Part shown: piece by piece, positions 1-64,000 of the stretch
Layout: each line of letters begins with the position of its first letter
Numbering within the stretch: the stretch's first letter is position 1
Source: Telopea speciosissima
Lineage: Eukaryota; Streptophyta; Magnoliopsida; Proteales; Proteaceae
DNA length: 64,000 bases
Direction of reading: 5' to 3'
Assembly (NCBI RefSeq): GCF_018873765.1
Contig: NC_057918.1
Location: 66,444,871 to 66,508,870, forward strand
Made by a program: the position numbers and the translations under genes
The notes under the pieces: model-generated
Databases searched by the model: none
Told to the model about the DNA's origin: nothing
What the model saw: the letters and a program-made list of their open reading frames with translations, nothing else

Positions 1-100
1 TCCATGGGGGTTGAAACACGTGGCTTTAGGTGTAACTTCCCAATAAGTGGGGTATTTGTCCCTTTAATATTCTTTTTGCCTTTGAACCATCATTTTGCCC

Positions 101-1033
101 TATAAATAGGGTTAGCACCTTTCATACTTTTTGCTCCCCAAGGAAAAATGGGTTCTTTAGTGTTGTCTTTTCACTGCTGTTCCGTAGAGACTCTGCGCTT
201 CTTATGGTGTTTTGGTTGCCATTGCTTTCTAAGATGCAGAGGTTGCATGTTTTTTATCTTCTTAGAAGTATCACTTTCGGCTTCAATCTTCAATTGACAT
301 TTCCCTACACAACTTTGATCCTCAATTGACATGCAGTGTCTTTTGGGTGGACTGGCTGTGATGACGCCTCTTTGGGTGCCTTCCCTTTGCCAACTCTTTG
401 GAGAAGGAAGGTTGCATCAAAGGAGTGGAGAATCTTAAGGAGGCTGCTCCCCGTCGGCTTCATTGTTAACGTATTTGGTGGGCAGTGGTGTGGATCTGTC
501 AGTGCGCTAGGGCACCAGAAGCTAGTGGGGCGCTTAGTGCTCTTCAGGCCTCTCACCTCCTGTGGCTTGAGAGGAGTAGTAACAGGGCTATTTTGGTGCT
601 TTAGTGCCCTTGATGGTGAATCCCATTTGGCAAAGTTGCCTCTTCTTGATTCTCGGGGTTTCTTTGGAGCAGGTGGTTTTACCTCATCATGGTTGAGCTC
701 GGTATCGATCATTGTGAGGCTGATGTCAATACTACCCCTATCTCACACTTTGCCACCCTCAGCGTTCAATTTTCATCAGCCTTCTTCTGTTCGGGAGTGC
801 ACTAATGGTTCTCTCCTGTCGGCGTGGTTGCGCTATTAGTTTGCCACGCTTTCTCCTTTTGATGAACTGGTCTTGTAACCGAGCATAGCTTCTTCATAGT
901 ATTTGTAAATCTCATTGTGTACTTGTACTTGAAAGTTGAAATTGCTTTGTAAGCTTGTACTTGAATCATTACATACTTGTACTAGTAGACCGAAATAATA
1001 ATAAAAGAACTTTGTCTTTGTACACTTTGCCAT
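101..1033 (+). other. Possible opposite-strand transcription unit in the 3' part of the gypsy element
   Basis: A TATAAATAG box lies at 101-109, and an open frame of 167 codons runs 336-839 on the plus strand, antisense to gag-pol. An AATAATAATAAAAG stretch near 995-1008 could serve as a polyadenylation region. The translation resembles nothing I recognise and a 135-codon frame overlaps it on the other strand, so coding is doubtful. Some Tat-group elements (for example Grande of maize) are known to carry an extra antisense open frame between pol and the 3' LTR; this position fits that pattern. Assignment to the element rather than to flanking DNA is inference. Confidence 0.3.
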
Positions 1034-1090
1034 GCATTCTTCATCTTTGCTATAGCTTGGCCTTATATTTTTACTTCACGTTTACCTCTG

Positions 1091-1738
1091 TGGTCGGTTG
1101 ACCATTGCCTTAGATTTGGGGAAATGCCCCTATGGTGCAACTCACCATTATGGTCGGGTGACCATCATCTTTGGTTGGGAAAACGCCCCTATGGTGCAAC
1201 TCACCATTATGGTCGGGTGACCATCATCTTTGATTGGGGAAACGCCCCTATGGTGCAACTCACCATTTATGGTCTGGTGACCATTATCTTTGATTGGGGA
1301 AATGCCCCTATGGTGCAAGTCATCATTATGGTCGGGTGACCATCATTTTCTTTGGGGAAATGCCCCTATGGTGCAACTCACCATTATGGTCGGGTGATCA
1401 TCATTTTCTTTGGAGAAACGCCCCTATGGTGTAACTCATCATTATGGTCGGGTGACCATCATTCTCTTTGGGGAAACGCCCCTATGGTGCAACTCACCAT
1501 TATGGTCGAGTGACCATCATCTTTGGTTGGAGAAACGCCCCTATGGTGCAACTTACCATTATAGTCGGGTGACCATCATCTTTGGTTAGGGAAACGCCCC
1601 TATGGTGCAACTCACCATTATGGTCGGGTGACCATCATCTTTGGTTGGGAAAACGCCCCTATGGTGTAATTCACCATTATGGTTGGGTGACCATCATTTT
1701 CTTTGGGGAAACGCCCCTATGGTGCAACTCATCATTAT
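1091..1738. repeat. Tandem array, 11 copies of a 58-60 bp unit
   Basis: The landmark tggtcgggtg or a one-base variant recurs at 1091, 1151, 1210, 1270, 1329, 1387, 1445, 1503, 1562, 1621 and 1680, giving spacings of 58-60 bases. Each unit holds cgcccctatggtgcaactc followed by accattat. A shorter variant (ttttctttgggg) and a longer variant (ctttggttggg) alternate in blocks, which suggests expansion by unequal exchange. There are no unique spacers, so this is not a CRISPR array. It lies between the integrase end and the missing 3' LTR of the gypsy element, where Tat elements commonly carry such arrays. Confidence 0.9.
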
Positions 1739-1959
1739 GTTGGTTGCTGACACATTATTAACAAAAACAATAATATCCGTAGAGAACTCTAATGCTTGCC
1801 ATCAACTTTATTGATTAATCATTGATTTTCCACAAGTGACACATTTGAATTTCAAACAACTAACAACTTTAAAATTTAATTTTGGAATTCTAGCAACTGA
1901 GTACTACCAGAATTTAAACAACTGGGAATTGACCTTTATTGATAAAATTTTTGCAAGTT

Positions 1960-4900
1960 CTATGTATTCCAGGATCGTGGTATGGGTGTCCCCTCCAGGG
2001 TCTCCAAATGATATGCACCTGGTGCTACTTGTTTGGAGATTCTATATCGCCCTTCCCAATTATGTGATAACTTTCCCATGGATCTCAGGTCTAAGGCTTC
2101 CACCTTGCATAGGACCAGTTCTCCTTGATGGAACCTTCTGGGTTTCAACTTTGTGTTGTAGTGGCATGCTGTCCACTGCTGGTGTACTGCATTTCTTACC
2201 TGAGCTGTTTCTCGGATTTCTTCCAACAGATCTAAGTTTACTATTAGCTCTTCATCATTAGCCTCAGGGTTATATAGATGTACCCTCAGTGAGGTTTCTC
2301 CTATTTCTACTGGGAGTACTGCTTCAGTTCTATATGCCAGCATGAAGGGTGTTTCTCCAGTTGCCAACCTCGTGGTTGTCCGATATGCCCATAGAATCTT
2401 AGGCAGTACTTTCACCCACAATCTTTTGGCTGTTTCCAGTTTTTTCTTGATTCCATCTAATAGAATTTTGTTCATTGCTTCTGCCAGGCCATTGAATTGG
2501 GGGTGGGCTACTAAGGTCTTTCTTAACTGAATTTTATATTGGTCACTAAATTCCTTGAATTTCTATTCAAACTGCTTCCCATTGTCAGTAATGAGGGTTC
2601 TCGGGATTCCATACCTGTATATAACTGAATGTAGGATATATTTTTAGACTTTTACTGCAGTGATGGTTGCCAATGCTTTTGCTTCTACCCATTTAGTGAA
2701 ATAGTCAACGGCCACTACTACAAATTGCTTACCTCCAGATGCTTTGGGAAAAGGTCCCAATATGTCCATTCCCTATTGGACAAAGGGCAACGGACTGGAG
2801 ATTGAAGTGAGTTCGGTTGCAGGTTGACGAGTGATGGGTGCAAACTTCTGACATTTTAGGCATTTGCGGACAAAACTCGGTGCTTCTTTGCAGAGATATG
2901 GCCAAAAGTATCCATGTCTAATGACTTTATGGGCCAATGCTATGCCCCGCAAGTGTTGTCCACAAATGCCTGTGTGTATCTCCCGGAGTACATACTCTAC
3001 TTCAGATGGTCGGAGACATTTCAGATAAGGCATTGCAAATGCCTTTTTATATAGTGTTCCCCCTATCATTGTATATCGGGCATCCCTGATTCTGACCTTC
3101 TTTGCTTCTTCTTTATCGGTGGGCAGTATGCCCTCTTGGAGGTAGTTGACTAAAAGGTCCATCCAGCAAGGTTCCACTTCGATTGGCAATACTTCCTCGG
3201 ATTGTTCTATGCTCGGAGTACTGAGCACATCGAGGTACACTGTTCTACTCAGGTCTTGAAAATTTGAAGTTGCCAACTTAGAGAAGGCATCTGCGGAGGC
3301 ATTCTGCGTCTGAGGTACCTGAAGTATCTCAAAATGGTTGAAACTTGTGATCAGGTCCTGTACTCTTCTCAGGTATTGGGCCATCCGAGATTCTTTGGCC
3401 TCATACTCCCCTTTAACCTGATTAACTATCAGTTGTGAATCACTGTGGACGGTAATATGTTTTACCATCAGACTTTGTGCCAGTTTCAACCCTGCAATCA
3501 GGGCCTCATATTCAGCCCCGTTATTGGTTATCTGGAATTCAAACCTCAGCGCGTACTGCACAAGGAACCCTCTAGGGCTTGTTAATATCAGACTTGCCCC
3601 ACACCCTTGGGCGCTAGATGAACCATCCACGTACAGTGTCCATTCTTCTATTATCTCTTTAGGGTCCGCGGTGGAAGGGATTTCTTCTTCAGGAAGTGTA
3701 CATTCTACCACAAAATCCACTAAGGTCTGAGCTTTTATGGCAGTTCGGGGCTTGTAATGGATGTCGAATTCCCCCAACTCCACGCACCACGCTACTAGTC
3801 TTCCTAAGTGGTCGGGTTTGGTTGGTATCTTCTTCAAAGGTTGGTTGGTGATTACTTCAATGGTGTAGGCTTGAAAATAGGGCCTTAACTTTCGTGCTAC
3901 CATAATCAACGCATAGGAGTATTTCTCTACACTGCTATACCTGGTCTCGGCGTCTAGGAGTACCTTACTGACATAATATATTGGCTTTTGAATCCGTCCA
4001 TCTCCTCGGACTAATATAGCGCTGATTGCAACAATAGTGATGGCAGAGTATAGCTGCAAGGTGTCTCCTGGTTCTGGCTTTGTCAAGAGAGGTAGCTGTG
4101 CCATATATCTTTTTAACTCGGTGAAGGCCGTCTGACATTCTTCGGTCCATTCAAAGGTGAGCTTGGGCCCTTTGGTTTTCCGTTCCTTTGCTCGGTTCTT
4201 GAGAGCCTTGAAGAAAGGCAAGCATCGGTCTCCCAAAGTCGAGATAAATCTTCCGAGAGCGGCTATTCTTCCCATGAGTTCTTGTAATTCTTTAACCCGT
4301 CTAGGCCTATGCATCTCTAGTATAGCCTTGATCTTTGATGGGTTTGCCTCTATCCCTCTTCTTGAGACCATGAAACCGAGAAACTTTCCTGAAATAACCC
4401 CGAAGGCGCACTTGGCCGGGTTCAATCTCATCTTGCTTTCTCTTAAAACTTGAAATGCCTCATTCAAATCTGCAATGTGATCTTGTGATTTCAAGCTTTT
4501 TACCAGCATATCATCTACATAAACTTCCACGTTGTGGCCTATTTGGTGCCTGAAAAGGTAATTTATCAAGCGCTGGTAGGAAGCTCCGGCATTCTTTAAT
4601 CCGAAAGGCATGCGAATATAACAGTATGTATCCCTCCCCGCGATAAAAGAGGTTTTCAAAATATCAGGTTCATACATCCTGATCTGATTATACCCTGAGT
4701 AGGCATCCATGAAAGAAATCATTTCATGGCCTGCCGTTGCGTCTATCAACAAATTAATACGAGGCAAGGGGTAGTAGTCTTTAGGACAGGCTTTATTCAA
4801 ATCTGTAAAGTCAATACACATTCGCCACTTGCCATTTGGCTTAGGCACCATTACCACATTAGAAAGCCATTCTGGATAGATAGCCTCCTCGATGAAACCG

Positions 4901-5835
4901 GCGTCAAGCAGCTTGGTTACTTCCTCGATCACCTTTTCTTGTTGCTCGAGAGCAAAGGTTCTTTTCTTCTGGAACATTGGCTTAGTAGTAGGGTATACAC
5001 TGAGCCTGTGTTCAGCTATCTTCCTGTCTATCCCGGGCATGTCAGCAGTGCACCAGGCAAACACGTCAGCATTTATCCTCAAGAAGTTTATGAGGGCGGA
5101 TTTTCTTTCGCCATTCAGGCCTGCGCCTATCTGGATGGTGCACGTGGCATCTCCCTGCACTATTTCCACAGGGATCAACTCCTCGGCTGGCGTATTTCTT
5201 TCCTGCTCCCCAATATCTCGGTTGTCATCCAGGTGGATCAGATGCATCTGTGGCTCCTTCCCTTTGGTTCTTAGGTATCCTTTATAGCAGCGACGGGCTG
5301 CCGCCTGGCTTCCTCGGCACTCCCCCACCCCATGGTCAGTTGGGAATTTTATGACTAGGTGTGGGGTTGAAACCACCGCCTGCAGTGTATTGTGCCCTGG
5401 CCGTCCCAATATTCCATTGTGCGTGGAATTCACCTTTACCACCAGGAAGTTCATCATCACCATAGAGAGTTTGGGTTCTATCCCTACGGTAACCAGCAAC
5501 TCGATCGATCCTTCCACCTGTATCGGGGCCCCATTGAAGCCGTATAGGGGCGACTCCACTCTTTTTAGCATCTCGGGTTTTAGGAGCATCTTTTCAAATG
5601 CATCATAGTACAGGATGTCCACTGAACTCCCATTGTTTACCAAGATCCTTCCTACCGTGCAGTTAGCGATGACCATCTTGATCACCATGGCGTCATCATG
5701 GGGAGATTGTATGTTTGCCAAATTTTCATCGGTGAAGGTTATGTGATAATCAGTTCTCCTCTTTTTAATTGTGGCCTCGGCTTGAAGTACATTCCGAACG
5801 TGCTGCTTTCGGGAGTTTGTGGTTTCTCCTCCCAT
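1960..5835 (-). pseudogene. Ty3/gypsy pol region (protease, RT, RNase H, integrase) of the fossil
   Basis: Read on the minus strand. The protease site is near 5618-5648 (ILVNNGSSVDI, a variant of the usual D-S/T-G). The reverse transcriptase catalytic YVDD is near 4507-4522. RNase H begins near 3640 (LYVDGSS). The integrase zinc-binding H-H-C-C segment is near 2990-2860, and the integrase C-terminal part (WAYRTT, then the GELVLCK and HNWEGRYRI motifs) lies at 1960-2475. Domain order marks Ty3/gypsy. Much of pol remains open, but the polyprotein is interrupted and not functional as it stands. Confidence 0.85.
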
Positions 5836-6199
5836 AGTGGGCTCACCAAATATGGTTGTTATCTCCCTCAGGGGTACGTTCTCGGTATGGGGCTTACCTC
5901 AGTGTGGCTTCTCCTTATCAACCCTGGGGGGTGATCTTTGTCTTCACCCTGGGTCCCTAGCACGGTAATCCGGCCTGCGATCGTTCCCTTCATTCTTGAC
6001 GAATCGGCCTAAGCGCCCTCTCTGGATGAGAGCCTCTATCTCATCCTACAACTGTCGGCACTCCTCGGTATTGTGACCGTGGTCTTGATGAAAACGACTG
6101 TATTTGTTCTTGTTGCGCTCATGAGCCGGCTTAACCATCTTGGCCGGCCAGCATAGGGTCATCTGATCTTTGATTTCATTCAAGATGTATGCTCGGGTA

Positions 6200-7450
6200 T
6201 GAGTCAAGGCCGTATAATCCGGCTCAGATTCTAGATCTGCAGCTTTGGGTACCCATGCTTTCCTGTCATCTTTCTTTTTTCTACCCTCCTTGTCATCTCG
6301 GCTGTGCTTTGCGCCAACTTCTCAGGGGGTCTCCTCCTTCTTGTCCTGGGCTTTCTTCTCGATTTTATCTTCTTTCTTGGCCGCAAGAACTTCGGCTAAA
6401 TTGATATACTTTTCACATCTTGAGAACAGCTCATACATGTCTCCTGGTTCGTCCATGATCAAGGACTTTTTTAACTCGACATCTCAAATTCCACTATGCA
6501 ATGCCTGGAACTTCACTATGGGGTCCAAGTTTCGTACCTCCAGGGCTTCTTTATTGAATCTTGTAAGAAAACCTCTGATGGATTCATTGAGGTGGCTGTC
6601 TTCTTGTGAACTCTACTGCTTACAAAGTGAGCCAAGAAGGCCCTGCCTAGATCTGTGAAATTGAAGAGAGACCGTGGAGGGAGCTGGGAGAACCACTGTC
6701 GCGCCGTTCCCTTCAGGGTGGAGGGGAAGGCCCTACACATTATAGCGTCTGAAGCGCCTTGGAAGAACAAGAGGGACTTGAAAGTCTCTAGGTGATCCTC
6801 CGGATCCGTGGTGCCTGCATATTGCTCCATTGTTGGCATCTTGAACCCTTTTGGAACGGGCTCGAACCGAACCTCATCTGTGAATGCCAAGTCCGTAGTG
6901 AAGTGAAAGTTGTGAATCGGGGCTTGGTTCTTTCCCCTGATGACTTCTTGAATTTGATCTTGGAGTTCCAAGACCTTGTCGTTCAAAGCTTGCTGTACCT
7001 TCATCATGTGCGAATCTTAATTCTTGGCATTCCCCGGCATCTCCTTGTTCCTTTGTTGGGAGTTGTTTGCATTACTGTGATTCTCGCTATGCTCCGGGGA
7101 ACGAGATCTATCTCCGTTCGGCGGTGGAGGAGGAGGTATGGGGATCCCCTGTAAGAGACCGCGCTGTATCTCCAGCATCTGCTCCATCTTGTCATCCCAG
7201 CGAGCTTGCATTGCATTGAATTGTTCCATCGTTACGTAGTGTGGTGGATCCCCTAGGAGCCTTGGCTGAGACTCCTCCTGACGCGGTGGGTCCTGCTCTT
7301 CTGGGATGAGATCTTCACCTCCTTGTCGGGAGGCAGTCAGACGGGCTAAGGCTCCCCCCAGACCAGCAACCGAAGGTCCTAGAGGAGGAATAGCCGAGTT
7401 GGTGGCAGCGACGGATCGAGTGATCCTCGACTGGTTTCTTGTATTGGTCA
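6200..7450 (-). pseudogene. Ty3/gypsy gag region of the fossil
   Basis: The minus-strand reading begins MTNTRNQSRITRSVAATN near 7452 and continues into the capsid-type segment PTMEQYAGTTDPEDHLETFK and FPSTLKGTARQWFSQLPP, which is the retrotransposon gag family core. A proline run (PIPPPPPPNG) lies between the N-terminal part and the capsid. The start codon lies about 30 bases downstream of the primer binding site. The gag to pol region contains a few interruptions. Confidence 0.75.
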
Positions 7451-7479
7451 TGGTGGAATCTTCGTAGGTCTTCGTTCCC

Positions 7480-7499
7480 GGTTCCCACAGACGGCGCCA
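7480..7499 (-). promoter_or_regulatory. Gypsy primer binding site
   Basis: On the minus strand, TGGCGCCGTCTGTGGGAACC begins two bases after the LTR end (TGCATAACA then TT). It starts TGG, as expected for pairing to a tRNA 3' CCA end. The TGGCGCC start is the form common in Tat and Athila elements. Confidence 0.75.
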
Positions 7500-7501
7500 A
7501 A

Positions 7502-7974
7502 TGTTATGCAAAGATTTCTACCAGAGAAATATCTACCAGGGCACAACTATGAATTTAACTCATAAATTGAATGAAATTGGGAACAACGGAGATGAGACTG
7601 CGAAGTGCTCTTTTCTTTATTTAATATTGAATAATGCTCAATAAGTCTCTTGTACAAGAGGGTCTAGCCCTTAAATAGGAATAGAGATCAGGTTGGGGTA
7701 TCCTTCCCTTTTCTGTAGTTTCCTTTTCTGGGTGCACGATTTTAGGAAAGCTTCCATTCCTATTGAGATTCCCTCGTGAATCTCGGGATCTCCACAATTC
7801 TTGAGGCAAGTGGGATCTTCTCTTGGTGGTTACATAACTGCCATAGTGGGGCCTAACTTCATGACTGCCAGGCGTGTGAGAGTCTTTATGCACGCCTGCC
7901 TCTTCTTTACCTTTGTGAATCGTGGGGAGTCCACGTGTATGGTCAGGATTTGAAGTACAAATTATGGTGTATCA
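7502..7974 (-). repeat. 5' LTR of the gypsy element
   Basis: The 473-base LTR begins TGATACACC and ends TGCATAACA on the minus strand, so it has TG...CA ends. A TATTTAA promoter box lies near 7670-7680 on the minus strand, followed by aatattaaataaag near 7620, which would suit a polyadenylation region. The upstream boundary was set by homology: LINE sequence resumes at about 7975. The partner LTR is not in the window, so neither age nor target duplication can be scored. Confidence 0.7.
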
Positions 7975-8610
7975 AATCTAAAAATAATATTGTTCCTAGA
8001 TTCCCAAATAATATACCAAGTTATAATAAAAATTGAAAAAACCAAATGAGGGAAGGCTTATCAAGCTTGTAGTTCATCAAAGTAGAAATGCATAATTGTT
8101 CTAGGGAGGAATGACTGATAAACTCTGTTCTGAGACCCAGAGGACCAGCTGCCCAAATATGTTTAACCCAATCACAGGTGAGGAAAATGTGCCAATGGGT
8201 CTCGACACAAGTGCCACAGAAAGCACAAGTGGGATCGATGTGACTCCATCTCGAAATTATATCCTTAACCGAAAGCCCTGCATGTAATACACGCCAAAAA
8301 AATATTTTAAATTTAGGATGTAAATTCAGTTTCCAAAAAAACTTCCACCAAATGTAAGGAGTGAAATTAAAAAATGAAGAGGTATGGCAAAAATTAGCCG
8401 CATGTTTCGTACTAAATTTACCATCATTGCTAAGGTACACCACCAAGAGTCAGAATCATTAGAGGGGGTGATATTGATAATGTTGGGAAGAAGTGATGGT
8501 TTAGAGATTTTTAAGAGTTCCTCATCCTAACAAGAAGAAGAATTGATCAAGTGGGAGACTTTTTCAGGATACAATTTGGGAGAGTCATTGGGTAAGATTG
8601 TGAAACTAGG
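7975..8610 (-). mobile_element. LINE (L1-type), zinc-binding domain part, downstream half of a split element
   Basis: The minus-strand frame 8446-8021 reads FKIFFWRVLHAGLSVKDII, then CAFCGTCVETHWHIFLTCDW, the zf-RVT zinc-binding domain that follows reverse transcriptase in plant L1 elements. It continues from the reverse transcriptase half at 14562-16275 once Copia-1 (8611-14561) is removed. The related LINE copy at 45044-46135 aligns across this stretch and shows the sequence here runs unbroken to 7975, where the gypsy LTR starts. The RNase H and 3' tail must lie left of the window. Confidence 0.85.
8606..8610. repeat. Target-site duplication of Copia-1, left copy (ctagg)
   Basis: ctagg directly precedes the LTR start TGTTGGAATT and is repeated at 14562-14566 directly after the 3' LTR end. 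Five bases is the usual copia target duplication. Confidence 0.9.
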
Positions 8611-9327
8611 TGTTGGAATTTTTTAAAATATTGATGTGGACTTTTAGTCCCACATCGGCTATGAAAGGAAAGCTCATTGGGTTTATGTGTTAGTAGTTAG
8701 TAGTTATTATTACCACATGTAATGCTAGAAGAGATTGTACGGTGTACTTGCGAGCGAGGATGGTAACCGTCCGAGCGCGTACGCGTGTGCGTGCGCGTGT
8801 GTGAGGCGCAATGTGGCGCTTTGATGGCGCACTTTACACTTTGCACGTGCGCATTGTCGCAGTATGTCGCCTTAATCTTTTTGGGATCGACGGTGTCTGA
8901 TCAAAGGGTGCTTAGGATTGATCCGACCATTGGATCGGTGGCTGATCAAAGAGGGAGTGCAACCCTTGGTTTAACATTGACCCCAAGAGTTGCAGCCCAC
9001 ACGAACAGCCAAGGGAGCCCAGCCCAATAGTCATGACCTGTCAGGTCAAGCCATATAAGCCAATGGGTGTGACCCATCCGAACAGGCCTTGTGGGCCTAT
9101 AAATGGGCCGCGAATTCTCTCAGTCCATTATTAAAAAAATCTCTGATAGCTTCACAGTGTTACTGTCTTTGCAACCAGTAACAGTCCGCCTGATTTATCT
9201 TGGGAGGCAGGTTTACTGCAACCCTTTGCAGGATTAGGAGGGTGCAAATACTGTCTTAAGGACAGAACGATTTCGTTCGACTCAGGCCTTCTTTCTGTCC
9301 TCTCCTTTGTTGTTCAGATTTCTAACA
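8611..9327 (+). repeat. 5' LTR of Copia-1
   Basis: The LTR starts TGTTGGAATT and ends TCTAACA. A TATAAAT box is at 9098-9104, giving an expected transcript start near 9130. The conserved block tttagtcccacatcgg is at 8643-8658. Segment 9246-9260 (aaatactgtcttaag) is complementary to bases just inside the element. Confidence 0.92.
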
Positions 9328-9344
9328 ATCTTAAGACAGTATTT
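9246..9344 (+). promoter_or_regulatory. Copia-1 priming stem: LTR segment paired to primer-site position
   Basis: aaatactgtcttaag at 9246-9260 in the LTR is the exact reverse complement of cttaagacagtattt at 9330-9344. The LTR ends at 9327, then two bases (at), then the 15-base match, so the match sits where a primer binding site should be. No TGG-type tRNA site is present there. A G-T wobble pair would extend the stem by one. The same arrangement with other bases occurs in Copia-2. Self-priming is inferred. Confidence 0.7.
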
Positions 9345-9349
9345 ACTCA

Positions 9350-12300
9350 ATGGAGGAGACTGCAATCATGAAGATACCTGGGAACGAGATAAGCAAACTT
9401 GAGAATTTTGATGGGTCATTTTTCAAACGTTGGAAAGGGAAGATGTATTTCTTCCTCACTGCTTTGAAACTTGCTCATGTCCTGAACGAAGAGAAGCCAG
9501 CAGCACCGACACCGATAGACACCACTGCAGAAGCTTCAAGTGGAGAGACACCGGTGCAGAAACAGCAGCGCCAGAAGTGGGAGCAAGACGATTTCATGTG
9601 CAAGGGTTACATCCTCAATGGGTTATCAAACACACTTTATGATGTGTATGAGCCCAAATTTGCAGACAACACGTTGAGAGAACTATGGGAGGATCTCGAC
9701 AAAAAGTACAAAATTGAGGATACTGGCAACAAGAAGTTTCTTATAAGTAAGTTGTTTGATTACAGGATGGTAGGAGATAAGTCTATTATTTCACAAACCT
9801 ATGAGTTGCAAGGTCCCAAGAATCAAATCATCTCTGAGGGCCATTCTCTTGACGAATCTTTCCAAGCGTCATCTATTATTTCAAAGTTACGTTTTGCTTG
9901 GAAAGATTGTCGGAAAGAGTTGAAACAGAAGAAGGATGCAATGACTATGCAAGAGTTGATTAAGTATATCCAAGTTGAAGAGAATTCTCGCAAACTGGAT
10001 AAACTTGAATTGGAGGAAAAATCTCCAAAGGCTCATGTCATAGAAAATGCATCTTCTAAGGGCAAGAAGAGAAAGTATGATGGGAAAGGCACTATTTCTG
10101 AGAAGAAAAATGGTACATTTATTAACCCCAAAGCGGCTTGCTGGAAATGCGGAAAAGCCGGTCATTTCAAGAAACAGTGCAGAGTTTATTTCAAGGAGAA
10201 GCAACAAAAGGACCAAGCCAACATGGTTGACAATGATGACTGGGCTGCTATGATATCTGAGGTATATGCAGAGGGTGATGATGAGGAATGGTGGATCGAT
10301 TCCGGTGCAACCAAACATGTTGCCAAGAACAAAAATTTGTTCAAAGTTTATGAACCTATAGCAGATGGACAAGATCTCTTTATAGGAACTTCTTCAACTG
10401 CTAAGGTCATAGGTAAAGGCACAGTGGTTCTGAATCTCACATCCGGAAAAAAGCTTACTTTGAATGATGTACTTCATGTTCCTAATATTAGGAAGAACTT
10501 AATGTCTGTAAGCTTGCTTGACAAACATGGATTTAAAATCCTGTTTGAGTCAGGGAACATCATAGTGTCTAAAGGGGGAGTTTATGTTGGGAAAGGATAT
10601 GCATCGAACGGGATGTATAAATTTAATATGATTAATGAAAACTCATCTTCTGCTTATATTGTTTCTACTTTTGATACATGGCATTCTAGACTTGGGCATG
10701 TTAATTATAAGTGCATGAGAAATATGGTTAAATTAGGTTTATTACCAGAATGCACATCTTCTAGTCATGACAAATGTTCTATATGCATCAAGTCTAAAAT
10801 TGCTAGGAAATCTTTTAAGAAAGTAGAAAGGAATACATAACTCTTAGAATTAGTACATTCTGATTTGTGTGAGTTAGAAGGTATTCTAACTAGAGGTGAT
10901 AAAAGATATTTCATCACATTTATAGATGACTGTTCAAAATACACATATGTATATCTGTTAAGGACTAAAGATGAGGCTTTGGAGAAATTCAAAATCTACA
11001 AAGCCGAAGTGGAAAATCAATTGGATCGTAAGATTAAAATCTTACGAACTGATAGGGGAAGGGAATACTTCTTCATTGATGATTTTTGTGAAGTTTATGG
11101 AATTATCCATCAAACAACGGCACCCTATAGTCCTCAACAGAATGGAGTAGCAGAAAGAAAAAATAGGACTCTAACAGAAATGGTGAATACACTTTTACTT
11201 ACTTCTGACTTACCAAAGAATTTATAGGGGGAAGCATTAATGACTGCTTGTCATATACTTAACCGTATACCCCATAAAAAGACTAATATCACTCCCTATG
11301 AATATTGGATGAAGAGAAAACCTTCTCTTGGATATTTCAAAGTATGGGGATGTAGAGCATTGGTAAGATTAACTGATCCTAAAAGACCTAAATTAGGTGA
11401 AAAGGCAATTGAATGTATTTTCATTGGCTATGCCCAACATAGCAAGGCCTATAGATTTCTAACGATGAAATCTACAGAGACCGTTAGCCAAAATATAATT
11501 TTGGAATCTAGAGATGCTGAGTTCTTTGAGGATTCATTCTCTAGGAAACGGAAGAATGAAAATACAAACAAGGAGGATCAAGATATTGTTCAATCAAATT
11601 CTGAGAATAATGAGAGTGTTGAACTTAGAAGAAGTAAAAGAGTTAGAGTGGAAAAATCCTTTGGTCCAGATTTCTATCAATTCTTGGTAGAAGGAAACAG
11701 AAATGAAGTTACATATTCTTGTGTGTATAATGTTGAACATGATCCATTGACTTTTCGAGAAGCCATGAATTTTCAAGATTCTGCTTTTTGGCAAGAAGCT
11801 ATAAATGATGAAATAGATTCTCTCATGGGCAATAAAACATGGGTTTTAACAGATTTACCTCCTGGATTTAAATCTATTGGTTGTAAGTGGATTTTTAAGC
11901 GAAAGCTTAAAGCTGATGGAACCATTGATAAGTTTAAAGCTAGGCTTGTAGCAAAGGGCTTTAAGCAAAAAGAAGGCATTGATTATTTCGATACATATGC
12001 TCCTGTTGCTAGAATTAGTACAATTAGATTGTTAATTGCTTTAGCATCGATTAATAAACTTGTTATACACCAAATGGATGTTAAAACTGCTTTTCTAAAT
12101 GGAGATTTAGAAGAAGAAGTTTACATGGAACAACCTGAAGGGTTTGTTTTGAAAGGCCAGGAAAGTAAGGTTTGTAAACTAGTCAAATCTTTATATGGTC
12201 TAAAACAAGCTCCTAAGCAATGGCATGATAAATTTGACCAAAAGGTTGTAGCAAATGGATTTAGAATAAATGAATCTGATAAATGTGTTTATTCTAAATT

Positions 12301-13288
12301 CAAGAATAGACATGGTGTTATAATATGTTTATATGTTGATGATATGTTAATCTTTGGTACTAATACAAGCACCATTTTGGAGACAAAGGCTTTCCTATCT
12401 TCGTGTTTTGATATGAAAGATATGGGTGAAGCAAATATAATTTTGAGAATCAAAATTGTTAGATCCTCTGATTGTATTTCTTTAACACAGTCTTATTACA
12501 TAAAGAAAATATTAAAGAAATTCAATCATGAGGACTGTAAACCAGTTGCTACCCCATATGATCATTCTATTAGATTAATTTCTAATGAAGGGAATTGTAT
12601 ATCTCAATTGGAATACGCTAGTATCATTGGCAGCTTAATGTATGCCATGCAGTGCACTCGTCCTAATATAGCTTTTGTAGTTGGTGTTTTGAGTAGGTTT
12701 ACTCATAACCCTGGACAAATTCATTGGAATGCAGTTTCTAGAGTACTTAAGTACTTAAAGGGCACAATGAATTATGCATTAAGTTATAAGGATTTTCCCG
12801 CAGTACTAGAAGGATACACAGATGCTAATTGGATCACAGGATCCGATGAATCAAAGTCCACAAGTGGTTGGATATTTACTTTGGGTGGAGGATCAATTTC
12901 TTGGGGATCCAAGAAACAGACTGTAGTTTCATACTCCACTATGGAGTCTGAATTTATCGCTTTAGCAATGGCAGTAAAGGAAGCAGAATGGCTTAGGGAC
13001 CTCTTAACAGAGATTCCTCTGTGGCCTAAGCCAATACCTGCTATATCAATATCTTGTGATAATGAAGCAACATTATCAAGGGCTTATAATAAAGTCTACA
13101 ATGGAAAGTCAAGGCATATCAGTTTAAGACATGGCTATGTAAGAGAACAACTCATCAAAGGAGTTGTGACTATTAGTTATGTGAAGTCAAAGAAAAATTT
13201 GGCTGATCCCTTTACAAAAGGCCTGGGTAGGGATGTGGTATGGAAGACTTCCAGGGAGATGGGTTTAAAGCTTTTAAATGAGAGGTAA
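9350..13288 (+). pseudogene. Copia-1 gag-pol region
   Basis: The start codon at 9350 lies 23 bases after the LTR. Gag carries the zinc knuckle CWKCGKAGHFKKQC near 10140. The protease motif WWIDSGATKHV is near 10290. Integrase has its H-H-C-C zinc segment (HSRLGHVN to CSICIKSK) near 10680-10800 and the motif SPQQNGVAERKNRT near 11130. Reverse transcriptase has YVDDMLIF near 12330, and RNase H reads GYTDANWITG near 12810 and [10 protein letters not shown] near 12940. The order is Ty1/copia. About two breaks interrupt an otherwise long reading region. Confidence 0.9.
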
Positions 13289-13822
13289 CCTGCAAGTGGA
13301 AACCAACTAGACACTAGACCAACATCTAGTCAACTAGTTCAATGGAAAAACACTTGTAGTAATAACCGGTTATGCACTCAACTAGTAGAGATAAGATCTC
13401 TTGACATCTCAAGGTAGTGCATGTTTGTATGGAGAAATCGACAGAGGGTAGGATCAATCCTTCAATGAGTCTATGCCTTATAGAAAATGCAAGTCATACA
13501 ATTGCATTTTATTAGATTCACCTATATAAGTGCAGAAAGTGGGGCCGCTTCTGCGAGATTCAAAGCTTATCTCTAAGGCACTTATGAAAACCTAAGATGA
13601 AAGCACAAGGCCATAAATGTGCGGGTGTTATTTGAAACTATGTTCAAGTAAATCATATGTCTAGTATATTAGATTTGTCGCTATAAAATTCTAAGTTCAA
13701 GGCTACGGCTACTTCGTTTTTGACAAGTACTAATGTATTTTGACAACATAAAGGTTCAAGTCGAAAGACACCTTTATATAAGTATGATTTAGAAGTACAG
13801 AGAGTTTATTGACTGAGGCTCA

Positions 13823-13868
13823 ATTATTTTAAAAATTGGGGGAAATTATTAGAATTTTTTAAAATATT
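13823..13868 (+). promoter_or_regulatory. Copia-1 polypurine tract in a hairpin loop
   Basis: Arms tattttaaaaatt (13825-13837) and aattttttaaaatatt (13853-13868) pair with one bulged base. The 15-base loop is gggggaaat plus the first six bases of the 3' LTR. Arms are all A/T, so the stem alone is weak evidence; the matching layout in Copia-2 strengthens it. Confidence 0.5.
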
Positions 13869-14561
13869 GATGTGGACTTTTAGTCCCACATCGGCTATGA
13901 AAGGAAAGCTCATTGGGTTTATATGTGTTAGTAGTTAGTAGTTATTATTATCATATGTAATGCTAGAAGAGATTGTACGGTGCACTTGCGAGCGAGGATG
14001 GTAACTGTCCGAGCGCGTACGCGTGTGCATGTGCATGCATGAGGCGCAATGTGGCGCTTTGATGGCGCACTTTGCACTTCGCACGTGCGCATCATCGCAG
14101 TATGTCGCCTTAATCTTTTCGGGATCGACGGTGTCTGATCAAAGGGTGCTTAGGATCGATCCGACCGTTGGATCGGTAGCTGATCAAAGAGGGAGTGCAA
14201 CCCTTGGTTTAACATTGATCCCAAGAGTTGCAACCCACACGAACAGCCAAGGGAGCCCAGCCCAATAGTCATGACCTGTCAAGTCAAGCCATATGAGCCA
14301 ATGGGTGTGACCCATCCGAATAGGCCTTGTGGGCCTATAAATGGGCCACGAATTCTCTCAATCCATCATTAAAAAAATCTCCGATAGCTTCACGAGTGTT
14401 CTGTCTCGCAACGATGTGATCCCTTGATTTATCTTGGGAGGCAGGTTTACTGCAACCCTTTGCAGGATTAGGAGGGTGCAAATACTGTCTTAAGGACAGA
14501 ACGATTTCGTTCGACTTAGGCCTTCTTTCTATCCTCTCCTTTTTTGTTCAGATTTCTAACA
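13847..14561 (+). repeat. 3' LTR of Copia-1
   Basis: It aligns end to end with 8611-9327. Its first bases are TATTAGAATT where the 5' copy has TGTTGGAATT. A short block near 14390-14425 is much more different from the 5' copy (about 9150-9195) than the rest. Confidence 0.92.
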
Positions 14562-16275
14562 CTAGGAATAGAGGATATCCAGGGATCAGTCCAGAAAAAA
14601 GTATCTTGGCCATTTCCTATTTTCCTAAGGGTGAAAGATCTCAACAAAGGAACAGTACTATGAATACTATTCCTTGACCAAGAGCCTCGATGCATGAGAG
14701 TTTTGGGGTTGAATAGAGAGGAATTAGGAAAGTATTTAGCTTTAAGAATTTTGGCCCACAAGGAATCACCATCAATGAGGAGATTCCAGCCTAGTTTGAG
14801 TAGGAGGGCTTGATTGTGGACTTTGGTTTTCCTGAACCCCAGACCCCCAATAGTTAAGGGTCTAAACATGGTCTTCCAAGAGATAAGAGTGGTTTTCCTA
14901 TTACCCAAAGGACCGCCATTCCAAAAATTTAGACAGATAGAATCGATATTTTTGCACACAGAAACTGAGAAAGAAAAGCAACTCATCAGGTATGAAGAAA
15001 TAGAAGCTAAAATCGATTTAATAAGCACCCTTCTTCCTGTAAAAGATAAAAGATTAGCTCTCCAACAGTTAAGCCGATTTCTGATTCTATTGACTACTGG
15101 AGTCAAAGTCTTTGTTTTAGATCTGCAAGGAAACAAGTTAGTACCCAGATAGATAGTATCATGGGACATTTCAGAGATTCCCAAGACATTTGAGAGTTTA
15201 GTTCTGTCAGCAATAGTCACATTTTTACTGAAATATATCCCACTTTTTGAAAAATTAATCAACTGGCCTGAAAGATCAGAAAACAAATCAAGAATGGCCT
15301 TAATAGTAAGTCTTCAGATGTTGCTCTACAAAAGATGAAAATATCATCAGCGAAAAGAATGTGAGAAATTTCAGGGACCGATCTGGCAATTTTGATTCTC
15401 CTAAAGAGGTCAAGATCACGGTAAGTTTGTAGAAGTCTAGAAAGTACCTCCATTTCTATAAGGAAGAGATACAGACTAAGGGGGCATCCCTGTCTTAAGC
15501 CACAGGTTCCCCTAAAATGGCCAAAAGGTGACCCATCCATTTTGATAGAGAAAGAAGTGGAGGTCATAAGCTCAGAAATGAGGGAGCCCCAAGACTTCCC
15601 AAACCCTAGGAAATTAAGGATGACCGATATGAAAGACCATTCCATTTTGTCGTAAGCTTTGGACATATCAATTTTGATAGCCACATGACCCACCTGACCT
15701 TTTTTGTGGTTCAGGAAGTGAAAAATTTCACGAGCTATAATCACATTATCAGAAATTTGTCTGATTGGGAGATATGATTGAGGGAAGAAAGGATTTCAAT
15801 CTATTGGCCATCATTTTAGCAATATATTGTAAGAGACATTAAATAAGCTAATAAGTCGAAAATCCCCAACCGCATTGGCATTGTCAGATTTGGGTATAAG
15901 GCAAATCAAGGTATGGTTGACCCCACTCGGCAAACAAGCAGATTTGAAAAAATTGGACACAAAGTCAAACAGTTCATTTTGAAGTAAATCAAAGAATTTT
16001 TGGAAGAAAATAGCTTGGAAACCATCAAAACCAGGAGCCTTGACAGGGCTCATCACGAAAACAACAGACTTAATTTCTTTCAAAGAATGTAACTTGCATA
16101 TAAAACTCTAGTCATCACAGTTCACCAAAAGTTGAAACAAGCACTCAACAAAATCAGAATCAAGGGGATTAGAAGAAGTAAAAATTGAGCCTAAATGATC
16201 AGCAAAAGCCAAAGCAATATCCTTGGGGTTAGTAAGAACCTCCCCACTCTTCCATCTTGAATTCAAAACTTGCAG
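14562..16275 (-). mobile_element. LINE (L1-type), reverse transcriptase part, upstream half of the split element
   Basis: The minus strand from 16083 downward reads SPVKAPGFDGFQAIFFQ, then IDMSKAYDKMEWSFI, then ILFADDIFIFCRA (catalytic F-ADD, near 15330), then LGTNLFPCRSKTK and the connecting segment GNGQDTFFWTDPW. The frames are shifted and stopped several times (changes near 15800, 15275 and in the upstream part near 16110), so it is dead. Sequence with LINE-like coding (FADHLGSIFTSSNP) extends to about 16275 and then ceases, and no endonuclease is present, so the element was 5'-truncated on insertion. Confidence 0.85.
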
Positions 16276-16590
16276 AAACTAGTGAATTAAGGAAAAGGTG
16301 AGTGATAGCAGCGAACAGAAGAGTAACCACATCGGTGCTTCGGGACAGCTTCTTCTTTCATTTCACGGGACTGAGTGACTGACCACCCACCCACTCAAAT
16401 GGTTGCGAACGGACACATTCCTTGAGAATTGGTGAACTTCAAGGTAATTTCAACTCTTAACTTGTAGGAATAGAAGTAGGTTGAAGATCTCCAATTCTTG
16501 GCAAGCTCTCCAACCCAGTAATGCTTGTTTTTAAATGCTAAAATAATAGCTAATTTCCCCTAAAAAATAGGAAAATATATCTCTTTAACA
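16276..16590. other. Intergenic, no gene recognised
   Basis: AT-rich DNA without a long frame or recognised repeat. It lies between the truncated LINE and a small inverted-repeat element. Confidence 0.5.
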
Positions 16591-16600
16591 ATCTCTAGCT

Positions 16601-17022
16601 AGATTGGGATGTAAACAGATTGGATGTGATCGGATCCGGATATTCCTTGACTGAATACGGATACCTCTAAACGGATTCGGATGTGGGTCGAATTCGGATT
16701 TTCAACCATCCGTTTACATCTCTGCCATGTGTAACCCAGACTGTCCTCTCCCTAACGGATACAATTCACTCTCAATCCATTTCTCTTAGATCATGATTCT
16801 CTTTTCCACATATTTTAGAACCTGTCAAATCTTCAAAAACCCTCAAGATCATTATTTACTTATTTATTATTATTATTATTAAGTAGTCAGATATTTTTCT
16901 GGATCGATTTTTATCAAAGTATTCGGATTTTTTTTCCGGATATTTCTAAATGAATACGGATGTCCCTAAACGGATACGAATACGGATTGGATTCGGATTG
17001 TCGATTATCCATTTACATCTCT
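16601..17022. mobile_element. MULE-like MITE rich in cggat motifs
   Basis: The 422-base element starts agattgggatgtaaac and ends tttacatctct, imperfect inverted ends of the form gggatgtaaa. The flanks carry atctctagct at 16591-16600 and again at 17023-17032, a 9-10 base target duplication typical of Mutator-like elements. The interior repeats cggatacggat-type words. It has no coding capacity. A related copy lies at 30395-30651. Confidence 0.7.
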
Positions 17023-17032
17023 ATCTCTAGCT

Positions 17033-17869
17033 GTCCTTCAAAAATAGAAAAGTGATTTTTGTAGAAATCGATTGGAGCTGCTTGCCATCGGCTAGAGGTC
17101 TTCTTGAAGTCAAATCCAAGTGATAAGGGGTGAATCGGCCTTGATGATGTGGCCTAGTCTGAACCAATTTAAATTTTGATGTTGGCTTAGTTTTAGCATG
17201 TAGGTCTGGGCCTGCATTATGAACTCTTAAATCCCCAATCAAATGATCGGAACTCCAAAGAATCACATAGGATCTTGGAAACACGATTATTCTCTGTTAT
17301 GGTTTGTGAAATGGGAGGGACAAAGAAAGAGCGTCATTCGAGTGAAAGAGGAGAAGATTGAACTGGGTTTCTAACGGGTTTGGGTTTTCTCTACCTGGAT
17401 CGGGTTAAGTGTTGAGTGTTGAGTGAGAGAGAGAGAGAGAGTGATCGGATTTGCTGTGGATCATTGGGTTTGAAAAAATACAGATGTCAGTCGTTGGAGA
17501 GATGGGAGGTGAATGGGTTGGTTGGAGCGTCAGTCAGTCATTGGAGAGGAACCGAATCCCCAACAATAACAGCTTGTTGATACCATTTTGCTCTCTCCCA
17601 TTGGCCTACGCACGTGGCAATTTTGTCTGCTTGAAAGAGAGAATTCCCCATCATACGTTTTGTTTACTATGCGGTTATGCCTGTTCCACATTCTACACAG
17701 CTACGGGAGCCTGCGATTACACATTTTACCAAAATATATTTAAAAGATATCAATCTAATGGTGTATGAACGTTAGATTCATAAACCCTTGCTACATAGTA
17801 ACAATCACCCTTGATCGTTGAAAAATATCTCTAGGTACTGACTGTTGTTACTTCCATCATTTTTCATGA
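17033..17869. other. Upstream region of NLR relic A
   Basis: A GA dinucleotide run lies near 17425-17441. A 105-codon plus-strand frame (17451-17768) resembles no family I recognise and I treat it as chance. The first part of the CC domain expected for NLR A is not found here. Confidence 0.4.
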
Positions 17870-20800
17870 GACCCACTACTCAAGGTCTACTCCTTGATGC
17901 TGAGAATAAGCAAGTGGAGAGCATGGTGGTGGCGGTGAAAGACTAGCTGAGGAGGCTCAAGAGCGTTGCTTATGATGTAGATGATGTGTTTGATGAGCTC
18001 AACTATGAATCTTTAAGACATAAAATGGAGATCCAAATCCAGTACCGAATGAAGAAACTGATGCCCGGTAAGGTACGCAACTTTTTCTCACGCTCCAACC
18101 CATTTGGGTTTCGTCTTAAAATGGCCCATAAGTTTAAGGACATTAATGAAGCACTGGATGGCATCAGAAACGATGCAATTAGCTTCAACCTTGGGGAGTA
18201 CTACCGGAGTACTCATCATCATCAGCTTATTCCACCACATCCATGATCAATAAAAAAGACCGGCAAACCTTCTCTTTTTTGTAGATGATAAAGAAATATT
18301 TGGAAGGGATGCTGAGCAATCAGAATATGCTTGTCAACTGTACTACCAACAATACTGATCAAATCATTTCGGTCTTCCCCATTGTAGGAATGGTGGGGAC
18401 TTGGGAAGACCACTCTTGCCCAATTGATCTACAATGATCCGTTGATTGTGAAGCATTTTGATTTAAGAATGTGGGTATGTGTGTCTGAACCATTTGAAGT
18501 CCAGAGACTTCTAAAAGAAATGATTGAATCAGCTACTGGTGGAGCTAAATGTGAGGCATCAAACTTGGATGTCACAGCACGTAAGCTCCAAGAGAAGTTG
18601 ATGGGTAAACGGTTTTTGCTTGTACTGGATGATGTTTGAAGCGAAGATGGTGAAAAATGAGATAACTTGATAAAGCCCTTAAAATCTGGCAGTGTAGGAA
18701 GCAAGATTATTGTTACTACACGAAACATTGAAGTTGCAAAGATGATGACCCCAAATTACATTCGTCCCTTGGGATTATTATCAAAAAAAGATTGTTGGTC
18801 TTTGTTTAGTCGAAGAGCATTTAGCAATGGAGGGCCACAAGAAACCCAGAGGTTGGTGGAAATTGGAAAGAGAATTGTTAAAAAATGTGGAGGAGTGCCT
18901 TTAGCAGTGAAGATCTTAGGAAACCTAATGCACTCCAAAATAGAGGAACGTGAGTGGTCGTCCATGGAGCAAGCAAATGAAATTTGGAATTCACTACAAG
19001 ATGGTAGTAGAGGAATAATGCCAATATTGAAGTTGAGTTATGATCATCTGCCATCACAATTGAAACGTTGTTTTGCATATTGTTCAATATTCCCCAAGGA
19101 TTATAAATTTGATATAAAAATGTTGATACAATTATGGATGGCATAGGGATTCCTTCAAACTCCCAAAGGAAGCAAACAATTAATGGAGGATGTAGGCAGT
19201 GAATATTTCAATATTTTGTTATGCAATTCTTTCTAAGGGAAAATATGGAGATATAGAGAGATGCATGATCTTGTACATGATCTTGCACAAATTGTTGGAA
19301 TGCTTGAATATTCCACCATGGAGGAGGCCATTACTGTGGAAGACGACATTTCTGATAAAGTTTGTGGTTTGTCATTTTTTTTAGGTAATGAGGGAAGACT
19401 TCAAACTCGAGAAGCCTTGGAGAAGACAAAGAAATTGCGAACATTAATAGCTTGTCCGCCATCAAGGTGGTTGGTCTCAAATATTAATATTGATATGTTG
19501 ATGAAAAACTTCCAGAGCTTGTGTGTGTTGGATGTATCACACTGCCTCATAAAAGAGGTGCCACCATCAATAAGAAAATTGAAACATTTAAGGTACCTTG
19601 ACTTGTCTAGGAATATATCAATTGAAGTGTTGCCAAAGTCTATCACTAGCCTTTACAATTTACAGACGTTAAAAGTCAACACTTGCTTTGAACTTCGAGA
19701 GCTTCGCAAGGAAATGAGAAAGATGGTTAGCTTGAGACATTTTGAATTTGAGGGTAAATGCACTGAGATGCTAGTTGAGATGGGGAGATTGACTAATCTG
19801 CAAACATTAACACATTTTATAGTAGGCAAAGATGAAGGACACAGTCTTGAAGAGCTGAAGTGCTTGAACCTCAAAGGGAAACTGACCATAAGTGGTCTGG
19901 AGAATATTGTAACAATAGAAGAAGCCAGGGAGGCAAATTTGAGAGGAAATAAACATGATATTCGTGAGTTAACATTAATATGGGGGAGTTCTAATACTGG
20001 CATGAATGATGATGATGTGTTAGAAGGCCTAGAACCTCATCCAAACTTGAAAAGGCTTTCCATCGGTGGTTTTGGCGTTGCAAAATATCCTTCATGGATG
20101 GAAAAATTGTTAGCATACAAAAATTTGATTGACTTGGTACTCCAAGGATGCTATAGATTGGAATATGTCCCACCCATGCGTGGAGAGCTACCTTTTCTTA
20201 GGTCTTTTGTTAAGTGGAATGGAAAAGGTCAAATGTATTGATCGGGAGTTCTATTATAGCAGTAGCAACAACAACAATAATAGTAATACTTCTGGAGCAT
20301 CTTCTTATTCTTCTTCTTCAGGGATAATGGTAGCATTTCCATCTCTTAAAATACTAAGGCTAAATACTATGCCTAATTTGGTTGAATGGTTGGAAGTGTT
20401 GCCTTCCTTTCCATCCCTTGAGGAGTTGTATGTCTCATCATGCCCCAAGCTGAAAACCATGCCAACTCAATTCCTTTCCCTTAAAAGGTTCAAATTTGGT
20501 TATTTTCCAAATAAGATGGCACTAAAGTCGTTGTCAAGCAACCTTGTCTCTCTCAACTATCTTACTATTGAAAGGTGTCGAGACCTCAAGTCTGTGCCAG
20601 AGGGTTTGCTACAAAACAACGCAAATATTTTACATGAATTGTGTTTTGGAAGATGCCCCAAGCTTGAAACAATTTTTCCAAGTAAAGAAGAAGAAGTAGA
20701 AGAAGAAGGACAAGTGGTGGGATCTGGATCTTCTTCTTCCCACCACCACCTACAGCAGCCGCTACTACTACTTGTCTTTCCGTTTCTTCAATGCTTAAAA

Positions 20801-21130
20801 ATAATTGACTGTCCTCTTGTAAAGACTTTTCCGGACTTACAAGGAATGACTTCTCGTCGATGTTTGAAACTAATTGGCTTTAAGGAGTTGAAGTCGCTAC
20901 CAGAGGGGTTGCAGTGGCTCACTAAGCTTGACACGTTAGAAATTGGTCAGTTTTCAGAGGAGCTGGAACAACTGGATACTATAAAAGGGGAAGAGGATCT
21001 CCAACACCTTGTCTCCCTTCGAAGACTAAGACTCTTTGGATGGCCTCAGCACAAGAATCCCCAACACCAACTTAAGCATCAACTCACCCATTATCTACAA
21101 TTTTTGAGGACGGAAGAGGATTATTGGTGA
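17870..21130 (+). pseudogene. NLR relic A: CC-NB-ARC-LRR resistance gene
   Basis: The order matches RGA-type intracellular immune receptors. The CC remnant reads LRRLKSVAYDVDDVFDELN near 17950-18005. The P-loop is near 18389-18420, kinase-2 FLLVLDDV near 18616-18639, RNBS-B GSKIIVTTR near 18697-18722, GVPLAVKILGN near 18892, [14 protein letters not shown] near 19069 and MHDLVHDLAQ at 19261. Leucine-rich repeats run to the stop at 21128-21130. It is dead: the N-terminus is missing, Trp codons became stops at 17944, 18637 and 18658, a stop sits at 19144 in WMAEGF, and frames shift near 18245, in the P-loop (one extra base near 18393), near 19235 and near 20215. An Asn/Ser-rich simple stretch (about 20260-20320) splits the LRRs. 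Relic B at 30911 is roughly 90% alike by eye. Confidence 0.9.
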
Positions 21131-21798
21131 CGTCTACTAATCTTTGACTTTTAGATTACTAATTAATCATGCAGATTTTTTTTTTTTAAATTGGAGTTTC
21201 TTTTTGTTTGAGTTAATTATCTGAATTTCTATCCAAAAAAAAAAAAAAAAGTTAATTATCTGAATCACTATATAATTAATTTTACAGGTATTATTAATCA
21301 AATTGGTCCTATCTAGCTAGCTCGTTGATGGAAGTTCCAAAAAATCCCCCTATTTTTGCTAAGATATGTTGTTCAGGTGAGTTTTATTTCTAGCAAATTA
21401 TATATATTTTAGGTTGTTTATATTTCTTTTATCTCTTTTTTATTGTTAAATCATCATATAAATCTGAATTTATTGGTCTCTTAATTACTTCCTCTTTTTT
21501 TTTAATTCAATATCAACTTCTATATCTTTTGGCTCTTTAATTGATAGATGGAACGAATTTAAGAGATCGATCGATCGATATGTTTCCCATTCTTGGACGG
21601 TGGATGGTTTCCTTTCTTGACGTCCATGCATCTTTTGCTCCCAGTTAGTTGATACGTCTAGTACTTAATTGTAAATTTATCTTTTAGATTTTTTTGGTAT
21701 GGGATTTTAACTTTATTATTTCTTTTCTCAGCTGCAAGCTTATTTATTATTATAATATTACTATATATGAATTTCATCTTTCTTTCTTCTTCTACTTC

Positions 21799-21829
<31 letters not shown>

Positions 21830-22199
21830 GTGATTTTATTAAATTTAAATGGAAATTAATTAAGGGCAATCTCTATGTACTACTCTATGAATTTAATTCA
21901 ATTTTGTAATGGATTTAGATTAATTTTGTAAACATTGTTGCTATTACTAATAATTTAGGGAAGAAGCAGGCCATGGTCATGAATGATCTCCGTAATTAAT
22001 TAATTAATCTTATTTGCATGAATTGAAGCTTTACTTATTCTGTAAACTAATATTTAAGTATCAATCTAAATATTTTACTTGCAAATACTTCCGGTTCGTT
22101 CTATGGTCTCTGTTTCTCAGGAGTAAATTAATTGCTGTTAGTTGGGGCTGTTCTCAATCTTTAGGTAATAAATATTTTTATGATCCAAAACATATAAAA
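21131..22199. other. 3' flank of NLR A, member of a duplicated flank family
   Basis: AT-rich DNA with long T runs (21800-21829). Segment 21420-21900 is alike to 35440-35960, 36380-36920 and, in pieces, 29090-29360 and 29880-30000. The landmark is atagatggaacgaa followed by gatatgtttgg and a tagttgatagctctactt-type block. These are remnants of tandem duplication of the NLR locus. No gene is seen; the 71-codon frame at 21694 is poly-phenylalanine from the T run. Confidence 0.6.
22195..22199. repeat. Target-site duplication of Copia-2, left copy (taaaa)
   Basis: taaaa precedes the LTR at 22200 and recurs at 28120-28124 directly after the other LTR. Confidence 0.85.
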
Positions 22200-22893
22200 T
22201 GTTGGAAAAAACTCTGTTTGAAGAAGGAAACTTCAAACTGCTTTGAATGCGATCTCGCTATCTTAAAGGAGATATTTGCCCCACACGACAAATTCACCTT
22301 CAGGAATCAACAAAGCAATAAATATAAAACACAGAACTCCACTTAGAGATACTGAATTGCAAGAGGGAGAGATAATTCGTTTGAACACATGACTCCCATC
22401 TTATAGAAGTGGAGCACCTCTTCTGAATAGACATATCTATTCATTCTATATCCATTAGATCAATTGTCATATGATCTAACAGTCCAGATTAAACCAGAGA
22501 TGAACCTATTTCACAACAGTCATATCCTATCAGACGTGACCTTAGGATCTTCTAATCCGATGGATCTGATCATTTAAAAAAAACAACGTACCAGATCAGA
22601 TCGCTTGCATCGCGATGCAAGAGTGCAAAGTGCTAAGTGCGTGCGTACGCCACTAACGCCTCTACAGCCCACTGCCCACGCCGAGCATGTGCGTGCGCGT
22701 GTGCAGACGGCACGCCGTCCTCGCATATACACTGTAGAATGTCTCCCTTTTCCGATTTAATTCAAGAGATAAAGAAGGTAATATAATAAATACCATTTAT
22801 AACTTTTGTAGTTTTCCGATGTGGGACTAAAGCATTTTTCCCAAAATAACAAATTATTTATTTAATCTCTCATTTATTACAATCTATCTAACA
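22200..22893 (-). repeat. 3' LTR of Copia-2
   Basis: On the plus strand it starts tgttggaaaa and ends tatctaaca. It aligns end to end with 27427-28119. The conserved LTR block reads ccgatgtgggactaaa at 22816-22831 on the plus strand. Confidence 0.92.
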
Positions 22894-22916
22894 ATCCCCC
22901 ACTAGATTGTAATAAA
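22873..22916 (-). promoter_or_regulatory. Copia-2 polypurine tract in a hairpin loop
   Basis: tttattacaatcta (22873-22886) and tagattgtaataaa (22903-22916) are exact inverted repeats of 14 bases. The 16-base loop, read on the element strand, is gtgggggat followed by ttgttaga-type bases that include the first bases of the LTR (tgttaga). Polypurine tract and LTR tip are therefore both in the loop, as in Copia-1 but with different arms. Confidence 0.6.
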
Positions 22917-23424
22917 CATCTTAATATCTCTAACTACATAGTTATGTATACGAAAAGGTTGGCTTGGCATTAAACCTTTAATTAGTGTAAGTATTTCAGA
23001 GTCGTAACGTAGAATGTGGTTGACTTAGCATTAAACCAATTCTTACAAGTATTAAAATCGAAAATACCACACACACAACTATGATTGATTCTATGTCAAA
23101 ACCTATAACATAGTAGCACTCTTACGGCCCTGTGCTCTATCCTGAATTCATGAACACTTGCAAGAATAAACCCTAAATTCTTGTTTAGAAACGGCACCAT
23201 ATCAGTATTCATATAGGTAGGTTTTTCTTTAGTATCTCTGTTATTGTAGATACTCTTACTTTACAAAAACCTTATTAAAACTTCATAGAAGTTACCCTCA
23301 ACTCATAACAGTTAACATTGACACCTTTTGGGCTATTAATTTCAATGTTTTTACAATCACTTAACAGTAGCTAGTTATTACCCATTAAACCTTATTCATA
23401 AGGTTGGGTTCCCACTATTGGTGA
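22894..23424 (-). other. 3' untranslated internal region of Copia-2
   Basis: Noncoding stretch between the end of pol and the 3' LTR. It contains no frame of note. Its LTR-proximal end is the polypurine tract agtgggggat (element strand). Confidence 0.75.
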
Positions 23425-26400
23425 CTATAAGGGTTTCAGCCCCATTCCTTTGGATGTACTTTCTACAAGCTCCCTAGGTAGGCTTTTCGTAAAAGGATCC
23501 GCTAAATTATTGTTAGACTTTACATACAGAATGGTAACTATACCATCTCGGATCAATTGTCTAACATATTCATGTCTTAAGCTTATATGTCTAGACTTTC
23601 CATTGTAGATCTTACTATAAGTATTAGACATAGTGGCTTCATTATCACAGTACAGGAAAATAGCTGGCATCGGTTGTGGCCACAACTCTATATCCAGTAA
23701 CATATTTCTAAGCCATTCTGCTTCTTTTCCTGCTGCTCCCAAAGCTATAAATTCAGACTCCATGGTTGAATGTGAGATACAAGTTTGCTTCTTTGAAGCC
23801 CAAGATATGGCTCCACCAGCTAGTGTGAAAATCCATCCAGATGTGGACTTATTATCACCTCTACTGGTGATCCAACTAGCATCCGAGTATCCCTCTAACA
23901 CTGCTGGAAAATTTCTATAAAATAAACCAAAGTTCATAGTCTTCTTAAGATATCCAAAAACTCGACCAATGGCTTTCCAGTGATCCACACTAGGATTACT
24001 AGTGTATCTCGAAAGTTTACAAACAGCAAAAGCTATATCAGGTCTTGTACAATGCATTGCGTACATTAGGCTTCCAATTGCACTAGCATACTCAAGTTGT
24101 GCCACAGCCCTACCTGAATGCTCGCTTGTTTTAGAACTAGAATCATAAGGAGAGCTTGCTTCTTTTATGTCAAGAAATTTAAATTTCTCTATCATTTTCT
24201 GAACATAATGTGACTGACATAAAGCAAACCCTTCACTATGTTTCTTTACTTTAATTCCTAAAATAGTATCCACTTCATTTAAATCTTTCATTTCAAATTT
24301 TGAAGTAAGATACTTCTTAGTTTCAAGTACACCAACTAAGTTAGTTTTAAAAATAAGCATATCATCGATATAGAGGCATATAATTACACCATATGTGTTT
24401 GTAAATTTAGAATATATGCATTTGTCTGCACTGTTATGCTTAAAACCATTTGACAAAATTACTTGATCAAATTTTTCATGCCATTGTTTTGGCGCTTGTT
24501 TTAAGCCATACAATGACTTAACTAATTTACAGACTTTCTTATTATTTCCAGGTAGAACAAAACCCTCAGGTTGTTTCATATAGACCTCTTCATCTAAATC
24601 ACCATTTAAAAACGCTGTTTTAACATCCATCTGATGAACACATAGGTCATATAATGAAGCTAAGGCAAATAATACTCTAATGGATGTTATTCTAGCAACA
24701 GGTGCATATGTATCAAAATAGTCAATGCCTTCCTTTTGTTTAAAACCTTTGGCAACTAACCTTGCCTTAAATTTTTGGACAGATCCATCTGTATTCAATT
24801 TCTTTCGAAATACCCACTTACAACCTATGGGTTTAGATCCTTGAGGTAAATCAACTAGCACCCATGTGCCATTAGACATTATGGAATCCATCTCATCATT
24901 TATAGCCTCTCTCCAGAAAGCTGAATCCCTGGAACACATAGCCTCACTATATGTTTTAGGATCATCTTCTAAATTGAATACTATTGGTATTTCATTTAGA
25001 ACAACTTTCCTATTCCCTTTCATAAGAAAAACAAGAGCTTGTGAGGAAATAAAATCCGGACCTAAGTCCTTTTCTTTTCTAACTCTTTGAATTCTTTTGG
25101 GTTCACTAATCACACTCGAATCTCTTTTCAAACTAAGAGATGGTTGAGTTTTCATGTTAGTGTGACCACTAGACTCCAAAATAGAAGATGATGTCTGAAT
25201 AGGTACCTCTTCAGATTTTGATTCATTAATGAATTTATTTTCTATAAATTCTACATCTCTTGATTCAACAATTATGTTAGAATCCAGATCCAAAAGTCTA
25301 TATGCTTTTGAATTTTCAGCATATCCCATGAACACACTTTTAAGTGCTCTAGGACCTAATTTTGTCCTTTTAGGATCTGGTGTTCTATAAAAGGCTAAGC
25401 ACCCCCACACTTTAAAATATCCAATGTTAGGCTTCCTTCCTTTCCATAACTCATATGGACTTGATTGTATTTTCTTAGAAGGAATCCTATTACTTATATG
25501 ACATGCAGTTAATAATGCCTCACCCCACAAGTTATTCGGTAAACTAGCACCTGATAACATAGCATTTACCATATTAACAAGTGTCCTATTTTTTCTTTCA
25601 GCTATGCCATTTTGCTGAGGTGTATAGGGTGCAGACCTTTGGTGTATTATCCCATGTTCTTCACAAAATGCAGAAAAATCATTGGGAAAATATTCTCCAC
25701 CTCTATCACTTCTAAGGATTTTAATCCTTTTATCCTTTTGGTTTTCTACTTCTGCTTTATACCTTTTAAATATATCAAAGGCTTCATCTTTAGTTCTCAA
25801 TAAAAATACGTGTGAAAATCTTGTACAATCATCTATAAAGGTTATAAAGTATCTTTTCGCTCCTCTAGTTAAGAGGCCATTAATTTCACAAATATCAGAA
25901 TGTATTAATTCCAAAATTTGTGAATTTCTCTCAACATTTGGAAAAGGCTTTTTAACCATTTTTGATTGAACACAGACTTCACATTTATTTTTATTTTCAT
26001 GCTTATAAGAAATTAAACCTTGTTTTGACATATTTTTCATGTATCTAAGATTCAAGTGTCCTAAACAAGCATGCCATAAATCAGATGAATAATCAATCAA
26101 GTAAGCAGAACTAGAAACCATCTTATTAATACTGAACTTGAACATCCCATCAACAGAATAACCCTTTCCCACAAAGACACCCCCTTTGGACAATATCATG
26201 TTATCAGACTCAAGAACGGTTTTAAAACCATTCTTACAAAGCATACTAGCAGAGACCAAATTCTTACGAATTTCTGGAACATACAACACATTCATTAACT
26301 TCAATTTCTTCCCAGAAGTAAATTGCAGTTCAACACTTCCTTTTCCCAGGACCTTAGCAGAATTGTGATTCCCCATTAGAACATCTCGTCCTGCAATATC

Positions 26401-27402
26401 TTCAAAGGTCTTGAACTGTATCTTGTCATTGCACACATGAACCGTTGCTCCTGAATCAAGCCACCAATCTTGAGATTTCACCACACTAGCCATATGCAAT
26501 TCAGTAATCATACCAATTTCCATCATTGCAACTAGATCTTGTGGTGCGATTCAACAACATTTGCTTTGTCCGGACACTCTGTTCTTCCGATACTTGCAAT
26601 CACGAATGTAATGACCCTTTTTTCACAATGAAAACATGCTCTGTCTTTCTTATCTTTGCTGCTATTCTTGAAAACTCCCTTCTTGTTGATCTTTAGTTTC
26701 TTATGAAACTTCTTAACTCCACTTTGTTCAACAGTGTTCACTTTCGAACCAATGACCAAGCCATCACGAATTCTATTCTCTTCCTCAATTCGTAGATGCT
26801 TTTCGAGTTGTCCAACAGACAAATCTTCTGTCATATGAAGAATGAAGAAGTTTCTTTCTGTAATCATTCCAACTGGGGGGAAGTTTAGATATAATCGCCC
26901 CCACTTGGAGTAAATCAGAAACTGTGACTTCAAGATCACGGAGTTTTCCCACTATAACTTGAAGATCATGAAATTGATCCATGATACTGACACCATCACT
27001 CATACTGAATTCAAAATATTTCATGGTGAGAAATTTGCTCATACCTATTTTCTCAGTTCTGTATTTCTCTTCAATCTGTTTCCAAATTTCATATGGTGAC
27101 TTGATTGGCTTGTAGTAATTATAGAGACGATCTGAGAGACTATTCAGAATATATCCTCGGCAGATTAACTCATCTTCTTCACGCTTACTTCTTTCTTTCT
27201 TCACAGCATCAGTGTCTTTATCAGACGGTTCTAGCAATGGTTGCAACACAGAACTTAGCAAATAAAAGATCTTCAGACGAGTCAACAGAAACACCATCTT
27301 ATCTTGCCAACGGGTGTAGTTGGTGCCATCAAAACGTTCAAGTTTGACGAAGTCTGGGGACGTCATCATCTTCAAAGCAGCGTTGTCTAATCCTCCTTCC
27401 AT
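23425..27402 (-). pseudogene. Copia-2 gag-pol region
   Basis: Read downward from 27402, gag begins MEGGLDNAALKMMTSPDFVK, with its zinc-knuckle region near 26640. The protease motif [11 protein letters not shown] is near 26460. The integrase zinc segment (HACLGHLN to CEVCVQSK) is near 26070-25975 and the motif [14 protein letters not shown] near 25600. Reverse transcriptase has YIDDMLIF near 24365 in place of YVDD, and RNase H reads [10 protein letters not shown] near 23880. Pol from protease to RNase H is one long open region of 1033 codons; gag is interrupted. Confidence 0.9.
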
Positions 27403-27409
27403 GGTAACA

Positions 27410-27504
27410 AAATATCTCCTTTAAATTGTTGGAAAAAACTCTGTTTGAAGAAGGAAACTTCAAACTGCTTTGAACGCGATCTCGCTATCTTAAAGGAGAT
27501 ATTT
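27410..27504 (-). promoter_or_regulatory. Copia-2 priming stem: LTR segment paired to primer-site position
   Basis: Plus-strand aaatatctcctttaa at 27410-27424 is the exact reverse complement of ttaaaggagatattt at 27490-27504. The LTR boundary is 27427, so the first segment lies two bases (at) inside the element, exactly as in Copia-1, and the LTR segment lies 63 bases from the LTR end (67 in Copia-1). No TGG-type tRNA site is present. The bases differ from Copia-1 but pairing is kept, including a flanking G-T wobble. Confidence 0.7.
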
Positions 27505-28119
27505 GCCCCACACGACAAATTCACCTTCAGGAATCAACAAAGCAATAAATATAAAACACAGAACTCCACTTAGAGATACTGAATTGCAAGAGGGAGAGAT
27601 AATTCGTTTGAACACATGACTCCCATCTTATAGAAGTGGAGCACCTCTTCTGAATAGACATATCTATTCATTCTGTATCCATTAGATCAATTGTCATATG
27701 ATCTAACAGTCCAGATTAAACCAGAGATGAACCTGTTCACAACAGTCATATCCTATCAGACGTGACCTTAGGATCTTCTAATCCGATGGATCTGATCATT
27801 TAAAAAAAACAACGTACCAGATCAGATCGCTTGCATCGCAATGCAAGCGTGCAAAGTGCTAAGTACGTGCGTACGCCACTAACGCCTCTACAGCCCACTG
27901 CCCACGCCGCGCATGTGCGTGCGTGTGTGCGGACGGCACGCTGTCCTCGCATATACACTGTAGAATGTCTCCCTTTTCCAATTTAATTCAAGAGATAAAG
28001 AAGGTAATATAATAAATACCATTTATAACTTTTGTAGTTTTCCGATGTGGGACTAAAGCATTTTTCCCAAAATAACAAATTATTTATTTAATCTCTCATT
28101 TATTACAATCTATCTAACA
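27427..28119 (-). repeat. 5' LTR of Copia-2
   Basis: TG...CA ends, 693 bases. The conserved block is at 28042-28057 (ccgatgtgggactaaa on the plus strand). It is followed by the target duplication taaaa at 28120-28124. Confidence 0.92.
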
Positions 28120-28759
28120 TAAAAGGTTGAAGAAGTTGAAATGGTCTCCGATTGGTAATCTTAGATGGTATAACCATAAACAATGGTAAGCTCCATAATC
28201 GGGATTTGGAAAATTTTGAAATTTCAGATGTTCTTATCTCTGAGAGGGTTGTAAGAAAGGTTTTGTAATATTTCCAGAGAATAGTAAAATTCGTTTGTTG
28301 CTTGGCCGTGGATGTAGCTTCCATCTTGGGGATGAACCACATAAAATCTCTGTGTTGTGCGTTTTGTGATTTCTCTATTTTTCATTTTCTTCTGCAAATC
28401 ACCATTTTGGGTGTTGTTTTCTTAACACTTTGACAATTAAAATCCGTTGAATACAAAAAATTATCCTGATTGTGCAAATGGCGAAAGTATTTAATTTTTA
28501 TAGATTAGCAATGCAATGCTAGAGAGTATTTCTACACAAGCTCCTCCTGCCACTCTCCATTTTCTTCTCTTCTCCATCTCCAATTCTCCAATCATGTTTT
28601 GATTCCACCATGGAGCTATTCACAATGTCTGCCTCTAATTCTATCGTTGTCTTTGGTCTCTGCAATTTAGATCATTGTCATTCTCCTCTAATTAAGTGGT
28701 TCAAATAAGCCTCGTTTACTAGGTACTCAAGACAGTTAGTTCCATTTTGTGAACTTAAA
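28120..28759. other. Unassigned DNA right of Copia-2
   Basis: Continuation of the sequence interrupted at 22199. A 79-codon minus-strand frame (28103-28342) has no family resemblance I recognise. No gene is supported. Confidence 0.4.
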
Positions 28760-29023
28760 AAAGAGAACTGAGAAAGAGGAGAAAGGAGGATATGAAGGAT
28801 TCACCTCGGAAGACATTGAAGCATAATTGAAAGCGTCAAATGCTGGGAAATCACACGACGATAAAGTTGTCAACAATGTTGGTACAGAGAATAGCGATAA
28901 ATTAAGAAGATAAATACAGAGAAGATATCGATGAGCATAGGAGGGAAGTGGACGAATTCATTGACAAGGTAAACAGAGAATGGAAGGCAAAGAAGTTGAC
29001 TACAAGTCCCATATGGTGATTTT
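28760..29023 (+). pseudogene. Coding-like scrap of unknown family
   Basis: Plus-strand reading gives GGYEGFTSEDIEA near 28785-28823, interrupted by a taa stop and a frame change, then EDKYREDIDEHRREVDEF and IDKVNREWKAKK near 28905-28998, ending at a tga near 29020. Charge pattern and length look like the end of a small acidic/basic plant protein, but I do not recognise the family. It could be chance. Confidence 0.25.
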
Positions 29024-29089
29024 CACGGGTTTCATCATCAGTTGCAAGCAAATTCCAACCTTCATAAGTTAAAAAAAAAAAAACCAAGA

Positions 29090-30120
29090 AGTATCCAATA
29101 ATTCATAATCTGGTCTCTTACTTCCTTTTTTTTATCCAATATCAGCTTATCAGCTGGCTCTTTAATAATAGATGGAACGAATGAAGAGATATGTTTGGAT
29201 CATGCATACGTCCAGGTTGCCTGAGTAGGGGTAAGGCGGTCATTGCATGCCTCACTATGTCTGGGCTGCATGGTCCTGCCTGGCAGCTCGGCAGTAGAGG
29301 ATCTGGATTGAGGGTTTCTTGACATCGATCTTAATTAATTTCTCTCCTAGTTAGTTGATAGCTCTACTTAGGGATGCAATAGGGTCGGGTTGGGTCGGGC
29401 TTTTTAAAACCCCAGCCAAACCCTGAGATCCCATATCTAGGGAAAAGCCCTGCCCGACCCTAACTCTACGACAAAAAATCCAATCCTGACCCGCCCTTAG
29501 GGTCAAGCCGGGCTGACCCTGATTGGCCTTGACCATGGGAGGGGGTAGGGAGATGTAGGGGTTGGGCTGGGCTGGGCTAGGCTAGGGAGAAGAAGAAGAC
29601 GAAGAACGAAAGAAGATTCTTGGAATTACCTATTCCCCCACCCCCCCCCAAACAAAAGAAAAAAAAAAAAAAAAGAAGAAGAAGAAGAAGACATGGTTGG
29701 GCTGGGCTCATCCCAAGGCCTCAACCCTGGTCGGGCCTGGCCTTGACTCAGGGTCAGAAATTCTCAGCCCTAGCCCACCATTAGGGTCAGGGTATCTAAG
29801 CCCAAGACCTATTTGGGTTCAGGGTGAGCCAGGAAGGGCTCGAGTGTCAAGGTCAAACGTGCACCCCTAGCTTAGTTGTAAATTACTTCAGCGAGATTTC
29901 AATTTCGAAAACTTATTCTTTTATCTGCCTGATGTATAATCCTATGAATTTCATCTTGCCTTATGATTTGTGATTTTATTGCATTAAAATGGAAAGTCTT
30001 TCTCCCCCGCCCCCTAAAAAAGTTGAGAATGGAAGGCTGTTAATGAACCCTAAACTCATGTCATCATGCACTCAAGCCATGCCTAAAGTATATTTAAGTA
30101 TGAACTGCCCAATCGCTGTG
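29090..30120. other. Copy of the NLR 3' flank, interrupted by a small element
   Basis: Segments tagatggaacgaatg and gatatgtttggatcatgc (29170-29205), tagttgatagctctactta (29350-29370) and the block ending attgcattaaaatggaaag (near 29978-29996) match the flanks at 21540-21860, 35570-35850 and 36420-36870. This marks a further duplicated NLR unit whose coding part is no longer here. Confidence 0.55.
29369..29872. mobile_element. Small non-coding element with gggtcgggttggg motifs
   Basis: The insert of about 500 bases starts tagggatgcaatagggtcgg and ends gtgcacccctag, so the ends are inverted (aggg-tgca). Paralogous flanks at about 21655, 35696 and 36546 lack it (agctctactt runs on directly to taaatt), so it inserted after the flank was duplicated. 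The interior is rich in gggtcggg/cccgaccc words with a GAA and poly-A tract (29640-29690). Ends suggest a hAT-like MITE, but I could not settle a clean target duplication. Confidence 0.5.
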
Positions 30121-30394
30121 AAGAATCTGACTTTTTGCATATTTATATAGGAGACTATTTTTTTTGGGTAAAGTTATATAGGAGACTACTGAGAGCTTAA
30201 ATTGGATCCATTATCATGGCCCCCCACCACCATGTTCCTTTTTTGGACTTTTTAATTAGGGTAATTTACAAAACACCCCCTGAAAATGGAATGAATCTCA
30301 AGTCATCCCTTCTTATTTGAAAATACTCAGAACACCCCTTGCATTAGAGCCCTACATTACAGATTAGTCCATACCGTTAGTTTTATACTATTAA
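30121..30394. other. Intergenic, no gene recognised
   Basis: AT-rich sequence. The part gggtaatttacaaaacaccc (from about 30259) looks like dispersed plant repeat DNA, but no boundaries could be set. Confidence 0.35.
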
Positions 30395-30651
30395 TTAGCG
30401 ACATAAATGAATAGTCAAAATCCGTTTTCGTATCCGTTTAGCACTAGCTGAATCCGTCCGAATGCTATACGGATACGGATACGGATAGACTATAGCTATC
30501 CAAAAAGCTACATTTACATGTAAACGGATAAAATATTCGATCCGTATCCATGTCCGTATCCGTTTAGCACTATCTGAATCCGTCCGAAAGCTAATCCGAT
30601 GTGGATGCGGATATAGCACTATCCAATCTGAATCCGATCCGTTTACATCCC
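30395..30651. mobile_element. Second MULE-like MITE of the cggat family
   Basis: The 257-base element is flanked by tactattaa at 30386-30394 and 30652-30660, a 9-base target duplication. It ends gtttacatccc, matching the gggatgtaaa end of the copy at 16601-17022; the left end agcgacataaatg is a decayed version. The interior is repeated tccgtatccg words. Non-coding. Confidence 0.7.
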
Positions 30652-33600
30652 TACTATTAACTGATGAAGTCAGCCAGTTAAATTTATTTAAAACCCTATT
30701 CTTTTCGATTGATGAAACAAAATCATAGGGGCTGTCCTGGGTCCCAGAGAATATTCGGGGTAAAAAAATAAAAATAAAAAATTATTTAAAACCCTAAACT
30801 ACCCTTGACCAGTGTATAGTTATTATTTTACCCTTGGATCTAAAAAACCCAACATGTACTCTTTTTTTTAAAATTAAAACAAGTACTCCTTCCCCAAATT
30901 GCTAAACTGAATGACGAACAAAAAGGACCGGCAAACCTTCTCTCTTATAGACGATAAAGAAATATTTGGAAGGGATGCTGAGCAATCAGAACTAGTGAAT
31001 ATGCTTGTCAACTGTACTAGCAATGATCAAATCATTTCGGTCTTCCCCATTGTAGGAATGGGGGGACTTGGGAAGACCACTCTTGCCCAATTGGTCTTCA
31101 ATGATCCATTGACAAAGGACCATTTTGATTTAAGAATGTGGGTATGTGTGTCGGAACAATTTGAAGTTGAGAGACTTCTGAAAGAAATCATAGAATCAGC
31201 TGCTAGTGGAGCTAAATGTGATGCATCAAACTTAGATGTAATAACACGTAACCTCCAAGAGAAGTTGATGGGTCAACGGTTTTTGCTTGTACGGGATAAT
31301 GTTTGGAGCAAAGATGGCCAGTGAAAAATGGGATAACTTGATAAAGCCCTTAAAATCTGGTGGTGTAGGTAGCAAAATTATTGTGACTACATGCAACAAT
31401 GAAGTTGCAATGATGATGACCCCAAATTATATTCATCTCTTGAGATTATTATCAAAAAAGGATTGTTGGTCTTTGTTTAGTCGAAGAGCATTTAGCAATG
31501 GAGGGCCACAATAAACCCAGAGGTTGGTGGAAATTGGAAGGAGAATTGTTAAAAAATGTGGAGTGCCTTTAGCAATGAAGGTCTTAGGAAACCTAATGCA
31601 CTCCAAAATAGAGGAACGTGAGTGGTCGTCCAGGGAGCAAGCAAATGAAATTTGGAATTCACTACAAGATGGTAGTAGAGGAATAATGCCAATATTAAAA
31701 TTGAGTTATGATCATCTGCCATCACAATTGAAACATTGTTTTGCATATTGTTCAATATTCCCCAAGGATTATAAATTTGACACAAAAATGTTGATACAAT
31801 TATGGATGGCAGAGGGATTCCTTCAACCTCCCAAAGGAAGCAAACAATTAATGGAGGATGTAGGCAGTGAATATTTCAATATCTTGTTATGCAATTCTTT
31901 CTTTCAAGATGTGGAGAAGGACAAATACGGAGATATAGAGATATGCAAGATGCATGATCTTGTACAAATTGTTGGAGAGCTTGAATATTTCACCATGGAG
32001 GAGGCCAATACTGTGGAAGATGACATTTATAATGAAGTTTGTGGTTTGTCATTTTTTCGAGGTAATGAGGGAAGATTTCAAACTCGACAAGCCTTGGAGA
32101 AGGCAAAGAAGTTGCGGACATTAATAGCTTGTCGGCCATCAAGGTGGTTGGTCTCAAATATTGATATGTTGATGAAAAACTTCCAAAGCTTGCGTGTGTT
32201 GGATGTATCACACTGCAGCATAAAGGAGGTGCCACCATCAATAAGAAAATTGAAACATTTAAGGTACCTTGACCTATCTTGGAATTTCTCAATTGAAGTG
32301 TTGCCTGAGTCTATTACCAGCCTCTACAATTTACAAACATTAAAACTCAAGCATTGCTATCGTCGCCAAAAGCTTCCCAAGGAAATGAGAAAGATGGTTA
32401 GCCTGAGACACTTGGAATTTAAGCGCAGATGCACTAAGATGCCTGTTGAGATGGGGAGATTGACTAAATTGCAAACATTAACATATTTTATAGTAGGCAA
32501 AGATGAAGGATGCAGTCTTAAAGAGCTGAAATGCTTGAACCTCAAAGGGGAACTGACCATAAGTGGTCTGGAGAATGTAACAAGCTGCGGAATAGAAGAA
32601 GCTAGGGAGGTAGATTTGAAAGGGAATAAGCATGATTTTCGTGATTTAACATTAGAATGGCGGCATTTTAATACTGGCATGAATGATGATCATGATGATG
32701 TGTTAGAAGGCCTAAAACCTCATCCAAACTTGAAAAAGCTTTCCATCAATAACTTTGGCAGTGCAAAATATCCTACTTGGAATGCAAACGCTGGTTTGTT
32801 AGCATACAAATCTTTGATTGAGTTGGTACTCTTTGGATGCAATGGATTGGAATATGTCCCAGTCATGCTCGGGGAGCTACCCTTTCTTAGGGTTCTTTGG
32901 TTAAGAGGAATGAAAAAGGTCAAATGTATTGATCAGGAGTTCTATTATTGCAGCAACAACAACAACAATAACAACAATACTACTACTGGAGCATCTTCTT
33001 CTTCTTCAGGGACAATGGTAGCATTTCCATCTCTTAAAACACTAAGGCTAGATAATATGCCTAATTTGGTTGAATGGTTGGAAGTGTTGCCTTCCTTTCC
33101 ATCCCTTGAGCAGTTGGGGGTCTCATTATGCCCCAAGCTGGAAACCACGCCAAGTCAATTCCTCTCCCTCAAATGGTTAGAATTTGGTGCTGATACAAAT
33201 AAGATGGCACTAAAGTTGTTGTCAAGCAACCTTATCTCTCTCAACTATCTTACTATTTCATGGTGTCGAGTCCTCCAGTCTGTGCCAGAGGGGTTGCTAC
33301 AAAACAACGCAACTGTTCTACATGAATTGTGCTTTAGAGAACACCCCGAGCTTGAAACAATTTTTCCAAGTAAAGAAGAAGAAGTGGAAGAAGGACAAGT
33401 GGTGGGATCTTCTTCTCCCCACCACCACCTGCAGCAGCCACTACTACTAGTCTTTCCATCTCTTCAAAGCTTTGAAATAATTAATTGTCCTCTTATAAAG
33501 ACTTTTCCGGACTTACAAGGAATGACTTCTCTTCGAAGGTTGGAATTAACCGGATTTAAGGAATTGAAGTCAGTACCAGTAGAGGGGTTGAAGTGGCTCA

Positions 33601-33960
33601 CTATGCTTGAGACGTTAGAAATTGGTCGTGTAGATACTGAATTTTGTCACCCCCCGGCGATGATGACAACAGGACAGGGACAGACATCGATATCTCTCTG
33701 AAGAAGGACTTTTGTCCCTACATCTAAACCAAATCACCCTAACATCCCTAAAATGACTTATAAGACCCTTTTACCAAATGCTGAAGGAGGTACTGCTCAC
33801 CTTCCCCAACCACGGTGGTCCCGCTAAGACCAAGGGAGAAAATTTTCTGAAGAGTCAAAAGGGAGAAAAGAAACCCAAAAAGACCAAGCCCATGGGCCCA
33901 GACACACCCTGAACCCCAAAAATGGCCCATTTGGGCCCAAAAGGTGAAATGAGGGGGACC

Positions 33961-33988
33961 ACACTGTCCACGGCACCGTGGACAGTGT
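33961..33988. repeat. Perfect 13-base inverted repeat in the LTR-like insert
   Basis: acactgtccacgg and ccgtggacagtgt are separated by the two bases ca. It lies about 120 bases upstream of the TATA box and is followed by further partly inverted copies (cgacactgtggaggtcc). Confidence 0.85.
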
Positions 33989-34284
33989 CCCACGACACTG
34001 TGGAGGTCCCCCACGGCAATGGTGTATGGAGCCACGTGACCGTGGAGGTTTTTGACGTCAGCAGGATGACGTCAACCACGGCGCCATGGAGGACCTATCC
34101 AGACCTATAAATAGGAAAGTCCCCCTCCCCTCATTTCATGGATTCCAGGCCTAGGGAGACCCTCCCAGTCCGATTTTTACCCTCTTTCTAGCCTTTGTGA
34201 GTGGGTTTTGAGTAATATTCCGAGTTGTGGGTAAATCCATCGATTACCCGCCTGAGTGAAGAGTGCTTCCCTACTAGTCAAGAT

Positions 34285-34399
34285 GTTATTCCGTTCGCAT
34301 ACGGATAACAAAAGCTTCCTTTTATAGCCGTTATTCTGTCTGTATACAGATAACGAGAATCCCTTATACAGCCGTTACTCTGCCCGAAGTCTGAGTAAC
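34285..34399 (+). repeat. Three tandem hairpins at 44-45 base spacing
   Basis: gttattccgt...acggataac (34285-34309), gttattctgt...acagataac (34330-34354) and gttactc...gagtaac (34374-34399). Units are spaced 45 and 44 bases. Stem bases differ between units but pairing is kept. They lie about 170-290 bases after the TATA box, in the expected transcript leader. Confidence 0.65.
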
Positions 34400-36103
34400 G
34401 ATACCCATCTCATATAGGCCTTACTCTATCCGACAAGAGAGACAAGCCGAATGTCCGTCTTCACCTGAGCTGTGGGACATCACATATTTCATATTTGGTG
34501 TATTTTCATTATTTTCTTGTATTTCTTGACAGATATCTGTCTCTTTCCTTCTTATTATTTTTGGCATAATGTAGACAATTAAAGTAATTCGCTTTAGTGT
34601 ACGTAGTAAATGATTTTTTTTCTTTATCATGATTAGTGCATCATAACTTAGCCTTGCATGTTAGTATAGAATATATTATTAAGGGAGAATATTCAAAAAC
34701 ACGCATCTAATAGAAAGACCAGTTTATCCAGGCTTAGGTGGATGCCTAACACCTTCCTACTCTCGTAACCTGACTACTTATCCTGAATCTCTGACCAGAC
34801 CATATGGAATCATGTAGCCCTTTCCACTAATCCCAGATGGGGTTACACCCATTGGGTCCTAGGCCCTAATCCTAGGTGGCGACTCCATTTATTTATGAAG
34901 TATGATCCCAATCCCCATAATGATATGTCGTTATTCATTGAAGTCAATCCTTGTTGCCATAAGGTTGAGGAACCCTCGTCCCGAGGACCATGGTACTTAC
35001 GGGTTGATTTTCAGAGGGGCTGGAACAAGTGGATTATATAAAAGGGGAAGAGGATCTCCAACACCTCGTCTCCCTTCGAAGACTAAGACTTGTTGGGTGG
35101 CCTCACCACAAGAATCCCCAACACCAACTTCAGCACCACCTCACTCATAATAATCTGCAATTTTTGAGGACGAAAGAGGATGCTTTAAATGGTAAGTTCT
35201 TCTACTAATTAACTATGGACTTTTAGATAATCAATCATGCAGATTTTTATTAATTGGAGCTTCTTTTTGTTTGAGTTAATTATCTTAATCACTATATATA
35301 ATTTACAGGGATTAATATTAATCAAGGTCCTATCTAGCTAGCTAGCTCGTTGATGGAAATCCCCAAAAAAAAAAAAACCCTATTTTTGCTAAGATGTTGT
35401 TCAGGTGAGGTTTATTTCTAGCGAGTTATATATTTTATTGTTTATATTTCTTTTATCTCTTTTTAGTTGTTAAATCATATAAATCTGAATTATTGTTCTC
35501 TTAATTGCTTCCTCTTTTTTATTCAATATCATCTTATATATATCTGGTTCTTTATTTAATAGATGGAACGAAGAGAGAGAGATCAATCGATATGTTTGGA
35601 TCATTTACAAGTAAAACTTAATTTCCCATTCATGGGCGGTGGAGGGTTTCTTGACATCCATGCATGCATCTTCCGCTCCCAGTTACTTGGTAGCTCTACT
35701 TAATTTTGTAAATTTATTTTTACATTTTTTGTGGTATGGGATTAACTTATTTCTTTTCTCAGCTGCTAGATTATTTATTATATTCCTATGTATGAATTTC
35801 ATCTTTTCTTCTTTTTCTTTTGTGATTTTATTGGATTTAAATGGAAAGAGCAATCTCTACTACTCTATGAATTTCAAATTTTTAATGGACTTAGATTAAT
35901 TTTGTAAACATCTTTACTATTACTAATTATTTCGGGGAAGAAGCAGGTCATGGTCATGAATTGTTTCACCTGAAAAACTAACACTTGATGGGTGGCCTCA
36001 CCACAAAACTAACCTCTGTGTATTTCACAGACAGTTATATAAATAAATGGTTTTTTTTTTTTTAAGAGCTTCATTTGTCGATTATTAACTTATCTTCTAT
36101 TAA

Positions 36104-36160
36104 ACGGTGGACAGCGTTACGATTACTTGAACGATGTTATGAGCGCAATGGAGAAGGATC
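36104..36160 (+). pseudogene. Possible NLR C-terminal exon scrap
   Basis: The plus strand reads RWTALRLLERCYERNGEGSR and then a stop. L-x-ERC-x-x-x-x-GE is the pattern that closes many CC-NB-LRR proteins, just before W-x-K-I. It lies about 0.9 kb behind NLR B and before a repeat of the flank. It is short, so chance is possible. Confidence 0.3.
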
Positions 36161-36550
36161 GAGAAGTTCTTAATTGACAGCCGAACGAACACGTCGCTAA
36201 CAGAGAGAACACATAGAGTCTAACCCAATAGCTGACTAGATGTTGTTCAGGTGAGGTTTTCTAACTTATTTTTATTGTTTATATTTCTTTTATTTCTTTT
36301 ATTTTTTATTTTTTTGGTTTTATATATACCTTTGTATTGTTCAACGCATGCACATATATATAAATCATTGGTCTCTTACAACTCTTTCATTCAATATAAT
36401 CTTATTTGGCTCTTTAATAGATGGAACGAAGGGATCGATATGTTTGGATCGAATCATGCGTATGTACAGCTTAATTTCTCATTCTATGGACGGTGGAGGT
36501 TTTCTTGCATTGATCTTTCTTTCGCTCTCATCTTAGTTGATAGCTCTACT

Positions 36551-36795
36551 TGTAAATTATCTTTGGATTTTAGTATTGGTGTGGCACTGTGGCCACACTG
36601 GCAGCATGGGAAATCCTTTCTTCCCCCCTCATTAAGTTATTTCTCTGTTTTGTTTGTTATTCCTATAGCTCAATCGGCTTGTAAATTATCTTTGGATTTT
36701 AGTAATGGTGTGGCGTGCATCTTCCTACCCACACTGGCAGCGTGGGAAATCCTCCCCCTATTAAGTTATTTCTTTGTCTTGTTAATTATATTCCT
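36551..36795. repeat. Tandem duplication, about 129 bp period
   Basis: tgtaaattatctttggattt occurs at 36551 and 36680, each followed by ttagta-tggtgtggc, cacactggcagc-tgggaaatcct and attaagttatttct. The two copies differ at several bases and by small gaps. Confidence 0.8.
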
Positions 36796-36960
36796 ATATA
36801 TGATTTTCACCTTTCCTTCTTTATTTATTTTTATATAAATTTTTTTAATTTTATTGCATTAATATGGAAAGAGCAATCTTACTACTCTATGAATTTCATT
36901 TTGGACCAAGTTTTCTTAAGCCACAGTGATTCATTCACTGCACAGGGGCTTTAGATGCCT

Positions 36961-37639
36961 GAGGGAAGGTATCGGGATAGAGTAAATTTTGGGAGAACAT
37001 ACAGGGTTTGTGAACCTTAGGATGGTGTGGAAGGAAAACTTTCTCCTTTCATTTTTTACATCTACGGTTCAATGCCGAACAAAACAATCTTTACAAAAAT
37101 ATCCACTAATTTTAATACTGAATGAAACTGCATGTTGATGTCTTTCAAAGTTTTTTTTTTAAAGATATTAGCTATGATGTACTTTTAATCGATTAAAACC
37201 GCTTGGGCTGCAGAACAATCTTATACATTGATTTCTGACCTTCTGTTGGGCCTTCTAACAGAATAGTCCATTAAAATGTTGTTTATGACGTAGGTTTTGT
37301 CAGTTTGGTTGATTCCCTTGTTAGGATGATTCAGTCTTTGACATGTAGACTGTTTGGCCCATTTCCACTCTATGGTTTCTTAAAACTTGTAAATTAAAAT
37401 CTATGTATATTATACGTTCTTATTGGTAAAGTTCTGTTTCCCCCCCCCCCCCCAAAAAAAAAAGGTTTAATCAATAGCATTGCAATTATTAATAATGGAA
37501 GAAGCAAGTCATGAGCATGAATGAACTAGAAAGCAAGAAAGTAAATTATTATATTAGAAACTGATTCTAGGAATGTGATTTGTCAACCTTCTTAACCTCC
37601 CTCCTGATTTGTCAATGCTTTGTGTTAGAAATTGACCAA
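36961..37639. other. Intergenic, no gene recognised
   Basis: Contains a C run joined to an A run near 37440-37463 and otherwise AT-rich DNA. Nothing recognisable. Confidence 0.4.
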
Positions 37640-38355
37640 ATCCAATCAGGTTCAGATCTTTAGGTATGTTGCCCGCCTATCCATAGATTCTATGCATAAA
37701 CCCCTCCTTTGTCAATTTTGCTGGTTCAAGCTTAATATAGATGGTGATTGTTCTCTTGGGAATCCTGGGAAAGCAAGGGTAGGGGGTTATCAGAGATTGC
37801 AATGCCAAGGTTGTCTCTTTGTTCAGATCCTACCTTGGGGTCTCCACAAATTTTGTGGCTGAGTTTTAGTCTTTGGTTCTTGGTTTGGAGCTAGCTCAAG
37901 CTCTTCATATTCCTAAGCCTTGGATTGAGTGCGACTTTGCAGTCGTGGTTTTGAAGCTCTCAATTCTATAGTTCATTCAACAAAGTTGGTTTGCTCTTTA
38001 GGGGTTTCTTGGTGGTATTGATTGGAAAATTACCCACTGTTATCGGGAGGCCAACTTGATAGCGGATTTCCTTGCAAAGTCAACTGCAAAGCTTGAAGTC
38101 TCAACTCTGATTCCTTCATGGCTTGGTCGGATGGAGGAGGGGATGAGGGTAGACGCTCAGGGAAGACCTAGATTCTGGTTGCGTTAATCGTCTCTAGTTT
38201 TGTTTTTCCTTCTCCTTTAGGTTCACTAGGTGTTTTTCCCGTTGATGGTTTTGTCGTAGGTGGGTTTTGCTTCTAGTCGATTTATTTTGGTTGTTTTCCA
38301 GTTTTTGCCGACATCTTTTGTACTTTATTTTTGCCTTTCTTAATATACATGATCT
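37640..38355 (+). mobile_element. LINE 3' fragment: RNase H domain and 3' tail
   Basis: The plus strand reads FKLNIDGDCSLGNPGKARVG near 37725, the start of the RNase H (RVT_3) domain that ends plant L1 ORF2, followed in shifted frames by pieces such as PKPWIECDFAVVV near 37915 and a tail near 38160. The 3' end resembles LINE tails (cctttcttaatatacatgat near 38335). It is a 5'-truncated copy with frame changes near 37790 and 37860. Confidence 0.65.
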
Positions 38356-38379
38356 TTTAGCAAAACAAAAGTGTGTGGA

Positions 38380-38600
38380 TTAAGGTTTCCTATATATTGT
38401 TCTATGTGTAAAACCCTAGACACAAACAACGAAAATCACTTTGTGAGGTGGAGAGAGGTGTAAAGAGTTTTTATGACTTAGTGAAAAATCTCTGATTCTC
38501 TTGGGTGGATGTAGACATTTGTGCCAAAGCACATTAAATTTCTTGTGTTGTGTGTGATTTTTTGCTTGATTTCTTCTTCATGGTTGCCCACATTCACCCC
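38380..38600 (+). mobile_element. Copia LTR-like scrap
   Basis: The sequence around aaaccctagacac, tctcttgggtggatgtagac and ttcttgtgttgtgtgtg has the feel of the U5 end of Tork-type copia LTRs. Boundaries and partner LTR are not found; it precedes a copia RNase H scrap. This rests on memory of the family, so confidence is low. Confidence 0.35.
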
Positions 38601-38759
38601 TAATATTAGTTAGAATTTTTACCAGATTTGGACCGGATTAAACATTTCTGTCGAACAAAATTTGTAACCAGACATCATATTCTCATCAACATGACTAGTT
38701 TTCATTTTTAATAATGGGTATATGATGCAACTTCACATGTAATAGATGTCAAGTGCCTT

Positions 38760-39000
38760 AAATAATATCCATTGGGTCGATGTGTCTGCTGAAATTATCT
38801 GGCTTGAAGCTTTGTGTTTATTTATCGGCCAATCCTGTGTTTCAAGCCTGCATGCAATACATTGAGATTAATTACAATTTTGTTCGCAAAAAGGTTGAAA
38901 GTCATCTTCATACTGTTCAGTTTATCTCCACCACTGATCAAATAGCTGATGCTTTAACCAAAGCCTTTTCTACGGCAAGATTCTAGTTTTTTTGAGACAA
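38760..39000 (+). mobile_element. Copia RNase H fragment
   Basis: The plus strand reads YIEINYNFVRKKVESHLHTV then QFISTTDQIADALTKAFSTA, the characteristic end of copia pol (H-I-E-I-D-x-H-F-V-R, D-Q-I-A-D-x-L-T-K). Only this tail survives; upstream pol is absent. Confidence 0.75.
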
Positions 39001-40071
39001 GCCAAAGGTCCTCTGCCCCTCCCCTTCACCTTGAGTGAGTGTATTTGTCTGAATAGAGGTTTTCTCTATTTTGGAAACCTCTTATTCGTTTTCTCTATTT
39101 TGGCAATTTCTTATTCGGATATCCTCTCCAATCTTTCATTCCTTGTATATCTCTATCTCTTTTAAGAGGTGCCACATCTGATATCAAATTCATTGGTTTC
39201 CCAATTCAGATCATCTATGACGCAGGTGCCCGTAGCGGCCTATGTGGCACAGACTGGGCCGCCTGTGCAATGAACGCCTTACCCCCGCTCGGGCAAGGCG
39301 TTTGGGCAAGGGTAAGATGGTCTTTGCACTCGCGGCTCAGTTTGAGTTGCTCAGGCTGCTACAGGCAGCGCGTCGTAGAGGATCTGGATCCTTGGTGGAG
39401 GATCTGGATCCTTGGTTTCCTATTATGTAATAGCTGGTGGCTAGGGCTGTATGCATTTTATATGCAGTCTCCTATTGGAGACCAACACTTAATGAAGAAA
39501 ATAGCTTCTCCATCACACCGCCGATACTCCAACGAACTAGCGAAACATATACAAGTGGTTTGGAAATAAGTTTTGGATTTGACTTCAAGCGCTTCATGTT
39601 GGTTGATGTGACCCAAAGTGCCACATCAGTTAGGTGGCTTTTAGGGCCGATGCTCAATTAGAATACAAGAAGGCATAATTCGGGGATCTATATAAAGCAG
39701 CTTAGAACCTCAACCAAGTAAAAGGGCAAAGGGAGCAGCCTTCGGAGAATCCATTCTATCACAAGGCAAGGAAGGAATCCCCAACGACGAAGGAAGCTTC
39801 CACAATTTCTAGGCACATTACATTACTACCCACTATTGGATTTTTTATAAATTCAGCCATCAGATATATATTCCAAAAGCATTTGTCTGGTTATTGTTGT
39901 TGTTTTGGCTCTCTTTGTTCAATTTTGATTTCAGATTCAGAGGGTGATTTCAAATTTTTTTTTAAAAGTGTGTAGTATGATCATATTTACTGGAAATAGA
40001 AAGTAAAAAAATCAAAATTCCAAAATAGTTGGAGAGATATTTTGAGATTTCTATTTTGTTGATTTAACACA
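39001..40071. other. Intergenic with a GC-rich patch, no gene recognised
   Basis: 39000-39200 may be the 3' end of the copia scrap before it. A GC-rich stretch at 39215-39400 (cgtagcggcctatgtggcac, cgctcgggcaaggcg) is unlike its AT-rich surroundings and may be dispersed repeat DNA, with a short direct repeat gaggatctggatccttgg at 39379 and 39399. No frame is convincing. Confidence 0.4.
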
Positions 40072-40289
40072 TGTTAAGATAATAGACATGGATTGATTTG
40101 GATTGCCGTGAATGGCTTATCTGTTTGTATTGATTGATTACATTATATAGAAAGATTACATGAAATAATAAAGGTAAGATACAATAATGAAAGATATACA
40201 GGCTGATTTCTCTCCTACAAATATACAGGCTAATTTCTCTCTACAATATCTTCATCATCCTAATTGGGATGAAGATATAAATGGTAAGA
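40072..40289 (-). repeat. 3' LTR of Copia-3
   Basis: On the plus strand it runs tgttaagataatag to aaatggtaaga. The element-strand start is TCTTACC rather than TG. The polypurine tract gagggggag adjoins it. Confidence 0.9.
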
Positions 40290-40499
40290 CTCCCCCTCAA
40301 AGTGGAGTGTGGAGGTTACAAACGCCCAGCTTGGAACAGAGGAGTTGGAATTGCTCCCGACCCAGTGACTTAGTGAATAAATCTGCAATCTGTGCTAAAC
40401 TGGCTATCTTTCTGGGTTGCAGTAATTCCTATTGTAGCTTTTCACGAACAACATGACAATCGATTTCGATGTGCTTAGTGCGCTCATGAAAAACAGGAT

Positions 40500-43400
40500 T
40501 GGAAGCTATGTGAAGGGCTGCTTGGTTATCGCAGAATAAATGTATAATGGTGTCAGTGTATTGATGGGAACACCGAGATCACGTAGGAGGGACGTAATCC
40601 ATGTTATTTCACAAGTGGCAACCGCCATGGCCCGGTATTCAGCCTCGGCTGATGAACGAGACACCGTCGTTTGTTTCTTAGTTTTCCAAGAAATCGGGCT
40701 GGCAAAAATATACAGTAACCAGTCATGGAGCGTCAAGTCATTGGACAAGTCGCCCAATCCGAGTCACAGTAAGCTTTTAATTGTAGTGGTCCATCAGAGG
40801 ATAAAAAAATGCCTTGGCTTGGGCTAGCTTTAAGATATCTTCATAACTTGTGAGCAGCATCCAAGTGAGGCTGGCGTGGTTGGTGCATGAACTGACTGAG
40901 GATGTTGACTGTGTAAACAATTTCAAGCCTAGTGACAGTCAGATATATCAATCGACCAACCAGGCGGCGATAGATAGATGGGTTTGGCAATAGATCTCCA
41001 TTAGAGTCAGTCAGACGTAGATTCTGCTCCATGGGTATATCGGTGGGGCAAGTGCCAGTGAGTCCTCTATCAGCCAATATATCAAGCACGTACTTGTGCT
41101 GGGATAAGCAAATGCCAGAGGAAGAGCGTGCCACTTCAATGCCCAAAAAGTACTTCAATGTACCAAGATCCTTGATGCAAAATCGTTGGCTGAGAAAGGT
41201 CTTTACATCAGCTATTAATGAAGCATCAGAGCCTGTAATGACAATGTCGTCGACATATAAAACAATGAAGACAGAGGCATGGTGATGCCATAAGGTAAAC
41301 AATGAATAATCCGCCTGTGATTGAGAGAATCCAAATTCCAGAAGGGCAGTAGAAAATTTGGAGAACCATTAGCGTGAAGCCTGCTTGAGGCCGTAGAGGG
41401 ATTTATGAAGCTTGCAAACAAGGTTCTCCCCCTTACGGCGATATCCAGGTGGGGCCATCATGTAAACATCCTCATCGAGGTCCCCGTGCAAGAAAGCATT
41501 ATGTACATCCAGTTGATGTAGGATCCAGCCTTTGGCGGATGCAAGGGTGAGTAGAGTGCGCTCAGTAACAAGCTTGGCAACAGGGGCAAATGTATCATGA
41601 TAATCAAGGCCCTCGATTTGTGTGTAACCTTTGGCGACCAATCGGGCTTTGTAACGCTCAATGGAGCCATCCGAATGTCGTTTGATTTTAAAAACCCACT
41701 TTGAACTAATTGGTTTCTTGCTAGAAGGCAAAGGAACAAGAGACCAAGTGTTATTGTCAGATAGGGCCGATATCTCGGCCTTCATTACATCACGCTAGTG
41801 TGGATACCTCATTGCCTCAGTGAAAGTATGTGGTTCTGTGATGTCAGACAAGGAAGATAGAAATGCAATATGGGGTGAAGAAAAACGGTTATACTGTAAA
41901 AAATTGATTAGGGGATGGGAGGTACCTGAAAGCACAGCTGAAGAAGAGCCTTGTGGACGAGTAAAATCACATTGGTAATCGCTGAATCGGACAGGAGGTT
42001 GACGGGTACGTTGGGGGCGGGTGGATATAGGGACGGTGGGAGGTGGGGAAGGTGGGGTTGCCTAAACTGGGGTAGGGATCTCAACCGGTGGAGGGGAAGG
42101 AGGGTAAGGGGGCGTGTCATCAGGTTTAGGGAGAGGAAGGGGTAGGACGGATGAAGATGGAGAAACACCATTGGTTTGAAAGGGGAAAACCGATTCATAG
42201 AATATTACATCTCGGGAAATATAAACTTTGGCAGTGGCTAAATCATAAATGCGAAAACCCTTTTGTCCAAACGGGTAACCTAAAAACATTCCCGGGGCAG
42301 CCCGTTGATCAAACTTGTGTTGGGTGGAGCTATTGTGACCAAAGCAAAGGCAACCAAAAACCCTCAAGTGAGAGAGAGAAGGTTTAGCACCAAATAAAAT
42401 TTCAAAAGGTGTCTTTCCATGAAGCACAGGTGTAGGTAAATGGTTAATTAAATATGCGGCCATTAAAACACAATCACCCCAAAAACTAAGTGGTAGATGG
42501 GCCTGAAATCGCAGGGCGCGGGCAATGTTAAGCAGGTGGCGGTGTTTGCGTTCTACCACCCCATTTTGTTGAGGGGTTGAAACGCAACTAGACTAGTGTA
42601 TGACCCCCCGGGTGGCTAGAAAGGTGTTGGTAGGGGTATTAAAAAATTCAGACCCATTATCTGTGCATAATATTTTAATTGGTTTCCCAAATTGAGTACT
42701 AACCATAGCAAAAAAGGATTGTATAAGAGAATTAACCTCAGACTTAGACTGCATCAAATAAAGCCAAGTTCCCCGAGAAAAATCATTCACAATGGATAGA
42801 AAGAAACGGGCACTAGACAAAGAGGTGGTGCGATATGGACCCCAAACATCAAGATGTAACATTTTAAAGCATGCAGTAGTCGTAATAGAACTATTAAAAA
42901 ACGGTACTCTAGTCTGTTTAGCCAATGGACAAATATGACATAAACATTGTTTAAAAAAATTCCAGAGTCCAAAGTCTTTAAAGAGGAAACAAGAGAATAA
43001 CCGGGGTGACCCAGGCGACAGTGCCAAAGGTCAAAAGTTGAATCGGCAGCAGCAGCAAGTGGGGAAGTAGAGCGGTCCAAGAAATAGAGATCACCAAGGC
43101 GTCTACCCATCGCAAAAATCTTCTTCGAGCGTGGGTCCTGAAAGGTACACAAATCATGTAAAATTAACATGACATTTAGTGGCGAGAGTAAGTTTAGGAA
43201 TGGATAATAGATTAAATCGAAAAGATGGAACATAGAGAACATTATGTAAAACAAGGGAGGGTGTAAGCAAAACAAAATCAATATGTGTAACAGGGGATTG
43301 GGTACCATCTGGTAATGTAATGGGGATAGGGTGGAAATGAGGCATAATGTTAGAAAATAAACTAGAATCCGAGGCAATGTGATCCGTCGCTCCAGAATCC

Positions 43401-44487
43401 AAGATCCATGGATTGGAGCCTAAGAACGTGTGGAAGCAACAGTTACCTGCGAGATTGGCCAGAGGGTGGGTGTTACCAGTGGGCACCAACGTTAACAAAT
43501 GTTGTATCTGGGCAGTGGTCAGAGTGGGAGCCTGCGTAGCACTCGGGTCAGCAGTGGAAGCAACGGCAGCAGCCATGGAGGGGCGAGACTGGGACTACCC
43601 ACGACCACCAGAACGCCTAGGCTGCCGAGGGGTCCAACCATCAGGGTAACCATGCTTTTTGAAGCATCGAGACTCAGAATGGCCATCCATGTCACAATAG
43701 GTGCAGTGATAATGGGGCTTGGAGCACTGAAATAAAGATGTCGAGGAGTCCTTGGAATTGGCATGGCAGCATGATCGAGAGTGGCAAGGGCAATTGCATG
43801 GATGGAGCATTGGCCCTCCTCCTGCAATAAGAGGGAATATGCTTTTGGGACTGATGGTAATGGGTCCATAAGTAGAGTCTGGCTGCGCACAGCATATGAA
43901 TCTTTCAAACCTTGCAAAAAATCCATCAAGTAATCTATCTCTGAGATCGCAAGAAGTTCAGTAACTGAGCCACAAGTGCAGGCTGGGAGGGATCGATACG
44001 AAGACAACTCGTCACAATGTCCTTTCAGCGTGGTGTAATATGCAGAGATGGAGTCCATGCCTTGGCTAAGAGTGGATATAGCGCACCGTATTTCAAAAAT
44101 ACGTGGCTCATTTTTTTGAGAGAACCGAGTATGTAAATCGAGCCATGCATCCCTGGCTGAATCAAACCAAAGAATGCTGTGTGCGATGGTGGGAATCGTC
44201 GAGTGCACAATCCATGAACGAACCATGCTATTGCATCTGATCCAATGAGGAAGATCAGGAGAAGATGCAGCAGGTCGGGGTAGCGAGCCATCAATGAAAG
44301 AGATCTTGTTCATGGCCTCAAGAGCCATGAACATAGCCCTGTGCCAGGTGGGAAAATTGTCTCCATCAAGGGGAGGTGTAACCAATGAAGCATTTGGCTG
44401 TTCGGACGAGTGTAAAAAATACGGAGAGGTCACCGGCAGAGAAGCCGGAGGAGCAGTAGCAGCGGCGGGAGTGTTGGTGTCGCCCAT
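40500..44487 (-). pseudogene. Copia-3 gag-pol region
   Basis: Gag starts at 44487 (MGDTNTPAAATAPP) and reads LDGDNFPTWHRAMFMALEAM, the copia-type gag pattern. The knuckle-like CTYCDMDGHSESRC is near 43690. The protease motif WILDSGATDHIA is near 43390, the integrase zinc segment (WHCRLGHPG to CPLAKQ) near 43020-42910 and VERKHRH near 42555. Reverse transcriptase starts near 41700 with YVDDIVITGSD near 41250, and RNase H ([19 protein letters not shown]) is near 40640. Several breaks are present. Confidence 0.88.
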
Positions 44488-44530
44488 GGATGCAATAAAG
44501 AAGAAGAAAAAATGAAAAAGGGAGGATCAA

Positions 44531-44543
44531 CCTACTGATACCA
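44531..44543 (-). promoter_or_regulatory. Copia-3 primer binding site (initiator Met tRNA type)
   Basis: On the minus strand TGGTATCAGTAGG follows directly after the LTR end CTTAACA. TGGTATCAG is the standard copia site. Confidence 0.85.
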
Positions 44544-44761
44544 TGTTAAGATAATAGACATGGATTGATTTGGATTGCCGTGAATGGCTTATCTGTTTGT
44601 ATTGATTGATTACATTATATAGAAAGATTACATGAAATAATAAAGGTAAGATACAATAATGAAAGATATACAGGCTGATTTCTCTCCTACCAATATACAG
44701 GCTAATTTCTCTCTACAATATCTTCATCATCCTAGTTGGGATGAAGATATAAATGGTAAGA
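44544..44761 (-). repeat. 5' LTR of Copia-3
   Basis: Matches 40072-40289 except at two bases. Followed by the target duplication acaca. Confidence 0.92.
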
Positions 44762-44766
44762 ACACA

Positions 44767-45043
44767 CACATTCTCTCTCTCTCTCACCCCCACCCTTTCC
44801 CCTTGCTTAACCCTGTCCTGTCCACGTCAATGGGAAAAGGATTTTCTCCAACCATGGCCGGAGCTGGAGGGTCCAGCCCAACCAAACCAAGGGTGGGTTG
44901 GTCATTTCACAGGTGGGTCCCAGGTCAGCCCCACCTGTGAAATGACCTGCCCCTTTTTTTTGGGGGGGGGGGGGTTTCGAGCGCTGGACACTCCAACTCC
45001 CACCACGGCTGGAGGAGAGCTAGGTCCACTTCAATGCCACCAA
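44767..45043. other. Intergenic, no gene recognised
   Basis: CT-rich start (44775-44785), then a G/T homopolymer patch near 44955-44974. No gene. Confidence 0.4.
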
Positions 45044-46135
45044 TTTTTTTTTATGGGAAATAAAAATTAGATTACCAAGAGGAGGATTTTCATATATTGT
45101 CCGGGGTATACAAAAAATCACAACGGCCCACTAATGTAGTAGGGGCGAAATATCGAACTATGTCCAAAATACCATCTGATTTATACACAAAAGAAACATT
45201 AGTCTTAAAAAGATCAAAAGATTGAGTTAACAAAGAAAAGGTGTTCCAAGACCAAGTTGCCTTCTTCGGGTGAGTGAAAAAATGTGGGATCTTGATGTTT
45301 CCGCACCAAACTTTATGGATGGAGATGTTCTTATTTTTTTCGTATATTGTAATCCTTCCTTAAAAAATTCCCTGCAGCTCAGCATCAAAGGCATTGGGAG
45401 TTTGTTCAAATCCTGCAGTAATTACAGTGAGAGATCCAGCCAACAAAACGTAAAAAGCCCAGAAAGAGGTTCTTAGAGTTGGGTTAGCAATCCCCCTGCA
45501 TATTAAAATTAGGAAATTAAAAAGAGGGAGGGGATCAATGTAGGGGTCCATTAAAATACATGAAATTACATCAGTATGATCATCAGATAGGGGAGAGGAA
45601 AAAAGAAGATGAATATTCATATTGGTGATCTACTATAGGACCGAATTAAGGACAAACATAGGACCAGACTTCGCTAAGCCCTTAACAACCTTGTTCCGAA
45701 GAGACCAAATATAATAGCAAGTTACAATAAAAACAGAAAAAATACCAAGAAAGAGAAAGCTTGTCCAGATATTCATCACTGAAAATAGAGACACAAAGAT
45801 TAGTAAAGGAAGAGTGAGCGAAACACTTGGTTCTCAATCCAAGAGGACCTGCATCCCAGAGATGCTTAGACCATTCGCAAGAGAGGCAGATGTGTCAAAT
45901 TGACTCTACACAAGAACCACAAAAAACAAAATATGGTTCGATTGATATCCATATGGAGAGGATAACTTTAACTGGAATTGCTGCACGTAAAACACGCAAA
46001 AAAAAATTAATTTAAATTTATGACGTAAATATAATCTCCATAGAAATCACCACCACTTGGAGAAAATAGCCTTCAAGAGGGGCAAGTAGGATGACAGATG
46101 AATTTTACAGCAGTGAAAAATAGTTTAAAGTTGGG
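45044..46135 (-). mobile_element. LINE 3' fragment: zinc-binding and RNase H domains
   Basis: The minus strand carries a zf-RVT remnant (46060-45780, including CGSCVESI and HLCLSCEWSKH) followed by RNase H remnants (45620-45227, with FEQTPNAFDAELQGI). A T run at 45043-45052 on the plus strand is the poly-A end of the minus-strand element. It aligns with the LINE zinc domain at 7985-8420 and so is the same family. It is 5'-truncated near 46135 with several frame changes and stops. Confidence 0.7.
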
Positions 46136-46342
46136 TTAAATTATCTTTCATAAATGGTTTTTTTTTTTTTTTTTTTGGAGTCATGAGTCCTACACTTTAC
46201 ACAGTGGTTTATCCGATCCGATTCGGCGGCCGATCCAATCCCAATTTCTAGAAGCGTGACGATGAAACGCCCAACGAAAGCTACAAAGCAAAGGTTTGAA
46301 TGTCTGGTGAAGAAAATTAACCATAACGACCTCTCTCATCTC

Positions 46343-46374
46343 CTCAGTCCTCAGTCCTCAGTCCTCAGTCCTCA
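46343..46374. repeat. Tandem cctcagt heptamers
   Basis: About four copies of cctcagt in a row, just upstream of the CT run and of the DUF946 gene. Confidence 0.75.
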
Positions 46375-46413
46375 CCCAACCCAACTTGAAGAAAGGTGGA
46401 GAACGAACAACAT

Positions 46414-46415
46414 TA

Positions 46416-46452
<37 letters not shown>
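46414..46452. repeat. CT microsatellite in the promoter or leader of the DUF946 gene
   Basis: A (CT)n run about 270-310 bases upstream of the start codon at 46724. CT runs are common near plant transcription starts, so this may mark the promoter or 5' leader. No clear TATA box could be assigned. Confidence 0.7.
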
Positions 46453-46457
<5 letters not shown>

Positions 46458-46587
46458 TCACATGAGTCATGAGTCCTACGGTAGTCTCTCAAAATATCAC
46501 TTTCCTCTCTGGGAGTGTAACAGTTGTTTTGGGGAGGGAGGGAGGGGGGGAGAGAGAGAACCCATCACTTTCCTCTTTTCTCTTTCA

Positions 46588-46638
46588 ATGCTGCAACGAC
46601 CGCCGTACATTCTCATGGAATTGGAGGAATATATTTAG
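46588..46638 (+). other. Possible upstream open reading frame of the DUF946 gene
   Basis: atg at 46588 opens a 16-codon frame (MLQRPPYILMELEEYI) that stops at 46636-46638, 85 bases before the main start. If the leader reaches this far it could lower translation. No support beyond position. Confidence 0.35.
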
Positions 46639-46723
46639 GATCTGAATTGGGAAACAAATATTTCGGAGACCCAGGATAAGAAAACTTGGAACATCCTTTT
46701 GTTTTTTTTCCAAGAGTTCCGAG

Positions 46724-49700
46724 ATGTTTGGGGGCAAATGTTTCTTTTGGAGCAGAATCTCTGCTTTGTCGTCACCTGAACCGGAGCCTTTCTCTCTGCT
46801 GGCACCGCTTCCGAAATGGCCTGAAGGTAAGAATTTGAATACAAACATATAAATTTTTTTTTTCTGGAATTCTGTTGTAATTTTATTCGTGGGCTTTGGT
46901 TCTTCTTCTCTTCTTAACCTTGTTTCCGTTTCTTCTATTCTTCTGTTGGTAGTATTTCTTTCTGGTTTCTCTGGTTGGTATTTCTGGGTTGTTAGATCGT
47001 TCTAGAGATGTTCCTTTTTAGTACTTTCGTATTTGCTATACCTTCTGGGATGCTGATATGGGATCTGCGTTGTGGTTTAAAACTGCAAAATTATCCCTGT
47101 TGGATGGTCCTAACTCCTAAAGTCTTAATCCTCCTTCTCGTTGCCCAAGGAGTTCAAGATGTTAGCTTGGCAATTTCATTACCAAATTAGAGTGGGTGTA
47201 CAGGCCAATCAAAGAGTCGATTCTTTCTTGAAACTTAAGATTGATCTGTGTGGTTTTATGTTGTCTGTTACCATACTATATTTCTTCTCTTTTATGGTGA
47301 CAGCTGCAAATCCCTAATTCCAGAGTTTTAATCCTGGATCATCTTTGTTTTGTGGTTGAATAATGATTATTATTCTGTGTTCTTGTACTTTTTTGTGACC
47401 TTACCTATGGTTTTAATATTTTCATTTACTTATTTCCAGGAGAAAAAAAGGTGGAATCATTTAAACTTTTACTTTTCATATTCTTTTTCTAATGTATCAC
47501 AGGTTCTAGATGTTGATGTTCATGCACTTTCTATGAGCACACTTAGCTAGCTCTACTTCTGTTTCATTTGATTGCTTCATAGGCTGTTCAGATTGTTACA
47601 GACAATTCGTCGATACTATTTGTTTTCTTCACTTATTTGTAATTATGTATTTTTAGAAATTGCCTTGCTGTGCTATCAACAGCAATATTTTTTAGTTACC
47701 CTTGTGCAATTTGAAAATCTTAGTTAAAATCCATCGGCAGAATTATTATCACATTCTTACACTTCTTTGTTTTAAATTTTATTCCATTTGTGCAACTTGT
47801 AACTGATGGATGTGACTTTGTTTACTGTCAATTGATTCATCCATTATTCCAGCTCTCCAGATGTTCCACTTGGGTTAGGATGAGGAGTACTAAAATTTTT
47901 TGTCTGTCCCATTGATGATTCATAGAGTTATTTATTTTCCCCTTTTTCTCATTTGAAAATTTGGCTCTAGTTGGACAACAATCCTTCACACAGTGCACCC
48001 CTGCACAGACACAACTGGTAATTTGTGGGTTTGGGTTGCCATAGTCATATATGGGTCAATTTTGGGTTTACATGTATGGCCAATTACTAAATGGATCTTA
48101 ATCGGGTTGAAGTTGTTAACCATCTTAATCCTTCTGAACTCTGTCAAGTTTTCAATAATAAGGGTTGAGTATATCATGGTGTTGTATAGTTTTAGTTTTT
48201 CTCCTCCTTCTATCTTCATTGCAATTGGACAATTTTTGAATGTTGGACTTTGTAGGTTAGTAGTATGAGACAAGTCATGTTTGGTCGTGTTTGATAAACA
48301 ACTCATGTTTGTTGTGTTTTTAGCTCTTTAGTAAATTTGTTGTGTTTTGGTAGACGAATGTTGCTCTGTATGCATATCATGACTTGATGCAAACCCAACA
48401 CAATACAATGCATTGCCATTCCTGCTACTGGGGTGACTTTGTTAATTTTTCACCTGGGCTTGTCTTGAGAATTTGCTGATCCCAGTTGTCCTTTTACCTC
48501 AAATACTTCACATATACTGAATTATTTCATTTTTCCAGGTCAAGGTTTTGCCGGTGGAATAATTTGTCTAGGAGAACTAGAAGTGATTCAAATCACCAAG
48601 TTTGAGAGCGTTTGGAGCTGCAGTGTATTGAATGATAACAGAAAAGGTGCTACATTCTATAAACCAATAGGAATACCAGATGGCTTTTTCAGCCTAGGTT
48701 ACTACTGCCAACCAAATGACCAGCCTTTACAAGGGTTTGTTCTTGCTGCTAGAGAAGTGACTGCTTCTGACGCAGAAGGTAGTCATTTTTGCCACAGAAG
48801 TGACTCTCCAGCTCTTACCAAGCCCGTTGACTATACACTAGTTTGGAGTATAAATGACTGGAACGGTGACATTCATGATGGATGTGGTTACTTTTGGTTG
48901 CCACAAGCACCTGAGGGTTATAAAGCTATGGGGTATGTGGTCACTAAAAAGCCAGACAAGCCTTCACTTGAAGAAGTGAGATGTGTCCGAGCTGATCTCA
49001 CAGAGAACTGTGAGGCCTATTGGTTAATTCTTGAAGTGGATTCAAAATCTCCCAAGTTTCCATTTTGGGTTTGGAAAATAAGACCTAGCCATAGAGGAAT
49101 GTGGGGAAAAGGTGTATCTGTAGGAACATTCTTCTGCAGTAGTTCTGGAGATGAGCTGAATATTGCATGCTTGAAAAACGTCAATTTAAACCTGCATGCA
49201 ATGCCAAGTCTGGAGCAGGTCCATGCTCTTATCAAGCACTATGGGCCTACAGTTTTCTTCCATCCAGATGAGATATATTTGCCTTCCTCTGTTTCATGGT
49301 TTTTCAAAAATAGAGCCTTGTTATACAGAAAAGGAGAGTTAGATGGTGAAGCAATCGATGCTAGTGGCTTGAACCTTCCAAATGGTGGCACTAACGATGG
49401 AAAATATTGGATAGACTTGCCAAATGATGATCGGAGGAGTACTGTTAAATGTGGCAACATAGAAAGCGCAGAACTCTATGTTCATGTGAAACCAGCCTTG
49501 GGAGGAACCTTCACTGATATTGCAATGTGGGTCTTTTGTCCCTTTAATGGGCCAGCCACTATCAAGGTTGGAGTTTTAAGTTTTGCACTTAGCATGATAG
49601 GGCAGCATGTAGGTGATTGGGAACATTTCACACTGCGTGTGAGCAACTTCACTGGTGAGCTCTGGAGTACATACTTCTCACAGCACAGTGGTGGTGAATG

Positions 49701-50136
49701 GGTGGATGCATGGAACTTGGAGTTCATTGAAGGGAACAAGGCAATTGTTTATTCGTCAAAACATGGTCATGCAAGCTTCCCACATCCTGGGAGCTATATT
49801 CAAGGTTCTGAGAAGCTGGGGATAGGAGTGGAGAATGATGCTGCTCGAAGCAACTTTTATGTGGATTCAAGTGTCAACTATCAGATTGTTGCAGCTGAGT
49901 ATCTCGGTGATGGAATTGTGACAGAGCCATGTTGGTTGCAGTATATGAGAGAATGGGGTCCAACCATTGTATATAAATCACGTTTGGAACTGGAAAAGAT
50001 AATCAGTTTTCTCCCGGTGCTGATGAGGTTTTCTGTGGAGAACATTTTTGACAAGATCCCGACGGAACTTTCTAAAGAGGAAGGACCCACTGGACCCAAG
50101 GAGAAGAATAATTGGGAGGGAGATGAAAGAGGGTAG
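46724..50136 (+). CDS. DUF946 / Vps62-family protein, two exons
   Basis: Exon 1 is 46724-46826 and exon 2 is 48539-50136, joined over a GT-AG intron (46827-48538). The product is 566 aa and fully open. It begins [20 protein letters not shown] and continues through [20 protein letters not shown], so the splice rebuilds the N-terminus typical of this plant family; [64 protein letters not shown] and [13 protein letters not shown] are family-conserved stretches. No signal peptide or membrane segment is evident. The family is named after yeast Vps62, found in a vacuolar sorting screen; its biochemical role is not established, so function is not stated. Codon start chosen because exon 1 gives the family N-terminus. 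A possible poly(A) signal AATAAA is at 50716. Confidence 0.93.
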
Positions 50137-52504
50137 GTTAGTTTTATTGTCTGGCTTATCTTCAAGGTTTCATAAATATTTCCCTATCTGGGTGTTTAAG
50201 TAGTCCTTTGTTGTAACAGTATGTATAGTTGTCATTACTGTCATCATATTTAAAAAAGTGGGAGATGTACTTCCCCTAGACAAAATTCCTCTAGGAAAGG
50301 AGCCTTTTTTTGTGTGTGTACGTAGGACTGGGGAAAGCAAAAAGGACAGCTCATGGTGTACCAAGGTTTTAGGTTCTTGTTTAAAACAGGGAATTAAATT
50401 GTTCAGAAGTAGTTGGAGGAATTTTTATTGGAAAAAGATTCAGACATCTTGAGTGGGAGAAATGTCTGTGCAGATGATAATAAGGATGGTTATGATCTAT
50501 ATATCAAAACAACTGTCTGACAGTTTAACAAAAGCAAGCTCTGCTCCCATCAATGTTCCATCTTTGTGCTGAATGAGGTGGCAAAACCTTAGCAATGAAT
50601 ATAATATCACTGCATTTGCTTTCAGAATGATTCAAGACTGTAGCAAGTGTGAATATGAGCATTTGTATATGTGATTTCTCTTGTCAATTTAAAATCTTTG
50701 GGTGCAAAGTTTCCAAATAAAAGATAATGCATTTTAAAGCTTTACTAGGTAAAAAAGTTCCCCTCACAAAATGCAAACGCACATCTCGCTTCAGAAGCTG
50801 TCATGTTTACTAGATAGGCCACTGAATTTGATATGTGATCTATCTAATTACAGGATCTCCCATCTATCCAACTCTTCATTGATAAAATTAGATGTTCATG
50901 TCATAGAGGGAGCTTTCTTCACATCCACAGTAGAGGAAACCTCTCTCCAATTTCTTCAGTAGAATGGGAAGCTTTTCCAGTTCTGTGGCCTAGTAGTGTT
51001 GGCATTTGGCAATGATGGTTTGGATACATTTTGAGTTCCCTTAGTAAGTCGTATTTCAAATTTGGTGACTTATCTCAACACGGGGTTTGTCTACATTGGG
51101 AGATTCCCTATTTCTTTTCAACTCTTATTAATTTTTAAACAGTAATGACTATTCCAAACTCAAAGCAAGCATTACTGCACATGAATTGGACTTCATATCA
51201 ATATCTGTTTAGGATTTAAGATCAAAACAATGGCAATGCTCCTACAAAGTTTGAGTATCAACTTACACAAGCACATTATAGATAGCCTTCCCAAGTCTTT
51301 CAGATGGATCTCTCTCCCAATTTTTCTCCCTTTAATGTTTTAGTTCTTGGGTACCGACCTCAATTAATGAAAAAATGAGGGCAAATACAACCTAAATGGT
51401 ATCTCATTTCATGTTTATTGGCATTTTTTCTCATTTGTCTAACTCAATCATATAGCTCTTTCCTTGTTTATTGATGTTTTCATTTTATTTTCAATCATCT
51501 ACTTGCTTCATACCATTTTTTCAAAATTAAAATATTTTTAAAAGGATTTCGGTCCTTTTGGGTAGTTGGTAGAGAAATAAAAGGAAAAAATAAAATCAAA
51601 GACCGAATTTCCCTCCACCCATGGGTGAATGGGATCCCATTCACCATGGGGCAGGAGAGGGCGGGAGAAGGCATCATGAGGGTCTTTTGGGAAAATACTA
51701 AAACCCTATTAGGGTTTGTGAACCCTAAGATAATGAGTGAACCATCCTCTATGGGTGGGGGAAACTTTGTCCTAAAATCAATACTAAAATAAAAACTTTC
51801 GTAACCATTACCTAAAGATAATTATATAAGTAATTTCCAATCATTTCAAATTCTGTTGTTAAATTTTACTCTAATTTGCAATCAAACCCTTTTGATTTAA
51901 AAAGAAAAATAAAATTTGGATCTAAGTAATAGATCACTTTCTAGTTATGTAGCACCTGTAGTAGCGTAGGGTCAATGAGAGTATACACAAGGAGATTTAC
52001 TTGAATGGAGTTTTTAATTACAACGGGGGCTGAACAGTAAATTCATGCAATTCTGTGGCTGGGCACACGAACCCACGCGACCCATTAGCATCCTTTTTCG
52101 CAAAATTTAATTACTAAAGTATGGTACACAATCATAATTATAAAAAAAATAAAAAAAAATTTTAATCAATTTCACTTACCTTCCCCTCCTTTTACTTGAA
52201 ACCAAACGGAGCCAATGGATTTTTCAGTGTTTTTAGTTTGGGCTTAATTTTGTTTGGACCGAAACAGTGAAACTGAAGCTTCAAATGCAAGCTGGGTAGC
52301 GTGGGCCTCCTCCGTTCACAAAATTTGGGTTCATTTGACCTGCTTATTTCAGGGCCGTACAGGAATGCGTTCCTACGAAGGCAGTCTTGCTCTTGTAAAC
52401 AGGTAGAGCAGAAGAGAAACAACTTCAAGAGCCGTATGGCTTTCTAGCAGACTAACAAGTACAGTTAGGGGAAGAAGGAGACCTTTGAGAGAGAGAGAGA
52501 GAGG
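50137..52504. other. Intergenic region between DUF946 and COA1-like genes
   Basis: 50137 to about 50740 is probably 3' untranslated sequence. 51540-51790 is a more GC-rich patch (cacccatgggtgaatgggat and aaaccctattagggtttgtg palindrome-like words) that may be a dispersed small element. 52180-52504 is the promoter and leader of the next gene, ending in a GA run (52487-52503) directly before the start codon. No gene. Confidence 0.5.
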
Positions 52505-55500
52505 ATGCTAGGAAAGAGGTTGGCTTCTACCCTTCTGAAGATTTCTCCGGCAACCCAATCTGCGAGGTAAAAGAATCCTTCATTTTCACCCAAAAAAAAA
52601 AAAAATTCCTTCAAAACCTTGCTATTAGTCTCAGGAATTTGCAAGTTTCAAATACCCCATTAAGACCCATATTACGTCTCAATGTTTCTGTAGCCAAAGA
52701 ATTCGAATTCGTCTTTCATCAAAAAGTTCAAAGAAAAACGGAATATGTAAAAGAAAAGATCACTTGACCTATAATTCACAGTAAGCCATTTGCATAATTA
52801 AATAATTTCAGTGGTTACTTAGGGGTTGTTGTTTGGTATTCATGATACTAAGCTAAATTTTATCTTTTATTAAAGGAATTGAAGGGACACGTTTTTTTTT
52901 TAATCAGAAGGACAAAGGATCTCATTTCTGTTAATCTCAAATCCTTATTTGCTTAATTTATGTGAGAAGCCCCATTCATTGTCTTCTAAATTTGGGGGGG
53001 AACTTTTTGCAGGCTTTTTTCCCAGTCTACGGAGGAAGGGAGGACCAAGAATTTGGGTCGCAAGGTGGTCTCGGTTGTGTTGCTTAGTCTCACAGGTGGT
53101 GTTGCTTTGAGTGCTCTGGATGATCTTGCAATTTATCATGGATGTAGCAGGTATTCTGCAATTTATATTTAATTTTTTTTTCCAAATAAATTTCAAATTT
53201 TGGTTGATGGAAGAGGAAGTTGAGAGCATGAATTTGATGGACAAAGAAAATAATTACTCACAGATTGCTTGATTGCATTGTTTTAGAGCTCGTTTCAGTA
53301 GTTGTGTTGGTGGCTCTTAAGATAACGCTAATTACAGTAGTGACTCCTAAAACTAAGATAGCCCTAAGTTTCTTGGTTTCTTTGTCTTGTTTCTTTCTTA
53401 GACTAGAAGCTGACCTTGGATTTTGGGCTGTGCTACAAGAATCTCATTTGTCTGACACAATGCCATACTCCATTTTGAAAGATTTTATCTTTTACATTTG
53501 ATTGTTATTTATATACTCGTTTACTTATAAAAGGAGCCATATTAGCAATTTCTACGTAGTATGAGCTTATCTAGTGATTTCCATTGTATGCTGTGTTGTG
53601 TGTTTTCTTCTATTAAATGATTCTTCAATTGCGGAATCTTTGGACCAAAAAAAATTCTTCTTTATGGACTCAGCTCTGTAATTGCTATTACATGGGCTTT
53701 ACACTGAGGTACTTTTCTCTTGAGAACCGGAGATATTTGATATTTCTCAGAGCTGCTTCTCCTCTACAAAAGTTGTGAAAAATCACTGGTTTTTATTTAT
53801 AAAAGAAAATCCTGCCTGGAAGTACCATATGATCGAATCTATCTGATAATGCAGATATACTCTTCTCTGTCTCCTTCAGAAACTTCCTGAATGAAGGTTA
53901 ATTAATTGATTTGGCATTGTCAATTTGTAGTCATACATTAAATCCAAGGAATTTTTCCTTTTACGACAATATAATTTCTCTCGTTCTATCAAGGCATAGG
54001 TGTTTGGAAACAGCCTCTGTGTGAAAGCAGGGGTAAGGCTGCCTACATTATGACCCTCCCCAGACCCTGCAGTGGTGGGAGCCTCGTGCACTGGGTATGC
54101 CCTTTTTTTTTATCAATGCATAGGTGTTAATATCTTGTTTCAAGGGAGATTCTTCTTTGGGTCATGAAAATATGACTGGCTGGATGTTTAAATTTCATTC
54201 TTCCTGGGTTTTGAAATAAAACCTCTAGGCAGGCATGGATGACCGACTAGCTTACAGCTTCTTTTAAGGTGAATTTTAAAAAACTGCCAACCTGATAGTT
54301 GCAATCAGGGGAGCACCCTGATGGACCATGATGTGTAAGGATTTATTTTAGTTTATCTTTCTTAATCCTGTTTTACTTTATTGACTGTGGGGTCATCCAA
54401 TGTGGGTTGTCAGGATTGGCCCAGTCCCCTGATGCTGCTCATCAAACTAGCAAAACTCCTTTGTGAACTAAATTTTCATGATGCTGCCAATATTAGTTGT
54501 CAGTTATTAAAATGAATGCATTCTCCCTACTTAATATAGGGGAGAATGAAAATATCACCCACCTGTGGATCTTTATCTGTTTTTTGTCTTTATTTTTCAT
54601 AATTCTTTTGGTGGTATTTCTTTTTAAATTATTCTTCAAGGCTTACAAAAGAAAGCTGGATTTTTCAACCACGACTTAAAGGGAAGTGGTACCAAATGCC
54701 AAATGGAGATACCGGCATACATTATAAAATGGTTTTATCTATAAATTAAGTGGAAAGAGGTGCTGTGGCCTTAGCACCCTCCTGCTGCTGCTGCTGTTGT
54801 TGTTGTTGCTGTTGTACCAATTTGTTCTTTTTTAATGAAATTATTATTCTTAAAAAGAATGGCAAGAGATTTGTATACTGAAATCTTATGTGGGCTTATA
54901 TTTTTAGACAACTCAAGTGAGTGTTTTTGTTGTTGATTAGAGTTACTAGGTATCAGATCTCTCCCCATAGCATAAAAGCAGTTATGGACCTTATAAGTAT
55001 TTCTCTGTCATTTCATCTGGTCTTCTTAATCTTTTCTTTACCCAACCCATAGTGTCCTTGTCATCTAGCATCTAGAAATGATGGTTATTATCTCACTTTT
55101 CCAAGAACCCTTCTTGTTGTGGCTTTGGGTTCGCTTTGTATGTAATGATGGTTCTTATCTCACTTTTCCAAGAACCCTTCATTTTGTGGCTTTCGGTTCT
55201 CTTTATATGTGTAGAGAATAAGGTTAGAAAAGATGATAACTGCAATGAGCACATTGAGGTGCATTAGTTTGTTTGTCAAGGAGGTCATGTCTTGGAGCAT
55301 TCATACTCGGTCATTTTAATGAGGATCAGAATTCAATTGTCTTTTTGAAAGCACTTTGTCAGCAGGGTTCAGTGGTTGATGATGGATGTCCAGCTGCATC
55401 CTGGGTTACTAGTTCAATGTAGTCTGACATTTAAATTTATTCTAGTTTCCTTATAGTTTAATGCAACTTGGATTCCAAAACCCTAATTTTGGGTCACTAT

Positions 55501-58500
55501 GGGTCCACCCAAGTAATAAATATCCAATTATAAGAAGTAGGGGCAATTCTGTAAATATTCTGAAGTTTAGTAACCTTGAATAAGAGACATTCTGAAAGAG
55601 AAGGATTTATCTGGAATTCTGATTAACATATGGGATAAGATAGAATTAAACTCACAGTGCAAGGGCTTTTGGGTATTTATAATAGTTCAGTCCTTTTTTG
55701 TGAATGAGGGAAATTACTCATCCCTTATCTGATGACTGACTGTAAGGCGGTAGAGTTGTTTGGGTTTCAGATGAGGAATCTCTCTCATTTGGAAACCATT
55801 CAACCTGAAACTTTGGGGATAGAAACCGCATTCCTAGGCCCCTCAAATGCGAGAAGTATTAAGTTGAAAGAATAAGCAGCAAGAGAACAGAACTTCTGAA
55901 ACAAGGTTTGACGGAACCACTAACTGCAGTAGTTTCTGGTTTTGATCTCACAGCAGATAGAACTTTCAGGTTTGATTTTTAGGTCTCTGATCGCCCGAGG
56001 AATGGCAGCATATGCCCTAGGTTTCAGATCAAACCAATGGGGGCTGTCAAATCGAGAGACTTCTTAGTTTGGTTATGGTTTACTGCTAGTAGTAGATTTG
56101 ATACTGTTGCAGGAATAACAGCTCGGAAAGAAAGAGTGAAGGAAGGGAAACAGCGAGGAGAGAAAGAATAGAGAGAAGATCAAACCTGTTAAGGAGAATG
56201 ATTGGAGAAGGAAAACACCCAAGGAATGAGGAGAAAGCACCAGTTGAACCAACTGTTCGGCTCTCACAGCAGCTTATACTCAAATAAATTCCATTCCAAT
56301 TTCTTTATTCATTCAAATCTGAAAATCGATGGCTACATCCAAACATATATAGATTCTCCTAAAACGTAAATTGACTCCAACTAGGAAACTGGAAACTATC
56401 TAAAACAGAAACAAATCTCCTACGTATCTAATTCCAAAATATAAAATAGAATAAAACATAAATTACATAAAGGAGAGGGTTCTCTGAGCAAGCGCGGTAG
56501 CCTATGCCCCCTCATATAGATTTTTCTATTCATTTTTTCTTCCTCTTTAAAAAAAAATTAATAAAAAAAACCATGTGAAGAGGTGTATGCTATGCTGCTT
56601 GCTCATAAGACCTTTTCCCAGTACTAAAATAAATCACAAATAAAAATCTCCCCACCAACCCTTATTGGACCAAAATCTTGGTTTGGATCTGTTTTGACTC
56701 AGTCTGGGTTTCCAGATCGGGTTCCAGTCTGGCCATACAGATGCAACTGCATCAAAAGGTGTCCTTTGTTACTAAAACCCTGCGCAAATAATTGGGCAGC
56801 CAATCCACACAACTTGCATTGTTTTGAGTCTATTTCTTTTGCCCTTTATCCTTCCTCATAAAACCTTAATCTCAGTATGCCCTAATGTGATTTAGATTCT
56901 TCTGTTAATCATTAGGAATAAATTAGAAATCAATTTGTTGTAAACATAGAAGAGAATCAACATACTTTACTGTAGGAAAGTACTTGCTTGAAAGTACTGA
57001 TTGTACATAAAGGAGTACTATCTTAGTTGTTTTCTGAATACTACCATTTTGCTTTTGTTTCTTTACTTTTTGTCATGCTTTCAACATTATCCTTGTATTA
57101 AGCTGCATCATTCTGTTTGAGTGACTATGTTGAATCTGTAGAAGGAAATTTTAAGTTGCACTACTGGTACATTGTGCAATTCATGTATCCATTATATTTC
57201 ATGCGATAAAAGGCAAAGTTTGGTCACATATTCATTAGGAAGAAAAAGAAGAAAAAGAGTACGAAAGACTTATTTTATTTTCTTTCTGGATAGGTAACCC
57301 AGAAATGTATTGCATTCATTATCCAGCATATTTCATGTGATAAGAAAATTTGGTCTTATTCATTACTCATTAGGAAGGGAAGAAAAAAGAGTGAGGAATT
57401 TTTTTTTTTTTTTTAATTTTCTTTTTGGATAGGTAACCAATAAATTTATTGCCAATAAAAAAACAAGTACAAGACAGAGAATAGAACAACTTCAAAGGCC
57501 ACCAGCCGTAGTATATAACAACAACATCAAAGGCCAGAGAGGCCTTAAAGGAGTCCTAAGCAAGGAGATAACCAATTAAATTTGTCCCCATTTACCCCCA
57601 CCCTAGCCTGCTTACCGGCCATTGCATTGGCTGTTCTACATTTGAGACTTGCATGGCTAAGCAATGTGTCCAACCTACATTTTACCTGTTCCTGTGTTTT
57701 GGGGGAAACTAATTATTTGCATTGTCATGCATGGATTTTATCTCAGTAAGGCCATGGAAAAAGCAAGTCAGAACCAAGCAATTAAGGATGCTCTTGGTGA
57801 ACCTATTGTGAAGGGCCCATGGTACAATGCATCACTGGCAGTTGCTCACAGGAGGCACTCTGTATCTTGCACATTTCCAGTGTCTGGACCACAAGGAACT
57901 GGTGTGTTTCAGTTGAGGGCTGTTCGTCATGGAGGTGAGTGGGTTACTTCTGTCTTTTGGCATTGTTAGTTGACAATGACACAAGCTTTTGAATACCATT
58001 TTATTAATATTTGGAGCTTCACATGGAAAATAATCAGCAGATGTACAAATCGACAACTCTAACAAGAAAAAATTGAAAGAGATTACTTTTCCACTTCGTT
58101 CTCTCCTTATGTAAGACCTCCCATAATGCAAAAGGAATCAATTCTATCCACTAAGAAAATTAGCACGAATATCTTTCAAAGCTTCTTGAACATTCTAGAA
58201 ATGCAATCCACCACAATTAGGTCTTAGTTCACAATGGCCGTCTTCATCTTCTATTACTTAGCTGATTGAGGATCTCTTTAATGAGCCTTCACTTGAGAAG
58301 ATAGAAAGGCAGTTCATCACAGTATTCTTATACGGGCCCTTGATATCTTAATATTTGGTACAATGCCTGTTGGAGAATTGCATCATTGATAAATCTATAA
58401 TAATGAGTTTTTGGTTTCATAAAAAAAAATAATAATAATAATGAGTTTTTGGTTGCTAATCAACTTGGCAATTGACGTTGTACTCTCATGCTGCTTATTA

Positions 58501-59268
58501 CAAAATATTTGAAGTTTCTCTCGTTCATTATAGTGGATGACTACCTTTAAAGCTGTTTCCTTGAAACAATGTCCACCCGTTTCAAGTGCTCATAGATTCA
58601 TCAGCTCTTGCTTCATGGCTTGGTTCAACCTTCTTTAAAATGAAATTGTAACCTTCACTAGAAACCAGTACATAAAAGGGTGGGCAGGGTTCTCAAAATG
58701 TTAATGTTTCGCTCTTCCTTTGACAAAAAGATATTTAGTTCTACAATTTTTCTTGTGATGATATGGTTTCTTATACGTGATAGCTTTTCTTACTCATTTA
58801 ATTTCTCTTGCATAATAGATGGCCACAATGTTTGATGGGGAAAAGGAGATGCATAATATAGCAACAAAATTGGTTAATTAGCTGACCCTTTTTTTTTTTT
58901 GTTCATTTGTAACATGAGTTGCAAGACTTTCATTATGGAAATGACTTTTCTCTGCTGACTATGTATTCCAGCTCTAAATTGACATGAATGTAAAAAAAAT
59001 CACTAGTTTCTTATAGGTTTTCTGATCATTCTCCCCTAAATTGTTCTGTTGATTATTTACGTGCTCTATATTTACAGAAAACACATGGCTTTCATTTTTC
59101 CGGCCTCTGGACTGGGAGATCCTAATTATGGAAGCTCTTCTTCATGTTCCTGGGAATGAAGAGAAGAACCAGACATTTCGGATAAGTATTTCAGAAGACA
59201 CTCCACCGCCTGCATTTAATGAATGCACCAGTTGTAAGCTTCAAGAATCAGGACCACAGAAAAGGTGA
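52505..59268 (+). CDS. COA1: COA1-like mitochondrial cytochrome c oxidase assembly factor, four exons
   Basis: Exons are 52505-52566, 53013-53150, 57747-57934 and 59078-59268 (579 bases, 192 aa plus stop), all introns GT-AG. The N-terminus MLGKRLASTLLKISPATQSA is basic and Ser/Thr-rich, as in mitochondrial presequences. One membrane segment follows (VVSVVLLSLTGGVALSAL, about residues 39-56). The COA1 domain follows from about residue 66: the helix KAMEKASQNQAIKDALGEPI, then SCTFPVSGPQGTGVFQLRAV and TWLSFFRPLDWEILIMEALL. A CTSC pair lies near the C-terminus. COA1/DUF1783 proteins sit in the inner membrane and help mature Cox1 in complex IV assembly; TIM21 has a related fold and is the main alternative. 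Every frame joins cleanly and no lesions are seen. Intron 2 is 4.6 kb and holds a SINE and a MITE. A possible AATAAA signal is at 59424. Confidence 0.88.
54005..54111 (+). mobile_element. Au-type SINE, 5'-truncated, in COA1 intron 2
   Basis: The sequence carries Au SINE landmarks: ggaaacagcctctgtg, gcaggggtaaggctg, accctccccagaccctgcag and gggagcctcgtgcactggg, ending in a T run. Flanks atcaaggcataggtgtt (53988-54004) and atcaatgcataggtgtt (54112-54128) form a 17-base target duplication with one mismatch. The tRNA-like 5' part is missing. Confidence 0.9.
55077..55210. repeat. Tandem duplication, 67 bp period, in COA1 intron 2
   Basis: aatgatggtt-ttatctcac and ttttccaagaacccttc recur at 55077 and 55144, each followed by ttgtggctttgggttcgctt or a near match. 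Confidence 0.8.
56481..56610. mobile_element. Small inverted-repeat element (MITE) in COA1 intron 2
   Basis: The left end tctctgagcaagcgcggtag and the right end read backwards (tcttatgagcaagcagcata) match over about 25 bases around tgagcaagc. The 130-base body is A/T-rich and non-coding. A clear target duplication was not found, so the superfamily is open. Confidence 0.5.
57390..57600 (-). mobile_element. Probable LINE-like repeat tail in COA1 intron 2
   Basis: Words such as ggataggtaaccaataaatt, tattgccaataaaa and acaagtacaagaca are typical of repeated 3' tails seen in plant genomes on the reverse strand. The word tttctggataggtaaccc also occurs at 57285-57301. No coding remnant is present; identification is tentative. 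Confidence 0.3.
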
Positions 59269-60524
59269 AACAAACATAGTTGGGTCAGATAAATTTCCTT
59301 TTTCTCCCCGCCCCCTCTTCTCCTTTTCAGTTTCCAATTGAATTTGTTGTCTCCTTATGAGTTAGGGGGTATTCTTCACAGGGAAGACATGCCATTGAAG
59401 CCACGAAATGGATTTGTCATCAGAATAAATTCTGTAAAATTTTGGGTTTTTTTTTTCCTGGTTCATACTCGATGAATTTTATGAGATTAGAAAATGATAA
59501 AGCAATTGCAATTGAGTTTTGCAACTTTGGCTCTGTTTATCTGTCCAAAAAAAACCATAAGACAAATTTTTTCAGGAACCTGAGCTTCATTTGTTTTGAT
59601 AAACTGGCCAAAAGTAAAGCTCCTGACAAAAATATTCATGAAAGAAATCAATAATAGTTGTGAAGTACTCACTGCATCTGATTTTATTTAGCAATAATAC
59701 GACAGGAGGCTCTCTTCTCCATATAATATCCAGAGGATTGTAATCCTGGACTTAGTTAAGCTAAACTGTGGACCGCTTTGAGTTCGCTAAAGACTTTGAT
59801 TTTCTTATTTCCTAATTTATACCAGGTGTATATATGATAGACCTTTTTTATAAATGAAGGTTAAATTTACATTTGGAATTCAAAGGGGGGGCCATTCTTT
59901 AAACCTTTGTTATAGGGGTGGCAACAGGTAGAGTAGGATCCAAAGAGAGGGTAGCACTCCTTACTCTTGCTGTACCCTTCCCTCCCCTCCCCTCCTCTTT
60001 CCCATTCAGCTAGCAAAGGAAGACCCCTTTTAAGGTAGGATAAAGTTTTCCTCCCCTTTTAAGGTAGGATAAAGTTTTCCTTCTACATGGGGAAAGAATC
60101 TACTGCCTTTATTATTTCTCTCCCCTAGAGGAGAGATGTACTAAATACCTTACCACCATCATGACTCACAGTGAAGGAAAACCTCCTTCGTCTTTGGTGA
60201 AGGGGTGAAGAAAACCTGCCCTTAACATATCCCTCTCCAGTTGCTAAAAGGGTAACGAAGCTTTACCATTATGCTCCAAAACTCCCTTTCTAATTGAGAA
60301 GCTGGTGGTTGGGACTTGGGTGGTGGGTTTTTTTTTTTTTTTGTTGGGGTTGGGGGGGGGGGGGTTGTTGATTAAGGCAAACCAGTTTCTCTTCACTTAT
60401 GCTATAGTTTGTGTTCAATTGCAAAATCTTCATTGAATGTTCTATTCCAATGATATTTTGGCTTCTATTTTTTCTTCGGTTGGCTCATGGTTAGATATTT
60501 AATGTCCCAATAGCATTGGGAGTT
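59269..60524. other. Intergenic region between COA1-like gene and LINE
   Basis: The first 250 bases or so are probably 3' untranslated sequence. A 28-base direct repeat (ccccttttaaggtaggataa onward) occurs at about 60026 and 60054. T and G homopolymers lie at 60329-60365. No gene. Confidence 0.45.
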
Positions 60525-63500
60525 TAAGCACTATTCCTGCAGCTCGTATTGCTTTACCTCTCTCCCAGGAAATGGTAGCTTATGTTCTGGTTGACACAGG
60601 TGAAGAACAAATCTCTCAAGTTCAAATGGAATATGAATATTTGCTTGAAAATGTTTGTTCAAACTGTATACATACAGGGCACAGGGAACAAGTCTGTCCA
60701 TTTCAATGTAGACGTGATCTTAATTCAACTGATTCGTCTACCTCCAACCTGGCGGTTGTCTCTCCATTTCCCAAAGCTGCTATCCCTCCTCGCAGGGTCA
60801 TCCTTCTTCCTCCCTTCAACCCTCCCCAATCTCTGTTGAATTTGTTCAGCTCCTCCAAATCAGATACCCTCCCACATCTCATGCTTATAAAAGGCGATTA
60901 GCATTAGGTAGTTACAATCTTGCATCAGTTAGCATCAGATTTCTTCTTCCATCTCTGTCAATCTGCTTATTGGTATTACACAACTGTTTACATGAGTGTT
61001 TCTCCATTTATACAATATTCGCAATGGAACTCTCTTTATCAGATACATGCTTTCATTGATAAACCTTGGTTATTATCTGGAGATCATAATTCTATTCTTT
61101 CACCTTCTGAAAAGCAAGGGCGGTACCCGTTGGTCGTACTGGCATCATTATAATTTTATTCAATTTGTAAATGATACTGGTCTTATTGATCTTCCTTTTA
61201 AAGGAGCCAAATTTAATTGGAGCAATGGTCGAAAAGGGATGGCTTGACTTGATTCTATGTACCTCTTCTTGGTTATTCTTATATCCTCGTGCTATTGTTC
61301 ATCACAATGGTACGGCCAGTTCTGATCATAAAGCTCTTATTCTTCAAACCAAGGGACCAACTAATCATTTTCCCAGGCCTTTTCATTTGGAGAAGTTCTA
61401 GTTGTTGGAAGAATCCTTTTCGGATGTGGTTGATCGTGTTTGGAATACTCCATATCCTGGACCTTATTCCTTTGTTTTATGTGAGAAATCCAAGTCCTTG
61501 AGCTCTAACCTTATATAATGGAACAAATACACAGTTGACAACCTTCAGAAGCGGATTATGTCTCTTCGTCATCAATTAGATACTCATCTATTGGTTCCAG
61601 TTCAACATCGATCGTCAGGGTTCTTAGTTCGAACATGAGAGTTTCCTCGCCGCTTCTCTGAGATGCTCTATACACTAAGAAGAACTTTTATGGGAGTAGA
61701 AGTCAGGAGAAAATGGGTTGTAAGCTGGAGATTCTAATACGCAATATTTTTCATATGACTACTATGAAGAGATGAGCTCGAAATCAAATTAGATTTCTCA
61801 ATTATCCGGGTACAATAGTGCAGACCAGAGCTAATATAACTTCAACCATTTAGGAGCATTTTCAATCTAATTACACTGCATCTTCTATATGTTCGGATGC
61901 AAACTACTTTTCACTAATTCAAAACAGAGTTTCCTATGATGATAATATGTTTTTACTTGCTCTAATGACTGATCCTGAGATTAAAAAGACTCTCTTCAGT
62001 ATGTCGTCTAATATATCACCTGGACCTGATGGATTCTCTGGGCCCTTCTTTCATAAGATATAGAATTTAATTTGTGATTCAGTTATTGCTTCAGTTAAGG
62101 CATTTTTTACTTATAGTACATTCTGTCGAAAGCTTAATCATACTTTTATTAGTCTTATCCCTAAATTGGACTTCCCTTCTTCTATTGGAGATTTTTGTCC
62201 TATCAGTTGTGTAATTTTTCCTATAAAATCATATCAAGAATCATGGTCTCTTGGTTGAACCCCCTCTTACACAAACATATTTTCTTCTTCCAAAATGGAT
62301 TCATCAAGGGTTGTCACATACAAGACAATTTGCTCATTACTCATGAAATCTTGCACTCTATGAAAAAGAAGAATAAGGGAAAGGTTGGTTGGATGGCTAT
62401 TAGATTAGATCTTTCCAAGGCCTATGACAGGTTGGAATGGGGTTTTATACGAAGAACTCTTTCCAATTTTGGTTTTGCTCAGTCTTGGATCAACCTGGTT
62501 ATGTTCTGTATCTACACCCTATATTTTTCCGTTCTTCTTAATGGTTCTCCTCTTCCTACCTTTTCCCCTTCTCAGGGTATTCGAAAAGGATACCTTTTAC
62601 ATCATATATCTTTGTTTTATGTGAGGAAGTGCTCTCTTCTCATTTGATCCTTGCTCAATCTTAAAGGAAAATTCAAGGGTTCAAAATCGCTAGAGGTTGT
62701 GAAAGCATATCCTATATGACTTTTGCAGACGATCTAATTCTTTTTGGAAAATCTAACTTATCTGAGTTTTGAGTTTTTCACCCAGTTCTTGAAGACTTTT
62801 GTCACTACTCCGGTCAATACATCAATGTGGCTAAATCAAGGGTGTGCTACAACACTCTAATGTAAGCACTCGCTTCAAACGTCATGAAGGTCTCTATGGT
62901 TTATCATCTACCTCTCCAAGAGACCTTTATCTCGGGCTGCCCCTCATCAATGATGGTCTCAACGAGACTCATTGCCAAAATCTGATATCCAGAGTTAATG
63001 CAAAGCTGGAGCGGATGGAACTCAAATTTACTAAGTATTGCTGGCAAACATACTTTGATTCAATCAACATTAGCAGCTTTGCCTCAATATTACATGTCCT
63101 GCTATCTTCTCCCCAAATCTATCCATTACTGCCTGAACTTCTACTAGTAGGGAACTCTTTTGGCATAGTGGAGATAGATAGTTGATTCCTACATTGAGTT
63201 GGAGCACAAAATATGTAAATCAAAGAAGTCGGGTGGTGGTTTAAATCTCAAGCTCTCTTCTATTATGAATGAATCACTCTTATGCAAAAAGCTTGGGAAC
63301 TTCTCTAGTCCAGCTCCTCTCTTGGGGTTGATTGATTAAATCTAAATACTTCCCATCCTCTGATTTTCTATGGTCGGGTTGGAAATCAAGTTTCAGAGTA
63401 AAGGATTTGCTGCTCAAGGACAGATCCATGGATTCCAGGTTCTCCTCCCCAAAGTGCTCCTTATCCCATCCTTCAAATGCCCCAGTCACAATTGTGGATC

Positions 63501-64000
63501 TGTCCTCTTTGCACTAATGATCATACAGTTTCCACATCTCATCTATTTCTCCTTTGCCCTTCGGCTTGAGCGCTTTGGACAGCCTCTGGTTTTCGCATTC
63601 CGTTAACCAACACCTTTTTCCATACAAGATTGGATAACACATATCCTTGGTCTTCAAATTAGCAAATTATCCAAGAACAAACTTTGCAGTTTGCTTGCTA
63701 TAGTATCATCGAGCATCTATGGATTGCATATACTGAAGCTACTTTTAAGAATACGTACATTGCCTAATGCGAATTCTCTGTTGCGTCGATTATTTTATTT
63801 TGCAAAATCATATTATCACCAACCGCTTCATGTTTCTTGGACTCATCCAATCTTTTCTTTTATTAAAGTTAATGTGAAATGCTCTAACCTCGGCAATCCT
63901 GGCCCATCGGGTATCGGCGGTGTCTTTCAGGACTATCAAGGATGCTTCATTGTCAGGTTTTCTATTGCAAATTGGCTGTAATTATTCATGTCTACTTTCT
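60525..64000 (+). mobile_element. LINE (L1-type), decayed, running off the right edge
   Basis: On the plus strand: end of ORF1 with the zinc knuckle CSNCIHTGHREQVC near 60658-60700; endonuclease pieces near 61080-61400 (WLLSGDHNSILSP, then SSDHKALILQ with the SDH catalytic motif); reverse transcriptase near 61970-62760 (SPGPDGFSGPFF, IRLDLSKAYDRLEWGFI, FADDLILFGKS); downstream LGLPLINDGLN near 62930; zinc-domain remnants; and the start of RNase H at 63890-63980 (SNLGNPGPSGIGGVF). Many stops and frame changes (for example near 61240, 61400, 62060, 62190, 62640, 62770 and 63183) make it dead. The 5' part of ORF1 is missing or unrecognisable. Confidence 0.85.

Follow-up and report, generated by a model that had tools for sequence, protein, structure and literature searches.

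Probable self-priming from an internal LTR segment in a Ty1/copia lineage of Telopea speciosissima

Self-priming is predicted for 12% of plant LTR retrotransposons and, among Ty1/copia elements, for the TAR lineage in the relevant passages of PMC6317226, which also cite an earlier proposal of self-priming for Houba and Osr-1; where PMC4600332 touches on the subject, it cites a maize paper (SanMiguel and others) among works on self-priming. According to the passages of PMC6317226 on the method, the prediction was made where a complement of 10 bp or more began 0-5 bp past the LTR. The two elements described here, Copia-1 and Copia-2, lie in a 64,000-nucleotide stretch of the Telopea speciosissima genome (the window), and their complement, of 15 bp starting at 2 bp, falls within these limits. 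As in the TAR lineage (Houba, Osr-1) as portrayed there, the bases with which their internal region opens are complementary to the 5' LTR of the same element; the likeness to TAR consists of this feature of the primer-binding site (PBS) together with a split among reverse transcriptase (RT) sequences within one genome, in a tree that holds no named TAR references. The original prediction for this DNA supposed that self-priming might be undescribed in plant copia elements. This supposition fails in view of the TAR prediction and of the Houba and Osr-1 proposal; self-priming in plant copia elements is already predicted, and Copia-1 and Copia-2 are a well-supported case of it. No further report of self-priming in plant copia elements was found in the open-licence literature, as judged by titles and the starts of abstracts. 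The passages of PMC6317226 on TAR mention neither the sequence nor the length of a primer, nor covariation, nor a CTTAAG motif; the present analysis adds to them the covariation, the exact limits of the primer, a CTTAAG-like primer end that is conserved, and a seemingly internal primer.

Among elements outside Ty1/copia, the Tf1/sushi chromoviruses (Tf1, Tj1) come closest, since in these an LTR-derived primer pairs with a PBS just past the LTR, as in Copia-1 and Copia-2. Moreover, in the 'pretzel' of three duplexes that PMC10085805 describes for Tf1 in its account of the fold, sequence next to the PBS is paired with a part of the 5' LTR that lies downstream of the primer, the same topology as found here. 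Tf1/sushi elements are Ty3/gypsy chromoviruses, however, whereas the gag frame of Copia-1 has Copia-type Pfam domains and that of Copia-2 has Retrotran_gag_2; and the primer lies at the transcript 5' end in Tf1 but is probably internal in the lineage of Copia-1 and Copia-2. Osser, Bryco and Bianca are plant copia elements that also have a non-standard primer site, but their PBS pairs with a host half-tRNA, according to the part of PMC6317226 devoted to them. The fungal GalEa copia elements likewise have no tRNA PBS and carry a palindrome directly past the 5' LTR; unlike in Copia-1 and Copia-2, a U5 repeat complementary to the site was never detected by the authors, in the words of the section concerned (PMC5445492). 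Set against these systems, the sequences of Copia-1, Copia-2 and their relatives make it very likely that the two elements belong to a plant Ty1/copia lineage in which minus-strand DNA synthesis is primed by part of the element's own transcript.

The putative primer segment and its binding site in Copia-1 and Copia-2

Copia-1 lies on the plus strand. Its 5' LTR (8611..9327, ending in ...TCTAACA) aligns to its 3' LTR (13847..14561, delimited by the LTR-LTR alignment) with 675 of 719 columns identical, and the start of the 5' LTR was placed by reading the flanks, where TG follows a CTAGG duplication (8606-8610 and 14562-14566). A 2-nt spacer, AT (9328..9329), separates the LTR end from the PBS CTTAAGACAGTATTT (9330..9344), which is the exact reverse complement of the self-primer segment AAATACTGTCTTAAG within the LTR (9246..9260). 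The 3' OH of the primer is inferred to lie at 9260, giving an exact, testable primer boundary, 9260|9261. A putative TATA box, assigned by motif match, is found at 9098..9104, 148 nt upstream of the primer segment. The gag region and the start of the polyprotein occupy 9350..10840 (Pfam Retrotran_gag_2, zf-CCHC, Pol_BBD and gag_pre-integrs), and the open frame at 11240..13288 was assigned to reverse transcriptase by its RT stretch alone, which matched the RT of relatives and was used in the RT tree.

Copia-2 lies on the minus strand, with a 5' LTR at 27427..28119 and a 3' LTR at 22200..22893, the two differing by 12 mismatches and one gap over 699 aligned columns. Its self-primer segment AAATATCTCCTTTAA (27490..27504) is the exact complement of 27410-27424; the 2-nt spacer, again AT, is at 27425..27426, and the PBS TTAAAGGAGATATTT (27410..27424) is the exact reverse complement of 27504-27490. 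The gag frame (26785..27402) contains Retrotran_gag_2.

The geometry put forward in the original prediction is confirmed. In both elements the LTR segment and the site pair exactly over 15 bases, and the site starts 2 nt beyond the terminal CA of the LTR, the LTR ends being fixed at 9327 and 27427 by the LTR-LTR alignments and the flanks. From the primer 3' end to the LTR end there are 67 nt in Copia-1 and 63 nt in Copia-2, and in each the flanking G-T wobble adjoins the primer 3' end. The stems are built of different bases, as had been stated: they differ at six of the 15 positions, each time by a double change.

Copies, relatives and covariation

A DNA search of the Telopea speciosissima genome gave at least 40 matches for each family (F1, that of Copia-1; F2, that of Copia-2), of which 30 each were cut out. 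Pairing over 15 bp was perfect in 20 of 30 F1 junctions and in 13 of 23 F2 junctions, the remaining seven F2 loci matching in the LTR part only. Loci lacking the full junction (4 of 38 in F1 and 6 of 30 in F2) were left out of the pairing counts, and L066, which is the 3' LTR of Copia-2, was excluded, hence the F2 denominator of 23. Four weaker F1 loci from a pattern search (L001, L002, L003 and L007), all imperfect, stand outside the 20 of 30; with them the count is 20 of 34. Mismatched copies, named beforehand as a finding that would refute self-priming, do exist, but not in a refuting form: in both families the imperfect junctions mostly show one change only, and some changes recur in two copies (L021 and L027, L033 and L035, L045 and L046, L048 and L058). 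Mostly single changes, a few of them common to two copies, are what is expected of ageing insertions.

Protein searches with the gag of Copia-1 and of Copia-2 found at least 150 places each, and the 401-base upstream stretches of 40 loci, chosen for spread, were compared. In all 40, A(A/T)(C/T)A, which resembles the end of an LTR, is followed after 2 nt by a CTTAAG-like site. Under uniform scoring, with two loci extended by additional upstream stretches, the site pairs with an upstream segment at 11 or more of 15 positions in 34 loci, at 14 or more in 22 and at all 15 in 12. The six loci below 11 are L137, L138 and L139, which look mutated, L149, which by eye retains about 10 of 15 primer bases, and L150 and L152. 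In these last two and in L164, what precedes the LTR end is by eye foreign to the family, which suggests recombination or rearrangement; the 11 of 15 pairing of L164 is probably due to chance. In L153 the full 15 bp were recovered once sequence further upstream was included. Primers differ between families (AAATACTGTCTTAAG, AAATATCTCCTTTAA, AAATTTCATCTTAAG, GTTCCACACCTTAAG, ATCTAAATCCTTAAG, ATCTAAAACCTTAAG, GTTTTTAGACCTTAAG, ATTAAAGACCTTAAG and ATCAATTACCTTAAA), and each is matched by its own PBS. L163 has the PBS-like sequence TTTAAGGTAATTGAT and no stem inside the first 401-base stretch; in the next stretch upstream lies ATCAATTACCTTAAA, at 190 nt from the LTR end, a primer that had been derived from the PBS before it was found, in what was not a formal blind test. 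In this lineage the LTR segment is 14-16 nt long and lies 52-195 nt before the LTR end, and in the best-kept copies the site is its exact complement.

Comparison of 5' and 3' copies places the primer in the LTR in L158 and L142, since the copies agree through ...AACA and then diverge. In L156 they agree to about ...AACA, and the 3' copy of L155 and of L157 also contains the primer region, the compared stretch stopping before the LTR end; for L151 the stretch compared does not contain a 3' LTR. Scans of viral and bacterial contigs found no relatives, so that all relatives come from one genome.

Covariation between the LTR segment and the site, proposed earlier as the check on pairing, is seen across eight families of this same genome. 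Each family was represented by one locus, the best-paired one, a choice that favours the stem. Over the nine 5'-most columns 71 of 72 cells are paired, against a shuffled mean of 35.6, and the one shuffle in 20000 of PBSs among families that equals 71 of 72 is probably the unshuffled order itself. Eleven of the 15 stem columns vary among the eight families. The last six columns vary little and hold little evidence, 2438 of 20000 shuffles matching the pairing observed there. Of the 120 pairs in the eight representatives, 119 are Watson-Crick and one, an outermost pair, is G-T; when all 35 scored loci are taken, 473 of 525 cells are Watson-Crick, 10 are G-U and 42 are neither, a count that includes three mis-scored FA loci (L149, L152 and L153) in which the second helix, described below, was picked as the stem. 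The primers of three members of one family contain TTTCGT, TTTCAT and TTTTGT (L141, L145 and L168), and each has a mirrored PBS, while L140 and L148 of the same family are mismatched. As evidence that the pairing is used, covariation is much stronger than the complementarity search behind the earlier plant copia prediction, as that search appears in the passages of PMC6317226 considered here.

Primer ends, leader folding and the proposed course of priming

Stem length was 14-16 bp in each of the 19 loci chosen for this comparison. Just past the primer 3' end, 17 of them have G-T or G-G, and L154 and L168 have a Watson-Crick pair there; the primer end thus seems to be the exact point at which copying begins, since with a primer longer by one base the copied PBS would be expected to have C at that position. 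The primer end is usually ...CTTAAG, followed by G, and CTTAAG is a palindrome. In five of the eight elements examined, a TATA-like box precedes the primer by 148-249 nt; in the other three the pattern is absent or the stretch too short, and in Copia-2 TATAAG was read from the sequence about 128 nt upstream of the primer. Because the box lies well upstream in those five, the primer is probably internal to the transcript rather than its 5' end. The primer of Copia-1 starts 148 nt past its TATA-like box, which makes reasonable the earlier estimate of about 115 bases after the predicted transcript start. An internal primer would need an RNA cut at a putative site, which counts against this reading.

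Self-priming would proceed as follows. The transcript would fold back, or two transcripts would pair, joining the LTR segment to the PBS; the RNA would be cut after the last primer base (usually ...CTTAAG, then G); and reverse transcriptase would extend the primer 3' end into the spacer and then the LTR. When the plus strand copied the attached primer, the PBS would be rewritten as the exact complement of the LTR segment. Primer and PBS would stay matched while their sequence drifts, because the PBS is rewritten from the primer in each round. If the new PBS is a copy of the primer, this would also explain the nearly pure Watson-Crick pairing of the best-kept copies, as selection for an RNA helix alone should tolerate G-U; this argument draws on the best-paired representatives, which lowered our confidence in self-priming slightly. 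With an internal primer, either the template would be cut at the primer, giving a short strong-stop DNA and a need for poly(A) beyond the primer, or the primer would act in trans.

More tentatively, we suggest that this copia lineage may use, in place of the transcript 5' end, a primer of about 15 nt that is excised from within the RNA and has both ends defined, a suggestion that we rate at a little less than an even chance. The ends, a GGNNC-like context before the primer and ...CTTAAG then G after it, belong to the same suggestion and share its tentative standing. If it is true, lock and key could drift freely, as each round would rewrite the site from the primer, and the lineage would have come independently to self-priming like that of Tf1, in a copia-type form whose primer is made differently. 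Host small RNAs directed against the tRNA-Met primer site are known (miR845 in Arabidopsis). The primer site of these elements would be unrecognisable to such small RNAs, which could let the elements escape host defences.

Folding of the leaders gives a mixed picture. In pseudoknot-free folds the probability of the primer:PBS helix is 0.00 in the leaders of both Copia-1 and Copia-2, and their lowest-energy folds also do without it; the value is 0.38 in L157, 0.79 in L158 and 0.91 in L151. A second helix joins the part of the LTR past the primer to the leader or the gag start, and it competes or forms a pseudoknot with the primer:PBS helix. In Copia-2 this helix, of the U5-leader type, has 10 bp, between an LTR arm (TTCAAAGCAG, 27465..27474, minus strand) and a gag-start arm (CTGCTTTGAA, 27371..27380, minus strand); its 10 bp were matched in none of 200 shuffles (L041, the window copy), with a duplex p of 0.003. 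The second helix is also present in L140, L141, L145, L147, L151, L155 and L157, and in one family its paired letters change together (L140 compared with L147). Taken as a lineage-specific pseudoknot it was rejected, because equally strong helices occur in some tRNA-Met elements: it reaches p<0.05 in six of the 19 lineage loci, all of them F2 or Fx, and p<=0.01 in 9 of 40 tRNA-Met controls, and it is treated here as an ordinary U5-leader helix.

These folds bear on whether the element's own RNA primes in trans, as a cut 15-mer or a leader fragment placed on another transcript, which would be a variant of self-priming and is not counted against it. Since the primer:PBS and U5-leader helices cross in several families, folding in cis needs a pseudoknot; a cut in cis would leave a strong-stop DNA of about 69 nt in Copia-1 and would demand poly(A) beyond the primer in the 3' LTR; and the palindromic CTTAAG end points the same way. 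Yet no observation separates trans from cis, and the Tf1 pretzel, which has the same crossing, is described in the part of PMC10085805 on its structure as being formed by the 5' UTR of the mRNA. We regard priming in trans as rather unlikely, though it deserves to be kept in mind.

Alternatives to self-priming, and the rest of the window

If the pair were instead a structural RNA helix, serving in packaging, dimerisation or translation control, another, unrecognised RNA would prime. That the U5-leader helix occurs in several families indicates that leader structure is under some constraint, and the lack of the primer:PBS helix in the pseudoknot-free folds of Copia-1 and Copia-2 also favours this alternative. 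The position of the stem argues otherwise. As controls we took 40 elements from the best 150 matches of Pfam Retrotran_gag_2. All 40 match the tRNA-Met site TGGTATCAGAGC in 10-12 of 12 bases (12 in 20 elements, 11 in 17 and 10 in three), and the stem of Copia-1 and Copia-2 sits exactly where these sampled relatives have their tRNA-Met-like site. In none of the 40 did a self stem of more than 7 bp start near the tRNA-Met site (the longest were of 4-7 bp). In five controls other LTR-leader stems reach 12-13 bp at places apart from the PBS, and long stems as such are therefore not unique to the lineage. The best match of Copia-1 and Copia-2 to the tRNA-Met site is 7 of 12, which sets them apart from the tRNA-Met-primed type. 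Moreover, the stem begins 2 nt from the LTR end, has a sharp end and contains few G-U pairs in the best-kept copies, and none of 20 tRNA loci fits as the other priming RNA. Together these points make a purely structural helix improbable.

Self-priming by an internal LTR segment is, by comparison, a well-supported inference, backed by the covariation of eight families, by the contrast with the tRNA-Met type and by a primer that was predicted and then found. The RT tree, of 29 rows, splits 19 rows of the self-primed lineage from 10 tRNA-Met rows (97/99 support; 98% of 200 bootstrap trees), within one genome, with an arbitrary root and a small tRNA-Met sample. Fifteen of the 19 lineage rows have a read stem and four were labelled open, of which L163 has since been resolved. 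Of the 36 stretches put in, nine lacked an RT match and a single match fell short of the length needed; these were left out.

Priming by a half-tRNA or another fragment of a host tRNA, of the kind seen in Osser or Bianca, is a more remote alternative, which draws on the reports for some plant copia lineages in the relevant part of PMC6317226. It is countered by the site itself, which varies between families and yet matches each family's own LTR. Against the sites of nine families the best tRNA identity was 9-11 of 15, among 20 of the 62 tRNA loci listed, from which initiator Met is probably absent; none of these 20 goes beyond 8 of 12 against the tRNA-Met site. A good tRNA match, which the original prediction had set against its own reading, is accordingly lacking among the 20 loci compared, and we consider a half-tRNA primer very improbable. 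A chance inverted repeat can be set aside, given about 1e-6 expected occurrences per element (8.1e-07 for Copia-1 and 2e-06 for Copia-2, counting exact matches of the PBS complement within an LTR with the same base composition) and pairing found across families with covariation.

Upstream of the primer of Copia-1, at 9190-9245, lies a stretch that by eye resembles the sequence in the same place in L133, L136-L139, L143, L146, L165 and L163. In several families it reads, also by eye, like TATC(T/C)TGGG(A/G)...TTTGCA (or similar)...GGGNC, and in several the variable part of the primer appears by eye to be framed by conserved flanks. Copia-2 sits between two long similar stretches, 18395-21425 and 31062-35453, which are about 12.7 to 14 kb apart, are 82-97% alike in the pieces listed and are perhaps duplicated leucine-rich-repeat genes. 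A third element, Copia-3, has short LTRs (40070-40289 and 44542-44761; two differences in 220 aligned columns) and a reading frame in several broken pieces; TGGTATCAG adjoins its LTR, in agreement with the tRNA-Met-type site assigned to it earlier. The window also contains a tandem array with units of about 59 bp, at 1056-1739.
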